Assembly: GCF_003387475.1 (NCBI RefSeq)
Contig: NZ_QUNO01000002.1
Coordinates: 558,001-622,000, forward strand
DNA from: Kutzneria buriramensis
GTDB taxonomy: Bacteria; Actinomycetota; Actinomycetes; Mycobacteriales; Pseudonocardiaceae
Length of the DNA: 64,000 bases
Reading direction: 5' to 3'
The notes under the pieces are model-generated. The model saw nothing but the letters and a program-made list of their open reading frames with translations. It was not told the origin of the DNA and ran no database searches. A program made the translations under genes and the position numbers. Below, piece after piece: positions 1 through 64,000 of the stretch. Position 1 is the first letter of the stretch; every line of letters begins with the position of its first letter.

Positions 1-2002
1 AGGCCAGGATCCACCGCATCTCCGCCGCGTGCGCGGGATCCCGCGTCACGTCGAGCAGCGCGCGGGCGGCTGCCTCGGGCTGCCGGCCCACCCGGAACTG
101 CCAGCGCACCTGGCTCACCAGCAGCGCGTCCCGCTCCTCCGCCGATGGCGAAGTGCTTTCCAGCGCCCGGTTCAGCAGGCCCAGCACCAGCTCGAGGTCG
201 CGGCCGGCGACGCCCTCCACGTTGGCCAGCAGCCACTGCACGGACCAGGGATCGAATGCCCCGGCCACCGACAGCTGCGCGGCCACGCGTTCCGCCGGCG
301 CGCCGGCGTGGGACAGCGCCTTGGCCGACTCCCGGTGCAGCAGTGTCAGCACGGCGGTCGGCCGCTCCTCGTACAACGCCTGCCGCACCGCCGGATCACG
401 GAACGCCAGGCGGTGCCCGGCGTCCACGAGCAGGCCGGCGTCGGTCGCCTCCTCGATCGCCCCGACCAGGTCGGCGGGGGAGGCGCCGACGATCGCCGCC
501 AGGTCGGCCAGGTCGAACTCGACGCCGAGCAGCGCCGCCCACCGCAGCCGGTCCAAGGCGTTGGGGGACAGGAACTCCAGCCGTCGGGCGGCAAGCCGCG
601 ACCGGTGTCCGGCGACACCGTTCTCCACCTCGGCGACGCCGTCCACGGTGCGGAGCAGGGCGTCCCGGGCCAGGCCGTCGACCAGTTCACGGATGCGCGC
701 GGGATTGCCGGCGGCGAGGTCGACCAGCTCCCGCAGCTCGGTGCCGAGCGCCGCCTGCACGCGGCGGGCGGCGAGCTCGTGCGCCTCGTCCTCGTGCAGC
801 GGGCCGAGTGGCAGAGTGCGGCCGAGATCGACGCCGTGGGCATTGGGCGTCGCGCGGCGGGCGCCGACCAGCAGCAGCGGGAGTTGCTGCGTCAGCCGGG
901 ACAGCCGGTGCCACGCCAGCAGACCGGTCTCGTCCAGCCACTGCACGTCGTCGACGACCAGCACCAGCGGGGCCTCCACACACGCCTGCTCCACGAACGA
1001 CAGCAGCCGGCCGATCGGGCTCAGATCCTCGCCCAGCGCCCACACCACCCGGCAGCCGGCGACCGGGGCGTCGGCGAGGCCGACAGCCAGCAGCGCCGAC
1101 TTGCCGATGCCGGGCTCGCCGTCGACGAGCACGCAGCCGCCGGCACCGTCGGCCAGCGCCACCACCATCGCCCGCAGCCACGCCACCTCGCGCGCCCGTC
1201 CGACGAAGTCCGCCGGGGCCTCGGGCCGACGGGCGGAGGTGTCCATTCCCGGCGTGCCGGCAATGGGCACCGGCTGCTCGGCCGCGATCCGATCGTGGAT
1301 GTCCTGGAGCGCCGGCCCCGGGTCGAGGCCGAGCTCGGCGACCAGCACCTCGCGGGCGTCCTCGAACTCCGCCAACGCCTCGTCACGGCGGCCGGCTCGG
1401 TACAGCGCCGTCATCAGCAGCCCGCGCAGGCCCTCCCGCCGCGGGTGCTCGCGCGCCAGCACCGTGAGCTCGGCGATGGCCGTGTCGTGGTTGCCCAGCG
1501 CCAGCAGCAGCTCGCTGCGACGTTCCAGCGTCGCCAGCCGGAGCTCCGCCAGCCGGGCCCGGTGCAGCTCCGCGAACGGGCCGGCCAGACCCGAGAGCGC
1601 TTCGCCTTGCCACAGGGCCAGCGCCTGCGAGACCGAGCGCAGGTCGCCGGCCCGCAACTCGTCGAACCGGGTGACGTCGAGTTGTGACGGATCGATCCGC
1701 AGCGCGTAGCTGGAGCCGACCGAGTCCAGCACGTGCGCCGCCGACTGCCTGCCGGCGCGCACCTGCTCCTGGAGCGATCGCCGCAGGTCGGAGACGTACG
1801 TGTGGAGGATGCCGACCGCCCGGGTCGGGGGCTCCTCGCCCCAGATGCCGTCGACCAGCTCCTCACGGGTCACGGCCCGCCCGGCGGCCAGGGCCAGGAT
1901 CGCGAACACCGCCCGTCGGGCGGCCGAGCCCAGGTTCAACTCCTGGTCGCCGCGCCAGGCCCGAACCGGGCCCAGCAGCTGCACGCGCAGCGGTGCGGTC
2001 AC
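1..2002 (-). CDS. SARP/AfsR-type transcriptional regulator with ATPase domain (3' truncated)
   Basis: The gene reads leftward from a GTG at 2002 and runs off the window edge; 667 codons are present and the C-terminus is missing. Residues 1-95 form an OmpR-type winged helix, about 100-245 the BTAD helical domain (ending in LVAELGLDPGPALQ), then a P-loop ATPase with Walker A GEPGIGKSA near 295 and Walker B LVLVVDDVQW near 347. This order is that of large SARP regulators, which bind direct repeats in promoters and often switch on secondary-metabolite or stress genes. No biosynthetic cluster is visible beside it, so its target is unknown. No ATG lies in frame near the start and the ribosome site is weak. 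The gene is divergent from the peptidase at 2107. Confidence 0.9.
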   Translation of the reverse strand, partial: MTAPLRVQLLGPVRAWRGDQELNLGSAARRAVFAILALAAGRAVTREELVDGIWGEEPPTRAVGILHTYVSDLRRSLQEQVRAGRQSAAHVLDSVGSSYALRIDPSQLDVTRFDELRAGDLRSVSQALALWQGEALSGLAGPFAELHRARLAELRLATLERRSELLLALGNHDTAIAELTVLAREHPRREGLRGLLMTALYRAGRRDEALAEFEDAREVLVAELGLDPGPALQDIHDRIAAEQPVPIAGTPGMDTSARRPEAPADFVGRAREVAWLRAMVVALADGAGGCVLVDGEPGIGKSALLAVGLADAPVAGCRVVWALGEDLSPIGRLLSFVEQACVEAPLVLVVDDVQWLDETGLLAWHRLSRLTQQLPLLLVGARRATPNAHGVDLGRTLPLGPLHEDEAHELAARRVQAALGTELRELVDLAAGNPARIRELVDGLARDALLRTVDGVAEVENGVAGHRSRLAARRLEFLSPNALDRLRWAALLGVEFDLADLAAIVGASPADLVGAIEEATDAGLLVDAGHRLAFRDPAVRQALYEERPTAVLTLLHRESAKALSHAGAPAERVAAQLSVAGAFDPWSVQWLLANVEGVAGRDLELVLGLLNRALESTSPSAEERDALLVSQVRWQFRVGRQPEAAARALLDVTRDPAHAAEMRWILA

Positions 2003-2106
2003 GCGTTCGGCCGATCCACGGCGGAGCGATCGTCCATGTGCGGAGTGTAGCCACGGTGGGCAGAAATGCGCTGCCGGCGAGATGCGTGATCACTAGCGTG
2101 CGGCGC

Positions 2107-3054
2107 ATGACTGTGTTTCCGTCGATCGAGCCGTACGAGACGGGCCTGCTGGATGTGGGCGATGGCAACAGGATCTACTGGGAGGCCAACGGAAATCCCG
2201 ACGGCAAGGTGGCGCTGTGCCTGCACGGCGGGCCGGGCGCGGGCGGCATGCGGGGAGCCCGCAAGGCCTTCGATCCCGCCCTGTTCCGCATCGTGCTGTT
2301 CGACCAGCGCGGCTGCGGCGAGAGCGTGCCGAGCGCCGCGGACCCGTCGGTCGACCTGGCGTCCAACACGACCGGGCACCTCATCGCCGACATGGAGCGG
2401 CTGCGCGAGCACCTCGGCGTCGACAGGTGGCTGCTCTACGGCGGGTCGTGGGCGGCGACGCTGATCCTGGCCTACGCGCAGCGGTTTCCGGAGCGGGTCT
2501 CGGAAATCGTGCTGATCTCCGCGACCCTGTGCTCGGCCGCCGAGTACGACTGGATCTACGGCGGCGGCCTGCGCCCGCTCTACCCGGACGCCTGGGAGGC
2601 GTTCGTGGCCGCCGTGCCCGACGACGACGTGCTCGCCGGCTACGAGAAGCTGCTGGCCAGCCCCGATCCGGCGGTCCGCGAGCAGGCGGCGGCCGACTGG
2701 TGCCGGTGGGAGGACGCGATCATCGCGCACGAGACCCTCGGCCGCCCCGGGCAGTACGGCAAGCAGCTGGACGTGGTCGCGATGGTCCGGATCATCGTGC
2801 ACTACGCCCGCCACCAGGCCTGGCTGGCGGACCGGCAGCTGGTGCGGGACGCGCACCGGCTGGCCGGCATCCCCGGCGTGGTGATCCACGGCCGGCGCGA
2901 CCTGAGCTGTCCGCTCATCTACCCCTGGGAGCTGGTCCGGGCCTGGCCCGGGGCCGAGCTGACGATCGTCGAGGACTCCGGGCACACCGGCAGCCCGGCC
3001 ATGGGCGAGGCGATCGGGGCGGCGGTTGCCAAGTTCTCCCCGCCGGGCCTATAG
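2107..3054 (+). CDS. Proline iminopeptidase-like alpha/beta hydrolase (family S33)
   Basis: This 315-residue cytosolic alpha/beta hydrolase should release N-terminal proline, or a related residue, from peptides. Visible family marks are the oxyanion segment HGGPGAGG (40-47), DQRGCGES (66-73), the nucleophile elbow GGSWAA with Ser114, and acid and base in GRRDLSCP (Asp265) and GHTG (His293). Length fits the family. The ATG at 2107 is preferred because the longer frame upstream overlaps the divergent SARP gene and has no family resemblance. An esterase role in the same superfamily cannot be excluded. Confidence 0.88.
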   Translation: MTVFPSIEPYETGLLDVGDGNRIYWEANGNPDGKVALCLHGGPGAGGMRGARKAFDPALFRIVLFDQRGCGESVPSAADPSVDLASNTTGHLIADMERLREHLGVDRWLLYGGSWAATLILAYAQRFPERVSEIVLISATLCSAAEYDWIYGGGLRPLYPDAWEAFVAAVPDDDVLAGYEKLLASPDPAVREQAAADWCRWEDAIIAHETLGRPGQYGKQLDVVAMVRIIVHYARHQAWLADRQLVRDAHRLAGIPGVVIHGRRDLSCPLIYPWELVRAWPGAELTIVEDSGHTGSPAMGEAIGAAVAKFSPPGL

Positions 3055-3087
3055 TCAACACATCGGTTGATAAACAGATTGGTTGAC
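3054..3087. promoter_or_regulatory. Inverted repeat, probable ArsR-type operator
   Basis: GTCAAC at 3054-3059 is mirrored by GTTGAC at 3082-3087, and an inner pair TCAAC/GTTGA sits at 3055-3059 and 3066-3070. The dyad touches the start codon of the ArsR gene, a position suited to autorepression. Assignment to this regulator is inferred from position. Confidence 0.5.
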
Positions 3088-3088
3088 A

Positions 3089-3424
3089 ATGGCCTCCGAC
3101 GAGCAGCTGGACCGGGCCTTCGCCGCGCTCGGCGACCCCGTCAGGCGGGCGCTGATCGCCCGCCTGTCCCGGGGCGACGCCACGGTGAACGAGCTGGCCG
3201 AGCCGTTCGACATCACCAAGCAGGCGGTGTCGCGGCACATCCAGGTGCTGGAGGCGGCCGGTCTGATCACCCGCAGCCGCGACGGCCAGCGCCGCCCGTG
3301 TCACCTCGACGCGGGCGCGCTGGAGCAGCTGACGGCGTGGATCGACACCTACCGGCTCGCCGTCGAGCAGCGGCACCGGCGCCTGGACGCCGTGCTGGAG
3401 GCCATCAAGAAGGAGGAGACATGA
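3089..3424 (+). CDS. ArsR-family winged-helix repressor
   Basis: This 111-residue protein has the compact ArsR/SmtB fold: FAALGDPVRRALIARL (helix 1-2), then helix-turn-helix ELAEPFDITKQAVSRHIQVL (35-54) and a basic wing around RSRDGQRR. No ELCVC-type metal site is present, so it belongs to the metal-free branch that usually pairs with an SRPBCC gene, as here. The ATG at 3089 is used; a TTG at 3083 in the same frame is possible. Its stop overlaps the next start (ATGA), indicating translational coupling. It probably represses its own two-gene operon. Confidence 0.9.
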   Translation: MASDEQLDRAFAALGDPVRRALIARLSRGDATVNELAEPFDITKQAVSRHIQVLEAAGLITRSRDGQRRPCHLDAGALEQLTAWIDTYRLAVEQRHRRLDAVLEAIKKEET

Positions 3425-3888
3425 ACGCGACCACCATCACCGCCCAGCCCGGCACCCCGTTCATCGAGATCGAGCGGGAGTTCGAGGCCACGCCCGCGCA
3501 GGTGTTCCGCGCCGCCACCGACCCCGAGCTGATCGCCCAGTGGCTCGGCCCGCGCGAGCTGTCCATGGACGTCGAGGAGTACGACGCCCGGCCCGGTGGC
3601 AGCTACCGGTACGTCAACCGCGACGCCGACGGCAACGAGTACCGGTTCCGCGGCGTGTTCCACACCGTCGCCGCGAACGAGTGCGTCGTGCAGACCTTCG
3701 AGTTCGAGGGCGCCCCCGGCCAGGTCAGCCTGGAGACGGCGACGTACACCGACCTCGGGGGACGCACCCGCCTGCGCACCCGATCGGTGTTCCCGTCGGT
3801 GGAGGCCCGCGACGCCATGCTGGCCAGCGGCATGGAGCACGGCGTGAACGACTCCTACGACAAGCTGGCGGAACTCGTCGAAGGGTGA
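3421..3888 (+). CDS. SRPBCC (AHSA1-like) domain protein
   Basis: This 155-residue protein is one START/Bet v1-type ligand-binding domain of the AHSA1 (activator of Hsp90 ATPase homologue) kind. It opens IEIEREFEATPAQVFRAATD, carries WLGPRE near 42, and ends with the long helix holding GMEHGVNDSYDKLAEL. Members bind hydrophobic ligands in a cavity; the ligand here cannot be read from sequence. It overlaps the ArsR gene by 4 nt. Such ArsR-SRPBCC pairs are common in actinobacteria, and the partner is often treated as the effector-related gene, though that is inference. Confidence 0.88.
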   Translation: MNATTITAQPGTPFIEIEREFEATPAQVFRAATDPELIAQWLGPRELSMDVEEYDARPGGSYRYVNRDADGNEYRFRGVFHTVAANECVVQTFEFEGAPGQVSLETATYTDLGGRTRLRTRSVFPSVEARDAMLASGMEHGVNDSYDKLAELVEG

Positions 3889-3954
3889 AACGGAGGGTAA
3901 TCTCCCGAACCGCCCGAGTTGCACCTTGGGGCAGCGGCGGACGAGGGAGAAGCG

Positions 3955-5112
3955 ATGGCGTGGAAACGGTTCGGCCTCGTGTTTGCGGCCATGCTGGTGG
4001 CGGCCGCGACACCCGCGCTGCCCACGACCTCGGTGACACCGGTCGCGAACGCCGCGCCCACGAAGCCCGTGGCGGCGGCGAAGCCCGCAACGGCTGCCGT
4101 GCAGGAGGCTCCGGCACCGGTGCCCGCCGCGGTCGGGGCGGCGGTGGCCGCAGGTCCACAGTGGCAGGTGTCGGTGCTGCCCCGGCCGGACGGTGTGCCC
4201 GACGACGCCCGCGCCATGCTGGGCGGTGCCGACGGGCACGGCGGCTACGCGGGCGTGGTGTTCGGTAAGGGCGTCAACATGACGCTCACGACGTGGACCG
4301 TGGACGGGGCCGTCATGCACGACGCGCCCGACGGCTACGACACGCCGTCCGTGTACGGCGAGAGCGACGACGACACGATCCTGCTCCAGGAGCACAGCAC
4401 CGACGCCGCCGGCGCCTTGAAGATCTTCACGTTCGACGGCGCGGACTACAACCTCGTGCCGATCGGCTCGTACGGACAGTACGACGACGTGCGGGCGACC
4501 GTGATCGGGCCGCGCGGCGACCTCGCCGGCTACGTCAGCAAGTCTGGCGACGCGATGAACCCGGTGCCGCTGTACTGGCCGGCGCCGAACCAGCAGCCGA
4601 CGGAGCTCAAGGGAGCCCTGCCCCATTCGACGCCGAAGGCGGTCGACGACGACGGCACCGTGTTGATGGAGGACCTCATCGACGGTCCGTACCTGTTGAA
4701 GGACGGCGTCGTCACCAAGCTGGCCCTGCCTCCGGGCGCGTCCAGCACCACCCCGGTGGCACTGCGCCACGGCGTCGTGGTCGGCTACGCCGAGGTGTCC
4801 GGCTCGCCGCAGTTGGCCGGAGTGCTGTGGAAGTCGCCGGACGCGCCCCAGCTGCCGGACAAGGCGACCACGCTGCTCGCCGTGACCTCCTTCGGGATGA
4901 GTGTCGGCGTCGACGGCACTCAGCCCGCGGTCTGGTCGGGCACCCGCGAGGTCGCGCAGCTGTCCCTGCCGGACGGCTACACGGACAGCGAGGTCCGCTT
5001 CATCGACGAGGACGGCACGGTCGGCGGCATGGTCGCGGTCGGGCCGATCTCCGAGCCGGAGAACTACCACGGCGGCTGGCCGGCGGTGTGGCGGATGCAG
5101 TCGCAGGGGTGA
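3955..5112 (+). CDS. Secreted protein with HAF-like WxxxxxxxL repeats, function unknown
   Basis: This 385-residue protein has an N-terminal signal sequence (MAWKRFGLVFAAMLVAAAT, likely cleavage near 33 after VANA) followed by an Ala/Pro-rich linker to about residue 65. The rest is made of short units that end in a Trp followed by a strand, such as LAGVLWKSPDAPQL, PAVWSGTREVAQL and GGWPAVWRM, resembling extracellular HAF-type beta-propeller repeats. No catalytic motif is visible. Its stop overlaps the GTG of the next gene (GTGA), so the two are coupled although one is secreted and one cytosolic. Confidence 0.75.
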   Translation: MAWKRFGLVFAAMLVAAATPALPTTSVTPVANAAPTKPVAAAKPATAAVQEAPAPVPAAVGAAVAAGPQWQVSVLPRPDGVPDDARAMLGGADGHGGYAGVVFGKGVNMTLTTWTVDGAVMHDAPDGYDTPSVYGESDDDTILLQEHSTDAAGALKIFTFDGADYNLVPIGSYGQYDDVRATVIGPRGDLAGYVSKSGDAMNPVPLYWPAPNQQPTELKGALPHSTPKAVDDDGTVLMEDLIDGPYLLKDGVVTKLALPPGASSTTPVALRHGVVVGYAEVSGSPQLAGVLWKSPDAPQLPDKATTLLAVTSFGMSVGVDGTQPAVWSGTREVAQLSLPDGYTDSEVRFIDEDGTVGGMVAVGPISEPENYHGGWPAVWRMQSQG

Positions 5113-5663
5113 CCGGCTTCGGTGCGGTGCTGCTGGCCGGCGGCCGCGGCAGTCGGATGGGCGGGGTGCACAAGCCGGCGCTGGTCGTGGCCGGCAGCAC
5201 CCTGCTCGACCGCGCCCTGACGGCCGTCGCCGCCGCGTCGGAAGTGGTCGTGGTCGGGCCGGAGAGTGCCACGGCCAGGCCCGTGGTCTGGACCCGGGAG
5301 CAGCCGCCCGGCGGCGGTCCGGTCGCCGCGCTGGCCGCCGGCCTGCATCTCGTGACGACACCGGTGATAGCCGTGCTCGCCGCCGACCTCGTCGGCGTCA
5401 CGGCGGACACGGTGGCTCGGCTGCGTGCGGCCGTCGAACGCGACGGGGCCGTGCTGGACGACGGCCGCCCCCAGTGGTTGATCGGCGTGTGGCGGGCGGA
5501 CGCCCTGCGTAGAGTGCTGCCCGAGGACCCGGCGGGCGCGTCGCTGCGCTCGGCGCTGGGGCGGTTGGACTACGTCCCGGTCGCCGCCCGGCCGGGGGAG
5601 ACCGCCGACGTGGACACGCCCGTCGACCTGGCCCGGGCAGCTTCACAGCACCCATACCGGTGA
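5109..5663 (+). CDS. MobA-like NTP transferase (molybdenum cofactor guanylyltransferase family)
   Basis: This 184-residue Rossmann-type nucleotidyltransferase begins with LLAGGRGSRMGGVHKPAL (8-25), the NTP-binding signature of MobA/MocA proteins, which attach GMP or CMP to molybdopterin. The usual acidic metal segment after strand 4 (CDxPF in MobA) is changed to AADLVGVT, so substrate and activity are less certain than the fold. The GTG start at 5109 gives a GTGA overlap with the secreted protein upstream. No other molybdenum cofactor genes are nearby. Confidence 0.75.
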   Translation: MTGFGAVLLAGGRGSRMGGVHKPALVVAGSTLLDRALTAVAAASEVVVVGPESATARPVVWTREQPPGGGPVAALAAGLHLVTTPVIAVLAADLVGVTADTVARLRAAVERDGAVLDDGRPQWLIGVWRADALRRVLPEDPAGASLRSALGRLDYVPVAARPGETADVDTPVDLARAASQHPYR

Positions 5664-5710
5664 TCCGGTTACCTACCGTCGGAGCACGCCGTCATCTAGG
5701 AGGTCCGCAC

Positions 5711-6823
5711 GTGGCCGAGCCCGCCAACACCGAGGGCACGCCGCCGAACACCCCGGCCCGCGACGCCCAGCTGCTGGAGCGCACGGTGTTCGAGGTCAAG
5801 CGGGTGATCGTCGGCCAGGACCGGCTGGTCGAGCGCATGCTCGTGGGCCTGCTCGCCAAGGGGCACCTGCTGCTGGAGGGCGTGCCCGGCGTGGCCAAGA
5901 CGCTGGCCGTGGAGACCTTCGCCCGCGTCGTCGGCGGCAGCTTCAGCCGCGTCCAGTTCACCCCGGACCTGGTGCCCGCCGACATCCTCGGCACCCGCAT
6001 CTACCGCCAGACCAGCGAGACCTTCGACGTCGAGCTGGGCCCGGTGGTGGCCAACTTCGTGCTGGCCGACGAGATCAACCGCGCGCCGGCCAAGGTGCAG
6101 TCGGCGATGCTGGAGGTGATGGCCGAGCGGCACGTGTCGATCGGCGGCCAGACCTTCCCGATGCCCGACCCGTTCCTGGTGCTGGCCACCCAGAACCCCA
6201 TCGAGAACGAGGGCGTCTACCCGCTGCCCGAGGCCCAGCGCGACCGGTTCCTGTTCAAGATCGTCGTGGAGTACCCGACGGCCGAGGAGGAGCGCGAGAT
6301 CGTCTACCGGATGGGCGTCACGCCGCCGGAGCCGCAGCAGGTGCTCGGTCCCGACGAGCTGGTGCGCCTCCAGGACGTGGCGTCCAAGGTCTTCGTGCAC
6401 CACGCGCTGGTCGACTACGTGGTGCGGCTGGTGCTGGCCACCCGCTCGCCCGGCGACCACGGCTTGACCGACGTCGCCGGCTGGGTCGCCTACGGCGCCT
6501 CGCCGCGCGCCAGCCTGGGCATCGTCGCCGCCGCGCGCGCCCTGGCGCTGGTCCGCGGCCGCGACTACGTGCTGCCGCAGGACGTGGTGGACGTGGTGCC
6601 GGACGTGCTGCGGCACCGCCTCGTGCTGTCCTACGACGCGCTGGCCGACGGCGTGCCGTTGGACCACATCGTCGCCCGCGTGCTCCAGACGGTGCCGCTG
6701 CCGCAGGTGTCCGCGCGGCCGCAGGCCGGCCAGCCGATGACCGGCCCGCAGCCCCAGCAGCAGCCGCCGTTCCAGCCGCACCTCGGGCCGATGCAGCCGC
6801 CCGCGCCGGTCGGTAGGCCGTGA
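5711..6823 (+). CDS. moxR1: MoxR-family AAA+ ATPase
   Basis: This 370-residue AAA+ chaperone-like ATPase has Walker A GVPGVAKT (57-64), Walker B NFVLADEINRAP (115-126), sensor 1 ATQNP near 157 and the C-terminal lid. The last 30 residues are a Pro/Gln-rich tail. A strong AGGAGG at 5698-5703 places the start at GTG 5711. MoxR proteins act with DUF58 and VWA partners in maturation or envelope stress, and the same gene order occurs as moxR1-Rv1480-Rv1481 in M. tuberculosis; the symbol rests on that synteny. Its stop codon is part of the first mini-ORF start (GTGA at 6820-6823). Confidence 0.92.
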   Translation: MAEPANTEGTPPNTPARDAQLLERTVFEVKRVIVGQDRLVERMLVGLLAKGHLLLEGVPGVAKTLAVETFARVVGGSFSRVQFTPDLVPADILGTRIYRQTSETFDVELGPVVANFVLADEINRAPAKVQSAMLEVMAERHVSIGGQTFPMPDPFLVLATQNPIENEGVYPLPEAQRDRFLFKIVVEYPTAEEEREIVYRMGVTPPEPQQVLGPDELVRLQDVASKVFVHHALVDYVVRLVLATRSPGDHGLTDVAGWVAYGASPRASLGIVAAARALALVRGRDYVLPQDVVDVVPDVLRHRLVLSYDALADGVPLDHIVARVLQTVPLPQVSARPQAGQPMTGPQPQQQPPFQPHLGPMQPPAPVGRP

Positions 6824-6900
6824 GCGAGCTTGCGAGGTCACCGTTGGGCGCAGGGACCTGGGTCGCAGTCCCGCTGAGCGTTGGCGAGGTGGGTCTGTGA
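6820..6900 (+). CDS. Mini-ORF 1 of coupled chain (26 codons)
   Basis: GTG at 6820 overlaps the moxR stop (GTGA), and the frame is open for 26 codons to TGA at 6898-6900. The peptide starts VSELARSPLGAG and ends VPLSVGEVGL. Whether a stable peptide is made is unknown; the frame may serve only to hand ribosomes from gene to gene. Confidence 0.45.
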   Translation: MSELARSPLGAGTWVAVPLSVGEVGL

Positions 6901-6977
6901 TCGAGCTTGCGAGGTCGCCGTTGGGCGCAGGGACCTGGGTCGCAGTCCCGCTGAGCGTTGGCGAGGTGGGTCTGTGA
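6897..6977 (+). CDS. Mini-ORF 2 of coupled chain
   Basis: Starts at GTG 6897 inside the GTGA that also ends mini-ORF 1, preceded by GAGGTGGG. The peptide is the same as in unit 1 except Ile for Ser at position 2. Identical to units 3 and 4. Confidence 0.45.
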   Translation: MIELARSPLGAGTWVAVPLSVGEVGL

Positions 6978-7054
6978 TCGAGCTTGCGAGGTCGCCGTTG
7001 GGCGCAGGGACCTGGGTCGCAGTCCCGCTGAGCGTTGGCGAGGTGGGTCTGTGA
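6974..7054 (+). CDS. Mini-ORF 3 of coupled chain
   Basis: Starts at GTG 6974 in a GTGA overlap with mini-ORF 2 and ends with TGA at 7052-7054. Sequence identical to unit 2. Confidence 0.45.
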   Translation: MIELARSPLGAGTWVAVPLSVGEVGL

Positions 7055-7131
7055 TCGAGCTTGCGAGGTCGCCGTTGGGCGCAGGGACCTGGGTCGCAGT
7101 CCCGCTGAGCGTTGGCGAGGTGGGTCTGTGA
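7051..7131 (+). CDS. Mini-ORF 4 of coupled chain
   Basis: Starts at GTG 7051 in a GTGA overlap with mini-ORF 3 and ends with TGA at 7129-7131. Sequence identical to units 2 and 3. Confidence 0.45.
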   Translation: MIELARSPLGAGTWVAVPLSVGEVGL

Positions 7132-7208
7132 TCGAGCTTGCGAGGTCACCGTTGGGCGCAGGGACCTGGGTCGCAGTCCCGCCGAGCGTCAGCGAGGTGG
7201 GCCTGTGA
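7128..7208 (+). CDS. Mini-ORF 5 of coupled chain, overlapping the DUF58 start
   Basis: Starts at GTG 7128 and ends with TGA at 7206-7208, which overlaps the DUF58 GTG at 7205. Its C-terminal part reads PPSVSEVGL rather than PLSVGEVGL, closer to the single diverged unit at 8137-8220. Confidence 0.45.
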   Translation: MIELARSPLGAGTWVAVPPSVSEVGL

Positions 7209-8140
7209 CGGAACCACGCCCCCGCTGGGCTCCTCCCGTGCTGCGTGAGGAGAAGCTGGAGGCGGCGCTGCGCACCCTGGAGCTGGACGTGCGCCGCCGG
7301 TTGGACGGCCTGCTCCAGGGCAACCACCTGGGCCTGGTGCCCGGGCCCGGCACGGAGCCGGGCGAGGCGCGGCCGTACCAGCCGGGCGACGACGTGCGCC
7401 GCATGGACTGGGCGGTCACCGCTCGTACGACGCAGCCGCACATCCGGGAGACGGTCGCCGACCGCGAGCTGGAGACGTGGATGGCGGTCGATCTGTCGGC
7501 CTCGCTGGACTTCGGCACGGCGGCGTGCGAGAAGCGCGACCTCGCCGTCGCCGCCGTGGCGGCCTTCACGCACCTGACGGGCGGTGGCGGCAACCGCATC
7601 GGCGCCGTGCTGTCGACCGGTCAGGACACCGTGCGGCTGCCCGCGCGTGGCGGTCTCGCGCACGCCCGCAACCTGGTGCGCCGCGTCGCCACGATGCCGC
7701 GCGCGCCCGAAGGCGTCCGCGGTGACCTGGTGTCGCTGCTGGAACAGCTGCGCCGGCCGCCGCGCCGTCGCGGGCTGGCCGTGGTGATCTCGGACTTCCT
7801 GGGCGACCTGTCGTGGGAGCGGCCGCTGCGCGGGCTGTCGGCCCGGCACGACCTGGTGGCCGTGGAGATCATCGATCCGCGTGACATCGACCTGCCCGAG
7901 GTCGGCCTGGTGACGCTGGTGGACCCGGAGACCGGCCGGCAGCGTGAGGTGAACGCGTCGCCGCTGCTGCGCCGCCAGTTCTCCGCCGCCGCGGACGAGC
8001 ATCGGACGCAGGTCGCCGCCGGCCTGCGGCAGGCCAACTGCGCGCACCTGGTGCTGCGCACCGACTCCGACTGGATCGCCGACATGGTCCGCTTCGTCGT
8101 TGCCAGGAAACGGCGTTGGTCCGGGGGAGTCGCAGGGTGA
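7205..8140 (+). CDS. DUF58 domain protein, MoxR partner
   Basis: This 311-residue protein carries the DUF58 signature RPYQPGDDVRRMDW (56-69) and, after it, a VWA-like core with DLSASLDFG (96-104) in place of a full MIDAS. It corresponds to Rv1480 of the mycobacterial moxR1 locus and is expected to work with the MoxR ATPase upstream and the VWA membrane protein downstream. The GTG at 7205 is chosen because it overlaps the last mini-ORF stop, follows GAGGTGGG, and gives the family N-terminus; the longer frame would run through the repeat. Confidence 0.9.
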   Translation: MTEPRPRWAPPVLREEKLEAALRTLELDVRRRLDGLLQGNHLGLVPGPGTEPGEARPYQPGDDVRRMDWAVTARTTQPHIRETVADRELETWMAVDLSASLDFGTAACEKRDLAVAAVAAFTHLTGGGGNRIGAVLSTGQDTVRLPARGGLAHARNLVRRVATMPRAPEGVRGDLVSLLEQLRRPPRRRGLAVVISDFLGDLSWERPLRGLSARHDLVAVEIIDPRDIDLPEVGLVTLVDPETGRQREVNASPLLRRQFSAAADEHRTQVAAGLRQANCAHLVLRTDSDWIADMVRFVVARKRRWSGGVAG

Positions 8141-8220
8141 AGGAGCTTGCGGATTCACCCATCGACACAGCGAGCCGGCGAACGCCGTCGCCGAGCGTCA
8201 GCGAGGCGGGGGCACAGTGA
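8137..8220 (+). CDS. Sixth, diverged mini-ORF coupling DUF58 to VWA gene (27 codons)
   Basis: GTG at 8137 overlaps the DUF58 stop (GTGA at 8137-8140), and its TGA at 8218-8220 overlaps the GTG of the VWA gene. The ends match the 77-bp units (GAGCTTGCG near the start, CCGAGCGTCAGCGAGG near the end) while the middle is unrelated. The peptide begins VKELADSP and ends PSVSEAGAQ. The matching ends and the matching 4-nt overlaps argue that this is one more copy of the same element. Confidence 0.45.
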   Translation: MKELADSPIDTASRRTPSPSVSEAGAQ

Positions 8221-9197
8221 GTTTGACCGGGTTCACGGACCCGTTGTGGTTGCTGCTGATCGCCGTGGTGGCCGTCCTGGCCATCGGATACCTCGTGGTG
8301 CAGCGGGTACGCGTCCGTGACACCAAGCGCTTCACCAACCTGGAGCTGCTGGAGCGGGTCGCGCCGCGGCGGCCGGGCTGGCAGCGGCATATCCCGCCGG
8401 CGATGCTGGCCGTCGGCCTGATCCTGTTGAGCATCGCGCTGGCCGGGCCGACCGCCGAGCAGAAGGTGCCGCGCAACCGGGCCACCGTGATGCTGGTGAT
8501 GGACGTGTCGCTGTCGATGAACTCCACCGACATCCCGCCGTCCCGGCTGGCCGCCGCGCAGTCGGCCGCCAAGTCGTTCGCCGACCAGCTGACGCCCGGC
8601 GTGAACCTGGGGCTGATCGAGTTCGCCGGCTCGGCCACCGTGCTGGTGTCGCCGACGACCGACCGCAACCAGGTCAAGGCCGGCATCGACGCGCTGAAGC
8701 CGGCCGAGGCCACCGCCACCGGCGATGCCATCGCCGCCGCGGTGCAGGCCATCCAGTCCTTCGGCAAGCTGCTCACGGGCGCGGACGGGCCGCCGCCGGC
8801 GCGCATCGTGCTGCTGTCGGACGGCCGGGAGAACAACCCGGCGGACCCGAACGCGCCGCGCGGGGCGTACACCCAGGCCAAGGCCGCGCACCAGGCGCAG
8901 ATGCCGATCTCCGGCATCTACTTCGGCACCAAGGGCGGCACCGCCGACATCGACGGGCAGCAGGAGGACGTGCCCGGCGACGAGCAGCAGATGCAGCAGA
9001 TCGCCCGGCTGTCCGGCGGCGACAGCTACGACGCGCACAGCGCCGGGCAGCTCCAGAACGTCTACAACTCGCTGGCCTCGCAGATCGGCTACGAGACCAA
9101 GCAGGTGGACGCCAGCCAGCCGTGGCTGGCCCTGGGCACGCTGATCTCGCTGCTGTCGGTGGCCGCGTCGGTGCTGATCACCCAGCGGATCTCCTGA
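8217..9197 (+). CDS. VWA-domain membrane protein (BatA-like)
   Basis: This 326-residue protein has two N-terminal membrane helices (about 10-28 and 60-78), a von Willebrand A domain with MIDAS DVSLSMNS (Asp96), a later metal-site segment LLSDGREN, and a C-terminal membrane helix near 304-322. The layout is that of BatA-type proteins and Rv1481: the metal-binding domain is held at the membrane face. It is the last gene of the moxR unit and is followed by a hairpin terminator. The GTG at 8217 overlaps the stop of the sixth mini-ORF. Confidence 0.9.
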   Translation: MSLTGFTDPLWLLLIAVVAVLAIGYLVVQRVRVRDTKRFTNLELLERVAPRRPGWQRHIPPAMLAVGLILLSIALAGPTAEQKVPRNRATVMLVMDVSLSMNSTDIPPSRLAAAQSAAKSFADQLTPGVNLGLIEFAGSATVLVSPTTDRNQVKAGIDALKPAEATATGDAIAAAVQAIQSFGKLLTGADGPPPARIVLLSDGRENNPADPNAPRGAYTQAKAAHQAQMPISGIYFGTKGGTADIDGQQEDVPGDEQQMQQIARLSGGDSYDAHSAGQLQNVYNSLASQIGYETKQVDASQPWLALGTLISLLSVAASVLITQRIS

Positions 9198-9207
9198 CGA
9201 TGGTGTG

Positions 9208-9248
9208 AAGGGACCATTCCGGACGTTGGACGTGGGGAATGGTCCTTT
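9208..9248 (+). terminator. Hairpin terminator after the moxR operon
   Basis: AAGGGACCATTCC at 9208-9220 pairs with GGAATGGTCCTTT at 9236-9248, a stem with one mismatch around a 15-nt loop, placed 11 nt after the VWA stop. Confidence 0.75.
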
Positions 9249-9293
9249 CCGAGCACTTGTCACAGGCCCGAATGTGCCCGGCAGACTGCCACT

Positions 9294-9371
9294 ATGCCCA
9301 GAAAGTCGATCTTGATCTTGCGGTGCCGGCGTCGCCTCTCCGATGATTTCGCCATGGGGCGCCTGTGGTGA
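9294..9371 (+). CDS. Putative 25-residue leader ORF coupled to MFS gene
   Basis: ATG at 9294 opens a frame (MPRKSILILRCRRRLSDD...) that ends with TGA at 9369-9371, overlapping GTG 9368 of the exporter (GTGA). No ribosome site precedes it, but TTGTCA (9257-9262) and CAGACT (9282-9287) could be -35 and -10 elements giving a leaderless transcript that starts at the ATG. The reading as a leader peptide is inference. Confidence 0.4.
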   Translation: MPRKSILILRCRRRLSDDFAMGRLW

Positions 9372-10699
9372 GCTGGAGCCGTCACGGCGGACTGAGCGGG
9401 TATTCGGTGCTGTGGGCCGGGCAGATCCTCTCGGTCAGCGCGGCCCGGATGGTGAACTTCGGCTTCGGCGTCTGGCTGTTCATGCGCACGCACAGCGCGC
9501 TGGACCTCTCGCTGCTGACCGGCGTCGCGTTCGTCGCGACGATGGTGTGCAGCCCGTTCGCGGGCGCGGCCATCGACCGGCTGCCGCGCCGGCTGACCAT
9601 CGCCGTCGGCGACGCCGGCACGGTGGTGGTGCTCGCCACGCTGCTGGCACTGTTCGCCTGGAACGGTGTGCAGGTGTGGGAGTTGTTCCTGGCCAACACG
9701 ATCATCGGCGTGTTGGTGGCGTTCGAGGTGCCGGCCTACTCGGCGACGATCTCGTTGATGGTGTCCAAGCAGGATCTGTCCCGCGCCAACGCCATGCGAA
9801 CGATCGCAGACTCGGTGCAGAACGTGGTCGCGCCGACACTCGGTGCGATTGCCTTGCGGTGCCTGGGAATCAACACCGTGGTGCTGATCGCCGTGCTGGC
9901 CGGTCTGGTCGCCGTCGGCACCGTGTTCCTGGTGAAGATCCCGCAACCCGACCGCACCGCCGCGTGTGCCGACGGCTGGTGGCAGGGCGCCGGCGCGGGT
10001 TTCCGCTACATCGCCGCCCGGCCGGCGCTGATCGGCCTCCAGCTGACGTTCTTCGTGGTGAGCATGCTGTCCGTGATGGGCTGGCAGGTCCTCACGCCGA
10101 TGGTGCTGTTACGCACCGGGAACGACGAGTTGGCCGCCGGCCTGGTGCAGACCGTCGGCGCGGTCGGCGGCGTCGTCGGCGGGGTGGTGATGCTGTTACG
10201 GCCGCCGGCCGTGCGGCCCGTCCGGTCCGTGTTGCTGGCCGTGCTGGCGTACTACTCGCTGGGGCGGATCGTGCTCGGCATGGGCGACGGCATGGTGGAG
10301 TGGGCGGCCAGCTGGTTCTGCTCCTGGGCGTGCATGCCGTTCCTGCGGGGAAACCTCGACGCCATCTGGCAGGTGAAGGTCGACCCCGCCATGCAGGGCC
10401 GGGTGTTCGGCGCCCGTCAGGTCATCGACAACCTCGCGCTGCCGCTCGCGCTGGCGGTGGTCGGGCCGCTGGCCGACACCGTGCTGGAGCCCGGCATGCA
10501 GCCCGGCGGCGCGCTGCTCAAGGTGTTCGGCTCGGTCGTGCCCGGCGGCCCCGGCGGCGGCATGGCCCTGGTCTTCTTCGGCACCGGCGTGCTCGGCGTG
10601 CTGGTCGGCCTCTGCGGCTTCTTCGTGCGGACCGTGCGCGACGCCGACACCGCCCTGCCCGACCACGACATGGTGCCGGAACTGGTTACCTCGGCGTAA
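9368..10699 (+). CDS. MFS transporter, drug/effector-exporter type
   Basis: This 443-residue protein has about twelve hydrophobic helices and the loop 2-3 motif GAAIDRLPRRLT typical of the MFS_3 (EntS/TetA-like) export group. Two adjacent GTG codons, 9365 and 9368, could start it; 9368 is preferred because it overlaps the stop of the 25-codon frame upstream. The substrate is unknown. No regulator gene is adjacent, so any control is likely to lie in the 5' leader. It sits alone between the moxR operon and a secreted protease. Confidence 0.85.
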   Translation: MSWSRHGGLSGYSVLWAGQILSVSAARMVNFGFGVWLFMRTHSALDLSLLTGVAFVATMVCSPFAGAAIDRLPRRLTIAVGDAGTVVVLATLLALFAWNGVQVWELFLANTIIGVLVAFEVPAYSATISLMVSKQDLSRANAMRTIADSVQNVVAPTLGAIALRCLGINTVVLIAVLAGLVAVGTVFLVKIPQPDRTAACADGWWQGAGAGFRYIAARPALIGLQLTFFVVSMLSVMGWQVLTPMVLLRTGNDELAAGLVQTVGAVGGVVGGVVMLLRPPAVRPVRSVLLAVLAYYSLGRIVLGMGDGMVEWAASWFCSWACMPFLRGNLDAIWQVKVDPAMQGRVFGARQVIDNLALPLALAVVGPLADTVLEPGMQPGGALLKVFGSVVPGGPGGGMALVFFGTGVLGVLVGLCGFFVRTVRDADTALPDHDMVPELVTSA

Positions 10700-10952
10700 A
10701 AGGCCCGTTCGCGGGGAATAAACTCCGGTCACTCGACCGAATGCTTCAGGCACGCTCGGTCGGCCGAACGGCGGTACCGGGTCGCGGGGTCACGGGTGAA
10801 ATTTAGCGGGCTAGGGGATTGAAGCAACGGGGGCATAAACGGGGGATTCGCTGGACCGTACGGCGGCAACGGGGATGGATTGCCGCAGGTCCCGTCGTGT
10901 CCTTCTTTCCATGCCGTGTGCCGTGCGCCGTGAACGCATGCAAAAACGTCAT

Positions 10953-10973
10953 GAATCGGAAGGGAAACGATTC
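10953..10973 (+). promoter_or_regulatory. Inverted repeat around the ribosome-binding region of the protease gene
   Basis: GAATCG (10953-10958) mirrors CGATTC (10968-10973), with the purine run GAAGGGAAA in the loop and the ATG 3 nt beyond the stem. In mRNA the stem could present or hide the start. The 277 bp between 10700 and 10976 hold nothing else I can assign. Confidence 0.35.
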
Positions 10974-10976
10974 ACA

Positions 10977-12242
10977 ATGATGAGCACCACGCGGGCGAGA
11001 CGCCTGCTGTTCGTGGCCCCGCTGGCGGCGGCCTGCCTGGTCGGCGCGCCGGCCGCGGCCATCGCGCAGCCGACCGGCCTCGACCCGGCCGTGATCGCGC
11101 AGTTCCGGGCCGAGGCGCCGCTGGACGCGGTGGCCAACGCCGTCGGCGAGCAGGGACGGGGTGCCTTCGCCGACACGTACAGCAACCTCTATGTGGACAC
11201 CGACCACAACAGGGTCACCGTGTACGCGACCGACGCGGGGCGGGCGGCGAAGCTGCTGGCCGCGGCCAAGAAGGCGCACCCGGACATCGACCTGGGGCTG
11301 GCCACCGTCGTCCACGCGAACTACACCAAGGCCGCGCTGGACGCCGGCATCGCGAAGATCATGGCCGGCAACGACGGCGTCAAGGCCGCCGACCTGACCG
11401 TCTACAGCGCGGCCGCCGCGCCCGACGGCTCCGGCATCCAGGTCACCGCCAAGGAGAGCGCCGCGTCGCCCTCCTTCCGGTCGGCGCTGACCGCGAGCGC
11501 GGGCAGCGGCATCCCGGTCACCGTCACGGCCGGGAAGCCGATCACCGCCGACACCTGGCGGTGGAATGACACCAAGCCGTTCATCGGCGGCGACGTCCTG
11601 CTCGGCAATGCCCGCAAGTCCGGTTACCGGGCCCAGTGCACCGCCGGCCTGGCCACCGAGAAGGGCGGTCACGACTATCTGCTCACCGCCGCCCACTGCT
11701 TCCCCAGCGGCGCGCACGTCTACGGCGAGGGCGACTCCGTCGGCAGTTGGGGTTTCAATTTCGGTAATTCCGTCGGCACCACCACGTCGGTGAATGACCA
11801 TTGGGACGCCGAGGTCATCGACACCGGCGCCTCGGGTGGCGCCGGGTCCAACTCCGACGAGGCCGACACGCCCACCGGAAAGTGGTACGTGGTCAATTCA
11901 TCGGCGTATTCCTACAATGGTCAGACGGTGTGCCAGGACGGCGCCCGGTCCTATTACAACGGCCACGGCGTGCCCTGCGGCATCAAGGTCAACAACCAGG
12001 ACGTCACGTACACCATCTCGTGGGACGACGGCAGCACGCACTCGGTGCGCGGCGTCCACGGGGCGGCCGGCTACGCGGCGACCGAGGGCGACTCCGGCGG
12101 CCTGGTGTTCACCGTGACCAGCTCGACCGCGCGGCAGGCGCGCGGCATGGTGTCGGCCGGCAACAGCGACGCCGACCTGTACTGGACGGAGTCCCCGGAC
12201 ATCCTGGGCGCCTTCGGCATGACGCTGAACCCGCACGTCTGA
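10977..12242 (+). CDS. Secreted trypsin-like serine protease with propeptide (S1, alpha-lytic/streptogrisin type)
   Basis: This 421-residue preproenzyme has a signal peptide (RRLLFVAPLAAACLVG, cleavage near AIAQ at about 32), a propeptide to roughly residue 195, and a chymotrypsin-fold domain. The triad is visible: His240 in LLTAAHCF, Asp277 in DHWDAEVI, Ser373 in EGDSGGLVF. Paired Cys residues near His240 (QCTAGL and AHCF) suit a disulfide. The enzyme would act outside the cell on proteins. The start at ATG 10977 is followed at once by a second ATG. A GC-rich hairpin closes the gene. Confidence 0.92.
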   Translation: MMSTTRARRLLFVAPLAAACLVGAPAAAIAQPTGLDPAVIAQFRAEAPLDAVANAVGEQGRGAFADTYSNLYVDTDHNRVTVYATDAGRAAKLLAAAKKAHPDIDLGLATVVHANYTKAALDAGIAKIMAGNDGVKAADLTVYSAAAAPDGSGIQVTAKESAASPSFRSALTASAGSGIPVTVTAGKPITADTWRWNDTKPFIGGDVLLGNARKSGYRAQCTAGLATEKGGHDYLLTAAHCFPSGAHVYGEGDSVGSWGFNFGNSVGTTTSVNDHWDAEVIDTGASGGAGSNSDEADTPTGKWYVVNSSAYSYNGQTVCQDGARSYYNGHGVPCGIKVNNQDVTYTISWDDGSTHSVRGVHGAAGYAATEGDSGGLVFTVTSSTARQARGMVSAGNSDADLYWTESPDILGAFGMTLNPHV

Positions 12243-12251
12243 TCAAGTCGG

Positions 12252-12285
12252 CCGCCGCCGCCGAAATCCCGTTCGGCGGCGGCGG
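12252..12285 (+). terminator. GC-rich hairpin after the protease gene
   Basis: CCGCCGCCGCCGAA at 12252-12265 pairs exactly with TTCGGCGGCGGCGG at 12272-12285 around a 6-nt loop. It lies between the protease stop and the LysE gene. Confidence 0.7.
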
Positions 12286-12306
12286 TTCCGGGGCTACCCT
12301 GCGGTG

Positions 12307-12939
12307 ATGCCGACCCTGTCCACCCTGCTGCTGTTCGTGGCGGCGACCCTGGCGCTGCTGGTGTTCCCCGGCCCGGCGGTGCTCTACATCGTCACCCGCT
12401 CCGTCTCCCAGGGCCGCGCCGCCGGCCTCGTCTCGGTGCTCGGCGTGCACACCGGCACGATCTTCTTCGTGCTGGCCACCTCGTTCGGCCTGTCCGCGCT
12501 GCTTGCCGCGTCGGGGACCGCCTTCCAGGTGGTGAAGTACCTCGGCGTGGCCTACCTGCTCTGGCTCGGCGTCCAGAAGCTGTGGCTGTCCCGCGGCGAG
12601 GAGGACGCGGCCGCCGAGCCGCCGCGGGCGTCGCTGCGGCGGATCTTCACCCAGGGCGTGATCGTCAACCTGCTCAACCCGAAGACGCTGATCTTCTTCG
12701 CCGCCTTCCTGCCGCAGTTCGTCGACCCGGCGCTCGGCTCGGTCACCTTCCAGCTGGTGTTCTTCGGCATCGGCTTCATCGTGCTGGGCATCGTCAGCGA
12801 CGGCACGTACGCGCTGCTGGCCAGCGCGCTGGCCGGCCGGCTGCGCCGCACGGCCCGGGTCCGCCGGCGGTTGGACCGCTCCAGCGGCGTGGTGTACCTG
12901 CTGCTCGGCGCGTTCGCGGCGACCGTCCGCCAGGCCTGA
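12307..12939 (+). CDS. LysE-family amino-acid/metabolite exporter
   Basis: This 210-residue inner-membrane protein shows the LysE/RhtB plan: an N-terminal helix with FPGPAVLYIVTRSVSQGRAAG (19-39), helices near 40-60 and 68-90, a charged cytosolic loop about 95-110, then GVIVNLLNPKTLIFFAAFLPQFV, the signature NPK segment, and two or three C-terminal helices. LysE proteins export amino acids or homoserine lactone-like compounds. A GTG at 12304 directly before the ATG is an alternative start. No regulator adjoins it. Confidence 0.88.
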   Translation: MPTLSTLLLFVAATLALLVFPGPAVLYIVTRSVSQGRAAGLVSVLGVHTGTIFFVLATSFGLSALLAASGTAFQVVKYLGVAYLLWLGVQKLWLSRGEEDAAAEPPRASLRRIFTQGVIVNLLNPKTLIFFAAFLPQFVDPALGSVTFQLVFFGIGFIVLGIVSDGTYALLASALAGRLRRTARVRRRLDRSSGVVYLLLGAFAATVRQA

Positions 12940-13018
12940 GCGTCCCTCGATAGGGGGATGCCGGTTGCCGGCCCGACCCGGTGGGGTCAACCTCGCACGT
13001 GACTGGGAGGGCCGGCTC

Positions 13019-13666
13019 ATGACCAATGCGGAGCGGCGCGCGGCGATCGGTGGATTCCTCTGGATCGTCGCCTCGGTGCAGTACTTCGTCGCGCAGTTCG
13101 TGGTGGCGGCGCAATGGCATCCGCCCTACAGCTGGCGCGACAACTCCATCGGCGACCTCGGCAACACCGCCTGCGGCCAGTTCATGTCCAACCACGTCTG
13201 CTCGCCGCTGGCGGGCGTGATGAACGGGGCCTTCATCCTCGCCGGCCTGCTGACGATCACCGGCGTCGCGCTGCTGCGCTCGGTGTGGCCGGTGACCGGC
13301 ACGGCCAGCCTCGGCGTGCTGCTGGTGATCCTCGCCGGCGCGGGCAAGGTGCTGGTCGGCGCCACGCCGGAGAACGAGGACCCCTGGCTGCACATGATCG
13401 GCGTCGTCAACCTGCCGTTGGGCACGGTCGCGGTGCTGCTGCTGGGTCTGTCCATCCGGCACACCCGGGTGGGCATGTTCGGCGTCGTGGTGGCGGCGTT
13501 CGGGCTGCTGGGCGCGGTGCTGATGTTGTTCGCGCCGGAGCTGCTGGGCGTCGGCGGCGCCGAGCGACTGGCCGGATATCCCGCGGAGATCTGGCTTTTC
13601 GTCGCCGGCGGCGCCGCGCTGCTGCCCAGGAGCTCCTCAGCCGAGGTGCTCGCGCAGATGCCGTAG
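13019..13666 (+). CDS. DUF998 membrane protein
   Basis: This 215-residue protein has six hydrophobic segments and the DUF998 opening: a first helix, then YSWRDNSIGDLGNTACG (38-54), a second helix after NHVCSPLAGVMNGAF, and so on. The family is of unknown function. The upstream frame to 12965 lacks hydrophobic or family features, so the ATG at 13019 is used. The 3' end overlaps the convergent esterase gene by 30 bp (13637-13666). Confidence 0.82.
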   Translation: MTNAERRAAIGGFLWIVASVQYFVAQFVVAAQWHPPYSWRDNSIGDLGNTACGQFMSNHVCSPLAGVMNGAFILAGLLTITGVALLRSVWPVTGTASLGVLLVILAGAGKVLVGATPENEDPWLHMIGVVNLPLGTVAVLLLGLSIRHTRVGMFGVVVAAFGLLGAVLMLFAPELLGVGGAERLAGYPAEIWLFVAGGAALLPRSSSAEVLAQMP

Positions 13667-14614
13667 CTGCCGCTCGATGTGCCCGCGCGGCACGTCGTGC
13701 ACGCCGAACGGGGACACCGCGATCTCCTTCGGCGCGGTGATCTCGTTGTACGCGGCGTAAACCGTGGACGGCGGGCACACCATGTCCATCAGCCCGACGC
13801 TGAACAGGCTGGCCGCGGTGATCCGTCGGGCCAGCAGCGCGCAGTCCACGTACCGCAGCGTGTCCAGCGCCGCCGGCACCAGTTCCACGTGCTGGGCCAG
13901 GAAGTCGCTGATCTCGCTGTACGGTGTCTTCGGCGCGATCCGCACCGCCCGCTGGAAGTCGCACAGGAACGGGATGTCCGCGTGGCACACCCGAACCCGG
14001 TCCCCGGACAGCGCCGCCGCGGCGATCGCCAGCCCGCCGCCCTGGCTGCCGCCGGCCACCGCGATCCGCGTCGGATCCACACCGTCCAGTTCGGACGCCA
14101 CGTCGACCGCCCGCACCGCGTCCACGAAGAGCCGGGTGTAGTAGTACGTCTCCGGGCTGGCGATGCCCCGGGTCATCACGCCCGGGAACTCGGGGCCGGC
14201 CGGCGTCCGACCGGGGTCGCCGGTCGCGCCGATGCTCCAGCGCGCGCCCTGCCCGCGAGTGTCCATCACCAGCACGGCGAATCCGGCGGCGGCCCACAGG
14301 GTGTGGTCGAGCGGCAGGCCGCGCCCGCCGCCGTACCCGATGTAGCGCACCACAACCGGCAGCCGCTGTCCGTCCGAACCGGCCGGTCGCAGGTACCAGC
14401 CCCGGATCCGGTCACCGCCGTCGCCGGAGAACTCCACGTCCCACACCGGCATCGGTCCGTACGCCAGCTCCTCGTGCCGGGTCAGCGTCACCGGCTCGGC
14501 CAGCTCCCGGGCCGCGGCGATGCGCGCCGCCCACCACGCGTCCAGGCCGTCCGGCTCGGTCGCGGTCACCCTGTGCTCGGCCAGCTCCGGTTCCGAGAGG
14601 TCGAACAGGGGCAT
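13637..14614 (-). CDS. Acetyl xylan esterase/cephalosporin-C deacetylase family hydrolase
   Basis: This 325-residue alpha/beta hydrolase of the AXE1 (CE7) family would remove acetyl groups from small acetylated sugars or similar esters. Family marks are RGQG (120-123), the nucleophile elbow AGGSQGG (Ser190), the acid in GLMDMVCPP (Asp277) and His306 in FGVHD; the spacing matches CE7 enzymes. There is no signal peptide, so it is cytosolic. It lies 9 bp downstream of the RibD-like reductase and is probably the third gene of that operon, an unexpected partner for flavin-type enzymes. Confidence 0.88.
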   Translation of the reverse strand: MPLFDLSEPELAEHRVTATEPDGLDAWWAARIAAARELAEPVTLTRHEELAYGPMPVWDVEFSGDGGDRIRGWYLRPAGSDGQRLPVVVRYIGYGGGRGLPLDHTLWAAAGFAVLVMDTRGQGARWSIGATGDPGRTPAGPEFPGVMTRGIASPETYYYTRLFVDAVRAVDVASELDGVDPTRIAVAGGSQGGGLAIAAAALSGDRVRVCHADIPFLCDFQRAVRIAPKTPYSEISDFLAQHVELVPAALDTLRYVDCALLARRITAASLFSVGLMDMVCPPSTVYAAYNEITAPKEIAVSPFGVHDVPRGHIERQLRHLREHLG

Positions 14615-14623
14615 GTTTTCCTC

Positions 14624-15310
14624 CTACTGGCAGCAGGTCAGGTCCTTCGGCGAGTATCGCAGCAGCACGACGTCGCCGACCTGGGTGCAGCCGAGGAGTC
14701 TCATGCGGGCGGTGGTCCCGCCGGGATAGTTGGCGGGGCCGAGGAAGCGCGGCGCGTCGGCCTGGCCGACCACCAGCGGCGCCACCGCCACGTGCAGCTC
14801 GTCGGCGAGGTTGAGCGCCACCAGCTGGGTGTGCACGGTGCCGCCGCCCTCCACCATCAGCCGGTCGACACCGCGTTCGCCCAGGCCCGCCAACACCTTG
14901 TGCCAGTCGAAGACCGGGCCGGTGCTGACCACCTCGGCCCGGTCGCCGAGGCGGTCGGTCACCTTCTCCGCCGCGGAGTCCACCGTGAACACGAGCTTGC
15001 GGCCGCCGCAGCTCCAGACGGCGAGCTCGGGATCGAGATCGCCGGAGCCGGTGACGACCACCTTCATCGGGTGCGCCGGCAGCCCGCGGGACAGCCGTTC
15101 CTGCCGCAGCTGCTCGGAGTGCACGATCAGGCGCGGATTGTCACGGCGGATCGTGTTGGCCCCGACCAGAATCGCGTCCACGTCGGCCCGGACCGCGTCC
15201 ACCCGGTCGAAGTCCTCCGGACAGGACAGCAGGAGGCGCCGGCATCCGGCATCGTCCAGGCAGCCGTCGATGCTCACGGCCGCCGACAGCACGACATACG
15301 GCAGTTTCAT
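14624..15310 (-). CDS. RibD C-terminal (DHFR-like) reductase
   Basis: This 228-residue protein is a stand-alone RibD C-terminal domain of dihydrofolate-reductase fold: it starts YVVLSAAVSIDGCLDD, has VDAILVGANTIRRDNPRL (48-65), and DRLMVEGGGTVHTQLV (149-164), the NADPH/substrate loop. Family members reduce the ribosyl group of the diaminopyrimidine that GTP cyclohydrolase II makes. It starts 5 bp after the cyclohydrolase gene. No deaminase domain is fused, and none is in the window. Confidence 0.87.
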   Translation of the reverse strand: MKLPYVVLSAAVSIDGCLDDAGCRRLLLSCPEDFDRVDAVRADVDAILVGANTIRRDNPRLIVHSEQLRQERLSRGLPAHPMKVVVTGSGDLDPELAVWSCGGRKLVFTVDSAAEKVTDRLGDRAEVVSTGPVFDWHKVLAGLGERGVDRLMVEGGGTVHTQLVALNLADELHVAVAPLVVGQADAPRFLGPANYPGGTTARMRLLGCTQVGDVVLLRYSPKDLTCCQ

Positions 15311-15315
15311 GGGCC

Positions 15316-15945
15316 TCAACTCACGAGGCTGGACAGTGTGATGGTGTGCCCGGTGTGGTCCACCTTGGCCCGCAGGTAGCGCAGGTTGTTCTCGGTGGCG
15401 AACACGCCGGTCGGCACGCGGCGGCGCACCGTGACGCCGAGCGCGCGCAGCTGCTCGGCCTTGTCCGGGTTGTTGGAGAGCAGGTCGATCCGCGACACGC
15501 CCAGCGCGGCCAGCATCTGCGCGGCGGGGGTGTAGTCCCGGCCGTCCTCGGGCAGGCCCAGCGCGGCGTTCGCGGCGTAGGTGTCCAGGCCGTTGTCCTG
15601 CAGCGCGTACGCGTCGAGCTTGTTGTACAGGCCGATGCCGCGGCCCTCCTGGCGCAGGTAGAGCAGCACGCCGCCGGCGACGGAGATGCGCTCGACGGCC
15701 TCGCGCAGCTGGGGGCCGCAGTCGCAGCGGGCGGAGCCGAACACGTCACCGGTCAGGCACTCGGAGTGCGGGCGGACCAGCGGCGTGCCGCTGGCCGGGT
15801 CGCCGAAGACCATGGCGACGTGCTCGAGGCCGTCGGCCAGGCCGTGGAAGGTGACCGCGTCGGCGGTGACGGAGAAGCCGTCGGCGAAGCGGAGCGGGAT
15901 GCGCACCCGGGTGCGGACGGTTGCCTCGGCGTCGCTCGTCGACAT
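15316..15945 (-). CDS. ribA: GTP cyclohydrolase II
   Basis: This 209-residue enzyme opens GTP to 2,5-diamino-6-ribosylamino-pyrimidinone phosphate, formate and pyrophosphate. Zinc ligands are Cys63, Cys74 and Cys76 in SECLTGDVFGSARCDCG; the catalytic loop is RQEGRGIGLYNK (99-110). Tyr113 in DAYALQD matches E. coli Tyr105, a residue reported to favour the riboflavin product over the formylated one. The DHBP-synthase half (RibB) is absent, so it is a single-domain form. ATG 15945 is chosen; the longer frame upstream is not family-like. First gene of an apparent ribA, ribD-like, esterase operon. Confidence 0.9.
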   Translation of the reverse strand: MSTSDAEATVRTRVRIPLRFADGFSVTADAVTFHGLADGLEHVAMVFGDPASGTPLVRPHSECLTGDVFGSARCDCGPQLREAVERISVAGGVLLYLRQEGRGIGLYNKLDAYALQDNGLDTYAANAALGLPEDGRDYTPAAQMLAALGVSRIDLLSNNPDKAEQLRALGVTVRRRVPTGVFATENNLRYLRAKVDHTGHTITLSSLVS

Positions 15946-16569
15946 GGTGGACTCCGATCTGCCAGTGGCCGGGCTACGACCGTGTATATGTTCAAATTTC
16001 AACAACATCGCGGCGGCCCGGATGGTTTCCCGGTGGGATGTGACCTGTGTCGCATTTGCTGCGCCCTGGTGCGGCATCGCCGAGCCTAACTCCTCTCCTC
16101 CTTCCCCAAGACACGATCACCGCACCGTCCTGGTTCATCCCATGCTCAGGGAATTCGGTTGCGCGAGCACGGGCGGGAACAGCTCCGGCGCCGTCCCGAG
16201 GCAACCGGCGCTGCGGTGTCCGGCCAGGTGGCGGGCGGTGGCGGTGATGTTCGGACGGGTGGTCGGTGACAGTTGACGGTAGTTGTCCCGCCGGGTGTTG
16301 CGGTTGTCGTTGTCGGGAGCGGAGTGACCCAGCGTGAGATCGATAAACGCGTCGTGACGGCCGGGACTGGCGTCGGGTTCGTCCGATAGATCCGGGTGTC
16401 CGGTGCCGGGGTCGCGTCGGCGGCTCGCACTGGACGGGGTGTCCACGGTGGACCGAAAGGGTTGTCGGACTCGGCCGATCGGTTCCGCTGCCACTGTCCC
16501 ATCGGGACAACGGATTCCGTGGGGTTCACCGGATCGGTCTCGCGCCAAGCCGCCGCCGGGTGCCGCAAA
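15946..16569. other. Long intergenic region without a convincing gene
   Basis: These 624 bp lie between divergent ribA and a small membrane-protein gene and must hold both promoters. The open frames here read as Arg/Pro/Thr-rich sequence with no hydrophobic or family pattern. I see no FMN riboswitch-like conserved blocks and no strong hairpin. Confidence 0.5.
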
Positions 16570-17007
16570 ATGCGAGGCATGGAGATCAGCGAGGGTAGTC
16601 GGCGGCGGGTCGTCGCGGTGCTGGCGGTGTCCGCGGTGATCACGGTGTCGTACATCGTGTTGTGGATCTTCGCGCGGGACGTGGTGGCGAGCGAGACTCG
16701 GTCGGGGTACGTGGAGTTCGAGAACTCCTTCCCGTTGGCGGACACCTGGCTGCTGGTCTGTCTGATCGGGGCGGGTGCCTCGTTGTTGGCGCGCCGTCCG
16801 ACCACGCTGTTCTGGTTGCTGGCCGGCGGTGGGGCCGGGGTCTACCTGCTGTGTATCGATTCCCTCTACGACATGGAGAACGGCATCTGGTGGCTGCCCG
16901 GCGGCAACGGCTTGCTGGAACTCGCCATCAACGCGACGACCCTGGCGGTGAGCTTCGGCCTCCTCCGCTGGGCCTGGCGCCGGCGGACCGTCCTCCTCGC
17001 GTGGTGA
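16570..17007 (+). CDS. Small four-helix membrane protein, function unknown
   Basis: This 145-residue protein has four predicted membrane helices: VVAVLAVSAVITVSYIVLW, TWLLVCLIGAGASLLA, TLFWLLAGGGAGVYLL and the last near LAVSFGLLRWAW, followed by a basic end RRRTVLLAW. I do not recognise the family. Either ATG 16570 or ATG 16579 may be the start; neither has a strong ribosome site. The stop is part of a GTGA that opens a 13-codon frame made of the gene-end motif described below. It faces the TetR gene at 17049. Confidence 0.65.
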   Translation: MRGMEISEGSRRRVVAVLAVSAVITVSYIVLWIFARDVVASETRSGYVEFENSFPLADTWLLVCLIGAGASLLARRPTTLFWLLAGGGAGVYLLCIDSLYDMENGIWWLPGGNGLLELAINATTLAVSFGLLRWAWRRRTVLLAW

Positions 17008-17046
17008 ACCCCCGCGAGTCGCGCGCTCGGGCACACCGAATGTAAG
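17004..17046 (+). repeat. Gene-end motif, copy A
   Basis: Contains CCCGCGAGTC followed by CACACCGAATGTAAG, the same blocks as copies at 33481, 34272 and 43313. Here it forms a 13-codon frame (GTG 17004 to TAA 17045, peptide VNPRESRARAHRM) that overlaps the upstream stop. Copy A is the most diverged in its 3' half. Confidence 0.6.
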
Positions 17047-17048
17047 CC

Positions 17049-17675
17049 TCAGGCAGACGCCCGGAGGATGGCGGCGAGCATGAGGGCGCGGATCTCGGCG
17101 GCGATGTCGGCGACGGGCCATGGGGGCTGGTGGGACTGCCATTCGCGGAGGAGGCCGGTGATGGCGCCGACCAGGGCGATGGCGGTGAGGCGGTAGTCGC
17201 GGGTCGGGGCGACGCCGTGGGCGGCGGCGTGCTGGGCCTCGGACTCGATGAAGTCGGCCCAGCGGGTGACCCACTCCTGGTGTTGGCGCTCGAGGTCCTC
17301 GCTGACGCCGACGGCCTCGACGTAGTTGAGGCGGGGTAGGCGGGGGTCGGCGGTGACGGCCGAGACGAAGGCGTCCAGCAGGACGGTGATGCGGGTGACC
17401 ACGTCATGGGAGTCGAGGGTCGTCAGGGCCTCGGTCACGCGGTCCAGCGCGGTGGCGTTGATCAGGTCGTGCAGGGTCAGCAGGACCTGCTCCTTGCCGG
17501 CGAACTCCTCGTAGAAGTTGCGGGTGGAGACGCCGGCGGCGGCGCAGATCTGGACGATCTTGGTCTGCCGGTAGCCGGTGCTGGTGAACAGCTCCAGGGC
17601 GGCCTGGAGCAGGCGCTGGCGGCGGTCGGCCTGGCGCTGCTCGGAGGCGATGCCGGCGTAGGCGCGTCTGGCGAT
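17049..17675 (-). CDS. TetR-family repressor with an apparent non-standard start codon
   Basis: The frame encodes a full TetR protein of about 208 residues: HTH TKIVQICAAAGVSTRNFYEE near 38-57 and a helical ligand domain ending MLAAILRASA. No ATG, GTG or TTG lies between the in-frame stop upstream and the HTH; the first standard start, GTG 17438, would delete the DNA-binding domain. The best candidate is ATC at 17675, 6 nt after GAGGAG. An AUC start, an assembly error or a recent mutation are all possible. It is divergent from the secreted lipase, its likely target. Confidence 0.75.
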   Translation of the reverse strand: MARRAYAGIASEQRQADRRQRLLQAALELFTSTGYRQTKIVQICAAAGVSTRNFYEEFAGKEQVLLTLHDLINATALDRVTEALTTLDSHDVVTRITVLLDAFVSAVTADPRLPRLNYVEAVGVSEDLERQHQEWVTRWADFIESEAQHAAAHGVAPTRDYRLTAIALVGAITGLLREWQSHQPPWPVADIAAEIRALMLAAILRASA

Positions 17676-17705
17676 GGCGGACTCCTCACCGGCGTGACAA
17701 AAACT

Positions 17706-17729
17706 GGTAATCGGGATTGCCAGATTACC
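17706..17729. promoter_or_regulatory. TetR-type operator in the tetR-lipase intergenic region
   Basis: GGTAATC at 17706-17712 mirrors GATTACC at 17723-17729; a further GATTACC half-site lies near 17757. The dyad is between the two divergent genes, as expected for a TetR protein controlling both. Confidence 0.6.
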
Positions 17730-17783
17730 CGACCCGCCCTACCTTGTGAAAATCCTGATTACCACTTCAGCTCGGAGGCAACG

Positions 17784-18992
17784 ATGCTTCGCCGAGTTCT
17801 CGTGCCGCTGCTCGCCCTGTGCACGGCCCTGCTGACGGCACCCGTCGTCGCGCAGGCCGACGCCCGACCGCCGGCGCCCTCGCAGGACCCCTTCTACACG
17901 CCGCCGTCGCCGCTGACCGGCAACGCCGGCGACCTGATCCGCCAGCGCCAGGTCGACTGGTATCCGGAGCCGTTCCGCGTGTTCCAGGCCCCGGTCCAGA
18001 CCTGGCTGGTGCTCTACCGCTCCACTTCCGCCACCGGCACGGCCAACGCGGTGTCCGGCATGGTGCTGGTGCCGCCGATCCCGTGGACGGGCCCCGGCCC
18101 GCGTCCGGTCCTCGCGTACGCCATGGGCACGCAGGGCCTCGCCGACGAGTGCGCGCCGTCGTACCACCTGCGCACCGGCACCGAGGTGGAGATCGCCTTC
18201 CTCGCGCAGGCGATGCTCAAGGGGTACGCCGTCGCCCTCACCGACTACGAGGGCTTGGGCACGCCGGGCACCCACACGTACGCCGTCGCCAATTCCGAGG
18301 GGCACGCGCTGCTCGATGTCGCCCGGGCGGCGAGCAAGGTCGGCGGGGCGGGGCTGAGCCCGAACGCGCCGGTCGGCGTGTTCGGTTACTCGCAAGGCGG
18401 GCAGGCCGCGGCGGCCGCGGGTGAGCTGCAGCCGACGTACGCGCCGGAACTGCACGTCGTCGGCATAGCCGAGGGTGGCGTGCCGGCCGATCTGAGCGAG
18501 GTCGCGGCCTTCAACGACGGGAACCTGGGCTTCAGCCTCGTTGCCGGCGCGGCGGTCGGATATGCCACGGCGTATCCCGAGCTGCCGTTCATGGACGTGC
18601 TCAACGCCAAGGGGCGGGACGTCGTGCAGAAGGTGGAGAACTCGTGCGTCGTCGAGCTGGCGCTGGCGGATCCGTTCGGGCACCTCAACGACCTCACCAC
18701 CGTGCCGGACATGATCAAGGATCCGCGGTGGCAGGCCCGGCTTGCGGAGAACCGGCTGGGCACGCACAGGCCGACCGCGCCGGTGCTGCTCTACCACGGC
18801 ACTGCCGATGAGCTGATTCCCTTCCAGGTCGGGGAGGAACTCCGAGACCGGCTCTGCGGGCTCGGCGCTTCCGTGCAGTGGCAATCGGTTCCGCTCGCCG
18901 GCCACATCGTCGCGATCAGCGTCTACGGCACGGCGGCGCTGAACTGGCTCGGGGATCGGTTCGCGGGCAAGGCGCCTACGCCAAACTGTTAG
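17784..18992 (+). CDS. Secreted lipase/esterase (secretory lipase family)
   Basis: This 402-residue protein has a signal peptide (RRVLVPLLALCTALLTAPVV, cleavage near AQA at about 26) and an alpha/beta-hydrolase domain like fungal and actinobacterial secretory lipases. The nucleophile elbow is VFGYSQGGQ (Ser203), the acid lies in YHGTADELIP and the base in AGHIVAI. Paired Cys residues (DECAP, ENSCVV, DRLCG) suit an extracellular enzyme. GGAGG precedes the ATG at 17784. It faces the TetR gene across the operator, and its stop is followed 2 nt later by a cytosolic hydrolase start. Confidence 0.88.
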   Translation: MLRRVLVPLLALCTALLTAPVVAQADARPPAPSQDPFYTPPSPLTGNAGDLIRQRQVDWYPEPFRVFQAPVQTWLVLYRSTSATGTANAVSGMVLVPPIPWTGPGPRPVLAYAMGTQGLADECAPSYHLRTGTEVEIAFLAQAMLKGYAVALTDYEGLGTPGTHTYAVANSEGHALLDVARAASKVGGAGLSPNAPVGVFGYSQGGQAAAAAGELQPTYAPELHVVGIAEGGVPADLSEVAAFNDGNLGFSLVAGAAVGYATAYPELPFMDVLNAKGRDVVQKVENSCVVELALADPFGHLNDLTTVPDMIKDPRWQARLAENRLGTHRPTAPVLLYHGTADELIPFQVGEELRDRLCGLGASVQWQSVPLAGHIVAISVYGTAALNWLGDRFAGKAPTPNC

Positions 18993-18994
18993 GC

Positions 18995-19651
18995 ATGACG
19001 CTGTTCACCCGGACCTGGGGGTCCTCGGACCGGCCGGCGATGGTGTTGTTGCACGGAGCATCGGCCAACGGCGGCACCTGGGAGGAGTTCGCCGGGCGGT
19101 TCGGCGACTGGCGCCGCATCGCCCCCGACCTGCGCGGGCACGGCCGGAGCCCGCGCGCCGAGGCCTACTCGTTCGACCTGTTCGCCGACGACCTGCACGG
19201 CCTGCTCGACGCGTACGACGTCGAGCGGGCCGTGCTCGTCGGGCACTCCATGGGTGGGGTCGTCGCCTACCGCTATGCCGAGCGGCACCCCGAGCGGGTC
19301 ACCGCGATGGTGCTGGAGGAGGCGCCGCCGCCGGTCCCGCTCGGGCTCCAGTTGGCCGAGCGGCCGGCGGGCGAGCTGGACTACGACTGGGCGCTGCGAC
19401 CGGCGATCATCGCCGAGCTGAACGCCCCGGACCCCGACTGGCCCGCGCGGCTGGCCGCGATCGAGGCGCCGACGCTGATCGTCGCCGGCGGCGAGCGAAG
19501 TCACCTCCCGCAGGCGGAATTCGCCGCCATGGCGGGATTCATGCCGGCCGCCGAGCTGGTGACGATCGACGCCGGCCACCTCGTGCACCAGCACCGGCCG
19601 GACGATTTCGCGGCCGCCGTCGAGACGTTCCTGAGCCACACCAACAGGTGA
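18995..19651 (+). CDS. Alpha/beta hydrolase
   Basis: This 218-residue cytosolic hydrolase has the oxyanion motif LLHGASANGGTW (18-29), DLRGHGRS (45-52), nucleophile VGHSMGG (Ser85), and His in DAGHLVHQH near the C-terminus. It resembles the short esterase/haloperoxidase-like group. It starts 2 bp after the lipase stop and is almost certainly co-transcribed with it, so it may process the product of that enzyme. Specific substrate unknown. Confidence 0.85.
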   Translation: MTLFTRTWGSSDRPAMVLLHGASANGGTWEEFAGRFGDWRRIAPDLRGHGRSPRAEAYSFDLFADDLHGLLDAYDVERAVLVGHSMGGVVAYRYAERHPERVTAMVLEEAPPPVPLGLQLAERPAGELDYDWALRPAIIAELNAPDPDWPARLAAIEAPTLIVAGGERSHLPQAEFAAMAGFMPAAELVTIDAGHLVHQHRPDDFAAAVETFLSHTNR

Positions 19652-19694
19652 CTCGCCGCGCCGGGGGCGGCCGCTTCGCCTAGCGTGCCGGCAG

Positions 19695-20522
19695 GTGAGG
19701 ACGGGACGTATCGTCGCGGTGGGTGTGGTGATCGCGGTGCTCGCGACCGCCGGCGTCATCGGCTACCGCACGGACGCCCGCCGCGGCCTGAACGAGTACA
19801 CCGTCGGCAGCGACGACCCGAACCGGGTCGAACTGGACATCACCCTGCAACGCGTCGACGTCACCGCGCGCGAGTTGGACCTGCGGATCATCCCGGTGCT
19901 GCACGGAAATCTGGCCGCCGGCGGAGCCGGTCTGCCGGCCCGCGACCTCGTGGTGGACACGTCGTCACTCACCGCGGGCGCGCTGCACTTCAAGGCCCAC
20001 GACCGCGTCTCGCTCCAGGACGTGCGGTTCGGCGTCGACGACGGGCTGGTGTCGGACTACCCGCTCGACGCCTACTCGTCGGCGATCAGCTTCTACGTCA
20101 CCGCCGCCGACCAGGACGTGCCGATCTCGCTGACGTTCCGCGGCTACGACTCCCTGTTCACCGGCCGGCTGGACGACGCCGTGTTCAAACCGGGCGCGCT
20201 GACCGCCCAGGCCGTCGCCACCCGGTCGATCGGCTCCTCCGCGCTCGCGTGGTTCCTGATGGTCGCGATGTGGGCGCTGGCCCTGGCGGTGTTCGGTGCG
20301 GCGCTGACCATCGTGTCCAAGCACATGGGCCTGGTGTGGCCGGCGATGGGCTGGATGGCGGCCACCCTGTTCGCGCTGGTCGGCTTCCGCAACGCCGCGC
20401 CCGGCTCGCCGCCGATCGGCGTGCTGATCGACTACGGGGCATTCTTCTGGGCGGAACTGCTCACCACGGCGTCACTGGTCTACGTGACCGTGCACGGCAT
20501 TCGGCGGTCCCGGAAGGGCTGA
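19695..20522 (+). CDS. DUF4436 membrane protein
   Basis: This 275-residue protein has one N-terminal helix (IVAVGVVIAVLATAGVIG), an extracytoplasmic beta-rich region (about 30-170) and three C-terminal helices near 180-205, 213-230 and 240-262. The layout and the segment RVELDITLQRVDVTARELDLRI match the DUF4436 family, of unknown role. GTG at 19695 is the start; ORF and helix prediction agree. It precedes the cyclodeaminase-like gene by 13 bp and could share its transcript. Confidence 0.75.
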   Translation: MRTGRIVAVGVVIAVLATAGVIGYRTDARRGLNEYTVGSDDPNRVELDITLQRVDVTARELDLRIIPVLHGNLAAGGAGLPARDLVVDTSSLTAGALHFKAHDRVSLQDVRFGVDDGLVSDYPLDAYSSAISFYVTAADQDVPISLTFRGYDSLFTGRLDDAVFKPGALTAQAVATRSIGSSALAWFLMVAMWALALAVFGAALTIVSKHMGLVWPAMGWMAATLFALVGFRNAAPGSPPIGVLIDYGAFFWAELLTTASLVYVTVHGIRRSRKG

Positions 20523-20535
20523 TACGTTGGGGGAC

Positions 20536-21471
20536 ATGCTGTTCTTGTCGGCGGCCGAGGTCGAGTCCCTGCTGGATCCGGACGCCGCGATCGCCTCGCA
20601 GCGCCGGGCGTTCGCCGCGCTGGCCGGCGGCGCGGTCGACCTGCCGCACAAGATCATGCACCCCAGCGGCTTCGACGACTCGGTGGTCTTCTGTTACGCC
20701 GCAAGGATGTCCGGCGACACCGGGGCCGTCGCCAAGGTCGGCAGCATCAATCCCGGCAACGCCGCGCGCGGGCTGGCCAGCATCCACGCACTGGTGATCG
20801 CCTTCGACCCCGTCACCGGCGAGCCCGTCGCCGCGATGGACGGCGGCGCGGTGACCACCCTGCGCACCGCCGCCGGTAGCGCCGTCGCGGTGGACGCGCT
20901 GGCGGCGCGGACGGCGTCGACGCTGGCCGTCATCGGCTCAGGCGTGCAGGCCAAGGCCCATGCGCGGGCGATATCCCGGGTCCGGAACCTGACCGACGTT
21001 CGCATCTGGAGCCCGTCCGAACGACGGGTGCGGACCGCCGCGGAGCTCGGTGCTCGGGCCGTCGACAGTGCCGAGGAGGCCGTCGCCGGGGCCGACATCG
21101 TCGCCACCTGCACCCTGAGCCGGGAGCCGGTGGTGCGCGGCGCGTGGCTCGCCCCCGGGGCGACGGTGGTCAGTGTCGGCTCGTTCGAGCCGACCCGGCG
21201 CGAGGTGGACGAGGAGCTGGTCCGTCGCGCCGCCGCCGTGGTCGTCGACGACCCGGAGACCGCCGCCGGCCACGCCGGACCGGTGATCGGGGTCGTCGCG
21301 AAAGCGGACCTGGTTGCGCTGGGCGACGTGATTGCCGGCCTTCGCTCGCCGCGGACGAGCCCGGCGGACGTGATCTTCTACAACAGCACGGGGCTGGGGG
21401 TGCAGGACGCGGCGGCTGCGTGGGCGGTGGTGGACGCGCACCGGTCGGACGCTGGGCGGGACTCGCGCTGA
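20536..21471 (+). CDS. Ornithine cyclodeaminase/mu-crystallin family protein
   Basis: This 311-residue NAD(P)-dependent protein has the family N-domain (LSAAEVESLLDPDAAIAS), DLPHKIMHPS, AMDGGAVTTLRTAAGSAVAVDALA (about 98-121), and a Rossmann domain with LAVIGSGVQAKAHARAI. Family members include ornithine cyclodeaminase, alanine dehydrogenase and ketimine reductase; residues here do not settle the substrate. ATG 20536 follows GGGGGA; a TTG at 20527 is possible. Its end faces the Lrp gene. Confidence 0.85.
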   Translation: MLFLSAAEVESLLDPDAAIASQRRAFAALAGGAVDLPHKIMHPSGFDDSVVFCYAARMSGDTGAVAKVGSINPGNAARGLASIHALVIAFDPVTGEPVAAMDGGAVTTLRTAAGSAVAVDALAARTASTLAVIGSGVQAKAHARAISRVRNLTDVRIWSPSERRVRTAAELGARAVDSAEEAVAGADIVATCTLSREPVVRGAWLAPGATVVSVGSFEPTRREVDEELVRRAAAVVVDDPETAAGHAGPVIGVVAKADLVALGDVIAGLRSPRTSPADVIFYNSTGLGVQDAAAAWAVVDAHRSDAGRDSR

Positions 21472-21514
21472 CGCTGGTCGGGACTCGCCGTCGTGGTCAC
21501 CGAGCTTGAACCCG

Positions 21515-22006
21515 TCACCGCGAGGCGGGCGGCAGCACGCGTTTCTCCAGCAGCGGCCTGATGCGGTAACTCACCAGCTCGCGCATGACCAGCGCGGTGT
21601 TGGTGCGTTCGACGCCGGGGATCGCCAGCATCTGGCCGGCGATGCGGTACAGGTCGTCGGCGTCCTCGGCGACGACGTGCACGAACAGGTCGGGCTGGCC
21701 GCTGATGCCGTGCACCTGGAGCACCTCCGGCACGCCGGCCAGGGCGTCGGCCACCTCGTCCAGCCGCTGCTGGGTCACGACCATCGTCACGAGGGCGGTC
21801 AGCGGGTAACCGAGGGCCCGCGGCGGGATCCGCTGCTCGAACGTGTCCAGCACGCCGGGCTGTTCCAGCCGCAGCAGCCGGGACTGCACGGTGTTGCGGG
21901 ACAGCCCGGTCTCCTCGGCCAGCGCCACGGCGGTCGCCCGGGGCTGGGCGGCCAGCGCGAGCAGCAGCCGGGCGTCGGTCTGATCGAAGCGGTCGTCGTT
22001 GCGCAC
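21515..22006 (-). CDS. Lrp/AsnC-family regulator
   Basis: This 163-residue protein has the AsnC N-terminal HTH (QTDARLLLALAAQPRATAVALAEETGLSRNTVQSRLLRLEQ) and a C-terminal RAM ligand domain (ALVTMVVTQQRLDEVADAL and VHGISGQPDLFVHVVAED). Such regulators sense amino acids or related small molecules and often act on the divergent neighbour. Here the neighbour, 129 bp away, is a thiamine-diphosphate enzyme. Conserved direct repeats lie in the gap. Confidence 0.9.
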   Translation of the reverse strand: MRNDDRFDQTDARLLLALAAQPRATAVALAEETGLSRNTVQSRLLRLEQPGVLDTFEQRIPPRALGYPLTALVTMVVTQQRLDEVADALAGVPEVLQVHGISGQPDLFVHVVAEDADDLYRIAGQMLAIPGVERTNTALVMRELVSYRIRPLLEKRVLPPASR

Positions 22007-22040
22007 TCTGCTCGCTCTCCCCGGTCGGCACCAAGATCCA

Positions 22041-22082
22041 ATTATGCGATCTGCTCAACTCGAAGCACCCGCATTGTGCGAC
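22041..22082. promoter_or_regulatory. Paired direct repeats between Lrp and the transketolase-like gene
   Basis: ATTATGCGAT (22041-22050) and ATTGTGCGAC (22073-22082) are spaced 32 bp apart, about three helical turns, on one face of DNA. Multimeric Lrp proteins bind such phased sites. Assignment is inferred from position. Confidence 0.4.
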
Positions 22083-22135
22083 ATGAGTGACGGTGTTGTC
22101 ATTCACGGACGTTGTGCACCAGGAAAGGTGGCGAG

Positions 22136-24412
22136 ATGGCCAGGCAGACGCTGGCGGTGCTGACCGAGATCGAACGGCGCGTGCTGTGGCTGTCCACGGC
22201 CGTGATCCACCACGCGAACCTGGTGCGCCCCAACCCGTCCGGCCTCAAGGTCGGCGGCCACCAGGCGTCCAGCGCCTCGATGGTGTCGATCATGACGGCG
22301 CTGTGGTTCCGGCACCTGCGCCCGCAGGACCGGGTCTCGGTCAAGCCGCACGCCTCGCCGGTGCTGCACGCGATCAACTACCTGCTCGGCGAGCTGGACG
22401 AGGCCTACCTGCCGACGCTGCGCGCCTTCGGCGGCCTCCAGTCGTATCCGAGCCGGTCCAAGGACCCGGACCCGGTCGACTACTCCACCGGCTCGGTCGG
22501 CATCGGCGCGACCGCCCCGATCTGGGGAGCCATCGCCCGCCGCTACGTGGCCAAGTCGATCGGGACAGGGGGCGCAGGCCGCCAGTACTCGCTGATCGGC
22601 GACGCCGAACTGGACGAGGGCGCGGTCTGGGAGGCGGTGCTCGACCCGCAGGTCGCCGAGCTGGGGGAGATCGTCTGGATCGTCGACCTGAACCGGCAGT
22701 CGCTGGACCGCGTGGTGCCGCAGATCGCCGCCGACCGGCTGCGTGACATGTTCGCCGGCGCCGGCTGGCAGGTGATCACCCTCAAGTACGGGCGCCTGCT
22801 GGAGGAGCTGTTCGACCGCCCCGGCGGCGCTGCTCTGCGCGACCGTATCGACAAGATGCCCAATCCCGAGTACCAGCGGCTGCTCCGCTGCGACGCCGCG
22901 CAGCTCCGGGAACGCCTGCCGGCGGGGGATCCCGACGTCGAGCGCCTGCTGTCCGATGTGGACGACGACACGCTGCTGGCGGCCGTCCGCAATCTCGCCG
23001 GTCACGACCTGGCCACGCTGGACGCTGCCTTCGAGGAGATCGACGACAGCCGCCCGACGGTGATTTTCGCGTACACCGTGAAGGGCAACGGGTTGCCGAC
23101 GCAGGGCCACCCGCAGAACCACTCCTCGCTGCTGACCGCCGACCAGTTCGCCGAACTCGCCCAACGCCTCGGCGCGGACGTCGACCGCCCGTGGCAGAAC
23201 TTCCCGGACGGCAGCGAGGCCGCACGGCTGTGCGAGGAGACGGCAAACCGACTGCACCGCAAGGAAATCCCGGCCACGACACCGCCCGAGGTGCCGCTCG
23301 ACCTCGGCCGCACGCAGGGCGGCACCACGACGACGCAGGCCGCACTGGGCCGCACGCTGCTGGATCTGACCCGCCGCGCGCCGGAAGCGGCCCGCCGCAT
23401 CGTCACGGTGAGCCCGGATGTCAGCTCCAGCACCAATCTCGGCGGCTGGGTGAACAAGGTCGGCGTGTGGTCGGCCAGCGAGCGGGTCGACTGGTTCGCC
23501 GACGACGCCGACACCATCCTGCACTGGCGGGAAAGCCCGCAGGGACAGCACATCGAGCTCGGCATCGCCGAGACCAACCTGGTCGGCCTGCTCGGCGAGC
23601 TCGGCGCGACCTGGAGCCGCTGGGGCGAGCCGCTGCTGCCGATCGGCGTCCTGTACGACCCGTTCGTCTCGCGCGCCCTGGAACCCTGGTCCTTCGGCAT
23701 CTACGCCGGTGGACAGTCCATTTTGGTCGGTACGCCCTCGGGCGTCACGCTGGCGCCGGAGGGCGGCGCGCACCAGTCGATCACCACGCCGTCGATCGGT
23801 CTCGAACAACCCGGCTGCGTCACCTACGAGCCGGCGTTCGCGATCGACGTCGAGTGGACATTGCTCGCCAGCCTGGCCAAACTCGGCAGACCGGACGGCA
23901 CCTCGGCCTACCTGCGGCTGTCCACCCGCCCCGTCGACCAGGCCCTGGCCGATGTCCCGACGGATCCGGCAGCCCGCGAGCGCCGTCGACGGCAGGTCGT
24001 CGCCGGGGCGTATACCTTGCGGCGCAAGGAGAATCCGGCGGTCACCATCGCCGCGATGGGCGCGGTCGTGCCGCAGGCGCTGGACGCCGCCGACCGGCTC
24101 CAGCAGGTCGGCATCGAGGCGGACGTGCTCTGCGTGACCAGCCCGGGCCTGCTCTTCCAGGCGCAGCAGGCGAGGCAGGGCCTTGCCGACGGACCGTCAT
24201 GGGTGCTCGACCAGGTGCTGCGGCCGACGCCGCTGGTGACCGTGCTCGACGGCCACCCGCACACGCTGGCGTTTCTGGCCACCGTCAACCGGGTGCCCTC
24301 GATCTCGCTGGGGGTCACCCGGTTCGGCCAGGCCGGCGCGCTGGACGACGTCTACCGCTATCACGGCCTGGACGCCGACAGCATCGTGCGCGCGGCGCTG
24401 GACCTCAGCTGA
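22136..24412 (+). CDS. Transketolase/pyruvate dehydrogenase E1-like thiamine-diphosphate enzyme
   Basis: This 758-residue protein combines a TPP-binding domain, a pyrimidine-binding domain and a transketolase C-terminal domain. Visible marks are GLKVGGHQASSAS (36-48), the TPP/metal segment starting GDAELDEGAVWEA with Asn in VDLNRQSLD, AYTVKGNGLPTQGHPQNHS and, in the second half, HIELGIAETNLVG with the catalytic-type Glu. The pattern is nearest to homodimeric pyruvate dehydrogenase E1, though about 150 residues shorter. No E2 or E3 gene is nearby, so an acyloin- or sugar-type reaction is as likely as a dehydrogenase role. Divergent Lrp probably controls it. Confidence 0.82.
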   Translation: MARQTLAVLTEIERRVLWLSTAVIHHANLVRPNPSGLKVGGHQASSASMVSIMTALWFRHLRPQDRVSVKPHASPVLHAINYLLGELDEAYLPTLRAFGGLQSYPSRSKDPDPVDYSTGSVGIGATAPIWGAIARRYVAKSIGTGGAGRQYSLIGDAELDEGAVWEAVLDPQVAELGEIVWIVDLNRQSLDRVVPQIAADRLRDMFAGAGWQVITLKYGRLLEELFDRPGGAALRDRIDKMPNPEYQRLLRCDAAQLRERLPAGDPDVERLLSDVDDDTLLAAVRNLAGHDLATLDAAFEEIDDSRPTVIFAYTVKGNGLPTQGHPQNHSSLLTADQFAELAQRLGADVDRPWQNFPDGSEAARLCEETANRLHRKEIPATTPPEVPLDLGRTQGGTTTTQAALGRTLLDLTRRAPEAARRIVTVSPDVSSSTNLGGWVNKVGVWSASERVDWFADDADTILHWRESPQGQHIELGIAETNLVGLLGELGATWSRWGEPLLPIGVLYDPFVSRALEPWSFGIYAGGQSILVGTPSGVTLAPEGGAHQSITTPSIGLEQPGCVTYEPAFAIDVEWTLLASLAKLGRPDGTSAYLRLSTRPVDQALADVPTDPAARERRRRQVVAGAYTLRRKENPAVTIAAMGAVVPQALDAADRLQQVGIEADVLCVTSPGLLFQAQQARQGLADGPSWVLDQVLRPTPLVTVLDGHPHTLAFLATVNRVPSISLGVTRFGQAGALDDVYRYHGLDADSIVRAALDLS

Positions 24413-24695
24413 CCTCGACCCTGCGCCGGTCGAAAGCCACGTAACCGGCGAAATCCTGGCCCACGCGGTCGACCGCGGACTGCGGCGGCGTCGGGTAGCT
24501 CCATCCGGCGTCGCTCTGACCGGCGACGTCGTGGTACTGGGCTGTGCCCTTCCACGGGCAGGTGTACGGGGTCGGGCTGTCGGCGAGCGCGCCGTCCACG
24601 AAGGATGACGGCGGGAAGTACCAGTTGCCCTCGATCGAGACGAGCTCGGACTCGGGCGCCTCGGCCACGACACGGCCGTTGATGGTTGCCTTCAT
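24405..24695 (-). CDS. DUF427 domain protein
   Basis: This 96-residue protein is a single DUF427 domain: KATINGRVVAEAPESELVSI, the aromatic YFPPSS, and the core TPYTCPWKGTAQYHDV with the typical C-P-[WY]-K-G. Function of the family is unknown. Its 3' end overlaps the convergent thiamine enzyme gene by 8 bp. A longer relative is encoded at 56063-56437. Confidence 0.85.
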   Translation of the reverse strand: MKATINGRVVAEAPESELVSIEGNWYFPPSSFVDGALADSPTPYTCPWKGTAQYHDVAGQSDAGWSYPTPPQSAVDRVGQDFAGYVAFDRRRVEVS

Positions 24696-24718
24696 CTCTA
24701 TTCCAACGCGCGGCCGCA

Positions 24719-24895
24719 GGGCGGAAATTCCACAGCGCGTGGGGAATCCCACCCGCCGGCCCCCGAGCTGCGCCGGCCGGAATTCCGCCGCGCGTGACGG
24801 ATCGCTGGCCGCTGCCTGGGCCTGCGCCGGCCGGAATTCCGGTCGCACGGGACCGGCGACCACCTCGGCCCGGCCGGAAAATCCGTCGCGCGCGG
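24719..24895. repeat. Four imperfect direct repeats upstream of an MFS gene
   Basis: The core GGAAATTCC/GGAATTCC/GGAAAATCC, each embedded in GCCGGCCGG and followed by a CGCGCG-rich stretch, occurs at 24723, 24779, 24833 and 24876. They lie in the region between the divergent DUF427 and MFS genes and may bind a regulator. Confidence 0.5.
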
Positions 24896-24927
24896 GGACC
24901 CCCGCCAATACGCTCGACCCGGTGACC

Positions 24928-26163
24928 ATGCCTCGTCGCCTGCTGGTCGACTCCGCCCCTCTCCGCGAATCTCCGGCTTTCCGCCGCCTCTGGATCGGTT
25001 CAGGCGTCTCCGCGGTCGGCACCACGATGACCCTGTTCGCTGTCACCTACCAGGTCTTCACCCTCACCAACAGCTCCCTGGCGGTCGGCGCGGTCGGCCT
25101 GTGCACGGCCGTGCCGGTGATCGCCTTCGGCATGCTCGCCGGCAGCATCGGCGACGCCATGGATCGCCGCAAACTGGTGCTGTTCAGCAGCTCGGCGCTC
25201 GCGGTGGTCTCGGCCCTGTTCGCCGTGCAGGCGTTTCTCGACCTGAGACAGCTCTGGCTGCTCTACGTGCTCGCCGTCGTGGAGGCGCTGGGCGTCTCGC
25301 TCAACGCGCCGGCCCGCCGCACGTTCATGCCCCGCCTGCTGCCGCCCAACCTGCTGCCGGCCGGCGCGGCGCTGAACATGATGACCATGCACCTCAGCTC
25401 CACCGTCGGCCCGCTCCTGGCCGGCGTGGTCGCGGCGGCCTGGGGCCTCAAGGCTTGCTACCTGATCGACGCGATCAGCTTCGGGGCCGCGCTGTACGGC
25501 GTGTTCCGACTGCCGCCGATGCCGCCCGAGGGTTCACTGGCCAAGCCCGGCTTCAAGGCCGTGCTGGAGGCGGTCACGTTCATCAAGGGCTCCTCCGTGC
25601 TGACCGGGGCCGTCCTCGCCGACCTGTTCGCCACCGCGCTGGGCATGCCGATGGCGGTGTTCCCCGCGATGAACGCCGCGTTCTTCGGCGGCGGCCCGCA
25701 GACCCTCGGCCTGCTCAACGCCGCGCCGGCGATCGGCGGCGTCATCGGCTCGCTGCTGTCCGGTCCGGTCGGTCACGTGTCACGGCAGGGGCGCGCCATG
25801 CTGCTCGCCGGCATCGGCTGGGCCGTCGCGATCGTCGGCTTCGGCCTGTCGACCACGCTCTGGATCTCCGTCGCGCTGCTGGCCGTCGGCGGCGCCTGCG
25901 ACGTGATCAGCGTCGTGTTCCGGACGACCATGGTGCAACTGGCGACGCCCGACAAGTACCGCGGGCGGGTCAGCGCCGCCGAATACGTCGTCGGACTCGG
26001 CGGCCCACAGCTGGGCAACTTCCGTGCCGGCGCCATCGCGTCGCTCACCACGCCGGGCCTCAGCGCGGTGATCGGCGGGCTGTCGACCATCGCCGGCGCG
26101 CTGGTGTTGTGGCGAACGCTGCCAGGATTCGCGGCCTTCCGGGCACCATTGCCGGATGACTGA
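24928..26163 (+). CDS. MFS transporter (MFS_3/EntS-like exporter)
   Basis: This 411-residue protein begins with SPAFRRLWIGSGVSAVGTTMTLFAVTYQV, has the A-motif loop GSIGDAMDRRKLVL, NAPARRTFMPRLLP between helices 4 and 5, and about twelve helices, as in enterobactin-exporter-type MFS proteins. A GTG at 24922 is an alternative start. The last 8 nt overlap the start of the ECF sigma gene, implying coupled expression. Substrate unknown. Confidence 0.85.
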   Translation: MPRRLLVDSAPLRESPAFRRLWIGSGVSAVGTTMTLFAVTYQVFTLTNSSLAVGAVGLCTAVPVIAFGMLAGSIGDAMDRRKLVLFSSSALAVVSALFAVQAFLDLRQLWLLYVLAVVEALGVSLNAPARRTFMPRLLPPNLLPAGAALNMMTMHLSSTVGPLLAGVVAAAWGLKACYLIDAISFGAALYGVFRLPPMPPEGSLAKPGFKAVLEAVTFIKGSSVLTGAVLADLFATALGMPMAVFPAMNAAFFGGGPQTLGLLNAAPAIGGVIGSLLSGPVGHVSRQGRAMLLAGIGWAVAIVGFGLSTTLWISVALLAVGGACDVISVVFRTTMVQLATPDKYRGRVSAAEYVVGLGGPQLGNFRAGAIASLTTPGLSAVIGGLSTIAGALVLWRTLPGFAAFRAPLPDD

Positions 26164-27085
26164 GCCGTCCTTCGAAGACCTGGTCGCGCCGTACCGCGGC
26201 GAGCTGCGGGCGCACTGCTACCGAATGCTCGGCAGCATCCAGGACGCCGAGGACGCCTTGCAGAACGCGCTCCTCGGCGCATGGCAGGGCTTCGGCGGCT
26301 TCGAGGGCCGCAGCTCGGTCCGCACCTGGTTGTACCGCATCACCACGAACGCCTGCCTGCGGTTCCGCGAACGTCGCCGGGTCACGAGCGTCGAGCACGG
26401 CCCGGCGTGGCAGGAGGTCGAGGACCTCGGCGCGCCGCTGACCGAGATCGCCTGGGTGGAGCCGTGCCCCGACCCGCAGGTCCGCCACGATCAGCTCGCC
26501 AGCGTCGAACTCGCCTACGTCGCCGCGCTGCAACTGCTGCCGGCGACGCAGCGGGCCGTGCTGATACTGCGTGAGGTTCTCACGTTCTCCGCGGCCGAGG
26601 TCGCCGAGCAGCTGGACATGACCGTGCCCGCCGTGAACAGCGCGCTGCAACGGGCCCGGCAGAGCCTGCGCGCCGGCGGACTCAGCCAACAGGATGAACT
26701 TGCTGCGCTCGGCGAGCACGGGCAGCGCAGACTGGTGGACGCCTTCGTCGACGCCTGGGCGCGCGCCGACGTGGACGCGCTGACCGGCCTGCTCGTCGAG
26801 GACGCCAGGCTGACGATGCCGCCGCTGGCCGCCTGGTTCGACGGCCGGGACAGCATCCGACGCTTCGTCGCCGAGAGCATGTTCCGCACGCCGTGGCGGC
26901 TCGTTCCGGTGCGCGCCAACGGGCAGCTGGCGTTCGCCTGCTACCAGGGGCCCGAGTTCCGGCTCGGCGCGGTCAACGTGGTGTCCGTCCGGGACGGTCG
27001 GGTCGCCGCGATCGACGCATTCCTGGACCCCACTCTGCACGCCCGATTCGGTCTGCCGCCGGTGTTTCGGGCAACAACACCGTGA
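26156..27085 (+). CDS. ECF RNA polymerase sigma factor with C-terminal SnoaL-like domain
   Basis: This 309-residue protein has sigma region 2 (LVAPYRGELRAHCYRMLGS and DAEDALQNALLGAWQ), region 4 (LPATQRAVLILREV with HTH SAAEVAEQLDMTVPAVNSAL) and a C-terminal NTF2/SnoaL-like domain from about 190 (LVDAFVDAWARADVDALTGL). This is the SigJ/SigG-like ECF design, where the extra domain is thought to replace a separate anti-sigma factor. ATG 26156 overlaps the MFS gene. The 217 bp to the next gene show only a weak dyad near 27219-27236. Confidence 0.9.
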   Translation: MTEPSFEDLVAPYRGELRAHCYRMLGSIQDAEDALQNALLGAWQGFGGFEGRSSVRTWLYRITTNACLRFRERRRVTSVEHGPAWQEVEDLGAPLTEIAWVEPCPDPQVRHDQLASVELAYVAALQLLPATQRAVLILREVLTFSAAEVAEQLDMTVPAVNSALQRARQSLRAGGLSQQDELAALGEHGQRRLVDAFVDAWARADVDALTGLLVEDARLTMPPLAAWFDGRDSIRRFVAESMFRTPWRLVPVRANGQLAFACYQGPEFRLGAVNVVSVRDGRVAAIDAFLDPTLHARFGLPPVFRATTP

Positions 27086-27302
27086 CAATTGCCGCGAGGA
27101 TGTTTGAAACGCTCGCGTACGCGCCGGGTGAGCGCCCGCGCCGGCAGCGTGACCAGCGCAGAACTGTGACCATGCCAGACATTCACGCGTCCTACCGGTT
27201 GCGGTCGGCCCGTTTTGGAGGTAGATCTCTAAACCTGCTCGTAACCCGCCGGCCACATGTGCGCGAACGTTTCGGCAACGCACGCGACATCGGGAGAATG
27301 CC

Positions 27303-28763
27303 ATGACAGCTGCCAGTCCCGCCGCCGGCACGGCGACCCCACAGGTGAGCCTCGTTCCCGCCCGCATGGACCGGTTGCCGTGGACCAGATTCCACTGGTC
27401 GATCGTGATCGGCCTCGGCGTGTCCTGGATTCTCGACGGCCTCGAGATCCAGATCGTGTCCGCGGCCGGCTACCAGTCGACGCTGCACATGGACTCCGTG
27501 CAGGTCGGCTTCACCGGCACCATCTACCTGATCGGACAGGTGGTCGGCGCGCTGTTCTTCGGCCGCCTCACCGACAAGATCGGCCGGAAACGGCTGTTCA
27601 TCCTGACCCTGGCGATCTACCTGGTGGCCAGCGGCATCGCCGGCTTCTCGTTCGCCGTGTGGTTCCTGTGGATCTTCCGGTTCATCGCCGGCCTCGGCAT
27701 CGGCGGCGAGTACACCGCGATCAACTCCGCCATCGACGAGCTGATCCCGTCCCGCTACCGGGGCCGCGTCGACATCGCCGTCAACGGCACGTACTGGGGC
27801 GGCGCGATGATCGGCGCCACCGCGAACCTGTTCCTGCTCAACCCGAACATCCTCGCGGTGGACTGGGGCTGGCGCATCGGCTTCTTCATCGGCCCGGTGC
27901 TCGGCCTGATCATCATCTACCTGCGCCGGCACATCCCGGAGAGCCCGCGCTGGCTGATGACGCACGGCCGGCTGCCCGAGGCCGAGCAGACGGTCGACGA
28001 CATCGAGGCGAGGGTGCAGGCGGAGGGCAAGACGCTGACGCCGGTGCCGGAGTCCAAGGCGCTGTCGATCGTGCCGGCGCCGCGGCTGGGCTTCTCCACC
28101 GTGTCGCGGATCTTCCTGGTGCAGTACCCGAAGCGCAGCTTCCTCGGCTTCTCGATGATGGTCACGCAGTCGTTCCTGTACAACGCCATCTTCTTCACGT
28201 ATGCCTTGGTGCTGCACAACTTCTACCACATCAGCGACAGTGACACGTCCTGGTACTTCTTCCCGTTCGCGGTCGGCAACCTGCTCGGCCCGCTCATCCT
28301 CGGGCCGTGGTTCGACACCATCGGCCGACGTAAGATGATCTTCGGGACGTACGGCCTGGCCGGCATCGTGCTGGCGATCTCGGCGGCGCTGTTCAGCGCC
28401 GGCTCGCTGACCGCGACCACGCAGACGGTGTTCTGGTGCGTGTCGTTCTTCTTCGCCTCCGCGGGCGCCTCGTCGGCGTACCTGACCGTCAGCGAGATCT
28501 TCCCGCTGGAGTTGCGGGGGCAGGCGATCTCGTACTTCTTCGCCATCGGCCAGGTGGCCGGCGCGATCGCGCCGACCGTGTTCGGCGCGCTGGTCGGCGA
28601 GGGCACCAGCCGCGGGCCGCTGACCATCGGCTACTACTTCGGCGCCGGGATCATGATCCTGGGCGGGCTGATCGCCTGGTTCTTCGGCGTGAACGCCGAG
28701 GGGCAGTCCCTTGAGGACGTCGCCGATCCGCTGTCCAAGGCGCCCGTCGAACATGCCAGCTAG
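27303..28763 (+). CDS. MFS metabolite:H+ symporter (AAHS/sugar-porter-like)
   Basis: This 486-residue twelve-helix transporter has the first-loop motif GRLTDKIGRKRLF (A-motif), the RFIAGLGIGGEYTAINSAIDELIPSRYRG stretch typical of sugar and aromatic-acid porters, the PESPRWL motif after helix 6, and a second A-motif GPWFDTIGRRKM. It most likely imports an organic acid or sugar with protons. ATG 27303. It is followed after 29 bp by the stress-protein gene and may share its mRNA. Confidence 0.88.
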   Translation: MTAASPAAGTATPQVSLVPARMDRLPWTRFHWSIVIGLGVSWILDGLEIQIVSAAGYQSTLHMDSVQVGFTGTIYLIGQVVGALFFGRLTDKIGRKRLFILTLAIYLVASGIAGFSFAVWFLWIFRFIAGLGIGGEYTAINSAIDELIPSRYRGRVDIAVNGTYWGGAMIGATANLFLLNPNILAVDWGWRIGFFIGPVLGLIIIYLRRHIPESPRWLMTHGRLPEAEQTVDDIEARVQAEGKTLTPVPESKALSIVPAPRLGFSTVSRIFLVQYPKRSFLGFSMMVTQSFLYNAIFFTYALVLHNFYHISDSDTSWYFFPFAVGNLLGPLILGPWFDTIGRRKMIFGTYGLAGIVLAISAALFSAGSLTATTQTVFWCVSFFFASAGASSAYLTVSEIFPLELRGQAISYFFAIGQVAGAIAPTVFGALVGEGTSRGPLTIGYYFGAGIMILGGLIAWFFGVNAEGQSLEDVADPLSKAPVEHAS

Positions 28764-28792
28764 GATCCGCGACGACGAGGAGGTGGCTAGTC

Positions 28793-29335
28793 GTGGCTGA
28801 TTTCATCGTCGTGGGCGTCAGCGTCCGCAGTGGATCCCCGACCGCGCTTCGATGGGCGGCGGACGAGGCGCGGCGCCGGCGCTGCGGGTTGGTCGCCGTC
28901 CGGGCCTGGCGGGCACCGCGTCCGCCGGCCGCGCCGGGAGGCCGGCCACCGGCCGTCTCCCGGGACGTGGACGCCGATTTCGCCGCCGGCGAGGAGAAGT
29001 TGCGCGCCGACGTCGCCGCTGCGCTGGGCGAGGACGCCAAGGTCGAGTGCCGGCTGGTGAAGGGGACGCCCGTCTCCGTGCTGCTCAAGGAGTCCGAGGG
29101 CGCGGCGATGCTCGTGCTCGACGCGCCGCGGCGGACCGACCTGAAGACCAACACCCTGCTGGCACACCGGTTGATGTACCACGTCGGGTGTCCCGTCGTG
29201 GTCATGCCGCCGGCGCTGACGCAGCCCGGGCCCAGCCGGGCGGCCCGGCTGGGCAAGGAGGTCGGCACCCGGATCGCCAAGGCCGCCGCGTCCGCCGGGC
29301 GGCCGGGGATCAGGATCCCACCGCAACCGAACTGA
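28793..29335 (+). CDS. Universal stress protein (UspA domain)
   Basis: This 180-residue protein is one UspA domain: VVGVSVRSGSPTALRWAADEA at the start and the end segment LMYHVGCPVVVMPP. The usual ATP-binding G-2x-G-9x-G(S/T) run is altered to LDAPRRTDLKTN, so it may be of the non-ATP type. A Pro/Arg-rich tail follows to 180. GAGGAGG precedes the GTG at 28793. It overlaps the convergent EamA gene by 26 bp. Confidence 0.82.
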   Translation: MADFIVVGVSVRSGSPTALRWAADEARRRRCGLVAVRAWRAPRPPAAPGGRPPAVSRDVDADFAAGEEKLRADVAAALGEDAKVECRLVKGTPVSVLLKESEGAAMLVLDAPRRTDLKTNTLLAHRLMYHVGCPVVVMPPALTQPGPSRAARLGKEVGTRIAKAAASAGRPGIRIPPQPN

Positions 29336-30197
29336 GTTCCGGTGCTTTCTCGGTCGACCGGCCGGTGATCGGGATCGCGGCTCCGATGAGCGCGACGCCC
29401 GCCCACTGGCCGGTCGACAGCGCCTCGTGCAGGAACGCCGCCGCGAGCACCGCCGCCGCGGCCGGTTCCAGCAGCGTGATCGTCACGGCCGAGGCGGCGC
29501 CGATGTGCCGGATGCCGCGGGCGAACAGCCAGTAGGACAGACCCGTCGTCACCACGCCGAGGTAGAGCACGCCGCCGATGCCTTGCGGCGCAAGCAGGTT
29601 CGGTGTGGCCGTGACGGCGATGACCGGCGACATGATCAGGGCGCCCAGGCTGAAGATGCCGGTCAGAGCGGTGGCATTGCTGTGTCTCTCGGTCAGTTTC
29701 TGGATGCAGATCGCCTGCCCGCTGAACATCGCCGCCGCGAGCACCGACAGCGCCAGTCCCGCGGGCGACATCGTCACGCCGCCTCGGGTAAACGCCAGCA
29801 ACGTGAGGCCGCTCAGGGCGAGCGCCGTGCCGATGAGCCAGCCCGTGCCCGGTGGGCGGCGGTCCTTGACCACCGTCCAGAGGCCCGTGAAGACCGGCGA
29901 CAGTCCGATGCCGACCGCTGTGCTCACCGCGACGCCGGCGCTCGTGATCGCCCCGAAGTATGCCAGCTGGAAGCCGGCGATGCCGATCGCCCCGCCGGCC
30001 AGGGGGAGCAGGTCCGCCCGCGTCCAGATCTTGCGTACTGGGCGGCCCTTCGCCACCGCCAGCAGCACCACCGCGCCGATCCCCAGCCGGATGCCGCCCG
30101 CCGCGATCCGGTCGCCCGTGTCGAACAGCGCCGCCACCGGTCCGAGCGTGCCCCACAGCAATGCGCCCGCCGCCGCGCTCACCACTCCCTTGTTCAC
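29310..30197 (-). CDS. EamA/DMT-family transporter
   Basis: This 295-residue protein has ten hydrophobic helices in two EamA repeats; the first begins AGALLWGTLGPVAALF and the second AMFSGQAICIQKL. Members export amino acids or small metabolites (RhaT/YdcZ/RarD relatives). The start at 30197 lies 64 bp from the divergent GntR gene, with a perfect dyad between them, so regulation by that protein is likely. Confidence 0.85.
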   Translation of the reverse strand: MNKGVVSAAAGALLWGTLGPVAALFDTGDRIAAGGIRLGIGAVVLLAVAKGRPVRKIWTRADLLPLAGGAIGIAGFQLAYFGAITSAGVAVSTAVGIGLSPVFTGLWTVVKDRRPPGTGWLIGTALALSGLTLLAFTRGGVTMSPAGLALSVLAAAMFSGQAICIQKLTERHSNATALTGIFSLGALIMSPVIAVTATPNLLAPQGIGGVLYLGVVTTGLSYWLFARGIRHIGAASAVTITLLEPAAAAVLAAAFLHEALSTGQWAGVALIGAAIPITGRSTEKAPELSSVAVGS

Positions 30198-30215
30198 GGT
30201 GCCGAGGGTAAGACG

Positions 30216-30230
30216 GTATGACAGTCATAC
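30216..30230. promoter_or_regulatory. Perfect 15-bp palindrome, likely GntR operator
   Basis: GTATGACAGTCATAC is a dyad of 7-bp arms around one base, of the size and spacing expected for FadR-type GntR proteins. It lies between the divergent EamA and GntR genes. Confidence 0.65.
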
Positions 30231-30246
30231 GCAATCGTCTGACCGC

Positions 30247-30252
30247 TATACT
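30247..30252 (+). promoter_or_regulatory. -10 element of a probably leaderless gntR transcript
   Basis: TATACT ends 8 nt before the GTG at 30261, so the transcript would begin at or next to the start codon. No ribosome site precedes that GTG, in agreement. Confidence 0.5.
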
Positions 30253-30260
30253 CACGCGGT

Positions 30261-30905
30261 GTGACGGCGTTGCAGACGACCAGTACTCGGGACGCGCTGG
30301 TGGGCGAGGTGCGCAAGCTGATCCTCAGCGGCGAGCTCGCGCCCGGCGCCAGCCTCACCGAGACCATGCTGGCCTCGATGTTCGGCGTCGCCAGGCCCAC
30401 CATCCGGTCCGCGCTCCAGGAGCTCGTCGCCCGCAACCTCGCGCGGCGGGCCAGCGGGCGGTCGCTGATCGTGCCCGTGCTCACCGAGGCCGACGTTCGG
30501 GACCTGTTCTTCGTGCGCACGCCCCTGGAGCTGGAAGCCGTCCGGATCATCGTCGAATCCGGAGCGTCGCTGTCCGAGCCCGAACGCCTCCTCGCCAAGA
30601 TGGACGCGCTGGGCCCGGACGTCAGCTGGGCCGACCGCGTCGAGCTGCACACCGAGTTCCACATCGCCCTCATCGCCGCCGCCGGCAGCCCGCGGCTCAA
30701 CCGCATCTACCCCGCCATGCAGGAGGAGATGCAGCTCTGCCTCGCGCAGCTGCACAACTTCTACCCCGGCGGCGACAACCTCGCCGCCGAACACCGGCGG
30801 CTGCTGGCCGCCATCGGCAGCGGCGACGTAGCGGTGGCGCAGGCCGAGATGAGCGACCATCTCGCCGTCGCCCTCCGCCACATAGCCGCCCGCCGTCCCG
30901 CCTGA
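30261..30905 (+). CDS. GntR-family regulator, FadR/FCD type
   Basis: This 214-residue protein has the GntR winged helix (LILSGELAPGASLTETMLASMFGVARPTIRSALQELVARNLA, about 20-60) and an all-helical FCD ligand domain (FVRTPLELEAVRIIVESG; metal-type Asp/His residues in ELHTEFHIALIAAAGS). Such proteins sense carboxylic acids. It faces the EamA exporter across a palindrome and probably represses both genes. Confidence 0.9.
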   Translation: MTALQTTSTRDALVGEVRKLILSGELAPGASLTETMLASMFGVARPTIRSALQELVARNLARRASGRSLIVPVLTEADVRDLFFVRTPLELEAVRIIVESGASLSEPERLLAKMDALGPDVSWADRVELHTEFHIALIAAAGSPRLNRIYPAMQEEMQLCLAQLHNFYPGGDNLAAEHRRLLAAIGSGDVAVAQAEMSDHLAVALRHIAARRPA

Positions 30906-30942
30906 CTGCCGGATCGCCCCGGCCACCCGCCTACCTCCGGCC

Positions 30943-31080
30943 CAGCTCACCGGCCGCGCAGCTCACCGGCCGCGCAGCTCACCGGCCGCGCAGCTCACCG
31001 GCCGCGCAGCCCATCGGCCGCGCAGCCCATCCCGCCGGCGCCCAATCCGTCGGTCGCCCAGTCCGTCGGTCGCCCAGCCG
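30943..31080. repeat. 16-bp tandem repeat array
   Basis: CAGCTCACCGGCCGCG repeats at 30943, 30959, 30975 and 30991, followed by variants (CAGCCCATCGGCCGCG at 31007 and 31023) and more diverged units near 31039-31080 that keep the 16-bp step. It fills most of the space after the GntR gene. The 415 bp between 30906 and 31320 otherwise hold only the leader ORF below. Confidence 0.85.
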
Positions 31081-31256
31081 TGCCCGCCGGCTGCCTTCTC
31101 GAGTGCCGCCCACATGACCGTCGCCCGCTGCCCCTTCCTGATCGCCGCCCTCCACCCCGCCTTGTTCGGGCGTCCCGCCTCGCCGTCGGTAATTCGGTTG
31201 CGTCCCGGCCTTCCGGTCTGCTGGACTTCCCGCGTCCCCGACCCAGGAGCTGAGAA

Positions 31257-31367
31257 ATGCGCGGGCTTGTTGTGTCCACCCCAGATGGAATCTTCCCCTT
31301 TCTGAAGGACATGACGCCCTGTGCCAGTGCTCAACCTCGGGATTCTCGCGCACGTCGACGCCGGTAA
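31257..31367 (+). CDS. Putative leader ORF (36 codons) overlapping the ribosomal-protection gene
   Basis: ATG 31257 follows AGGAG at 31245-31249 with a 7-nt gap, the best ribosome site in this stretch. The frame reads MRGLVVSTPDGIFPFLKDM... and stops with TAA at 31365-31367, inside the GTPase gene in another frame. Leader peptides upstream of resistance genes can sense stalled ribosomes; that role here is inference. Confidence 0.45.
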   Translation: MRGLVVSTPDGIFPFLKDMTPCASAQPRDSRARRRR

Positions 31368-33234
31368 GACCAGCCTGACCGAGCGGCTGCTGTACGCCGC
31401 CGGGATCATCGACCGGGTCGGCAGCGTCGACGACGGCGACACACAAACCGATTCGATGGCGCTGGAGCGCCGTCGAGGCATCACCATCAAGTCCGCGGTG
31501 GTGTCGTTCGAGATCGGCGACCACACGGTCAACCTGATCGACACGCCCGGCCACCCGGATTTCATCGCCGAGGTGGAACGGGTTCTCGGCGTGCTCGACG
31601 GCGCGGTGCTGGTGGTGTCGGCGGTGGAGGGAGTGCAGGCCCAGACCCGCATTCTGATGCGAGTCCTGCGCCGCCTGCGCATTCCGACGCTCATCTTCGT
31701 CAACAAGATCGATCGCGGCGGCGCCCGCTACGACTCGCTGCTCGCGGACCTGTCCGCGAAGCTGTCGACGGCGATCGTACCGATGGGTTCGGTGCGCGGT
31801 ATCGGCACCCGCGACGGCCGTGTGGTGCCTTTTGGTGTCGATGACGTCGATTTCGTCGAACGGCTCGTTTCGTTGGACGACGAACTCACCGCCACCTATT
31901 TGTCGGCCGGCGAGGTGCCGATGGCGCAAGCGTTGTCGGTGCTTGCGACTCAGTCCCGGCATGCGCTCGTGCACCCCGTCTACTTCGGCTCCGCGATCAC
32001 CGGGGTCGGCGTGGATGCGCTGGTCGAGGGCCTCACCTCGTTCCTGCCAGCGGCTGCCGTAGCCGACGGCCCGATGTCGGGCACCGTGTTCAAGGTCGAG
32101 CGCGGAGCCGCCGGCGAGAAGATCGCTTACGTGCGGATGCATGCCGGCACGCTGCGGGTGCGGGATCGTCTCGTCGACGACAAGGTGACCGCGATTTCGG
32201 TGTTCTCCCACGGAGCCAGCGTTCCGGCGCAGTCGGTTTCCGCCGGCTCCATCGCCAAGCTGTGGGGGCTGAACGGGGTGCGCATCGGCGACGCGGTCGG
32301 CTCGACGACCGGTGTTGCGGAGCACTATTTCTCGCCGCCGACCTTGGAAACCGTTGTCCTGCCTGCGCATATGTCGGAAGTCGGCGCCTTGCGCGTGGCG
32401 CTCGACCAGTTGGCCGAACAGGATCCGCTGATCGACGTTCGTCAGGACGAGATCCGCCGCGAGATCTCCGTGTCGTTGTACGGCGAGGTGCAGAAGGAAG
32501 TCATCCAGACCACGCTCGCCGAGGAGTTCGGAATCGACGTCGTTTTCCGGGAAACCACGACCATCAACGTCGAACGCGTCATCGGCGTCGGCTCCGCGTG
32601 CGAGACCATCGGGGTCGCGCCCAATCCGTTCCGTGCCACGGTCGGTCTGCGCATCGAACCGGGTCCTGTCGGCAGCGGCGTGCATTACCGCCTCGAGGTC
32701 GAACTCGGTTCCATGCTCTATGCGTTCATGAAGGCCGTCGAGGACACCGTTCGGGAGACCCTTTCGCAGGGTCTGCACGGCTGGCAGGTCATCGACTGCG
32801 TCGTCACCATGACGCATTCCGGGTATTGCTCCGTGACCAGCACCGCCGCCGACTTTCGGGGCCTCACCCCGTTGGTGCTGATGAGCGCGCTCGCCCGGGC
32901 CGGGACCCGGGTCCACGAGCCGGTGCACCGCTACCAGTTGGAGATTCCCGCCGAGTCCTTCGCCGCCGTGCTGCCGGTGCTGGTCCGTCTCCGCGCCGCC
33001 CCGCTCACGTCGTCCATGAGCGACGGTACCCACGTCCTCGTCGGCGACATTCCCGCCGCCGAGGTCCACGGGCTCGAGCGCCGGCTACCGTCCCTGACCA
33101 GCGGCGAAGGCGTGTTGGAGTCTGCTTTCGACCACTACCGACCTGTCGGCGGCCCCGTCCCCAACCGGGCTCGCTGGGACCACAACCCGTTGAACCGCAA
33201 GGAATACCTGCTCCACGTGCTACGGCGGGTGTGA
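31321..33234 (+). CDS. TetM/OtrA-like ribosomal-protection GTPase
   Basis: This 637-residue translational GTPase is of EF-G fold with G1 AHVDAGKTS (10-18), G2 region RRRGITIKS, G3 DTPGHPDF and G4 NKIDRGG. Its length and domain order (G, II, III, IV, V) match tetracycline-resistance ribosomal-protection proteins, which push the drug off the 30S subunit, rather than EF-G itself (about 700). OtrA-like proteins in actinomycetes are often intrinsic. The GTG at 31321 has no clear ribosome site of its own, suggesting coupling to the leader ORF. Drug spectrum cannot be read from sequence. Confidence 0.85.
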   Translation: MPVLNLGILAHVDAGKTSLTERLLYAAGIIDRVGSVDDGDTQTDSMALERRRGITIKSAVVSFEIGDHTVNLIDTPGHPDFIAEVERVLGVLDGAVLVVSAVEGVQAQTRILMRVLRRLRIPTLIFVNKIDRGGARYDSLLADLSAKLSTAIVPMGSVRGIGTRDGRVVPFGVDDVDFVERLVSLDDELTATYLSAGEVPMAQALSVLATQSRHALVHPVYFGSAITGVGVDALVEGLTSFLPAAAVADGPMSGTVFKVERGAAGEKIAYVRMHAGTLRVRDRLVDDKVTAISVFSHGASVPAQSVSAGSIAKLWGLNGVRIGDAVGSTTGVAEHYFSPPTLETVVLPAHMSEVGALRVALDQLAEQDPLIDVRQDEIRREISVSLYGEVQKEVIQTTLAEEFGIDVVFRETTTINVERVIGVGSACETIGVAPNPFRATVGLRIEPGPVGSGVHYRLEVELGSMLYAFMKAVEDTVRETLSQGLHGWQVIDCVVTMTHSGYCSVTSTAADFRGLTPLVLMSALARAGTRVHEPVHRYQLEIPAESFAAVLPVLVRLRAAPLTSSMSDGTHVLVGDIPAAEVHGLERRLPSLTSGEGVLESAFDHYRPVGGPVPNRARWDHNPLNRKEYLLHVLRRV

Positions 33235-33236
33235 GC

Positions 33237-33470
33237 TCAGTCCTTGTGACGGCGGTACGCCACCCAGCCGATGTTGACCATCGTCGCCGCCGACAATCCC
33301 GCCAGCAGCACCCCCGCCCACGTCATGCCCAGTTGGAAGGAGGCCAGGCAGGCGAGGAAACACAGCGTCACCCCCACCACCGCCAGCCACAGGCGCGCCG
33401 TCCGCGTCGGAACCACCCCGCCCATGCCCGCCGTCGGATCGTGGAACGCCCACCGCCTGCCGCCCACCAC
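33237..33470 (-). CDS. Small two-helix membrane protein
   Basis: This 77-residue frame ends in two hydrophobic helices, LWLAVVGVTLCFLACLASF and WAGVLLAGLSAATMVNIGWVA, with a basic tail YRRHKD. Such DUF-less small membrane proteins are common in actinobacteria. The start (GTG 33470 or an internal GTG/ATG) is unsure. It converges with the GTPase gene with 2 bp between stops. Confidence 0.55.
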   Translation of the reverse strand: MVGGRRWAFHDPTAGMGGVVPTRTARLWLAVVGVTLCFLACLASFQLGMTWAGVLLAGLSAATMVNIGWVAYRRHKD

Positions 33471-33480
33471 TCTGCCTTCC

Positions 33481-33531
33481 GTCCGCGAGTCCGCTCAGCG
33501 TCACACCGAATGTAGGTTTTGGGCACACGAT
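33481..33531 (+). repeat. Gene-end motif, copy B
   Basis: Reads CGCGAGTC, then CGCTCAGCGTCACACCGAAT, then GTAGGTTTT and GGCACACGA. Positions 33492-33519 match 34282-34309 of copy C exactly on the opposite strand. A single-base deletion relative to copy C shifts the reading frame, so it is not kept as protein. Confidence 0.7.
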
Positions 33532-33728
33532 GCTCAACCGGGCGGTTGCAGCCTAGCGGCGGGCGAATTGCGTGAGCGGTGTACGGCGTTGGCGGGCGCG
33601 AGGTGGACGGCGTGAACACCTTGCGGCGCTTCGGCGAACTCGGTGCGCGGGACGAAACCGACCCGCGGGCGCGGGCCGCCCGTCATGGAGCATCCTTGCC
33701 CGCGCCGGGTCGGCTCCGCGTTCATCCG

Positions 33729-34058
33729 TCAGAGCTCCAACCGGGACCATTCGGCGCGTTCCCGCCAGCCGTCGAGCTCGAACGCCCACGCCGTCAGGAG
33801 GTTGTGGGCGGTGCGCATGTCGGCGGCGATGGTCTGGAAGTGTCGGTCGGCTCCGCCGGCGCGGTACTCGACCAGGTAACTGCCGTCGTCGTTGCGGTAC
33901 GTCTGCGCGTAGGTGTGACCGGTGGCGTCGGCGGTCCGCGTGATGATCAGGTAGTTGCCCTGGCCCTCCTCGATGTCGTCGAGCAGCATGAAGATCGCGT
34001 CCTCCGACGGGTCGTCGATGGACTCGCCCACCTCGGGCTCGGCCTTGAGGATCGGCAC
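33729..34058 (-). CDS. Small acidic protein of unknown family
   Basis: This 109-residue protein starts at GTG 34058, 7 nt after AGGAGGGAG. It begins VPILKAEPEVGESIDDPSED and contains NYLIITRTADATGHTYAQTY, DGSYLVEYRAGG and HFQTIAADMRTAHNLLTAWA, ending WRERAEWSRLEL. The beta-rich middle with GSYLVEYR and a Trp-rich helical end resembles immunity-type or DUF proteins of actinobacteria, but I cannot name a family. It is the only gene between the inverted copies B and C of the gene-end motif. Confidence 0.6.
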   Translation of the reverse strand: MPILKAEPEVGESIDDPSEDAIFMLLDDIEEGQGNYLIITRTADATGHTYAQTYRNDDGSYLVEYRAGGADRHFQTIAADMRTAHNLLTAWAFELDGWRERAEWSRLEL

Positions 34059-34271
34059 GGTCTTGCTCCCTCCTGGGCCGCGAAACGCAGCCTCCCCAAA
34101 AATCCAACACAGAATCCAAGCAGGTGGGGCTGACACTTTCGGGATCCGCAGGGGCGGCTGAGGTGTGATGCGGCCGGACTGTCAGGCCCTTGTGGTTGGC
34201 TGGAAACGGGGGCTGCGTCAAACGATCTTGGTCGCTGGCGGACCAGGGGGTCGGCAAACAGGCGCGGACGG

Positions 34272-34325
34272 CGATGTGCCGGAAACCTACATTCGGTGTG
34301 ACGCTGAGCGTGACTCGCGGGGGTT
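34272..34325 (-). repeat. Gene-end motif, copy C
   Basis: On the minus strand it reads CCCGCGAGTC, CGCTCAGCGTCACACCGAAT, GTAGGTTTCCGGCACATC. Its first half encodes the last residues of the TetR gene (NPRESRSASHRM) and includes its stop. With copy B it forms a 28-bp perfect inverted repeat 762 bp apart. Confidence 0.7.
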
Positions 34326-34853
34326 CAGGTAGGTGAGGAGGTCGTCCACCAGGTCCTCGGGGGAGGCGTGGCCCTTGCCGGTGGGGGAGAGGTGGCCGGC
34401 GGAGGCGAGGTCGGCGGCGCCGTGGGCGAGGGAGCGCAGCAGCGAGGCGAGGCGGACGGGGTCGCCGGCGGGGAGCAGGTGGGCCTCTTGAGCGGCGAGC
34501 ACGGTGTCGACGAGGCGGGCCTGGGCGGCGGTGGCGGCGACGTGCAGTTCGGGGGAGTCGACGGTCCACGGCCCGAAGATCAACCGGAACCGGGCGGGTG
34601 TCTCCTGTGCCCACCGGACGTAGCCGTGCAGGGTCGCGCGAAGCGAGTCGGCGGGCCGCGCGGCGCGGCGTTCGAGCTCGCGGGCGGCGACGGCGGCGAG
34701 CAGGGCTTCCTTGCTGGCGAAGTGTTTGTACGGCGCGTTGTGCGACACCCCGGCCTGCCGACCGACCTCCCGCAGCGTGACGGCCTCGACCCCGCCGGCG
34801 TCGAGCAGGCGCACGGCGGCGTCGAGCAGCGCCTCGCGGGTCCCGGAAGCCAT
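34287..34853 (-). CDS. TetR-family repressor
   Basis: This 188-residue protein has the TetR HTH (VEAVTLREVGRQAGVSHNAPYKHFASKEALLAAV, 22-56) and a helical ligand domain of the TetR_C_33-like kind (RFRLIFGPW). The last twelve residues come from the gene-end motif. It is divergent from the SDR gene with two matching palindromes between, so it almost certainly controls both genes. Confidence 0.9.
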   Translation of the reverse strand: MASGTREALLDAAVRLLDAGGVEAVTLREVGRQAGVSHNAPYKHFASKEALLAAVAARELERRAARPADSLRATLHGYVRWAQETPARFRLIFGPWTVDSPELHVAATAAQARLVDTVLAAQEAHLLPAGDPVRLASLLRSLAHGAADLASAGHLSPTGKGHASPEDLVDDLLTYLNPRESRSASHRM

Positions 34854-34869
34854 GGCGGCATCGTAACCA

Positions 34870-34915
34870 AGGTTGACGCTGTCAACCTGCCGAGCTAGGT
34901 TGACAGCGTCAACCT
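34870..34915. promoter_or_regulatory. Two TetR operators
   Basis: AGGTTGACGCTGTCAACCT (34870-34888) and AGGTTGACAGCGTCAACCT (34897-34915) are near-identical palindromes 27 bp apart in the TetR-SDR intergenic space, a classic double operator. The second ends 11 bp before the SDR start codon. Confidence 0.8.
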
Positions 34916-34926
34916 AAGGGGGAGTC

Positions 34927-35778
34927 ATGCTGGCGGTGGTCACGGGAGCGACCTCGGGCATCGGTGAGGCGATCGCGACGAGGCTGGCCCGGGAGGCGAC
35001 AGTGGTGCTGGTCGGCCGGGACGACGACCGGCTGCGAGAGGCCCGCGGACGCATCACAAAGGCGGTGCCGCAAGCGGATCTGGTGCTGGAGAAGGCGGAT
35101 CTGGCGCTGGGCAAGGAGGTTCGGGACCTAGCCGAGCGACTGCCGATGCCGGACGTGGTGGTCAGCAACGCGGCGGTGATCACGAACCTCGACGACCGCA
35201 CGGCGGAGGATCGCCAGACGCTACTGGCGACCAATCACCTCGCGCCGTACCTGCTGCTCAGGCTGCTGGCGGCGAAGAGCCGCAAGGCGCGGTTCGTGAT
35301 CGTCGGCGCGGACCCGGTGGCGCTCGCGCGGGTGCCGGTGGACCTGGACGACCTGGAATCCCGGCACCTCACCACGCCGGATCCCGATCTCACGCCGTTC
35401 GCGGCCTACGGCCGCACCAAGAACATGAACGCGATGTTCGCCTACGCCCTGGCGAGAAGACTCGACACGATCACCGTCAACGTGGCGCACCCGGGCATCA
35501 TCGCCGGCACCCGACTCGGCCGGAACGCCCGCGGCGCGCTGAAGGAACTCGGCGACCGACTCGCCCGCACGTCCCCGGGGCCGGACGTCGGCGCGGACAC
35601 GCCGTGCTGGCTGGCCACATCGTCCGAAGTGGACGGACAGACGGGCGGCTGCTACGTGGACCGCCGGAAGGTGCCGACCGCCGATCACACCACGGATCCG
35701 GCCCGCTGCGACCGGTTGTGGCGGGAAAGCGCTCACCTGGTGGGATTGTCCGAGCATCAGGAACGCCGCTCACGGTAG
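34927..35778 (+). CDS. Short-chain dehydrogenase/reductase
   Basis: This 283-residue SDR has the cofactor motif TGATSGIG (6-13), the active-site YGRTK, and the LDLDD-type loop VDLDDLESRH. The usual catalytic Ser in the preceding strand appears as VIVGADPVAL, so catalysis may be altered. LVGRDD after strand 2 (Arg) suggests NADPH. It resembles retinol-dehydrogenase-like SDRs. It is divergent from and probably repressed by the TetR protein; the MFS gene follows after 11 bp. Confidence 0.87.
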   Translation: MLAVVTGATSGIGEAIATRLAREATVVLVGRDDDRLREARGRITKAVPQADLVLEKADLALGKEVRDLAERLPMPDVVVSNAAVITNLDDRTAEDRQTLLATNHLAPYLLLRLLAAKSRKARFVIVGADPVALARVPVDLDDLESRHLTTPDPDLTPFAAYGRTKNMNAMFAYALARRLDTITVNVAHPGIIAGTRLGRNARGALKELGDRLARTSPGPDVGADTPCWLATSSEVDGQTGGCYVDRRKVPTADHTTDPARCDRLWRESAHLVGLSEHQERRSR

Positions 35779-35789
35779 CGTCACGGCAC

Positions 35790-37019
35790 GTGCGAACCGG
35801 CCGCTGGAACCGCGACTTCTCCCTGTTCTTCGTGGCCCGCGCGGCCGCCCGCCTGGGCGACATGATGCTGCCGGTCGCGCTCGCCGCCGGCCTGATCCAG
35901 TACGGCTACGGCGTCGGCGCGGTCGGCGCCGCGATGGCCGCATTCAGTGCGTGTTTCGCGGGTTTCGTCATATTCGGCGGCGTGATCGCGGACCGGTTCG
36001 ACACCCGCGCGGTGATGGTGTGCGCGGACCTGGCCCGGGTGGTCACGCAGTCCTCGGTGGCGGTCATGTTCTTCACCGGCCACGTCGTGCTCTGGCAGAT
36101 CTGCGCCATCGGCGCGGTCAACGGCCTGTGCGCGGCGCTGTTCCAGCCGGGCATCGCGAGCACGATCCCGCAGATCGCCACGGATGTGCAGGGCGCCAAC
36201 GGAATCATCCGCACCGCCGAGTCGGTGGCGGGCGTGGCCGGCCCGGCGTTCGCGGGCCTGCTGATCGGCGTGACGTCGGTCGGCGGCGTTTTCGCCGCGC
36301 ACGCGGCGACGTACCTCACCAGTGCGCTTTGCCTGGTGGGCCTGCGACTCCGCCGCCAACCGCGGCCGGTGGAGCGAGCGCGGTTCCGGGCCGATCTGGT
36401 CGAGGGCTGGCGCGAGTTCGCCGCCCGCGGCTGGGTGTGGGGGGTGATCCTGGTCTGGATGGTCCTGATGATCACCAGCTTCGGCCCGCTCACCCCGCTG
36501 GTCGCCACCGAGATCATCACCCACCACGGCGACACCGCGTACGGCCTGGTCAACTCGGTCGGCGGGGCCGGCATGGCGGTCGGCGGCCTGATCGCGATGC
36601 GGCTGCGCCCCCGCCACCCGCTGCGCGCCGGCGCGATCGCGATGTTCGGCTACGGCGCGCAGCCGCTGGCCGTCGCCCTGCACGCCCCGATCTGGCTGGT
36701 CGCGGGCGCGTGCGCGATCAGCGGCGCGGTCCAGACGTTCTGGGGCGTGATGTGGGCGACGAGCATCCAGACCCAGATCCCCGGCTCGATCCTCAACCGC
36801 ATCCACGCCTACGAGGTCGCCGGCTCGCTGGCGATGATGCCGGTCGGCCAGGCGCTCGCCGGCCCGGCGGCGGGTCTGCTCGGCGAGGGCCCGGTGCTGC
36901 TGGTCGGGGCGGCGACGGCGGCGACCGGCATGGCGGTGCTGCTGGCGGCGAGGCCGATCCGGGATCTCGGCCGGGTGGATCGGGCAAGTCGCCATGAGCC
37001 GGAGCTGGTGACAGGCTGA
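35790..37019 (+). CDS. MFS transporter (MFS_3 exporter type)
   Basis: This 409-residue protein starts NRDFSLFFVARAAARLGDMM and has GGVIADRFDTRAVMV as the loop 2-3 motif, QPGIASTIPQI between helices, and about twelve helices. GTG 35790 starts 11 bp after the SDR stop, so an SDR-MFS transcript under the TetR operators is likely, giving a detoxify-and-export pair. Substrate unknown. Confidence 0.85.
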   Translation: MRTGRWNRDFSLFFVARAAARLGDMMLPVALAAGLIQYGYGVGAVGAAMAAFSACFAGFVIFGGVIADRFDTRAVMVCADLARVVTQSSVAVMFFTGHVVLWQICAIGAVNGLCAALFQPGIASTIPQIATDVQGANGIIRTAESVAGVAGPAFAGLLIGVTSVGGVFAAHAATYLTSALCLVGLRLRRQPRPVERARFRADLVEGWREFAARGWVWGVILVWMVLMITSFGPLTPLVATEIITHHGDTAYGLVNSVGGAGMAVGGLIAMRLRPRHPLRAGAIAMFGYGAQPLAVALHAPIWLVAGACAISGAVQTFWGVMWATSIQTQIPGSILNRIHAYEVAGSLAMMPVGQALAGPAAGLLGEGPVLLVGAATAATGMAVLLAARPIRDLGRVDRASRHEPELVTG

Positions 37020-37023
37020 CCTC

Positions 37024-37809
37024 ATGCGCTCCGACCTGCTCTCCGTCCCCGGCGCCCCGGACCGCGCGAATGAGGACTTCGCTGCACTGTCGGCAACGAG
37101 GGCGGCCTTGGTGCTGGACGGGGTGACGCCGCCGCCGGACGGCCGAACGGGGTGCATCCACACGGTGACCTGGTATGTCCAGCAGCTGGGGCCGGCGCTC
37201 CTCCAGAGGGCGGCGACGCGCCGGGACCAGGCGCTCCAGGACTGCCTGGCGGAGGCCATCGCGCAGACGGCGGCGAAGCATGAGGACACCTGCGACCTGA
37301 GCCACCGCCGAACCCCGCAGGCGACGGTGGTGGCGCTGCGCTGGGACGCCAACGAGCTGGAGTACCTCGTGCTGTCGGACTCGGTCCTGCTGGTGGACGT
37401 CGACGGCGCGATCGAACCGATCCTCGACACCCGCCTCGATGAGCTCCTGCGCCGGCCGGAGCTGCGCGAAATCCGCTACACGCCGGCCTACTTCCAAGCG
37501 GTGGAGGCCTTCCGCAACGCCGATGGCGGCTTCTACACGGCGGCGGCGGACCCTGAGGTCGCCAAGCGCGCGGTCACCGGTCGCCTGAGCAACGTTCGAG
37601 CGGCGGCGGCGATGTCGGACGGCGCCTCGCGCTGGACCGAGGTGTTCGGATTCGGCGGCTGGACGGAGCTGTTCGCACAGGTCAGGGACGCGGGCGCGCA
37701 GGCGGTGATCGACGAGGTGCGCCAGGCGGAGTCCGCGGACCCGGACCGGCAGGCCTTCCCCCGCGGCAAGGCCCACGACGACGCGTCGATCGTCTTCCTG
37801 GAGTTCTGA
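37024..37809 (+). CDS. PP2C-type protein phosphatase domain protein
   Basis: This 261-residue protein shows spread-out PP2C motifs: NEDFAAL near 18, VLDGVTPPP near 30, PQATVVALRW near 98, AMSDGASRW near 199 and KAHDDASIVFLEF at the end, which carry the metal-binding aspartates. It is shorter than classic PP2C and lacks a sensor or membrane part. It follows the MFS gene by 4 bp and so is probably co-expressed with it; no kinase is adjacent. A hairpin follows. Confidence 0.8.
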   Translation: MRSDLLSVPGAPDRANEDFAALSATRAALVLDGVTPPPDGRTGCIHTVTWYVQQLGPALLQRAATRRDQALQDCLAEAIAQTAAKHEDTCDLSHRRTPQATVVALRWDANELEYLVLSDSVLLVDVDGAIEPILDTRLDELLRRPELREIRYTPAYFQAVEAFRNADGGFYTAAADPEVAKRAVTGRLSNVRAAAAMSDGASRWTEVFGFGGWTELFAQVRDAGAQAVIDEVRQAESADPDRQAFPRGKAHDDASIVFLEF

Positions 37810-37823
37810 GACCCACGAGAGGA

Positions 37824-37848
37824 GGGCATGCGTGGTTGACGCATGCCC
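37824..37848 (+). terminator. Hairpin terminator after the PP2C gene
   Basis: GGGCATGCGT (37824-37833) and ACGCATGCCC (37839-37848) form a perfect 10-bp stem with a 5-nt loop, 15 bp after the stop, closing the SDR-MFS-PP2C unit. Confidence 0.75.
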
Positions 37849-37861
37849 GCATCCGGCCTAC

Positions 37862-37879
37862 CGTTTTCATCAATAGAAA
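37862..37879. promoter_or_regulatory. AT-rich dyad upstream of iclR, candidate operator
   Basis: GTTTTC and GAAAC flank ATCAATA just upstream of the IclR start; this is the only AT-rich stretch in the area. IclR proteins commonly bind such sites near their own promoter. Confidence 0.35.
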
Positions 37880-37904
37880 CCCAACTTTCACATAGTGGGA
37901 CCTG

Positions 37905-38675
37905 ATGACTCAAGGTGAATCGGCGAGGACCGAAGGTGGCGAGACGGCCCGCCGCGCGCTGCGCCTGATCGAGGCGGTGGTCACCGCGGGCGACCCGATC
38001 GGCCTCGACGACCTGGCGACACAGGTCGGCCTGTCGAAGAGCACCTGCTACCGCCTGCTCCGCGTCCTTCAGGACGAGCTGTACGTGGAGCGGGTCGACG
38101 CGGGCGGCTACCGCGTCGGCAACCGGCTGATCGCGGTGTCCTCAGCGGTGCTGGCCGATGCCGCGCTGTACCAGGCGGCGCGGCCGGCGCTGCGGGCGTT
38201 GTCGGACGCCTCGGGCGAGACGGCGACCCTGCATCTACGGGCCGGCAATCGCAACATCCTCGTGCTGGGCGTGGAAAGCGCCGACCAGGTGCTGCGCCGC
38301 GCGGCGACGGTCGGCGAGACGACGGGACTGGGCAGCGGTTCCAGCGGCCGCTCGATCCTGGCGTTCCTGCCGGCCGCGGAGGCGGAGCCGATCATCATGG
38401 CCGCCGACGACCCGCAGGCCCTGCGCCGGTCGCTCGACGAGATCCGCCGCGACGGCTACGCGCTCTCCTACGGCGCGAATCACCCTGGAGTGCACGGCAT
38501 CGCCGCGCCGGTGCTGTCCACTTTTGACGTTGTCGGCCAGCCGATGTCGGTCGCGCTGTCCGGGCCGGCGGACCGTTGGACGGGCGCCCGCATGGCGTCC
38601 TTCGCGGACAAGCTGATCACCACCTGCGCGCACCTGTCCGAGCTGTTCGACACCGGCTGGAGGTCGAACCCGTGA
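37905..38675 (+). CDS. IclR-family transcriptional regulator
   Basis: This 256-residue protein has an N-terminal winged helix (ARRALRLIEAVV; HTH LDDLATQVGLSKSTCYRLLRVL) and the IclR GAF-like effector domain (AALHLR-type TATLHLRAGNRNILVLGVES; YALSYGANHPGVHGIAAPV). It heads a tight co-directional operon: its stop overlaps the next GTG (GTGA). The effector is probably an organic acid handled by the operon. Confidence 0.9.
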   Translation: MTQGESARTEGGETARRALRLIEAVVTAGDPIGLDDLATQVGLSKSTCYRLLRVLQDELYVERVDAGGYRVGNRLIAVSSAVLADAALYQAARPALRALSDASGETATLHLRAGNRNILVLGVESADQVLRRAATVGETTGLGSGSSGRSILAFLPAAEAEPIIMAADDPQALRRSLDEIRRDGYALSYGANHPGVHGIAAPVLSTFDVVGQPMSVALSGPADRWTGARMASFADKLITTCAHLSELFDTGWRSNP

Positions 38676-40045
38676 CCGCCACGACAACTCTGTCGAACTG
38701 GCTGGCCGACCTCACCTGGGACGCGGTGCCGCCGACAACGCGGACCAGGGCCAAGCACCTGGTGCTCGACGGCCTTGCCTGCGCGCTGATCGGCGCGCAG
38801 CTGCCGTGGTCGAGGATCGCCGTGCAAGGCGTGACCTCCTTTGAGGGAAACGGATCCGGCACGGTGATCGGCTGGGGCCGGACGATCAGCCCGCCGGCCG
38901 CCGCGCTGCTCAACGGGACCTTCATCCAGGGCTTCGAACTGGACGACTTCCACCCGCTGGCGCCGGTGCACTCCTGCTCGATCGTGCTGCCTTCCCTGCT
39001 GGCCACGGCGGAACTGCTCGGCGGAGTGTCCGGAAAGGACTTTCTGCTCGGCGTGGTCGCGGGGTTCGAGGTGGGGCCGCGGGTCGGGCTGGCGCTGCAC
39101 GGCGCGCAGATGCTCAACCGCGGCTGGCACTCCGGATCGGTGTTCGGCCCGATGGCCAGCGCCGCCGCCTCGGGCGTGCTGCGCGGGCTCACCGCCGCGC
39201 AGTTCGAGGATGCGATCGCGCTGGGTGCCACGCAGTCGTCCGGGCTGATGGCCGCCCAGTACGAAGCGATGTCCAAGCGCATGCACCACGGATTCGCGTC
39301 ACGCAACGGCTTCTACGCCGCAGGGCTCGCCGCCGCCGGCTACACCGGCATCAAGCAGGTCTTCGAGCGCGGGTACGGCGGTTTCCTGTCCACGTTCGGC
39401 GAGGGCCACGACCCGGACATCACGCAGATCACTCATGGCTTGGGCGAGATCTGGCACACCGACCTGAGCGTCATCAAGGCGCACGCCGCGATGGGTGGCC
39501 TGCACGGCGGGATCCAGGCGGCCTTGTCCTTGCGGGACAAGGCTTCCCCCAACGAAATCGAGCGCATCGACATCGACGTGACGTCCACCGTGTATCACCA
39601 CGGCTGGTGGACACCGCAACGGCCGATGACCACGATCGGCGCGCAGATGAACATCGGCTACGCCGTCGCCGTCGCGCTGCTCGACGGCGAGGTGATGCCG
39701 GCGCAGTTCACCGCGCAGCGCATCGACAGCGACGACGTGTGGTCGCTGCTGCCGCGAGTCGACGTCAAGCAGGACAACGAACTCGGCCGCTTCGCCACCA
39801 GGCTGACGATCACGCTCAAGGACGGCGCCGAGCTGACAGAGCTGGTCGAGCAGCCGCGCGGCGGTCCGGCGAACCCGCTGAGCAACGACGACATCGTCAC
39901 CAAGTACCGGGCGCTGACCGCCGGCGTCCTGGAGCCCGAGCGGGCCGAGGCGATCGAAAGCCACGTGTTGGCGCTCGACACCGCGACCGACATCTGCGAC
40001 CTGATCCGGCTGCTCGCCGCGCCCGTGTGCGGCGCGTTGGACTGA
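38672..40045 (+). CDS. MmgE/PrpD-family protein (2-methylcitrate dehydratase-like)
   Basis: This 457-residue protein matches the MmgE/PrpD family: LVLDGLACALIGA near 30, the helical core GFELDDFHPLAPVHSCSIVLP (89-109), SKRMHHGFASRNGFYAAGLAA and the C-terminal domain with KAHAAMGGLHGGIQAAL. The family holds 2-methylcitrate dehydratase, iminodisuccinate epimerase and cis-aconitate decarboxylase. Context favours dehydration of a tricarboxylate or hydroxy-dicarboxylate. It is coupled to the IclR gene upstream and the lyase downstream. Confidence 0.87.
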   Translation: MTATTTLSNWLADLTWDAVPPTTRTRAKHLVLDGLACALIGAQLPWSRIAVQGVTSFEGNGSGTVIGWGRTISPPAAALLNGTFIQGFELDDFHPLAPVHSCSIVLPSLLATAELLGGVSGKDFLLGVVAGFEVGPRVGLALHGAQMLNRGWHSGSVFGPMASAAASGVLRGLTAAQFEDAIALGATQSSGLMAAQYEAMSKRMHHGFASRNGFYAAGLAAAGYTGIKQVFERGYGGFLSTFGEGHDPDITQITHGLGEIWHTDLSVIKAHAAMGGLHGGIQAALSLRDKASPNEIERIDIDVTSTVYHHGWWTPQRPMTTIGAQMNIGYAVAVALLDGEVMPAQFTAQRIDSDDVWSLLPRVDVKQDNELGRFATRLTITLKDGAELTELVEQPRGGPANPLSNDDIVTKYRALTAGVLEPERAEAIESHVLALDTATDICDLIRLLAAPVCGALD

Positions 40046-40932
40046 TGGGAACCACCATGACCGCCGCACGAGCCCGGTTACGGGCGTTGTTGTCCACAGA
40101 GGAACTGATCACCGCCCCCGGCGTCTTCGACGGCCTCTCCGCCTCGCTGGCCAAGCGGCTCGGCTTCGCCGCCGCGTACATGACCGGCGCCGGCGTGTCC
40201 GCGGCCGGCTTCGGCCTGCCGGACATCGGACTGGTGTCGCAGACCGAGATGGTCGAGCGGGCCAGGATGATCACGAGCGTGCTCGGGGACCTGCCGCTGA
40301 TCGCCGACGCCGACACCGGCTACGGTGGCCCGCTGAACGTGGTGCGCACGGTGCGCGAGTACGAGCGGGCCGGTGTCGCCGCCCTGCACCTGGAGGACCA
40401 GGCGTTCCCCAAGCGCTGCGGGCACTTGCCGGACAAGGAGCTGATCGGCGCCGGCGCGTACCTGGACAAGCTGCGCGCCGCACTGGACGCCCGGGTCGAC
40501 GAGAACCTGGTGATCATCGCCCGCACCGACGCCCGCGCGCCGCTGGGCCTGGACGAGGCGATCGACCGGGCCAACCTGTACGCCGCCGAGGGCGCCGACG
40601 TGATCTTCGTGGAGGCCCCGCAGAGCCTCGCCGAACTGGAGCGGGTCGCCGCCGAGGTGCCCGCGCCGCTGCTGATCAACATGGTGCAGGGCGGCCTCAC
40701 GCCCGACACCGGCGCGGAAACCCTGGCCCGCCTGGGGTTCCGGATCGCCATCCACCCCGGCGCCGCGCTGGCCGCGAGCGCGTACGCGATGCTGCACTCG
40801 CTGGCCGCCCTGCGCGGCGCCGAGGCCGAACCCGTGTCGGCGAGCCCGGCCGGCTTCTTCGAGCTGGTCGGCCTCAGGGAATGGTCCGAGCTGGGGGAGC
40901 GCTACCGCGAGGAGGCCCGGTCATGGGCATGA
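40045..40932 (+). CDS. Isocitrate lyase/PEP mutase family lyase (methylisocitrate or dimethylmalate lyase-like)
   Basis: This 295-residue TIM-barrel enzyme has the metal site IADADTGYGG (about 92-101), HLEDQ, and the lyase loop KRCGH with its catalytic Cys, which separates C-C lyases from phosphonate mutases. It should cleave a methylisocitrate- or dimethylmalate-like substrate by retro-aldol chemistry. ATG 40045 overlaps the previous stop (TGATG); ATG 40057 is an alternative. It sits between PrpD-like and aconitase-like genes, so all four likely serve one pathway. Confidence 0.88.
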   Translation: MGTTMTAARARLRALLSTEELITAPGVFDGLSASLAKRLGFAAAYMTGAGVSAAGFGLPDIGLVSQTEMVERARMITSVLGDLPLIADADTGYGGPLNVVRTVREYERAGVAALHLEDQAFPKRCGHLPDKELIGAGAYLDKLRAALDARVDENLVIIARTDARAPLGLDEAIDRANLYAAEGADVIFVEAPQSLAELERVAAEVPAPLLINMVQGGLTPDTGAETLARLGFRIAIHPGAALAASAYAMLHSLAALRGAEAEPVSASPAGFFELVGLREWSELGERYREEARSWA

Positions 40933-42170
40933 CGATGATCGAGAAGATCCTGGCCCGCTCGGCCGGTCTGGACGAGGTGCGCGCCGGCCAGACGGTGGTG
41001 TCCGAGGTGGACATGACCGTGCTGATCGACCTCCAGTTCGCCACCGGCTGGGTGCAGCCGCTGCGCATCGCCGACCCGGCCAAGGTCGCGGTGATCATGG
41101 ACCACGCGGTGCCGGCGCCCACCCTGCACGACGCCGAGGCCGGTCCGCGGGCGCGCAAGTTCGCCCGGGACTACGGCATCGACCGTTTCTACGACGTCGG
41201 CCGGCACGGCATCTGCCACCAGGTGATCGCCGAGAACGGCCTGGCCCGGCCCGGCGAAGTGCTGGCCTGCACCGACTCGCACACCTGCGCCGGCGGCGCG
41301 TACAACACGGCCGCGCGCGGCCTCGGGCCGGCCGAGGTGTACTCCATCCTGTGCACCGGCAGGACGTGGTTCACGGTCGCGCCGACCATCCGCTACGAAC
41401 TCGTCGCCACGTTGCCGGACTTCGTCAGCGGCAAGGACATCTTCCTGCACATCGCCGGGAAGCACGGCGACGCCACCAACCGCAACCTGGAGTTCGGCGG
41501 CCCCGGCCTGGCGTCGGTCCCGATGCACGACCGGCGCACGATCGCCACCCAGTGCGCGGAGATCTCCGCCGACTTCGCCACCTTCGGCGTGGACGAGGTG
41601 TGCCGGGGGTTCCTCGACGCGCACACCGACCGCCCGTACACGCCGGCCGACGCCGACGAAGACGCCCGGTACGAGGACATCCGCGAGATCGATCTGTCCA
41701 CACTGGAGCCTTATGTCGCCCGGCCGGGCACCGTGAGCCACAACGCGATACCGGTATCACAGCTGGAACACCGCACGGTCGACCAGTGCTTCATCGGCTC
41801 CTGCGCCAACGGCCAGCTGGAGGATCTCCGCATCGCCGCCGACATCCTGCGCGGCCGTGAGGTCGCCCCAGGCGTCCGACTGCTGGTGACGCCGGCGTCG
41901 CAAAAGGTATACCGGGACGCCGTGCGGCTCGGGTACGTCGAGGCGCTGGCCGACGCGGGCGCGGTCGTGACGAACTCGACCTGCGGGGCCTGCTTCGGTT
42001 ACCACATGGGTGTGGTTGCCGCCGGCGAGGTCTGCCTGACCGCGAGCACCCGAAACTTCAAGGGGCGCATGGGAAGTCCGGACGCCGAGATCTACATGGC
42101 GTCGCCGGCCACGGTCGCCGCCTCGGCGATTGCCGGGCATGTCGTGGATCCACGGAAGGAGATCGCCTGA
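40923..42170 (+). CDS. Aconitase/LeuC-type hydratase, large subunit
   Basis: This 415-residue protein has the iron-sulphur ligands of the aconitase superfamily: Cys in TDSHTCAGG (N-terminal side), Cys in [10 protein letters not shown], and the paired TCGACFGYH. Its size and separate small subunit match archaeal-type homoaconitase/isopropylmalate isomerase and dimethylmaleate hydratase rather than mono-subunit aconitase. It would hydrate and shift the double bond of an unsaturated diacid. It overlaps the lyase gene by 10 bp and the small-subunit gene by 1 bp. Confidence 0.9.
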
Positions 42171-42664
42171 TGGAGATCGAGGGGCGCGTGTGGGTGGTCG
42201 GCGACTCCGTGACCACCGACGCCATGTATCCCGGCTACGCCATGAAACTCCCGCTGCCCGAGGCGGCCCGGCACGTCTTCTACGATCTCCGTCCCGGTTG
42301 GACAGACGAGGTGCGAGAAGGCGATGTCGTGGTCGCCGGCCGCAACTTCGGGCTCGGCTCCTCGCGCCCGGTCGCCTCGCTGTTCCTGGAGCTCGGCGTG
42401 CGGGCACTGCTGGCCGACGAGTTCAACTCCCTGTTCCTGCGCAACTGCATCAACTTCGGCCTGCCGGCGCTGACCGTGCCGGGCGTGCGCGGGATCTTCG
42501 CCGACGGCGACACCGCCCGTGTCGACTTCGTCGAGGGCTGGTGCGAGAACGTCACCACGAGGGCGAAAATCCAGGCGGAGCCGCTGCCGGACTTCGTGCG
42601 GGACATCCTCGCCGCCGGCGGCCTGCTGCCCAAGCTCGCCCGGGAAGGCTACGTGCCGCGATGA
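42170..42664 (+). CDS. Aconitase/LeuD-type hydratase, small subunit
   Basis: This 164-residue swivel domain begins [20 protein letters not shown] and has the substrate-binding loop [13 protein letters not shown] (58-70) and [22 protein letters not shown]. It pairs with the large subunit immediately upstream (start codon overlaps its stop, TGATG). Specificity loop YPGYAMK differs from leucine-pathway LeuD, in agreement with another substrate. Stop overlaps the next ATG (ATGA). Confidence 0.9.
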
Positions 42665-43314
42665 TCGACGGAATCACCAGGCTGCCGACCACCAAGCGGG
42701 ACAACGCCTTCCTCGTCGAGGAGGAGGACGGCTACACGCTGGTCGACGTCGGCTGGGCCGGTGCGCCGAAGGCAATCGAGGCCTTCCTCGCGGAAAGAAA
42801 CCGGTCCCTCAGGGACATCCGCCGGATCGTGATCACCCACGCCCACCCCGACCACGTCAAAGGCCTCCACGAACTGAGAGTTCGCACCGGCGCGACGGTC
42901 CTGATCCACTCCGCCGACGCGCCATGGCTCCAGAACGGTCGCGTGCCGGCCGAGGGCCGATCCGGCGGGCTCGGCCGGTTCATCGACCGACTTCCCCTGG
43001 CGCACTGGACACCCGTGACCGCGAACGGACACGTCGCGGACGGCGACATGATCGGCAACCTGCGGGTGCTCCACACCCCCGGCCACACGCCGGGGCACAT
43101 CGCGCTGCTGCACGAGCCGAGCCGGGCGCTGCTGGTCGGCGACCTCATCTTCAACCGAGGGACACTCGGCCTCGGGCCGCCGGCGCTGGCCGCCGACCCG
43201 GGCCGCCGGCCGGACAGCATTGCCAAGCTGCCCAAGGACGTCAGCGCGATCGGCCTCGCGCACGGCGACCCACTCGTCGGTCGACAGGTGGAGCTGATCG
43301 CGACGATCGGCTGA
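42661..43314 (+). CDS. MBL-fold metallo-hydrolase
   Basis: This 217-residue metallo-beta-lactamase-fold protein has the metal motif THAHPDH (59-65 region), the later His in HTPGHTPGH and Asp in LLVGDLIF, plus a final GLAHGDP. It is of the glyoxalase II/YflN-like group that hydrolyses thioesters or lactones. As the last gene of the IclR operon, coupled by ATGA, it may open a lactone or thioester in that pathway. Cytosolic; no signal sequence. Confidence 0.87.
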
Positions 43315-43366
43315 GACGATCTACCCGAAAACCACATTCGCACTGTCTGTGAGCGCGACTCGCGGG
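43313..43366 (-). repeat. Gene-end motif, copy D
   Basis: On the minus strand it reads CCCGCGAGTCGCGCTCAC, then GCGAATGTGGTTTTCGGGTAG. It encodes the last residues (PRVALTDSANVVFG) and the stop of the kinase-fold gene, in a reading frame different from copy C. Confidence 0.6.
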
Positions 43367-44355
43367 TAGGGGGTTTGGCGGCTGGTGCCGTGCAGGGCGG
43401 CGAAGAAGGTGTTGAAGTGGACGGCGACGGGTTGGTAGCGGCGGATGAGGTCGGCGGCCGCGGCGGGGAACGGCGCGTCGTCGGGGAAGTCCGCGAGGTA
43501 GGCGTACCGGTCCAGCGGTCCACCTGGGACATTGCCGAGCACTCGCACGAGCATGTTGGTCAGGTGCGACACCGCATAACACCGGTCGTGGCCGGCATTG
43601 TGATCGAGAAACTCGCGTTCGGCCGGCGACAGATCGAAGTCCTTCGACACGGCCAGCCCCAGATCGCCGAGGTAGAGCCGCTCGCCGTCGGTGAGGACGT
43701 TGCCGAAATGGGTGTCGAAATGGAACAGTCCGCGACTCTCCATGAATTCCGTGACGCCGAGCAGATCGCGTTCCACCATCGCGCACGGGCCCTCGATGTC
43801 GCCGGCGGCGAGGCGGTCCGGCAGCCACTCGCTGAGCACGTGCGGGAAGTACTCCATGAACAGCACCACGCTCGCCTCGGCGGCGACCAGCGCCTCCACC
43901 CGCTCCCGCACGCCGTCGCCGTGGTGCAGGTACTCGAGGAACGCGTCGATGTCCCCGAAGTCCTCGCGCACCGGCGGCGGCGTGTCCAGCACGCGCCAGT
44001 GGTAGAGCATCGGGAAGTTCCCGCACGCCCCGGACAGCACCCAGTTGGTGGTCATCACGTGCGCGGCGAGCTCCCGCCACGCGCCGAAGCCGGGGGTCAG
44101 GACGCCGTACTGGCACCACGGTGGCAGCCCGAACATGTTCGCCGTCGAATGCCGGTGCTCCGGCCGGCGCTCCAGCTCGGTCAGCGGCACCCTCTTGACG
44201 AACACCCGCTCACCGGCCACGGTCAGCATCCCCGCCGCGCCCCCGACGCCGCTGCTGTCGATCGGCGTCACGGTGTCCAGCAACCGTGCAACCTGCTGGT
44301 CGCCGAGCAACGTCAATGCCGTGGAGACGGCCGCGTAACGGTCGATTCGGGTCAC
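43321..44355 (-). CDS. Orphan protein-kinase-fold protein
   Basis: This 344-residue protein (from GTG 44355) has kinase-like elements: VFVKRVPL with Lys54, a catalytic-loop equivalent HFDTHFGN (212-219) and a DLG in place of DFG (231-233). The Gly-rich loop is present as SSGVGGAAGML. It is nearer to aminoglycoside/ChoK or Fic-less small-molecule kinases than to Ser/Thr kinases, so its substrate may be a small molecule. The frame stays open to ATG 44502, but those 49 residues lack pattern. The end of the gene is the gene-end motif D. It converges with the IclR operon. Confidence 0.65.
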   Translation of the reverse strand: MTRIDRYAAVSTALTLLGDQQVARLLDTVTPIDSSGVGGAAGMLTVAGERVFVKRVPLTELERRPEHRHSTANMFGLPPWCQYGVLTPGFGAWRELAAHVMTTNWVLSGACGNFPMLYHWRVLDTPPPVREDFGDIDAFLEYLHHGDGVRERVEALVAAEASVVLFMEYFPHVLSEWLPDRLAAGDIEGPCAMVERDLLGVTEFMESRGLFHFDTHFGNVLTDGERLYLGDLGLAVSKDFDLSPAEREFLDHNAGHDRCYAVSHLTNMLVRVLGNVPGGPLDRYAYLADFPDDAPFPAAAADLIRRYQPVAVHFNTFFAALHGTSRQTPYPRVALTDSANVVFG

Positions 44356-44702
44356 GCCGTCGACGTTACCGGCGCGGATGATCGGTTCGCCAACGGGTTT
44401 TGACAATCCTTCTTTCGTCGGGCCGCCGGTGTTGATGACTGTTGATACGGATTGTGGCGCTGAACACTCGCTGCGCATCTTTTTGTCCGATTTGCCGGCC
44501 ATTTCGTCACCGTGAGCTGATGGACCCCGTCACGCATGTGACCGGCAGGTCACGGTGTGGCCAACCGTGATGGGTGATTCCATACCTTGGTAGGGAATCC
44601 ATTCCCACGGGGTACCACGGCTGTTAATGTCCTCTCAACTCCCTCGCCGAGGGAAATAACCCCTGCCCATTTTTTCATCTCCCCTGTAGGGATGGAGCAA
44701 TC

Positions 44703-47141
44703 GTGAAGCTGACCCGTCGCGCCTCCGTGGCGCTGCTGGTTGCCGCGCCGATGGTCCTCGGGGCCGGCACCGGGTTCGCCGCCAGCGCGCAGGCGGACCC
44801 GCACACCACCCAGCTGGCCAACAGTGCCGCCCCCGGTCTCGAGTTCGCCACAAGAACCGGCTCGGTGGACGCCGACCAGCAGATGAAGGTCGCCGTCTCG
44901 CTGAACTACCGGGACGCCGCCGGTCTGGACGCCTTCCTGGCCCGGGTGAACAACCCGAGCTCGGCGGAATACCACCACTACCTGACCTCGGAGCAGTTCG
45001 TCGCCCGGTTCGCGCCCACCCAGGCGCAGGTCGACCAGGTCCGCGCGTACCTCCAGGGCAAGGGCCTGACCGTCACCGACGTGGCCTCCAACCGGATGCT
45101 GATCGACGCCTCCGGCCCGGTCAAGACCGTGCAGAGCGCCTTCGCCACCTCGGAGTCGCGCTACCACGACAACAAGACCAACAAGGACTTCACCGCCAAC
45201 GACACCGCGCCGTCGGTGGACAGCTCGGTGGCCGGCCTGATCGGCGGCGTCACCGGCCTGAACAACCACTACCAGATGCACAGCTACACGCAGGCCCCCA
45301 AGGCCGGCGCGCCCAAGGTCGGCAGCGGCCCCGGCGGCGGCTACACCGCGCAGGAGCTGCGCTCCGCGTACGGCGTGAACTCGCTGGTGAGCGGCGGCAC
45401 GGACGGCTCCGGGCAGAGCATCGCGATGCTGGAGTTCTCGCACTTCACCCAGTCCAACATCAGCACGTACGACCAGCAGTACGCCACCGGCTCGCCGACC
45501 CCGACCGTCGTGAAGGTCGACGGCGGCGACGACGACACCGCCGGCGACGGCGTCACCGAGGTCGAGCTGGACATCGAGGTCGCGCACGCGATCGCGCCCA
45601 AGGCCAATGTCGCGGTCTACGAGGCCCCGAACAGCGACCAGGGCGAGATCGACATGTGGAACAAGTTCGTCACCGACAAGGTGTCGGTGGTGTCCTCCAG
45701 CTGGGGCTCCTGCGAGCTCGACGACACCGCGTCCACCGAGACCGCGGTCGACAACGTCGCCAAGCAGGGCGCGGCCCAGGGCCAGACCTTCCTGTCGGCG
45801 GCCGGCGACTCCGGCGCGTACGACTGCTACCGGCACTCCGGCACGCAGTCGCCCAACGCCAACAACCTCGCGGTCGACTTCCCCGGCTCCGACCCGTACG
45901 TGACCAGCGTCGGCGGCACCAGCCTGAGCGAGGGCTCCGGCGGCAGCTACGCCGGTGAGACCGTGTGGAACGAGGGCTCCACCAAGTGGGCCGGCGGCGG
46001 CGGTGTGTCCAGCAAGTTCGCCCGCCCGTCCTGGCAGACCGGCCCCGGCGTGAGCACCAGCTCGCTGCGCCAGGTTCCGGACGTGTCGGCCAACGCCCAG
46101 AACTACTCGATCTACACCGTGGGCCAGTGGACCTACGTCGGCGGCACCAGCGCGGCCACCCCGTTCTGGGCGTCCGTGCTGACGCTGGCCAACCAGCAGG
46201 CGGTCGCGGCCGGCCACGCCAAGGTCGGCCAGGTCAACTCCACGCTGTACCAGCTGGGCTCGTCCAGCAGCTACGGCACGCTGTTCCACGACATCACCAG
46301 CGGTGACAACCTGCACTACAGCGCGGCCGCCAACTTCGACGAGGCCAGCGGCTGGGGCTCGCCGAAGGCCGACGCCCTGGTGCCGAACCTGTCCGGCGGC
46401 GGCACCACGCAGCCGGGCGCCCCGGCCGTCACCAACCCGGGCAACCAGACCAACCTGGTCGGCGACTCGGTGAGCATCACCGCCAAGGCGACCGGCGGCA
46501 CCACGCCGTACACCTGGAGCGCGACCGGCCTGCCCACCGGCCTGTCCATCGCCTCGGGCACGGGCGTGATCAGCGGCAAGACGACGACGGCCGGCAACTA
46601 CAACGTCACCGTCACCGCGACCGACGCCGCCGGCAAGGCCGGCAGCGCCTCCTTCACCTGGGCCGTCAGCACCTCCGGCGGCTCCTGCTCCGGCCAGCAG
46701 CTGGGCAACCCCGGCTTCGAGACCGGCAGCGCCTCGCCGTGGAGCGCCTCCAGCGGCGTGGTCAGCAACGCCTCCGCCGGTGAGGCCGCGCACTCCGGCA
46801 GCTACCTGGCCTGGCTGGACGGCTACGGCTCCACCCACACCGACACGGTGTCCCAGTCGGTGACCATTCCGGCCGGCTGCCACGCGACCCTGTCGTTCTG
46901 GCTGCACATCGACACCGCCGAGACGACCACCAGCACCGCGTACGACAAGCTGACCGTCAAGGCCGGCTCGACCACGCTGGCGACCTACTCCAACCTGAAC
47001 GCCAACTCCGGCTACGTGCAGAAGACGTTCGACGTCTCCTCGCTCGCCGGGCAGACCGTGACGATCTCCTTCACGGGTGCGGAGGACTCCGGCCTCCAGA
47101 CCTCGTTCGTGATCGACGACACCGCCGTCACGCTGAGCTGA
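44703..47141 (+). CDS. Secreted sedolisin-type serine-carboxyl protease (S53) with C-terminal binding domains
   Basis: This 812-residue exported pre-pro-protease has a signal peptide ([18 protein letters not shown]), a pro-kumamolisin activation domain to about 200, and an S53 catalytic domain. The catalytic set is visible: Glu286 and Asp290 in [12 protein letters not shown], Asp369 in AAGDSGAYD and Ser483 in [11 protein letters not shown]. An Ig/He_PIG-like module (about 570-655) and a jelly-roll binding domain (from [15 protein letters not shown]) follow. It would work outside at acid pH, anchored to a substrate by its C-terminus. GTG 44703 follows a weak GGAG. The long minus-strand frame across it is a codon-bias shadow. 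Confidence 0.92.
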
Positions 47142-47154
47142 GCCTGTTGCTCGG

Positions 47155-47197
47155 AAGGGGCCCAACCTGGACGTTGAACGTCCAGGTTGGGCCCCTT
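47155..47197. terminator. Strong 21-bp hairpin, bidirectional terminator
   Basis: 47155-47175 and 47177-47197 are perfect reverse complements (core GGGGCCCAACCTGGACG). It serves the convergent protease and TetR genes; its last base is the first of the TetR stop codon. Confidence 0.9.
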
Positions 47198-47817
47198 CAT
47201 AGCTTTCGGAGTTTGGCGCGCAGCGCCTTGCGGGCCAGCGGGCCGAGGTCGTCGATGACCTCCACCAGCACGGCCAGCCGGTCCAGCGTGCCCAGCGCCG
47301 CCTCGGCCCCGGCCGGGTCGACGCCCTCGTAAAGCTCCAGTCCGACGAAGCCGGCGCACAGCGCCTCGGCCAGACCGCCGATGTCGATCAGATCCGCCAC
47401 CGGCGAGGAGAACAGCAGCCGATCCAGCGTGCCGCGGATCGGTGTCACCCACAGCCGCAGCGCACCGGCGGTCGCCTCCGCCAGCTGCGGATCTCCCTGT
47501 GCGCCGGCCATCATCTGCCCCAGCACCCGCACGTTGCCGCGCGCCCGCTCCTCGGCGTGCAGCTCGCGGCCGGCGGCCAGCAGATCGCGCAGGCTCTCCA
47601 CCCGCGCCAGCCGCTCCTCGAACAGCGCCAGCCGGTCCTGCGTTGCGGCCAGGCACGCGGCCTTGAGCAGGTCGTGCACGCTGCCGAAGTGGTAGAACAC
47701 CAACGCCTGGTTGACGCCCGCGGTGGCGGCGATGCTGCGCGCGGACGTGCCGGCGATGCCGTGCTGCCGGATCGTCTCGATCGCGCCGTCGATCAGGCGC
47801 TGGCGGGTGTCGGCCAT
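47197..47817 (-). CDS. TetR-family regulator
   Basis: This 206-residue protein has the TetR HTH (HGIAGTSARSIAATAGVNQALVFYHFGSVHDLLKAA, about 20-55) and a long helical effector domain. It is the last gene of a three-gene minus-strand operon, 4 bp after the DHODH-like gene, and probably binds the paired TTGAGCG palindromes at the operon front. Confidence 0.9.
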   Translation of the reverse strand: MADTRQRLIDGAIETIRQHGIAGTSARSIAATAGVNQALVFYHFGSVHDLLKAACLAATQDRLALFEERLARVESLRDLLAAGRELHAEERARGNVRVLGQMMAGAQGDPQLAEATAGALRLWVTPIRGTLDRLLFSSPVADLIDIGGLAEALCAGFVGLELYEGVDPAGAEAALGTLDRLAVLVEVIDDLGPLARKALRAKLRKL

Positions 47818-47821
47818 GGGA

Positions 47822-49279
47822 TCACGGTATGGGACGCCGCGCGCAAAGGTACGGGCGGGCGAGCGCCAGGGCGACGATCGTCAGCGCCAGGCCCGCGTAC
47901 GCCGGCGCGAGGTGACCGAGATCGGTGTAGCCGATCTCGCCGTGCACCGTGAGAGCGCAGCCGAAACCGCTGATCGCTGCCAACGTGAGCGTCCACCACA
48001 CCCAGGACTCGCCGCGTCGCCAACCCCACGCGCTGAGCAGCGCGATGCCGACACCGGCGGAGATCAGCGCGCCGCCGAAGCCGGCGCGGTCGTGCGCGAT
48101 GAACGGCAGCAGGCGGGGATTCGCGGCCTGGAGCGCCTGCCCGGTGGTGTGCAGGTAGGTCAGATCGGACGGCACGAAGACGGTCGTGAGACCGACGACC
48201 GACACCACCGCGCCGCCGACGGCGATGCCCAGACCGGTGATCACCAGCAGCAGTTGGCCGACGAGCGCGCGCCGGCGCTGGCGTTCCGGTCCGTCGGGCA
48301 GCGGTGTGCGGCGGCGACCGCCGCGGCGACGAGTTGCCAGCAGGAAGAACGGGAACAGGGTTACCGTGGCGGCAAGGTGCAGCACGTCGACGAAACCCGT
48401 GCCGACGAAGTAGAACAGGGTGGGGAAGCCGAGCCAGCCCGACGCCGACAACGCCTCCCTGGCCCACAGGTGGCCGCGCCGGATGCCTTGGGACAGGCCG
48501 GTGTACAGCACGCCGATGGCGATCATGGTGCCGGCCAGGGAGATCCGGTCGTGCTGGAGGAAGTGCGCCAGGTGGTGGTCGACGGCGGAGACGCCGAGGT
48601 AGTCGCGGTCGTACCAGAGCAGGAGCGGCCCGAGCGTGATCGCCACGGCCGCCAGCCCGGCGACGATCATGCCGACGCCCAGCAGCGCGCCCCAAACCCA
48701 GGCGCGGTGCGGCTTTCCGCCGGCCGGCGTGGCGGCGTCGATCACCCGGGCGAACCAGCCGGGGCCCTCGCGGATCAGGGTCGCGGTGGTCGCCATGACC
48801 ACTGTGGACGGGTCCGCAAGCGCTTGCGCAGCCTGGGAAATCGTGTGCGGGTGGACGAAGTCGCCGGCGACGACGGCGTCGACGTGCTGGGCGACGGCCG
48901 CGCGTGCTTCCGGCGAGGCCCGGGCGATCACCGGGATCCGCCTTCCCGCAACGGCTTTCCGGACGGTCGGCACGTCCTCCGGGTGTACCGGACCGATCTC
49001 GATCACGCCCGCGCCGAGCAACGGCAAGGCCCTGATGGCATCGTGGGCCACCTTCGGCGGTACCACCGCGCCCAGCCGAACGTGCACGCTGACGCCGGCC
49101 ACCCTGCCGGCCAGTCGCCGCGGCGGATGCCGATGGCCGAGTCCACATGCGACGATCCGGCCACCGCCGGGCAGGGAGCCGACCTTCGCCAGGAGGCGCA
49201 ACGCCGCCAGCTGGGATCGGCGCTCGCCGAGCAGCGTGGCGGCGATCCGGCGGAAGGGGTGATAAGTCCAGTCAGGCAC
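47822..49279 (-). CDS. Fusion of a dihydroorotate-dehydrogenase-like domain to a multi-pass membrane domain
   Basis: Residues 1 to about 190 of this 485-residue protein look like a shortened class 2 PyrD barrel: opening YHPFRRIAATLLGERRSQ, strand VHVRLGAVVPP, and LLGAGVIEIGPV where PyrD has a GxxxIGT/PV motif; the FMN and catalytic-base segments of the full barrel are missing. Residues 195-485 hold seven or more membrane helices with His in DHHLAHFLQHDR. I know no named family for the fusion. Its start overlaps the flavin monooxygenase stop by 8 bp, so the two are co-translated. Function unknown. Confidence 0.65.
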   Translation of the reverse strand: MPDWTYHPFRRIAATLLGERRSQLAALRLLAKVGSLPGGGRIVACGLGHRHPPRRLAGRVAGVSVHVRLGAVVPPKVAHDAIRALPLLGAGVIEIGPVHPEDVPTVRKAVAGRRIPVIARASPEARAAVAQHVDAVVAGDFVHPHTISQAAQALADPSTVVMATTATLIREGPGWFARVIDAATPAGGKPHRAWVWGALLGVGMIVAGLAAVAITLGPLLLWYDRDYLGVSAVDHHLAHFLQHDRISLAGTMIAIGVLYTGLSQGIRRGHLWAREALSASGWLGFPTLFYFVGTGFVDVLHLAATVTLFPFFLLATRRRGGRRRTPLPDGPERQRRRALVGQLLLVITGLGIAVGGAVVSVVGLTTVFVPSDLTYLHTTGQALQAANPRLLPFIAHDRAGFGGALISAGVGIALLSAWGWRRGESWVWWTLTLAAISGFGCALTVHGEIGYTDLGHLAPAYAGLALTIVALALARPYLCARRPIP

Positions 49280-50327
49280 GGGGTTTCCAGCCCAGGACCG
49301 GGTCCATCGCGCGCAGCGTCGCCGACACCGGCGTCAGCCGCGCGGCGACGTCCCGCGCCAGCACCGCCGGCGGCCACGTCCACTGGCTGACGGCGCTGAG
49401 CCGAGCCGACCGCCGCACGATCGCCTGTGTACGGCGCAAGCGAAGCCGGTCGTAGCCGGCCAATCCCACGGCGGCCAACGTGACGGCGTCCTCCAACGCC
49501 TGGCACGCACCCTGGCCGAGGCTGGGTGTCATGGCGTGGGCGGCGTCGCCGAGCAGCGCCACCCGGCCGTCCACATAGGTCCGCAGCGGCGGCAGGTCGT
49601 AGAGGTCCCGGCGCACGACTTCCGTCACGGCGTCGAGCAGCCGGGGAATCGGATCCGGCCAGTCGCCGAAACGTTCCCGCAGCTCATCGCGCCGACCGCC
49701 GGCAGCGGTGCGGGCGGTGGCGAAGACGTAGCAGCGATTGCCGGTCATGGCGGTGAAGCCGAACCGCTGCCCGGCGCCCCAGGTCGCCGCGCCCTCGGTC
49801 GGCGGCTGGGCCAGCGGTGCGGTGACCGCGCGCCAGCTCGTGCTGCCGGAGTAGCGGGTGAGCGGGGCGTCCGGCCAACACAGTTGCCGGACGGTGCTGT
49901 GCAGGCCGTCCGCGCCGACGATCAGGTCGAAGCCATGCGCCTGCGCCAGGTCGGTGAGCTCGGTGTTCGGTCGCAGCACGGCCGCCGGCAGCGCGTCGAC
50001 GAGCACCCGCAGCAGGTCGGCGCGGTGCACGACGATCAGCGGCCAGCCGTGTCGGCGCTCGATCTCGGCGTTGTCGGTACGGGTCAGCCACCGCCCGGAC
50101 CGGTCGCGGACGCCGCCGCCGCGCTCGACGGCGCCCAGCGCGCGGACCCGATCGGCCAGGCCGAGCGTGTCCAGTGCGCGCATGGCGTTGGGCCACAGCG
50201 ACAAGCCCGCGCCGACCTCGGCGAACTCGGCCGCCCGCTCCCACACCTGGACCTGGCAGCCGCGCCGGTGCAACGCCAGCGCGGCCGCCAGTCCCCCTAT
50301 CCCTCCCCCGACGACGAGAGCCCGCAT
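49272..50327 (-). CDS. FAD-dependent monooxygenase (PHBH/UbiH type)
   Basis: This 351-residue flavoprotein has the dinucleotide motif VVGGGIGGLAAALAL (5-19), LIVGADGLHSTVRQ with the DG motif, and the FAD-ribityl motif VALLGDAAHAMTPSLGQGACQALED. It should hydroxylate an aromatic or polyene-like substrate with NAD(P)H and oxygen. It is first in an operon with the DHODH-like membrane fusion and TetR; two palindromes sit just upstream of its ATG. Confidence 0.9.
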   Translation of the reverse strand: MRALVVGGGIGGLAAALALHRRGCQVQVWERAAEFAEVGAGLSLWPNAMRALDTLGLADRVRALGAVERGGGVRDRSGRWLTRTDNAEIERRHGWPLIVVHRADLLRVLVDALPAAVLRPNTELTDLAQAHGFDLIVGADGLHSTVRQLCWPDAPLTRYSGSTSWRAVTAPLAQPPTEGAATWGAGQRFGFTAMTGNRCYVFATARTAAGGRRDELRERFGDWPDPIPRLLDAVTEVVRRDLYDLPPLRTYVDGRVALLGDAAHAMTPSLGQGACQALEDAVTLAAVGLAGYDRLRLRRTQAIVRRSARLSAVSQWTWPPAVLARDVAARLTPVSATLRAMDPVLGWKPRA

Positions 50328-50340
50328 CGCCTACCCCCCG

Positions 50341-50388
50341 TTTGAGCGAACGCTCAAAACGGTAGCCGAGGTTGAGCGATCGCTCAAC
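50341..50388. promoter_or_regulatory. Two palindromic operators upstream of the monooxygenase operon
   Basis: TTTGAGCGAACGCTCAAA (50341-50358) and GTTGAGCGATCGCTCAAC (50371-50388) share TTGAGCGNNCGCTCAA and are 30 bp apart, centre to centre. The first lies 14 bp from the ATG at 50327. The operon's own TetR protein is the likely binder. Confidence 0.8.
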
Positions 50389-50391
50389 CCC

Positions 50392-50425
50392 TCAGCTGCT
50401 GAACCAGCTCAGCTGCTGAACCAGC
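50392..50425. repeat. 17-bp direct duplication at the end of the MarR gene
   Basis: CTCAGCTGCTGAACCAG occurs twice back to back. The MarR stop lies in the second copy; the duplication adds non-coding sequence only. Confidence 0.7.
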
Positions 50426-50894
50426 CCGGGGCGTCCAGCCGGAAGAAGTTGCCCGGGGTCATCCGGCGCAGGCCGGCCTCCATGTCGCGGAGTTGTTGCG
50501 GGCCGAGAGCGGCCGCCCACTCCGCGCGCAGCTCGTCGAAGATCCGGGCCGAGCGGACCAGGGCGTCCACGCCGTGCGCGGTGAGCCGCACCAGCTTGCG
50601 CCGGGCGTCCTGGGTGTCGTCGACGCGTTCGACATAGCCCAGCGCCTCCAGGCGATCCGCGGTCTTGCCGGCCGCCTGCTTGGACACGCCGAGGCGGCGG
50701 CCCATCTCGCTGGCGGTCGTGCCGGCGGTGCCGATGGCCTGCAACGCGAAGCCGTGCGAGGGCCGCAGCTCGGGGTGGCCCTGCACGGCGAGCTCGGCGT
50801 GCAGGCGGTCGATGAGCGTGCGGAAGCCCGCGAACAGCAGCAGGGGCAGCGCGAAGCCGGGTCCATCTTGGTCAGGCGCCGTGGAATTAGTCAT
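50409..50894 (-). CDS. MarR-family regulator
   Basis: This 161-residue winged-helix protein has HTH TTASEMGRRLGVSKQAAGKTADRLEALGYVERV (about 63-95) and the beta wing DTQDARRKLVRLTAHG with the conserved Asp-Arg. ATG 50894 is used; a start five codons upstream is possible. It is divergent from the AhpD-like gene across about 70 bp that hold TCGACAACC repeats, and probably represses it. Confidence 0.9.
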   Translation of the reverse strand: MTNSTAPDQDGPGFALPLLLFAGFRTLIDRLHAELAVQGHPELRPSHGFALQAIGTAGTTASEMGRRLGVSKQAAGKTADRLEALGYVERVDDTQDARRKLVRLTAHGVDALVRSARIFDELRAEWAAALGPQQLRDMEAGLRRMTPGNFFRLDAPGWFSS

Positions 50895-50965
50895 TGCGCA
50901 ACTCGACAACCTGGTTTACCTTTTCGACAACCACGTTGACTATGTTAGCCCACCTGGAGGAGAAG

Positions 50966-51499
50966 TTGTTCGTCGACCACACGCTGGAGACGGCGCCGGA
51001 GGCCGCCCGCCGGTCCCTGAAGGCCACCGTGGACCAGCTCGGCTACCTGCCGGCGCCGATGGCGCGGCTCGCCGCCTCGCCGCAGCTGCTGGACGGCTTT
51101 CTCAAGCTCACCGCCATGTTCGAGGCGACCACACTGGAACCGCTCGCCCGGGAGACGGTGGTCATGACGGTGGCCGTGCGCAACGGCTGCCACATCTGCA
51201 TCGCCATGCACACCGCCATGCTCGGCGGCATCGGCGCGGACGCCGAGCTGGTGGCGGCGCTGCGCGAGCAGCGGCCGCTGCCGGACGAGAAGCTGGAGGC
51301 CCTGCGCCTGTTCACGGTCGCAGTTCTCGAAACCGCCGGCGGCGTGGACGACGTCGTGCTCAAGGAGTTCCTCGACCACGGCTACACCACGCAGAACGCG
51401 CTGGAGGTGGTCCTGGGCATCGGCACCTACACGCTGTCCACGTTCGCCAACCGGATGACCAAGGCGCCGGTGGACTATCAGCTGGCGGCGTTCGCCTGA
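50966..51499 (+). CDS. Carboxymuconolactone decarboxylase/AhpD-like protein
   Basis: This protein of about 177 residues has the AhpD core RNGCHICIAMHTAML with a CxxC pair and downstream His, used for peroxide or disulfide chemistry. It opens FVDHTLETAPEAARRSLKAT, the common N-terminus of this subgroup. TTG 50966 is favoured because GGAGGAG lies just before it; ATG 50942 in the same frame has no ribosome site and would overlap the regulator sites. It is divergent from MarR and overlaps the acyl-CoA oxidase gene tail to tail by 22 bp. Confidence 0.82.
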   Translation: MFVDHTLETAPEAARRSLKATVDQLGYLPAPMARLAASPQLLDGFLKLTAMFEATTLEPLARETVVMTVAVRNGCHICIAMHTAMLGGIGADAELVAALREQRPLPDEKLEALRLFTVAVLETAGGVDDVVLKEFLDHGYTTQNALEVVLGIGTYTLSTFANRMTKAPVDYQLAAFA

Positions 51500-53391
51500 T
51501 CGTGCCGCCACTGGACGTCCTGCCGGTCCGGCTCCTCGCGCAGCACCGCCGCGTCGAGGAACCGCTCCGGGATCGCGAAGGCGTCCACCAGGGTGCGCGC
51601 GTGCGGCCGTAGCTTGCGGCACAGCGCGTTCACCGCCCCGTTCACGGCCTTGCCGCGGCCCGGCGTCAGCCGGCCGTGCGCGAGGAACCACGCCAGGTCC
51701 TCGTTGATCGTGTGCACCGCGTACAACGAGCACACCCGGTCGAGCAGGCGTTTGGCGTCCCCGTCGGCGCAGCGCCCGACCGCGTCCGAGAACGCTTGCA
51801 GCACAAGGCGTTCGGTGTGCACGCGGCCCACGCGCAGCACGTGGTCCTGCGCGTTGTTGAACACCTCGAACGGATCGGCCTCGCCGCCGGCGGCCCGACG
51901 CAGGCGCCGGGCCAGCCCCGACAGCACGTGCGCCTCCCGGTCCTCGAACGCCTGTAGCTGCCAGCTGCGGTCGTAGAGGGCGTCGGGGTCGTCCCGGCCG
52001 AGGCTGGGCAGGCGCTCGGTCACCATGCCGACGAACTGCTCCGCGACGAAGCGGGCCATCGCCACCGTGCCGAGCTCCTGGAACTCGCTGCGGTAGTTGG
52101 TCAACAGCCCCTTGGCGACCAGTTGCAGCAGCACCGTGTTGTCGCCCTCGAACGTGGTGAACACGTCCGTGTCGGCCTTCAACGTTGTGAGCAGGTTCTC
52201 GGCCAGGTAGCCGGCCCCGCCGCACGCCTCGCGGCAGGTCTGGATCGCCGCGGTGGTGTGCCATGTGGACAGTGCCTTGACGCCGGCGGCGCGGGATTCC
52301 AACTCGCGCTGCCGGCGCTCGTCCGGCTCGGCCTGGCCCTGGAGTTCGTGCAGGGCGGCGGTGAGCTCCTCCTGCGCGAAGTGCAGCGCGTAGGTGGTGG
52401 CCAGCGCCGGCAGTAGTTTCCGTTGGTGCGCCTGGTAATCCAGCAGCACGACCTCGCGCTTGTCGTCCGGGCGGTTGAACTGCCGGCGCGTGTCGGCGTA
52501 CCGGACGGCGATGGTCAGCGCGCGTTTCGCCGCGCTGCCGGCGCTGCCGGCGACGCTGACCCGGCCGCGGATCAGCGTGCCCAGCATGGTGAAGAAGCGC
52601 CGGTTGTCGCTGGCGATCGGGCTGCGGTATGTGCCGTCCGCGTCGACCTGGCCGTAGCGGTCGAGCAGCGCCTCCCGCGGCACCCGGACGTGGTCGAACA
52701 TCAGCCGGCCGTTGTCCACGCCGTTCAGGCCGGCCTTGCGGCCACAGTCCGTTATGGACACTCCGGGCAGCGGATCGCCTTGTGCGTCACGGATCGGCAC
52801 CATGAACGCGTGCACGCCCCGGCTCTGGCCGCCGGTGATCAGCTGGGCGAACACCACCGCCGCCTTGCCGTCCCGGGCCGCGTTGCCGATGTAGTCCTTG
52901 CGGGCCGACTGGTGCGGGGTGTGGATGACGAAGCCGTTGTTGTCGAAGGTCGCCGTCGTGCGCAGGTGTTGCACGTCCGAGCCGTGACCGGTCTCCGTCA
53001 TGGCGAAACAGCCCGGCAGCGTGAGGTCCATGATGTCGGCGAGGTAGCGCTCGTGGTGTCGCTGCGTGCCGAGGAGCTGGACCGCACCTCCGAACAGACC
53101 CCACTGCACGCCGGCCTTCACCATCAGCGACAGGTCGCCGAAACCGAGCGTCTCGAAGGCGACCACCGAGCCGCCGATGTCGCCGCCACCACCGTATTCA
53201 CGGGCGAAGCCCAGCCGCGGGCCCTCGGTCTTGGCCAGGGCGTGCAGCTGCTCGAACACCAGCGTCCGGTGCTGCTCGGTGGTGAGGTCGCTGGCGTCCC
53301 GGTACTCGACGCCGGCCAGCTGCTCGCGGACCGTGCGGCGCAGCGCCGCCCACCGTCCGTCGAGGACATCGGTGATCGCAGTCGGCTCCAC
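51478..53391 (-). CDS. Acyl-CoA oxidase/dehydrogenase family protein
   Basis: This 637-residue flavoprotein has the acyl-CoA oxidase plan: N-terminal helical domain, beta domain with CFAMTETGHGSDVQHLRTTA (about 131-150) and C-terminal helices with YADTRRQF, REACGGAGYLAENLL and FEGDNTVLLQLVAKGL, the region carrying the catalytic Glu. It is longer than acyl-CoA dehydrogenases (about 380), as in peroxisomal-type oxidases that pass electrons to oxygen. It lies 29 bp from a palindrome shared with the secreted protein gene. Confidence 0.88.
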   Translation of the reverse strand: MEPTAITDVLDGRWAALRRTVREQLAGVEYRDASDLTTEQHRTLVFEQLHALAKTEGPRLGFAREYGGGGDIGGSVVAFETLGFGDLSLMVKAGVQWGLFGGAVQLLGTQRHHERYLADIMDLTLPGCFAMTETGHGSDVQHLRTTATFDNNGFVIHTPHQSARKDYIGNAARDGKAAVVFAQLITGGQSRGVHAFMVPIRDAQGDPLPGVSITDCGRKAGLNGVDNGRLMFDHVRVPREALLDRYGQVDADGTYRSPIASDNRRFFTMLGTLIRGRVSVAGSAGSAAKRALTIAVRYADTRRQFNRPDDKREVVLLDYQAHQRKLLPALATTYALHFAQEELTAALHELQGQAEPDERRQRELESRAAGVKALSTWHTTAAIQTCREACGGAGYLAENLLTTLKADTDVFTTFEGDNTVLLQLVAKGLLTNYRSEFQELGTVAMARFVAEQFVGMVTERLPSLGRDDPDALYDRSWQLQAFEDREAHVLSGLARRLRRAAGGEADPFEVFNNAQDHVLRVGRVHTERLVLQAFSDAVGRCADGDAKRLLDRVCSLYAVHTINEDLAWFLAHGRLTPGRGKAVNGAVNALCRKLRPHARTLVDAFAIPERFLDAAVLREEPDRQDVQWRHDQANAAS

Positions 53392-53419
53392 CGGCCGAGC
53401 GTAACCAGGTTCCTGGCAC

Positions 53420-53435
53420 TACGCAGAACTGCGTA
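53420..53435. promoter_or_regulatory. Palindrome TACGCAGAACTGCGTA upstream of the first secreted paralogue
   Basis: Six-base arms TACGCA/TGCGTA around four bases, between the divergent acyl-CoA oxidase and secreted-protein genes. The same dyad and flanking sequence recur at 54668, so it came along with the gene duplication and is probably functional. Confidence 0.65.
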
Positions 53436-53470
53436 TTTGCGGCCGTGTCCGCGCTGGTCACGATGTCGCC

Positions 53471-54667
53471 ATGTTGAGCAGAAAGGCCAAGGCGCTGGCG
53501 GCTGCGGTGGTCCTGGCCGCCGCGTCGCTGACCGCCCCCGCCGCGCACGCCGGCGCCGGCTACTTCACCACCCTGGACCTGACCGCGCAGGCCGGCGCGC
53601 CGACTGCCGGGCCGTCGCAGTCCGTCGGCTGGTCGACGCCGTGGGACCTCCAGCGGCACATCGCCTACCGCGCCGCCGACGGCCGGTTGATCGTCGCCAG
53701 CTCCGCCGCCGGGAGTTCCGACTGGACGTGGACCACCGCCGTCGGCCCCGCCGACATCTACTACGGCTACCTGTCGGCGTTCACGTACTCCTGGGACCAG
53801 ACCTCGCGCATCGTCTACGTCAACGGGAACACCCACCACCTGATCGAGACCTGGAACAGCCCGTCGTCGCCGACCTGGCAGACCGTCGACCTCACTGCGG
53901 CGCACAACGGCCCGGCGATCCAGACCGACCCGCACGGCTACGAGCAGAACGGCCAGATGCACATCGTGTTCCTGGACGGCTCGGGCGACGGCACGATCTG
54001 GGAGGCCGTGTTCAAGCCCGGTCCGGGCTGGCGGTTCATCAACCTGACCACGCTGACCGGGATCCGCAGCAGGCCCAACAACGGCGAGTCGCTGACCGCC
54101 GCATCGCTCGGCGCCGACGGTGAGGCCATCGGCTATGTCGGCACCGACGGCTACCCGCACGTGCTGCGCGGCCTGAACGGGGTGTGGACGGACCAACGGG
54201 TCGGCGTGCCGGCCGTGACCTCCTTCCTCAACCTCAACTCGATGGTGTTCCTGCGCGACAACCACCTCGTGCGCTACACGCTCCGCTACGAGGCCCCCGA
54301 CATCGACATGCACCTGGCCACGCTGACCGCCGGCACGTGGACCGACACCGACGTGTTCAAGGTCCTGCCGCAGTCGACCGGCTACGAGGCGGTCGCCAAG
54401 GACGACTCGTACGCCTTCGACGCCGACGGCAGCGAGCACATGTTCACCATCGCCGGCAACGCCGGTGTGCACGAGTACGTGCGCACCCTCGACGGCCGCT
54501 GGTACTTCTGGGCCGACACCGGTCCGATCGTGAATGCCCCGGGCGAGGTCTCCGGTTTCGCTGCGCCCGACGACAATGTGCACGGCACCGAGACGGAGTT
54601 CTACGTCTACCAGAGCCCCGACCGGCACCAGATGGTCGCCGACCTCACCGCGCCGTACCAGCCGTAG
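53471..54667 (+). CDS. Secreted beta-propeller-like protein, paralogue 1
   Basis: This 398-residue protein has a signal peptide (KALAAAVVLAAASLTAPAAHA, cleavage near 28) and a body of repeated units around W-TxxDLT and DGxxHxxY: WSTPWDLQRHIAYR, HHLIETWNSPSSPTWQTVDLT, GYEQNGQMHIVFL, GYPHVLRGLNGVWTDQRVG and MVADLTAPYQP. This looks like a six- or seven-bladed propeller as in secreted fucose-lectin-like or lyase-like proteins, without visible catalytic residues. Paralogue 2, also 398 residues, follows after 52 bp. I do not recognise a named family. Confidence 0.8.
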   Translation: MLSRKAKALAAAVVLAAASLTAPAAHAGAGYFTTLDLTAQAGAPTAGPSQSVGWSTPWDLQRHIAYRAADGRLIVASSAAGSSDWTWTTAVGPADIYYGYLSAFTYSWDQTSRIVYVNGNTHHLIETWNSPSSPTWQTVDLTAAHNGPAIQTDPHGYEQNGQMHIVFLDGSGDGTIWEAVFKPGPGWRFINLTTLTGIRSRPNNGESLTAASLGADGEAIGYVGTDGYPHVLRGLNGVWTDQRVGVPAVTSFLNLNSMVFLRDNHLVRYTLRYEAPDIDMHLATLTAGTWTDTDVFKVLPQSTGYEAVAKDDSYAFDADGSEHMFTIAGNAGVHEYVRTLDGRWYFWADTGPIVNAPGEVSGFAAPDDNVHGTETEFYVYQSPDRHQMVADLTAPYQP

Positions 54668-54683
54668 TACGCACAACTGCGTA
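54668..54683. promoter_or_regulatory. Palindrome TACGCACAACTGCGTA upstream of the second secreted paralogue
   Basis: Starts directly after the stop of paralogue 1 and is followed by sequence closely matching that after the 53420 copy up to the next ATG, including CTGGTCA and TCGCC. Confidence 0.65.
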
Positions 54684-54719
54684 TTTTCGGCTGCGTTCCC
54701 CCTGGTCAGGATTTCGCCC

Positions 54720-55916
54720 ATGTCAAGGAAATGGGCCACGGCGCTGTCCGCCGCGCTGGCCATGGGGGCCGCGGCGCTGTGCGCGCCGGCCGCACACGCC
54801 GGCGCCGGCTACTTCACCAGTCAGGACCTGACCGCGTCCATCAACGCACCCGTCGGCCTGGGCCAGCCGGTGGGCTGGTCCACGCCGTGGGACCTGCAAC
54901 GCCACTTCGCGTACACCACCTACTACGGCGGCGGCCGGCTCGTCGTGGCCAGCTCCGCGCCCGGCGGCGGCTGGACGTGGACCACCGCCGCGCTGAACGT
55001 CTATCCAGGCTTCCTGTCGGCGTATTCGTACTCGTGGGACCACAGCTCGCACATCTCGTACATCGACGGCACCAACCACCACCTGATGGAGCTGTGGCAG
55101 AGCGAGGCCTCGCCGACGTGGCAGAAGGTCGACCTGACCGTCACGTACAACGGGCCGCTCGGGGCCATGCACACGCACGGGTACGAGCAGAACGGCGAGC
55201 AGCACGTCGTCTTCGTCGACGCCGAGACCGGCACCGCCATCAAGGAGGCCGTCTTCACGCCCGGCCAGGCGTGGCACTTCGTCAACGTGTCCGCCCAGAC
55301 CGGTCACTACGCTTTGGATTCTCAAGGCTGGTACGTGACGGCCACCTCCCTCGGCGACGGCGGCGAGGCCATCGGCTACATCAGTGCTGACGGCTATCCG
55401 CACGTGCTGGCCGGGCCGGCCGGGCGGTGGACCGACCAGCGGGTCGGCGGCCCGGCCGCGACCGGGTCGTACTACAACGTCAATTCGATGGCCTTCCTCC
55501 GGGACGGCCACCTTGTGCGGTACGTGCTGCGCTACGACGAGCCCGACGGCGATGTGCACGAGGCCGCCTGGCAGTCCGGCGGCTGGTCGGACACCAACGT
55601 CACCGCCGTGACCGGCTCGCGGGGCATCGCCTCGCCGGACCAGGGCAACGACGCCTACATCTGGGACGCCGACGGCAGCGACCACATGTTCGCCACCGAC
55701 CGCAACAACGGCGCCGTCCACGAATTCGTGCGCACCCGCGACGGCCGCTGGTACTTCTGGACCGACTCCGCACCCGTGGCGAACAACGAAGGCTGGGCCG
55801 CCGGCTTCGCCGCTCCCGACGACGCCGTGCACGGCACCGAGACCGAGTTCTACGTGTACTACGACAGCAACCTGCACGTGGTGATCGCCGACCTCACCGC
55901 GCCCTACCAGCCGTAG
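54720..55916 (+). CDS. Secreted beta-propeller-like protein, paralogue 2
   Basis: This 398-residue tandem copy of the previous gene has a signal peptide (ALSAALAMGAAALCAPAAHA) and the same blocks: GQPVGWSTPWDLQRHFAYT, HHLMELWQSEASPTWQKVDLT, HGYEQNGEQHVVFV, GYPHVLAGPAGRWTDQRVG, HGTETEFYVYY and VIADLTAPYQP. The copies differ throughout, so the duplication is old, yet promoter dyad and C-terminus are kept. ATG 54720 gives the signal peptide; the longer frame upstream does not. A strong hairpin follows. Confidence 0.8.
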   Translation: MSRKWATALSAALAMGAAALCAPAAHAGAGYFTSQDLTASINAPVGLGQPVGWSTPWDLQRHFAYTTYYGGGRLVVASSAPGGGWTWTTAALNVYPGFLSAYSYSWDHSSHISYIDGTNHHLMELWQSEASPTWQKVDLTVTYNGPLGAMHTHGYEQNGEQHVVFVDAETGTAIKEAVFTPGQAWHFVNVSAQTGHYALDSQGWYVTATSLGDGGEAIGYISADGYPHVLAGPAGRWTDQRVGGPAATGSYYNVNSMAFLRDGHLVRYVLRYDEPDGDVHEAAWQSGGWSDTNVTAVTGSRGIASPDQGNDAYIWDADGSDHMFATDRNNGAVHEFVRTRDGRWYFWTDSAPVANNEGWAAGFAAPDDAVHGTETEFYVYYDSNLHVVIADLTAPYQP

Positions 55917-55925
55917 CCGGAGGCA

Positions 55926-55980
55926 TGCAGGGAAGGACGCCTGATCTGCCTTCAACGCGGACAAGGCGTCCTTCCCTGCA
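55926..55980 (+). terminator. Strong 16-bp hairpin terminator
   Basis: TGCAGGGAAGGACGCC (55926-55941) pairs perfectly with GGCGTCCTTCCCTGCA (55965-55980) after the paralogue 2 stop. Confidence 0.85.
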
Positions 55981-56062
55981 TCGGGAGAGGCCTGGAGGCG
56001 GGAACAACGGAGGGCTTGCGGGGCGTTGCACGTCACAGCCGACAACTCGAGGAGTGACGCAC

Positions 56063-56437
56063 GTGAGCAAGCCGGTGAAGATCCCGAACGAGCAGCACCC
56101 GATCACGGTGACGGCGCAGGGCCGGCACGTGGTGGCGACGGTGGGCGGCCGGGTGATCGCGGACACCCGGGAGGCGCTGACGCTCCAGGAGAGCACGTAC
56201 CCGGCGGTGCAGTACATCCCGCGCAAGGACGTGGACTTCGCCCTGCTGGAGCGGACGGACCACGAGACGTACTGCCCGTACAAGGGCGACGCCTCGTACT
56301 ACAGCATCCGGGCGGGGGAGACGTCGGCGGACAACGCGGTGTGGACGTACGAGGCTCCTTACGACGCGGTGGCGGAGATCAAGGATCACGTGGCGTTCTA
56401 CCCGAACGTGGTGGACGTGCAGGTCCGCGAGGACTAG
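56063..56437 (+). CDS. DUF427 domain protein (longer form)
   Basis: This 124-residue protein is a complete DUF427 domain: HVVATVGGRVIADTREAL, QESTYPAVQYIPRKDVDFALLE, then ETYCPYKGDASYYSI and the end AFYPNVVDVQVRED. The CPYKGDA core is the family hallmark. AGGAG precedes GTG 56063 by 9 nt. It converges with the gamma-glutamyltransferase-like gene (4-bp overlap). Role unknown. Confidence 0.87.
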   Translation: MSKPVKIPNEQHPITVTAQGRHVVATVGGRVIADTREALTLQESTYPAVQYIPRKDVDFALLERTDHETYCPYKGDASYYSIRAGETSADNAVWTYEAPYDAVAEIKDHVAFYPNVVDVQVRED

Positions 56438-58020
56438 AGGCCTTCGACGACGCCGCCGGAGAACGGGGTGCGGGCGCCGGCCAGGCGCTCACCCAGCGCG
56501 ATGCCGCCCCAGAAGCCCCGGGGCATGGCGGCGTCGCTGACGGGTCGCACGGTCAGGGGCTGCCCGAGTTCCTCGACGCGACGGAGGACCGACGGGTCGA
56601 AGCGGTCCTCGACGACCTGCGGGATCTCGGCGAGCACGGCGTCCCACGCCTCCGAGCGCGGCACGCCGGCCTCGCGGGCCCGCGCGACGGCCGCCTGCCA
56701 GGCGGAACCGAAGTGCTTGCCCCGTAATCGGTCCTGGAGCGGCGTGACCACGGTGTCGCCGGCGAGGTAGTCGGGCCCGTGGAACAGGGGCCGCCGCACG
56801 GCGTCGGCGATGTCGACGCCGAGCCCCAGCACTGCATGCAGGCACTGGAGCGTGGCGCAGTGCAGACCGGCGCCGATGCTGCTGGACGCCAGCACAGGCG
56901 CGCCGTCGCGCAGGGCAATGGCGGGGTTGACGGGGGACGGCAGGTGCTCACCGGGCCCGAGCTGCGCGAGCGCCTGCTGCTGGAAGGATGCGGCGTCGGG
57001 AATGGAGACGCCGCCGGCGAAAAGGCCGGTGGTGCCCCACAGGCTGGTGTTGATCGAGTGGCACGCGGCGGCGACCGCGCCGTGCGAGTCGACGGCCAGC
57101 ACGAAGTCGGAGTGGCTGCCGGGACGCATGGCCTGCCGCGAGATGTGGATCAGCTCTCGCAGTGCCGCCGGATCGGTCATCGGGTCGCCGACGCCTTCGG
57201 CCAGCCGTAACGCCTCCACGAGCTGGGCGCCGCCGCGATGGGGCCGGCCGACGGTGTGCACCTGCGTCCCGTGGAAGTCGGCGACCAGCGGCGTGGCCCA
57301 GATCGGTTGGTACGAAGCGAGATCCGACAGGCTCGCCTTGCCGCCGGCGGCCCGCACGACGTCGACGAACTGCCGCGCCCACGGCCCCCGGTACATCCAC
57401 TCCGCACCCTCGGCGGCGACGGCGCGCAGCGTGCGGGCCAGTTCCGGCTGCCGGAACTCCTCGCCCTCCACGGCCATGAACCCGGCGGGCAGCACGTCCT
57501 TGCGCAGCGCGAACTGCCGCGCCCGCCCGGCGCCGACCGGAAACCCTTCCGAGGCGACGAAAATCGCCGGCTCGAACAGGTCGGCCCACGGTAACCGCCC
57601 GAACCGGTCGTGCGCCGCCTGCAAGCCCGCCATGAAGCCGGGCACCAGCGCGGTCCGACCGCTGGGCGTGGGCTGGCGCGGGATGGTGCTCGGGTCGTCC
57701 TCCGCCGCGAAGGTGGCGAAGCCCGCGCTCAGCGAATCCGTTGCCCCGTCGGCGAAGTGTGTCAGGCTGAACACGCCGGCGTAGCTCACCCATGACCCGG
57801 CGGCCAGCGCGATCTGCGCGAGCGACGTCGCGATGACGGCGTCGACCGCGCTGCCGCCGGCCGCCAACACCTGCCGCCCGGCCAGCTGCGCGAACGGTCC
57901 GGTGGAGCCGACCATCATCGCCCGCTCGCCCTCGCCGGACACGCCTTCCGTGTCCGCCGGCAGCGTGCCGAGCTGGAGGTATCGGCGCACCTCGTCGGCG
58001 TCCCAGTTCCTCGGGTCCAT
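56434..58020 (-). CDS. Gamma-glutamyltransferase-family protein with altered nucleophile motif
   Basis: This 528-residue Ntn-hydrolase-type protein shows GGSAVDAVIATSL (55-67), SYAGVFSLTHFADG, VPGFMAGLQAAHDRFGRLPW and a late small-subunit part with SSSIGAGLHCATLQCL. The autocleavage/catalytic motif of the family (TTHxSVVD) aligns with HSDFVLAVD, so Thr is replaced by Ser304 and the next Thr by Asp. Activity, if any, may be as a hydrolase with Ser. No signal peptide. GGGGGAAAG precedes ATG 58020. Divergent from the LLM gene. Confidence 0.75.
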   Translation of the reverse strand: MDPRNWDADEVRRYLQLGTLPADTEGVSGEGERAMMVGSTGPFAQLAGRQVLAAGGSAVDAVIATSLAQIALAAGSWVSYAGVFSLTHFADGATDSLSAGFATFAAEDDPSTIPRQPTPSGRTALVPGFMAGLQAAHDRFGRLPWADLFEPAIFVASEGFPVGAGRARQFALRKDVLPAGFMAVEGEEFRQPELARTLRAVAAEGAEWMYRGPWARQFVDVVRAAGGKASLSDLASYQPIWATPLVADFHGTQVHTVGRPHRGGAQLVEALRLAEGVGDPMTDPAALRELIHISRQAMRPGSHSDFVLAVDSHGAVAAACHSINTSLWGTTGLFAGGVSIPDAASFQQQALAQLGPGEHLPSPVNPAIALRDGAPVLASSSIGAGLHCATLQCLHAVLGLGVDIADAVRRPLFHGPDYLAGDTVVTPLQDRLRGKHFGSAWQAAVARAREAGVPRSEAWDAVLAEIPQVVEDRFDPSVLRRVEELGQPLTVRPVSDAAMPRGFWGGIALGERLAGARTPFSGGVVEGL

Positions 58021-58044
58021 GTCTTTCCCCCTCATCTGTGCAGT

Positions 58045-58062
58045 ACTTATCAAAGCGTAAGT
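58045..58062. promoter_or_regulatory. Inverted repeat between the GGT-like and LLM genes
   Basis: ACTTA (58045-58049) and TAAGT (58058-58062) around eight bases, in the only AT-rich part of the intergenic space; may be an operator for either gene. Confidence 0.35.
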
Positions 58063-58101
58063 TCGGTGACATGCGCAAGTGGCTCTGGTAAGACCGAAGG
58101 C

Positions 58102-58983
58102 ATGAAGGTGCGCTTGGGCGTCGGACTGGGGCCGGACACGGCCACCAGCGAGTTTCCCGCGATCGTGGACGAACTGGAGGCCGCCGGCGTCGACTCGCTC
58201 TGGCTGTCCGAGATCGTCTACGGCAACCAGGTCGAGCCGATGATCGGCATGGCCCACGCGCTGGCCCGCACCAGGAAGCTCAAGGTCGGCACCGGCGTCG
58301 CCGTGCTGCCCGGCCGCAACCCGGTGCTGGTCGCGAAGCAGCTGGCCACGCTCGCCAGCCTCGCGCCCAAGCGCGTGCTCCCGGTCTTCGGCCTACGCCC
58401 GGCCCGCCGCGGCGAGTGGAACCTGTTCCCGGTGCCGGCAGGTCGCCGCGCGGCCGTCTTCGACGAGTCGCTGCGACTGCTCCGGCTCGTGCTCACCGAG
58501 GACGACGTCACCTTCCACGGCGAGTTCTTCCAGGTGGACGGCGTCAGCCTGAAGGATCGCCCGCAGCGGCCGCTGGACATCTGGCTCGGCGGCAGCGCGC
58601 CGTCCGCCCTCACCCGGATCGGCCGGCTCGCGGACGGCTGGCTCGGCAGCTTCGTCACGCCCCAGCAGGCGAAACTCGCCGTCGAGGCGATCAAGGCGGC
58701 CGCCGCCGAGGCGGGACGAGAGGTGGAGGAGGACCACTACGGGCTGTCGCTTGCCGTTGCCCCCAACGGGATTCCGCCCGAGCTGGCCCGGGCCGCGACC
58801 GAACGCGCACCCGGCACGGATCCGAACGACCTGGTCGCCGCCAGCTGGGACGACGCCCGTCGGCTGCTCGACGGCTACCTCGACGCCGGCCTGACGAAGT
58901 TCGTGCTCAGACCCGCAGGCGCCATGACCTGGCAGGATTTCCTGACGAACTTCCTGCCGCTGGCGGAGGCCCTGCAGAACTAG
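58102..58983 (+). CDS. LLM-class (F420-dependent type) oxidoreductase
   Basis: This 293-residue luciferase-like TIM barrel begins VRLGVGLGPDTATSEF, has ELEAAGVDSLWLSE (27-40), TGVAVLPGRNPVLVAKQLATLASL and RPLDIWLGGSAPSALTRIGRLADGWLG. Such proteins in actinobacteria usually use F420 rather than FMN. Substrate unknown. ATG 58102. The gene converges with the CoA-transferase gene; their ends overlap by 4 bp. Confidence 0.87.
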   Translation: MKVRLGVGLGPDTATSEFPAIVDELEAAGVDSLWLSEIVYGNQVEPMIGMAHALARTRKLKVGTGVAVLPGRNPVLVAKQLATLASLAPKRVLPVFGLRPARRGEWNLFPVPAGRRAAVFDESLRLLRLVLTEDDVTFHGEFFQVDGVSLKDRPQRPLDIWLGGSAPSALTRIGRLADGWLGSFVTPQQAKLAVEAIKAAAAEAGREVEEDHYGLSLAVAPNGIPPELARAATERAPGTDPNDLVAASWDDARRLLDGYLDAGLTKFVLRPAGAMTWQDFLTNFLPLAEALQN

Positions 58984-60122
58984 GCCCCATTCGATCGAAG
59001 CCAGCGCAGCACGGCCTCGGTGTGCTCGCCCAACGCCGGCACCGGCCCCATGTCGGCCTCCCACCCACGGAAGGTCGCCGGCGGGAGCAGAGCCTGCACG
59101 TCGCCGCCCGGTGTCGACACCGTTCGCCAGCGATCACGTTGCCGCAGCTGGGGATGCTCGGCGAACTCCGCGACGGTCCGCTGCCGGCCGAAGGCGATCC
59201 GGGCGTCCTCGAGCCGCGCCACGAGCTCCGAACCGGTCAGCCCGCCGAACACGGAGTCGATCACGGCGTCCAGCTCCGAGCGGTGCGCCAGCCGGGACGA
59301 GTTCGACACGAAACGCGCATTCGTGGCGACATGCGGCATCAGGAGCACTTTCGCACAGAAGTCCTGCCACTCGCGCTCGTTCTGGATGCCGAGCTGGATC
59401 ACCGTCCCGTCGCCGGCCCGGAAGGCCCCGTACGGCGCGATGGTCGCGTGACGCACACCACTGCGTTCCGGCGCCGATCCGCCGTAAGTGGCGTAGTAGT
59501 AGGGAAATCCCATCCACTCGCCGAGCGCCTCCAGCATGGACACCTCGATGTTCGAGCCCCGCCCGGTGCGCTCGCGGTCGTACAGCGCGGTCAGAATGCC
59601 GCCGTACGCGTACATCCCCGCCGCGATGTCCGCGGCGGCGATGCCCACCTTGGCCGGCTCAGCAGGTGAGCCGGTGATCGAGATGAGCCCGGCCTCGCTC
59701 TGGATCAGCAGGTCGTAGGCCTTGCGATCGCGGTACGGGCCGTCCGAGCCGTAGCCCGAGATGTCACAGGTGATCAGCCTCGGAAAGGCCGAACTCAGCT
59801 CAGCCGCCCCGAAACCCAGCCGCTCCGCCGCGCCCGGCGCGAGGTTCTGCACGAACACGTCCGCCCGCGCCGCCAGCGCGCGCAGCACCTCGGTGTCCTC
59901 CTTCACGTCCAGCTCCACGCTTTCCTTGCCGCGGTTGAGCCAGACGAAGTGGCTGGACTGCCCGTGCACGGTCCGGTCGTAGCCGCGCGCGAAGTCGCCC
60001 ACCCCCGGCCGCTCGATCTTGATCACGCGCGCGCCGAGGTCGGCCAGCTGGCGGGTGGCCAGCGGCGCGGCGACGGCCTGTTCCAGCGCGACGACCACCA
60101 GTCCGGTCAGCGGTCCTGGCAT
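58980..60122 (-). CDS. CaiB/BaiF family CoA-transferase (type III)
   Basis: This 380-residue protein has the family opening PLTGLVVVALEQAVAAPLATRQLADLGARVIKIERPG, FVWLNRGKESVELDVK (59-74), VFVQNLAPGAAERLG and the segment GIAAADIAAGMYAYGGIL where Asp165 fits the catalytic aspartate. It should move CoA between carboxylic acids. AGGAGG lies 6 nt before ATG 60122. It is divergent from the flavin monooxygenase gene at 60157 across only 34 bp, so a shared promoter region and joint use in a catabolic path are likely. Confidence 0.9.
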   Translation of the reverse strand: MPGPLTGLVVVALEQAVAAPLATRQLADLGARVIKIERPGVGDFARGYDRTVHGQSSHFVWLNRGKESVELDVKEDTEVLRALAARADVFVQNLAPGAAERLGFGAAELSSAFPRLITCDISGYGSDGPYRDRKAYDLLIQSEAGLISITGSPAEPAKVGIAAADIAAGMYAYGGILTALYDRERTGRGSNIEVSMLEALGEWMGFPYYYATYGGSAPERSGVRHATIAPYGAFRAGDGTVIQLGIQNEREWQDFCAKVLLMPHVATNARFVSNSSRLAHRSELDAVIDSVFGGLTGSELVARLEDARIAFGRQRTVAEFAEHPQLRQRDRWRTVSTPGGDVQALLPPATFRGWEADMGPVPALGEHTEAVLRWLRSNGA

Positions 60123-60156
60123 CGGCACCTCCTCGGTCGGTGGCACTATTGGACCC

Positions 60157-61272
60157 GTGACGCGGATCCTGATCATCGGTGGGGGCATCGCCGGCACGTC
60201 CACGGCGCTGGCGGTGCACAAGGCGGGCGTCGACGTGACGGTGTTCGAGGCGCATCCCGACGGCGCCGCCGACATCGGAGCATTCCTCACGCTGGCCAGC
60301 AACGGCATGCTCGCGCTGGCCCAGCTCGACGCCGACGAGGCCGTCGCGCGGGTCGGCTTCCCGCTGACCTCGATGCGCGTCACCGGGCACACCGGCGACG
60401 TGCTGGCCGTCACGCCGATCGGCGACCAGGACGACCCGCTCCGGCACTACCGCTGCATCGGCCGCGCCGAGCTGGGGGCGGCCCTTCGTGCGGAGGCCAA
60501 GCGGCGCGGCATCGAGATCGTGCACGGCAAGCGCCTGACCGGGGTCGACGACGGCACCGTGACCTTCGCCGACGGCAGCACGGCCACCGGCGACCTCATC
60601 GTCGGCGCGGACGGCCTGAACTCCACGGTCCGCGGCCTCATCGCGCCGACCAACCCCCGCTACGCCGGCCAGCGCGTCTTCTACGGCTACACCACCGACG
60701 CCAAACCCGATCACGAGCCGGGCCGCATCGAGATGCTGCGCGGCAGCGGCACCGCCATCGGCTACGCGGTGTCGCCGGCCGGCGAGACGAACTGGTTCTG
60801 CCGCGTGCCGGACGCGGAGCTGACGCCCGAGGAGATCGCCGCCGGCACCCCCGAGCAGTGGCGCGACGCCCTGTTGCCGCTGGTCAGCACGGACGCCACG
60901 CCCGCGGCGGAGATCATCGCCGCCACCGGCCGGCTCATGGTCACCAATGCGTCCGACCTGCCGGAGGGGCTGCCGTGGCGGGCCGGCCGGATGCTGCTGC
61001 TCGGCGACGCCGCGCACGCCGCCTCGCCGGCGACCGGCCAGGGCGCGTCGATGGCCATGGAGGACGCCGTCGTGCTGGGCAAGGCCGTGCGGGACCTGGG
61101 TGTGACGGCCGAGGCGCTGGACGCGTACGAGGAGCTCCGCCGGCCCCGCGTCGAGCAGAACATCGCCAACTCGGCGCGGATGACCGCCGCCCGCACGTCC
61201 GGCGCCGCCCGCCCGGCGCCGGCGCCGGAGATCGACATCGCGGCCCAGTTGGACTGGCGCAGGCCCGTTTGA
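60157..61272 (+). CDS. FAD-dependent monooxygenase (PHBH type)
   Basis: This 371-residue flavoprotein has RILIIGGGIAGTSTALAV (3-20), DLIVGADGLNSTVRGL and MLLLGDAAHAASPATGQGASMAMED. FYGYTTDAKPDH and NWFCRVPD resemble TetX-like and salicylate-type hydroxylases. GTG 60157. It faces the CoA-transferase gene; together they suggest degradation of an aromatic or cyclic acid activated as a CoA ester. Confidence 0.9.
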   Translation: MTRILIIGGGIAGTSTALAVHKAGVDVTVFEAHPDGAADIGAFLTLASNGMLALAQLDADEAVARVGFPLTSMRVTGHTGDVLAVTPIGDQDDPLRHYRCIGRAELGAALRAEAKRRGIEIVHGKRLTGVDDGTVTFADGSTATGDLIVGADGLNSTVRGLIAPTNPRYAGQRVFYGYTTDAKPDHEPGRIEMLRGSGTAIGYAVSPAGETNWFCRVPDAELTPEEIAAGTPEQWRDALLPLVSTDATPAAEIIAATGRLMVTNASDLPEGLPWRAGRMLLLGDAAHAASPATGQGASMAMEDAVVLGKAVRDLGVTAEALDAYEELRRPRVEQNIANSARMTAARTSGAARPAPAPEIDIAAQLDWRRPV

Positions 61273-61380
61273 CCGCGGATCTCTGCCCCCGCGCACCATT
61301 TCCCACTGCCCGGAACGCTCAGAGGTATCTGGCAACGGACGGGCAACCCCTGTGACCTGTCAGGCCGGCGGTTTACGCTG

Positions 61381-61398
61381 ACCCGTCACAGCACGGGT
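61381..61398. promoter_or_regulatory. Inverted repeat upstream of the LuxR-type gene
   Basis: ACCCGT (61381-61386) mirrors ACGGGT (61393-61398); a further ACGGGT half-site is at about 61410. It lies 30 bp before the start and may be an autoregulatory site. Confidence 0.45.
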
Positions 61399-61427
61399 AG
61401 GGTCGAAGCACGGGTGCGGGAAAGGGA

Positions 61428-63863
61428 GTGCCGTTGTCCGAGGCGCCGACACGCTGCGAGACGTGCGGTGACGAGCTGCCGGCGCGTGGGGACGGACCGG
61501 GGCGGCCGGCCAGGTTCTGCTCGCGGGCGTGCCGCCAGCGGGCCTACCGCCGGCGCAGCGGCGACCAGCAGCCCGAGGTCGAGCAGCCCGAGGTCGAGCA
61601 GCCCGAGGTCAATCGGGGGGCCACCTCGGCGCGTCCGCTGCCGGCGAGCCGCGACGCGTTCATCGGCCGCGCCCAGGAGCTGACCGACATCACCGCGCTG
61701 CTGCGCCGGTCGCGGCTGGTGAGCCTGGTCGGCCCGGGCGGTGCCGGCAAGACGCGGCTGGCCACCGAGTTCGCCGCCCGTGCGGCAACCACCGGCCCCG
61801 ACGGCGTGTGGCTCGTCGAGCTGGCCCCGCTGACCAGCGAACACCTCCTCGTGCCGACGATCGCGGCCGCGCTGGGCGTGCGCGAGCAGGGCGGCGAGGA
61901 CCTCGTGGACACGATTGTCCAGGCGCTGCAAGGAAAGCGAGCCCTGCTCGTGCTGGACAACTGCGAGCACCTGGTCGACGCCAGCGCCTCGCTCGCCGAT
62001 GCCTTGCTCACCGGCTGCCCGCAGCTGCGGATCCTCGTCACCAGCCGGGAATCCCTTGACCTGCCAGGGGAAGCGGTGCTCCGGGTCGGTCACCTGTCGC
62101 TGCCCGACGACACGCCCGTGGCGCGCTCCGACGCGGTTCAGCTGTTCGTGGAACGGGCCCGCCTGCTGCGACCCGACTTCGAGCCGACGGACGCGACGCG
62201 CCAGGTCGTCGCCGAGATCTGCGTACGGCTGGACGGCATGCCGCTGGCGATCGAGCTGGCCGCCCGCTGGGTGCGGGTGCTGTCCGTCGAGGACATCCTG
62301 GCCCGCCTCGACGACCGGTTCGAACTGCTGTCCCGGGGCCCGCGCACGGCCGCCGTCCGGCACCGCGACCTGCGGGCGACCATCGAGTGGAGCTATGAGC
62401 TCCTCGACGACGCCGAACGGGCGGCGCTGCGCCGACTTTCCGTGCTGGCCGGCGACTTCAGCCTCGACTCGGCCGGCGCGGTGTGCGGCACGAGCCCGCA
62501 GGCCACCCTGCGGCTGCTGGCCGACCTGGACGCGAAGTCGCTGGTCGTGGCCGTGCCGGGGGTGGTGCAGCGGTTCCGCCAGCTGGAGTCGATCCGGCTC
62601 TACGCGCGGGAGAAGCTGGTCGACGCGGGCGAGCTGGCGGAGACCACCGAGCGCCTGGTCGGCTGGCTGACCGGGCTGGCCGAATCGCACTACGTGGACC
62701 AGATCCTGTACACGGTCGAGGACGACGGTCCCAAGGTCGACGACGAGCGGGACAACCTGCTGCAAGCCGTGGAATGGGCCACCGAGCGGCGCGACGAGCG
62801 GCTGACGGTGCTGGCGGCGGCGCTGGGCGGGGCGTGGCGGCGGCAGGGCCACACCGTGCAGATCCGCAAGCTGCTCGAGGCGGCGCTGACGATCACCAAG
62901 CGGGACAACCCGTATCGCAGCCTGGCGTTGCAGGAACTGGGCTGGTTCTCCTACAACGCGGGGGACTTCGAGCGGTCCAGCGAGCTTGCCGTCGAGGCGA
63001 TGGAGCTGGAGGAGCCGCGCGGCCGGCCGGTGGCGCTGGCGCGCGGCCTGGCCCTGCTGACGGTGGTGTACCAGTCGACCGACAACACGGCGGCGAGCGT
63101 GCGCTGCGCCGAGCGGGTCGTCGAGCTGCTGCGGCCGCTCAACCGGCCGCTGGACACCGCGGTCAGCATGCACAATCTCGGCTACGCCCTGATGGCGACC
63201 GGGGACCTGGCGCGGGCGGCGGCGCTGATCGAGGAGAGCCTGCCGGTCTACCTGGAGCTGGCCGACCCGGTGAAGCAGCTGGAGACCCTGCACTCCGCGG
63301 GCGCTCTCGCCCTGGAACGCGGGCAGCACGTGCAGGCCGGCGACTACTTCCTGCGCAGCCTGGAGGCCTGCCCCGAGGCGGGCTCGCCGGCGATGTACCC
63401 GATCGAGGGGCTGGCGGTGGTCGCCGCGCACACCGGCGAGCCGAAGCGCGCCCTGTTGCTGGGCACGGCCATGGCGGCGCAGCTGCGGAAGTGGCGGCTG
63501 GGCCGGGAGCCGTACTGGCAGCGGCACGTGGATGTCGCGATGGCCGCGGCCCGGGATGCGCTGAGCGCGCAGGCGGCCCGCGAGACCACCGAGGCCGGCG
63601 AGCGGATGACGCTGGCGCAGGCGATCGCGTACTCGCTGCGGACGCCGCTGGCCGAGGACTCGCCGCTGTCGCAGCGGGAGCTGGACGTGGCGATGCTGAC
63701 CGCGGAGGGGCTGACCAACCGGGAGATCGCCGTCCGGCTGTCGATCTCCGAACGGACCGTGGAGACGCACCTGCTGCACATCCGCACCAAGCTGGACCTG
63801 CGCACCCGCGCCCAGGTGGCGGCGTGGGCGGTCGAGCGCGGCCGGGTTTCGTCACGCAACTGA
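61428..63863 (+). CDS. LuxR-type regulator with NB-ARC-like ATPase and N-terminal zinc-ribbon-like motif
   Basis: This 811-residue protein starts with a Cys cluster, CETCGD (10-15) and FCSRACRQRAYRRR (30-43), that resembles a small zinc ribbon. A linker with three QPEVE repeats (from 15-bp DNA repeats at 61569-61613) follows. Then come an STAND ATPase with Walker A GPGGAGKT (102-109) and Walker B ALLVLDNCEHL, a TPR-like helical region (about 430-690), and a C-terminal LuxR HTH (LSQRELDVAMLTAEGLTNREIAVRLSISERTVETHL). It is probably a signal-gated activator. GTG 61428; TTG 61434 is possible. Confidence 0.9.
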   Translation: MPLSEAPTRCETCGDELPARGDGPGRPARFCSRACRQRAYRRRSGDQQPEVEQPEVEQPEVNRGATSARPLPASRDAFIGRAQELTDITALLRRSRLVSLVGPGGAGKTRLATEFAARAATTGPDGVWLVELAPLTSEHLLVPTIAAALGVREQGGEDLVDTIVQALQGKRALLVLDNCEHLVDASASLADALLTGCPQLRILVTSRESLDLPGEAVLRVGHLSLPDDTPVARSDAVQLFVERARLLRPDFEPTDATRQVVAEICVRLDGMPLAIELAARWVRVLSVEDILARLDDRFELLSRGPRTAAVRHRDLRATIEWSYELLDDAERAALRRLSVLAGDFSLDSAGAVCGTSPQATLRLLADLDAKSLVVAVPGVVQRFRQLESIRLYAREKLVDAGELAETTERLVGWLTGLAESHYVDQILYTVEDDGPKVDDERDNLLQAVEWATERRDERLTVLAAALGGAWRRQGHTVQIRKLLEAALTITKRDNPYRSLALQELGWFSYNAGDFERSSELAVEAMELEEPRGRPVALARGLALLTVVYQSTDNTAASVRCAERVVELLRPLNRPLDTAVSMHNLGYALMATGDLARAAALIEESLPVYLELADPVKQLETLHSAGALALERGQHVQAGDYFLRSLEACPEAGSPAMYPIEGLAVVAAHTGEPKRALLLGTAMAAQLRKWRLGREPYWQRHVDVAMAAARDALSAQAARETTEAGERMTLAQAIAYSLRTPLAEDSPLSQRELDVAMLTAEGLTNREIAVRLSISERTVETHLLHIRTKLDLRTRAQVAAWAVERGRVSSRN

Positions 63864-63916
63864 GCGCTGTGGGTTTCCCCGATGTCCGGGGCCCGGCGAT
63901 CGTTGAAACTCGAATC

Positions 63917-64000
63917 ATGGCGAGGGGTGAACGGGTCGTCCGGGCGTTGTACGAGCAGCACGGGGCCGCGCTGATGGCGTACGCGAGCCGGCTGACCGGC
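63917..64000 (+). CDS. ECF RNA polymerase sigma factor (5' fragment)
   Basis: Only the first 28 codons are inside the window: MARGERVVRALYEQHGAALM then AYASRLTG. This is the usual start of sigma region 2 (LYEQHGxxLxxYxxRLTGD). The gene runs off the right edge. It lies 53 bp after the LuxR-type gene in the same direction. Confidence 0.75.
   Translation, partial: MARGERVVRALYEQHGAALMAYASRLTG

Follow-up and report, generated by a model that had tools for sequence, protein, structure and literature searches.

The tandem array that links moxR to a DUF58 gene in Kutzneria buriramensis is one locus of a dispersed repeat family rather than a unique structure. We consider it probable that the family is a mobile mini-ORF resembling the MIRUs of mycobacteria, with a predicted RNA hairpin through which use of the downstream start would require ribosomes passed along from the upstream frame.

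RESULTS

Five units chain moxR to DUF58

Tandem Repeats Finder reported an array with a period of 77, 5.1 copies, and 97% matches at positions 6820-7208 of the window (the whole stretch of 64,000 nucleotides that was analyzed [Table 1]). Each of the five units carries a frame of 26 codons that begins at GTG and is followed by TGA, with the GTGA being common to neighboring units, and the translated frames follow the pattern V[SI]ELARSPLGAGTWVAVP[LP]SV[GS]EVGL, after which they stop. The moxR stop codon lies inside the GTGA at 6820-6823, and the DUF58 start codon lies inside the GTGA at 7205-7208. The sequence and Tandem Repeats Finder thus confirm the original prediction that five 77-bp units chain the two genes via shared GTGA tetranucleotides. 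The motifs that it had assigned to every unit were also found, namely, GAGGTGGG ahead of all five next starts and GGGAC/GTCCC in 5/5 units, but the latter failed as a hairpin of the family, being confined to 1/76 loci and peculiar to this array.

Table 1. Features of the moxR-DUF58 region, with positions in the window
Feature	Position	Strand	Description
moxR (AAA_3 ATPase)	5660..6823	+	Exact start uncertain; Pfam AAA_3, 2.8e-60; ends in GTGA 6820-6823
Unit 1	6820..6900	+	Mini-ORF VSELARSPLGAGTWVAVPLSVGEVGL, then stop
Unit 2	6897..6977	+	Identical to units 3 and 4
Unit 3	6974..7054	+	Identical to units 2 and 4
Unit 4	7051..7131	+	Identical to units 2 and 3
Unit 5	7128..7208	+	Among the five, nearest to the single units of G002/G003 (0.926) and G004 (0.889)
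Predicted start-masking RNA hairpin, unit 5	7171..7208	+	Unit positions 44-81 (44-56 pair with 69-81); same place in units 1-4; from folds, z-scores, and pair counts
Shine-Dalgarno-like GAGGTGGG ahead of DUF58 start	7194..7201	+	Last six bases within hairpin stem
DUF58 gene	7205..8140	+	Start in last shared GTGA; Pfam DUF58, 7.2e-75
Diverged sixth unit, DUF58/VWA junction	8137..8220	+	84 nt; VKELADSPIDTASRRTPSPSVSEAGAQ, then stop; GTGA to GTGA; nhmmer, 41.3 bits; cmsearch, 7.1e-14
VWA/BatA-like gene	8217..9197	+	Start in GTGA closing sixth unit; Pfam VWA_2, 1.5e-20; BatA, 1.5e-6

The diverged sixth unit, which the earlier list of features lacked, occupies the next junction of the moxR operon. 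Since the assembly is a draft of 65 contigs and units 2 to 4 are identical, the exact count of five is provisional; multi-unit arrays are also present in two relatives assembled as single contigs, G003 and G004 (the genomes of the genus are numbered from G000, the genome of the window, to G006). Rfam gave a sole match, far under its family threshold and located outside the array at 8376-8477, and the plasmid and phage collections gave no match to the array at an E value of 0.01.

The array belongs to a dispersed family

When a single unit was used as the query, its own genome returned 53 matches (E <= 10), 31 of which were full length. R1, a sequence-only model built from 23 copies (cutoff, E <= 1e-5), was searched in 60 relatives and matched 16/60 genomes, comprising 7/7 of the genus, 8/29 from other genera of the taxonomic family, and 1/24 from other families. 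The genus genomes G000 to G006 gave 51, 17, 29, 76, 73, 2, and 58 R1 matches, respectively; 304 unit matches fall in six genomes of the genus, and other genera have fewer. The set of arrays analyzed below was drawn from G000 to G004 and G006 and consists of 120 arrays at 119 loci, which are part of all matches. One unit was present in 97 arrays, two in 14, three in 6, four in 2, and five in 1, such that 23/120 arrays are multi-unit, and these lie at unrelated genes. Given that units are 97.2% identical within arrays (37 pairs) versus 84.5% identical between arrays (2926 pairs), the arrays seem to have grown locally and recently.

The genes located 3' of units in the genome of the window include a kdpE-like gene (below the family cutoff), aroQ, ispF, a thymidine phosphorylase gene, and bioB. 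Among 30 loci fetched from other genera, 16 have a single unit of 77 nt and five have a single unit of 74 or 80 nt; the rest consist of four frame-breaking units (76 or 78 nt), four multi-unit arrays, and one unit without a recognized end.

Arrays occupy stop/start junctions more often than control sites do

Coding phase was judged by third-position GC, and the controls were 1444 RTGA sites from the sequence flanking these loci. Both sides of the junction were in coding phase in 89/120 arrays, compared to 80/1444 (5.5%) of the control sites, although the arrays are not independent, in that orthologous sites in several genomes were counted separately, which makes the associated P values too small. 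An upstream frame ended at the 5' TGA in 95/120 arrays (versus 8.7% of controls), and a downstream frame ran from the 3' RTG in 110/120 (versus 78% of controls). Because 78% of the controls pass the downstream test, it is weak alone, and the result rests on the upstream and joint tests. An upstream phase ending at the 5' TGA was lacking in 21/120 arrays, and 4/120 had phase on neither side.

RTGA was present at the 5' end of 118/120 arrays and at the 3' end of 111/120, although partly by construction, since the query and the model contain those ends. The open 26-codon frame is also weak evidence because the unit is GC rich and its other frames are likewise open; the feature that exceeds chance is the junction position rather than the open frame. 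One copy (L065) lies at GTGCGA just 5' of a uracil-DNA glycosylase (UDG) domain instead of at an RTGA start, which indicates that insertion is not confined to starts.

Empty sites in relatives suggest precise insertion

The flanks of 20 loci from the genome of the window were joined without the unit, and 15 of these loci were searched in four species of the genus. The resulting 60 locus-genome pairs comprised 41 empty alleles, 18 filled alleles, and 1 unmatched pair; since the 15 loci were picked for a convincing upstream gene, they provide no estimate of how often insertion needs an overlap. At these 15 chosen loci, the junction of all 41 empty alleles consists of a bare RTGA (35 GTGA and 6 ATGA). 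Empty alleles were mostly GTGA at 14/15 loci, whereas native overlaps comprised 16 GTGA, 15 ATGA, and 3 TTGA (P = 0.007 by locus). When the moxR locus was included (16 loci), 33/37 inserts in filled alleles were exact, being multiples of 77 or 83 or, in one case, 74 nt; the four inexact inserts measured 155, 155, 78, and 92 nt, and two empty alleles were off by 3 nt. The dispersal of the family, the position of its insertions, and its empty sites can all be read directly from the sequences.

At the moxR-DUF58 junction, the insert measures 385 nt in G000, 0 in G001, and 77 each in G002, G003, and G004, which amounts to no unit in one species, one in three species, and five in one, and the junction is a bare ATGA in G005 and G006. 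In other genera, no unit was seen in the 22 moxR-DUF58 orthologs that were inspected by eye (of 30 loci, with L058 being unreadable). The L012 junction holds three 77-bp units in G000 and two 83-bp units of another subfamily in G002, which suggests independent insertions in the two genomes.

The start codon differs with filling at two loci: L072 has GTGA when empty and a 3' ATGA when filled, while L019 has four ATGA empty alleles and GTGA at both ends when filled. Based on these differences, the unit may bring its own start codon, and the L019 alleles are a misfit for simple target duplication.

The mini-ORF frame is mostly intact, but its codons show no constraint

We extracted 139 units (G006 was left out), and 122 of these were full, i.e., had TGA at both ends and a length of 74 or more nt. 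The mini-ORF is intact in 116/122 full units, and a length of 2 mod 3 is found in 116/122. The frame is broken in 6/122, four of which, including two from a single array, have one extra base beside the start. Outside the full set are 17 units that are truncated, have other ends, or were shortened by the aligner, and some of them are shifted or fused (L143, L145, and L119). Overlap-breaking copies, which had been named as a sign against the hand-over idea, thus exist in both sets; taken together, the frame-broken, fused, shifted, and truncated units imply that exact hand-over is not always needed.

Selection on the peptide was ruled out: the mini-ORF pN/pS was 0.93 (76 units), no better than column shuffles, 50/100 of which were as low, and the frame was undistinguished from the other two forward frames (1.20 and 0.81). 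The Shine-Dalgarno GAGG is present in 73/76 loci.

A predicted RNA hairpin covers the next start

In the predicted fold, unit positions 44-56 pair with positions 69-81, over most of the Shine-Dalgarno sequence and the next GTGA. For the z-test, 91 intact units were taken, one from each locus; their last 38 nt, a half chosen after a fold had been seen, had a mean z of -3.56, with 73 below -2; for the same 91 units taken whole, the mean z was only -1.31, with 24 below -2, and the folds of six whole units were unremarkable (z of -0.8 to -2.0). By the same measure, the last 38 nt of 13 mycobacterial units had a mean z of 0.0, with none below -2. Among 72 distinct 3' halves the mean z was -3.66 (64 below -2), compared to +0.51 for 5' halves (3/81 below -2) and -1.21 for the reverse strand of the 3' halves (17/72 below -2).

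RNAalifold recovered a weaker form of the 44-56/69-81 hairpin from 23 units, in which the covariation term reached only -0.57. Covariation was examined in 107 distinct rows, which were aligned without a structure model, against 500 shuffles. In this set, 93.6% of the hairpin cells were paired, versus 32 to 55% for slid versions, over which the tested structure has an advantage because it was taken from one unit's fold. Double-change cells numbered 40 (12.9 in shuffles; 0/500 as high). The two measures that are inflated least by relatedness were borderline: 5 pairs had double changes (3.2 in shuffles; 21/500 as high), and there were 17 further pair types (15.0 in shuffles; 28/500 as high).

Across 15 loci, the predicted unpaired probability of the start codon averaged 0.06 in filled and 0.31 in empty alleles and was lower when filled at 14/15 loci, the exception being L072, whose start is predicted to be more open when filled. 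Predicted Shine-Dalgarno accessibility dropped from 0.41 (empty) to 0.33 (filled) and was lower at 12/15 loci. In other genera, the 21/30 units tested had a mean hairpin z of -2.62 (14 below -2) and a mean predicted start accessibility of 0.28 (range, 0 to 0.99). By these predictions, a strong start-masking hairpin is conserved throughout the family.

DISCUSSION

Proposed mechanism

What we infer for the role of the hairpin, for restarting, for the effect on expression, and for the way of moving can be put as a series of steps. The element consists of RTGA-(about 73 bp)-RTGA and would enter GTGA tetranucleotides that serve as gene starts, mostly at sites where 4 nt are already shared by an upstream stop and a downstream start. 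After insertion, the upstream gene would still end, and the downstream gene would still begin, at an RTGA, with the short frame bridging both. The 3' half of the unit is predicted to fold in the RNA such that the Shine-Dalgarno sequence and the next start codon are hidden. A ribosome finishing at the upstream TGA could restart on the overlapping GTG, translate the mini-ORF, melt the hairpin as it does so, stop in the next GTGA, and restart there. Fresh initiation downstream would be damped, and the downstream gene would become dependent on the upstream one. Recombination between units would produce tandem growth, which may add links while keeping the dependence. Should every hand-over be imperfect, the six hand-overs that five units entail would lower the amount of DUF58 per MoxR, and the downstream product would fall geometrically with unit number.

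The original prediction fared unevenly against these results. Ribosome hand-over is plausible and is better supported than before by the predicted hairpin, by GAGG in 73/76 loci, and by the mini-ORF in 116/122 full units, but the claims of novelty, selection, and dosage did not stand. In particular, amplification that preserved coupling had been read as a sign of selection, but duplication of a unit that is bounded by GTGA at both ends retains coupling without any selection. We also put forward, more tentatively, a fuller version of the proposed mechanism: a mobile RNA-gated relay that seeks GTGA starts at overlaps, carries its own masking hairpin, could render the coupling of gene pairs obligatory where it had been loose, and could have its chain lengthened by tandem duplication. 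Since the hairpin contains G-U pairs and is stronger on the sense strand, the RNA form of the element may itself be involved in insertion.

Alternative explanations

The units might instead be purely selfish mobile repeats, in which case start insertion and the open frame would be merely harmless and the hairpin would serve mobility or RNA stability. This is unlikely but deserves serious weight, given the patchy occupancy over five species, the unrelated target genes, the lack of codon-level constraint, the frame-broken copies, and the L065 copy that precedes the UDG domain at GTGCGA, away from a start. Against it, the sense strand forms a stronger hairpin (mean z, -3.66) than the complement does (-1.21), and this hairpin covers the Shine-Dalgarno sequence and start. 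Selection of copy number for tuning the MoxR:DUF58 ratio, as the original prediction had it, strikes us as improbable. The five units here, versus zero or one in relatives, would suit such tuning, as would a report that, in the portion of the paper available, links longer repeat regions 5' of M. tuberculosis fpg1 to higher mRNA (PMC2734929). However, the copy number is not conserved (0, 1, 1, 1, and 5 units among the five species compared), the family occupies many unrelated junctions, with 23/120 arrays being multi-unit, the pN/pS is 0.93, and identities of 0.972 within versus 0.845 between arrays point to recent local growth; beyond the unequal copy number, we found no support for dosage tuning.

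The tetranucleotide at the foot of the hairpin and the tetranucleotide preference resemble features of IS200/IS605 elements and would suit mobilization of a REP-like or IS200/IS605-like element by a Y1 transposase (TnpA/RAYT) recognizing both hairpin and tetranucleotide. Such a transposase is a very remote prospect here, since Y1_Tnp (PF01797; E <= 1e-5) occurs in 9/60 genomes but in 0/16 of the unit-bearing ones (some of which are drafts), and this search of the 60 genomes revealed no helper for mobility. It is equally far-fetched that the repeats were amplified for the dose of a functional peptide of 26 residues that they encode: the frame is kept in 116/122 full units and the pattern VSELAS...SASEE recurs in other genera, but the pN/pS of 0.93 is like that of shuffles and lies between the values for the other forward frames, and no Pfam family was matched. 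Finally, it is hardly credible that an assembly artefact or chance local duplication produced the array. The draft state of the genome and the three identical middle units invite this suspicion, and they do keep the count of five unproven, yet the same family occurs at the same site in single-contig relatives, which also have multi-unit arrays. The MIRU-like mobile mini-ORF remains our preferred reading.

Comparison with MIRUs and other known systems

The founding description of MIRUs is said to be that of Supply et al. in 1997, with insertion reportedly into DTGA sites, and to our knowledge the way in which MIRUs move has yet to be settled. According to the accessible text of a 2025 review, MIRUs seem to be mobile and are found inserted at start codons, with coupling at -4 nt (PMC12548453). 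Three 77-bp MIRUs lie between senX3 and regX3 in M. tuberculosis H37Rv, in a region with promoter activity, as far as the excerpts of PMC4213456 go. In light of what these two sources contain, the statement that no such system had been described does not hold. In the sections available, MIRU sizes range from roughly 40 to 100 bp, differential translation is proposed as a role, and their function is called not well understood (PMC2734929); the 77-bp repeat is reported, in a part of PMC9392950, to occur two or three times at senX3-regX3 in BCG strains. The accessible part of a paper on small mobile repeats lacks the term MIRU (PMC2229807). In the available portions of the open-licence literature, no MIRU-like family was recognized outside mycobacteria, and one Trichodesmium paper contains the phrase "MIRU-like."

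The family shares with MIRUs its nature as dispersed short direct repeats at many loci (here, as 77-, 83-, and 74-bp units), its position at start codons with an internal ORF at -4 nt and tandem copies (coupling here being predicted from sequence), and mobility (here, from 41 empty and 18 filled alleles in 60 pairs). The genes also correspond: in the genome of the window, units directly precede a regX3 ortholog (L023; PDB 2oqr match, 1.9e-117) and bioB (L030), and MIRU-type units in Mycobacterium precede regX3 (L163) and bioB (L330). The L330 bioB is a fragment that scores just under the family cutoff. Lengths of 2 mod 3 are found in both, in 116/122 full units here and in mycobacterial regX3 units of 53, 53, 53, 101, 59, and 53 bp. 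By eye, units precede the start in eight of 80 named regX3 loci, six of which have mycobacterial sequence (one in a record titled Acidobacteria), one of which is from Amycolatopsis, and one of which is from Mycolicibacterium and has a chain of its own; other loci, including L161, L162, and the Saccharothrix locus L209, look empty.

The two groups nevertheless differ in sequence. R1 searched against six mycobacterial genomes, a comparison that had the M. tuberculosis repeats outside it, gave a best E value of 0.0036 and no homology, and 91 units compared with ten mycobacterial units scored 18.4, versus 19.0 for shuffles, i.e., no similarity. The string GAGCG..AGCGA..GAGG is visible by eye in both the unit family and the mycobacterial units. 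Those ten mycobacterial units, all recovered with one query, have a length of 53 bp and a terminal ATGA, and the 13 tested for folding have no hairpin signal, making the hairpin the distinguishing feature of the present family. Judged by sequence, the family appears to work like a MIRU, yet we do not file it as one.

Tandem arrays of variable copy number are also the hallmark shared with the MIRU-VNTR loci of tuberculosis typing, but the variation here is between species, at 0 to 5 units in the case of moxR-DUF58. REP/RAYT and IS200/IS605-derived elements are likewise small palindromic repeats with a tetranucleotide preference; the present family differs in that its 16 unit-bearing genomes lack a Y1 transposase and its fold is stronger on the sense strand. 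Translational coupling by a structure that masks a downstream start is a general mechanism. The predicted hairpin, lying over the Shine-Dalgarno sequence and start and opened by the upstream ribosome, would be a case of it, with the difference that the masking structure is borne on a mobile repeat and can be chained. What appears to be new is this predicted hairpin over the start, carried by a family that has no detectable MIRU similarity, and it offers a concrete hypothesis for how an insert may keep or tighten operon coupling. As a second family with hundreds of copies, clean empty sites, and ladders of 0 to 5 units, it makes the questions that it opens directly testable, namely, the efficiency of reinitiation per junction, the neutrality of the repeats, and the means by which a mobile repeat locates start codons.

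Departures from the chained arrangement in related genomes

In one relative of Kutzneria buriramensis (G004), two tandem arrays (L141 and L145) have a spacing of 78 bp, versus the usual 77 bp, so that the mini-ORF stop no longer falls within the next GTGA. Judged by their sequence, these arrays are natural broken variants of the proposed ribosome relay. In a second relative (G001), a complete unit (L065) lies at a GTGCGA site, and no coding-phase junction was found at the ends of this unit. A little downstream of it begins a domain that matches the Pfam family for uracil-DNA glycosylase (UDG) at 4.2e-36.

Units were also observed within longer frames. Three units are fused into a single 81-codon frame at L143 (G004), and one unit forms an in-frame N-terminal extension of the downstream frame at L119 (G003, a further relative). 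The two loci appear to occupy the same junction, and their reading frames suggest that repeats are becoming coding sequence.

Besides the 77-bp array, the window contains two further clean tandem repeats.

Further tandem repeats in the window
Position in window	Period	Copies	Percentage
30943-31026	16 bp	5.2	97%
61567-61610	15 bp	2.9	100%

Mini-ORFs upstream of regX3

Upstream of regX3 in Amycolatopsis antarctica is a 71-bp unit (L207) that runs from GTGA to GTGA and reads VTELVRAVPTGRTAPGVDSGSEAA followed by a stop. It is possibly a distant relative of the Kutzneria unit family; no hairpin signal was detected in it. In a record titled as an Acidobacteria metagenome-assembled genome (L170), the regX3 region looks mycobacterial and carries two coupled mini-units; this contig is probably mis-binned. 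Mycolicibacterium sediminis has a tandem chain with a 53-bp period upstream of regX3 (L178), each repeat being composed of the initial codons of regX3 itself plus a tail. Each frame reads MTSVLIVEDTYPEGTAL and then a stop, with the terminal TGATG serving as the start of the following frame, and this coupled mini-ORF chain apparently arose independently.
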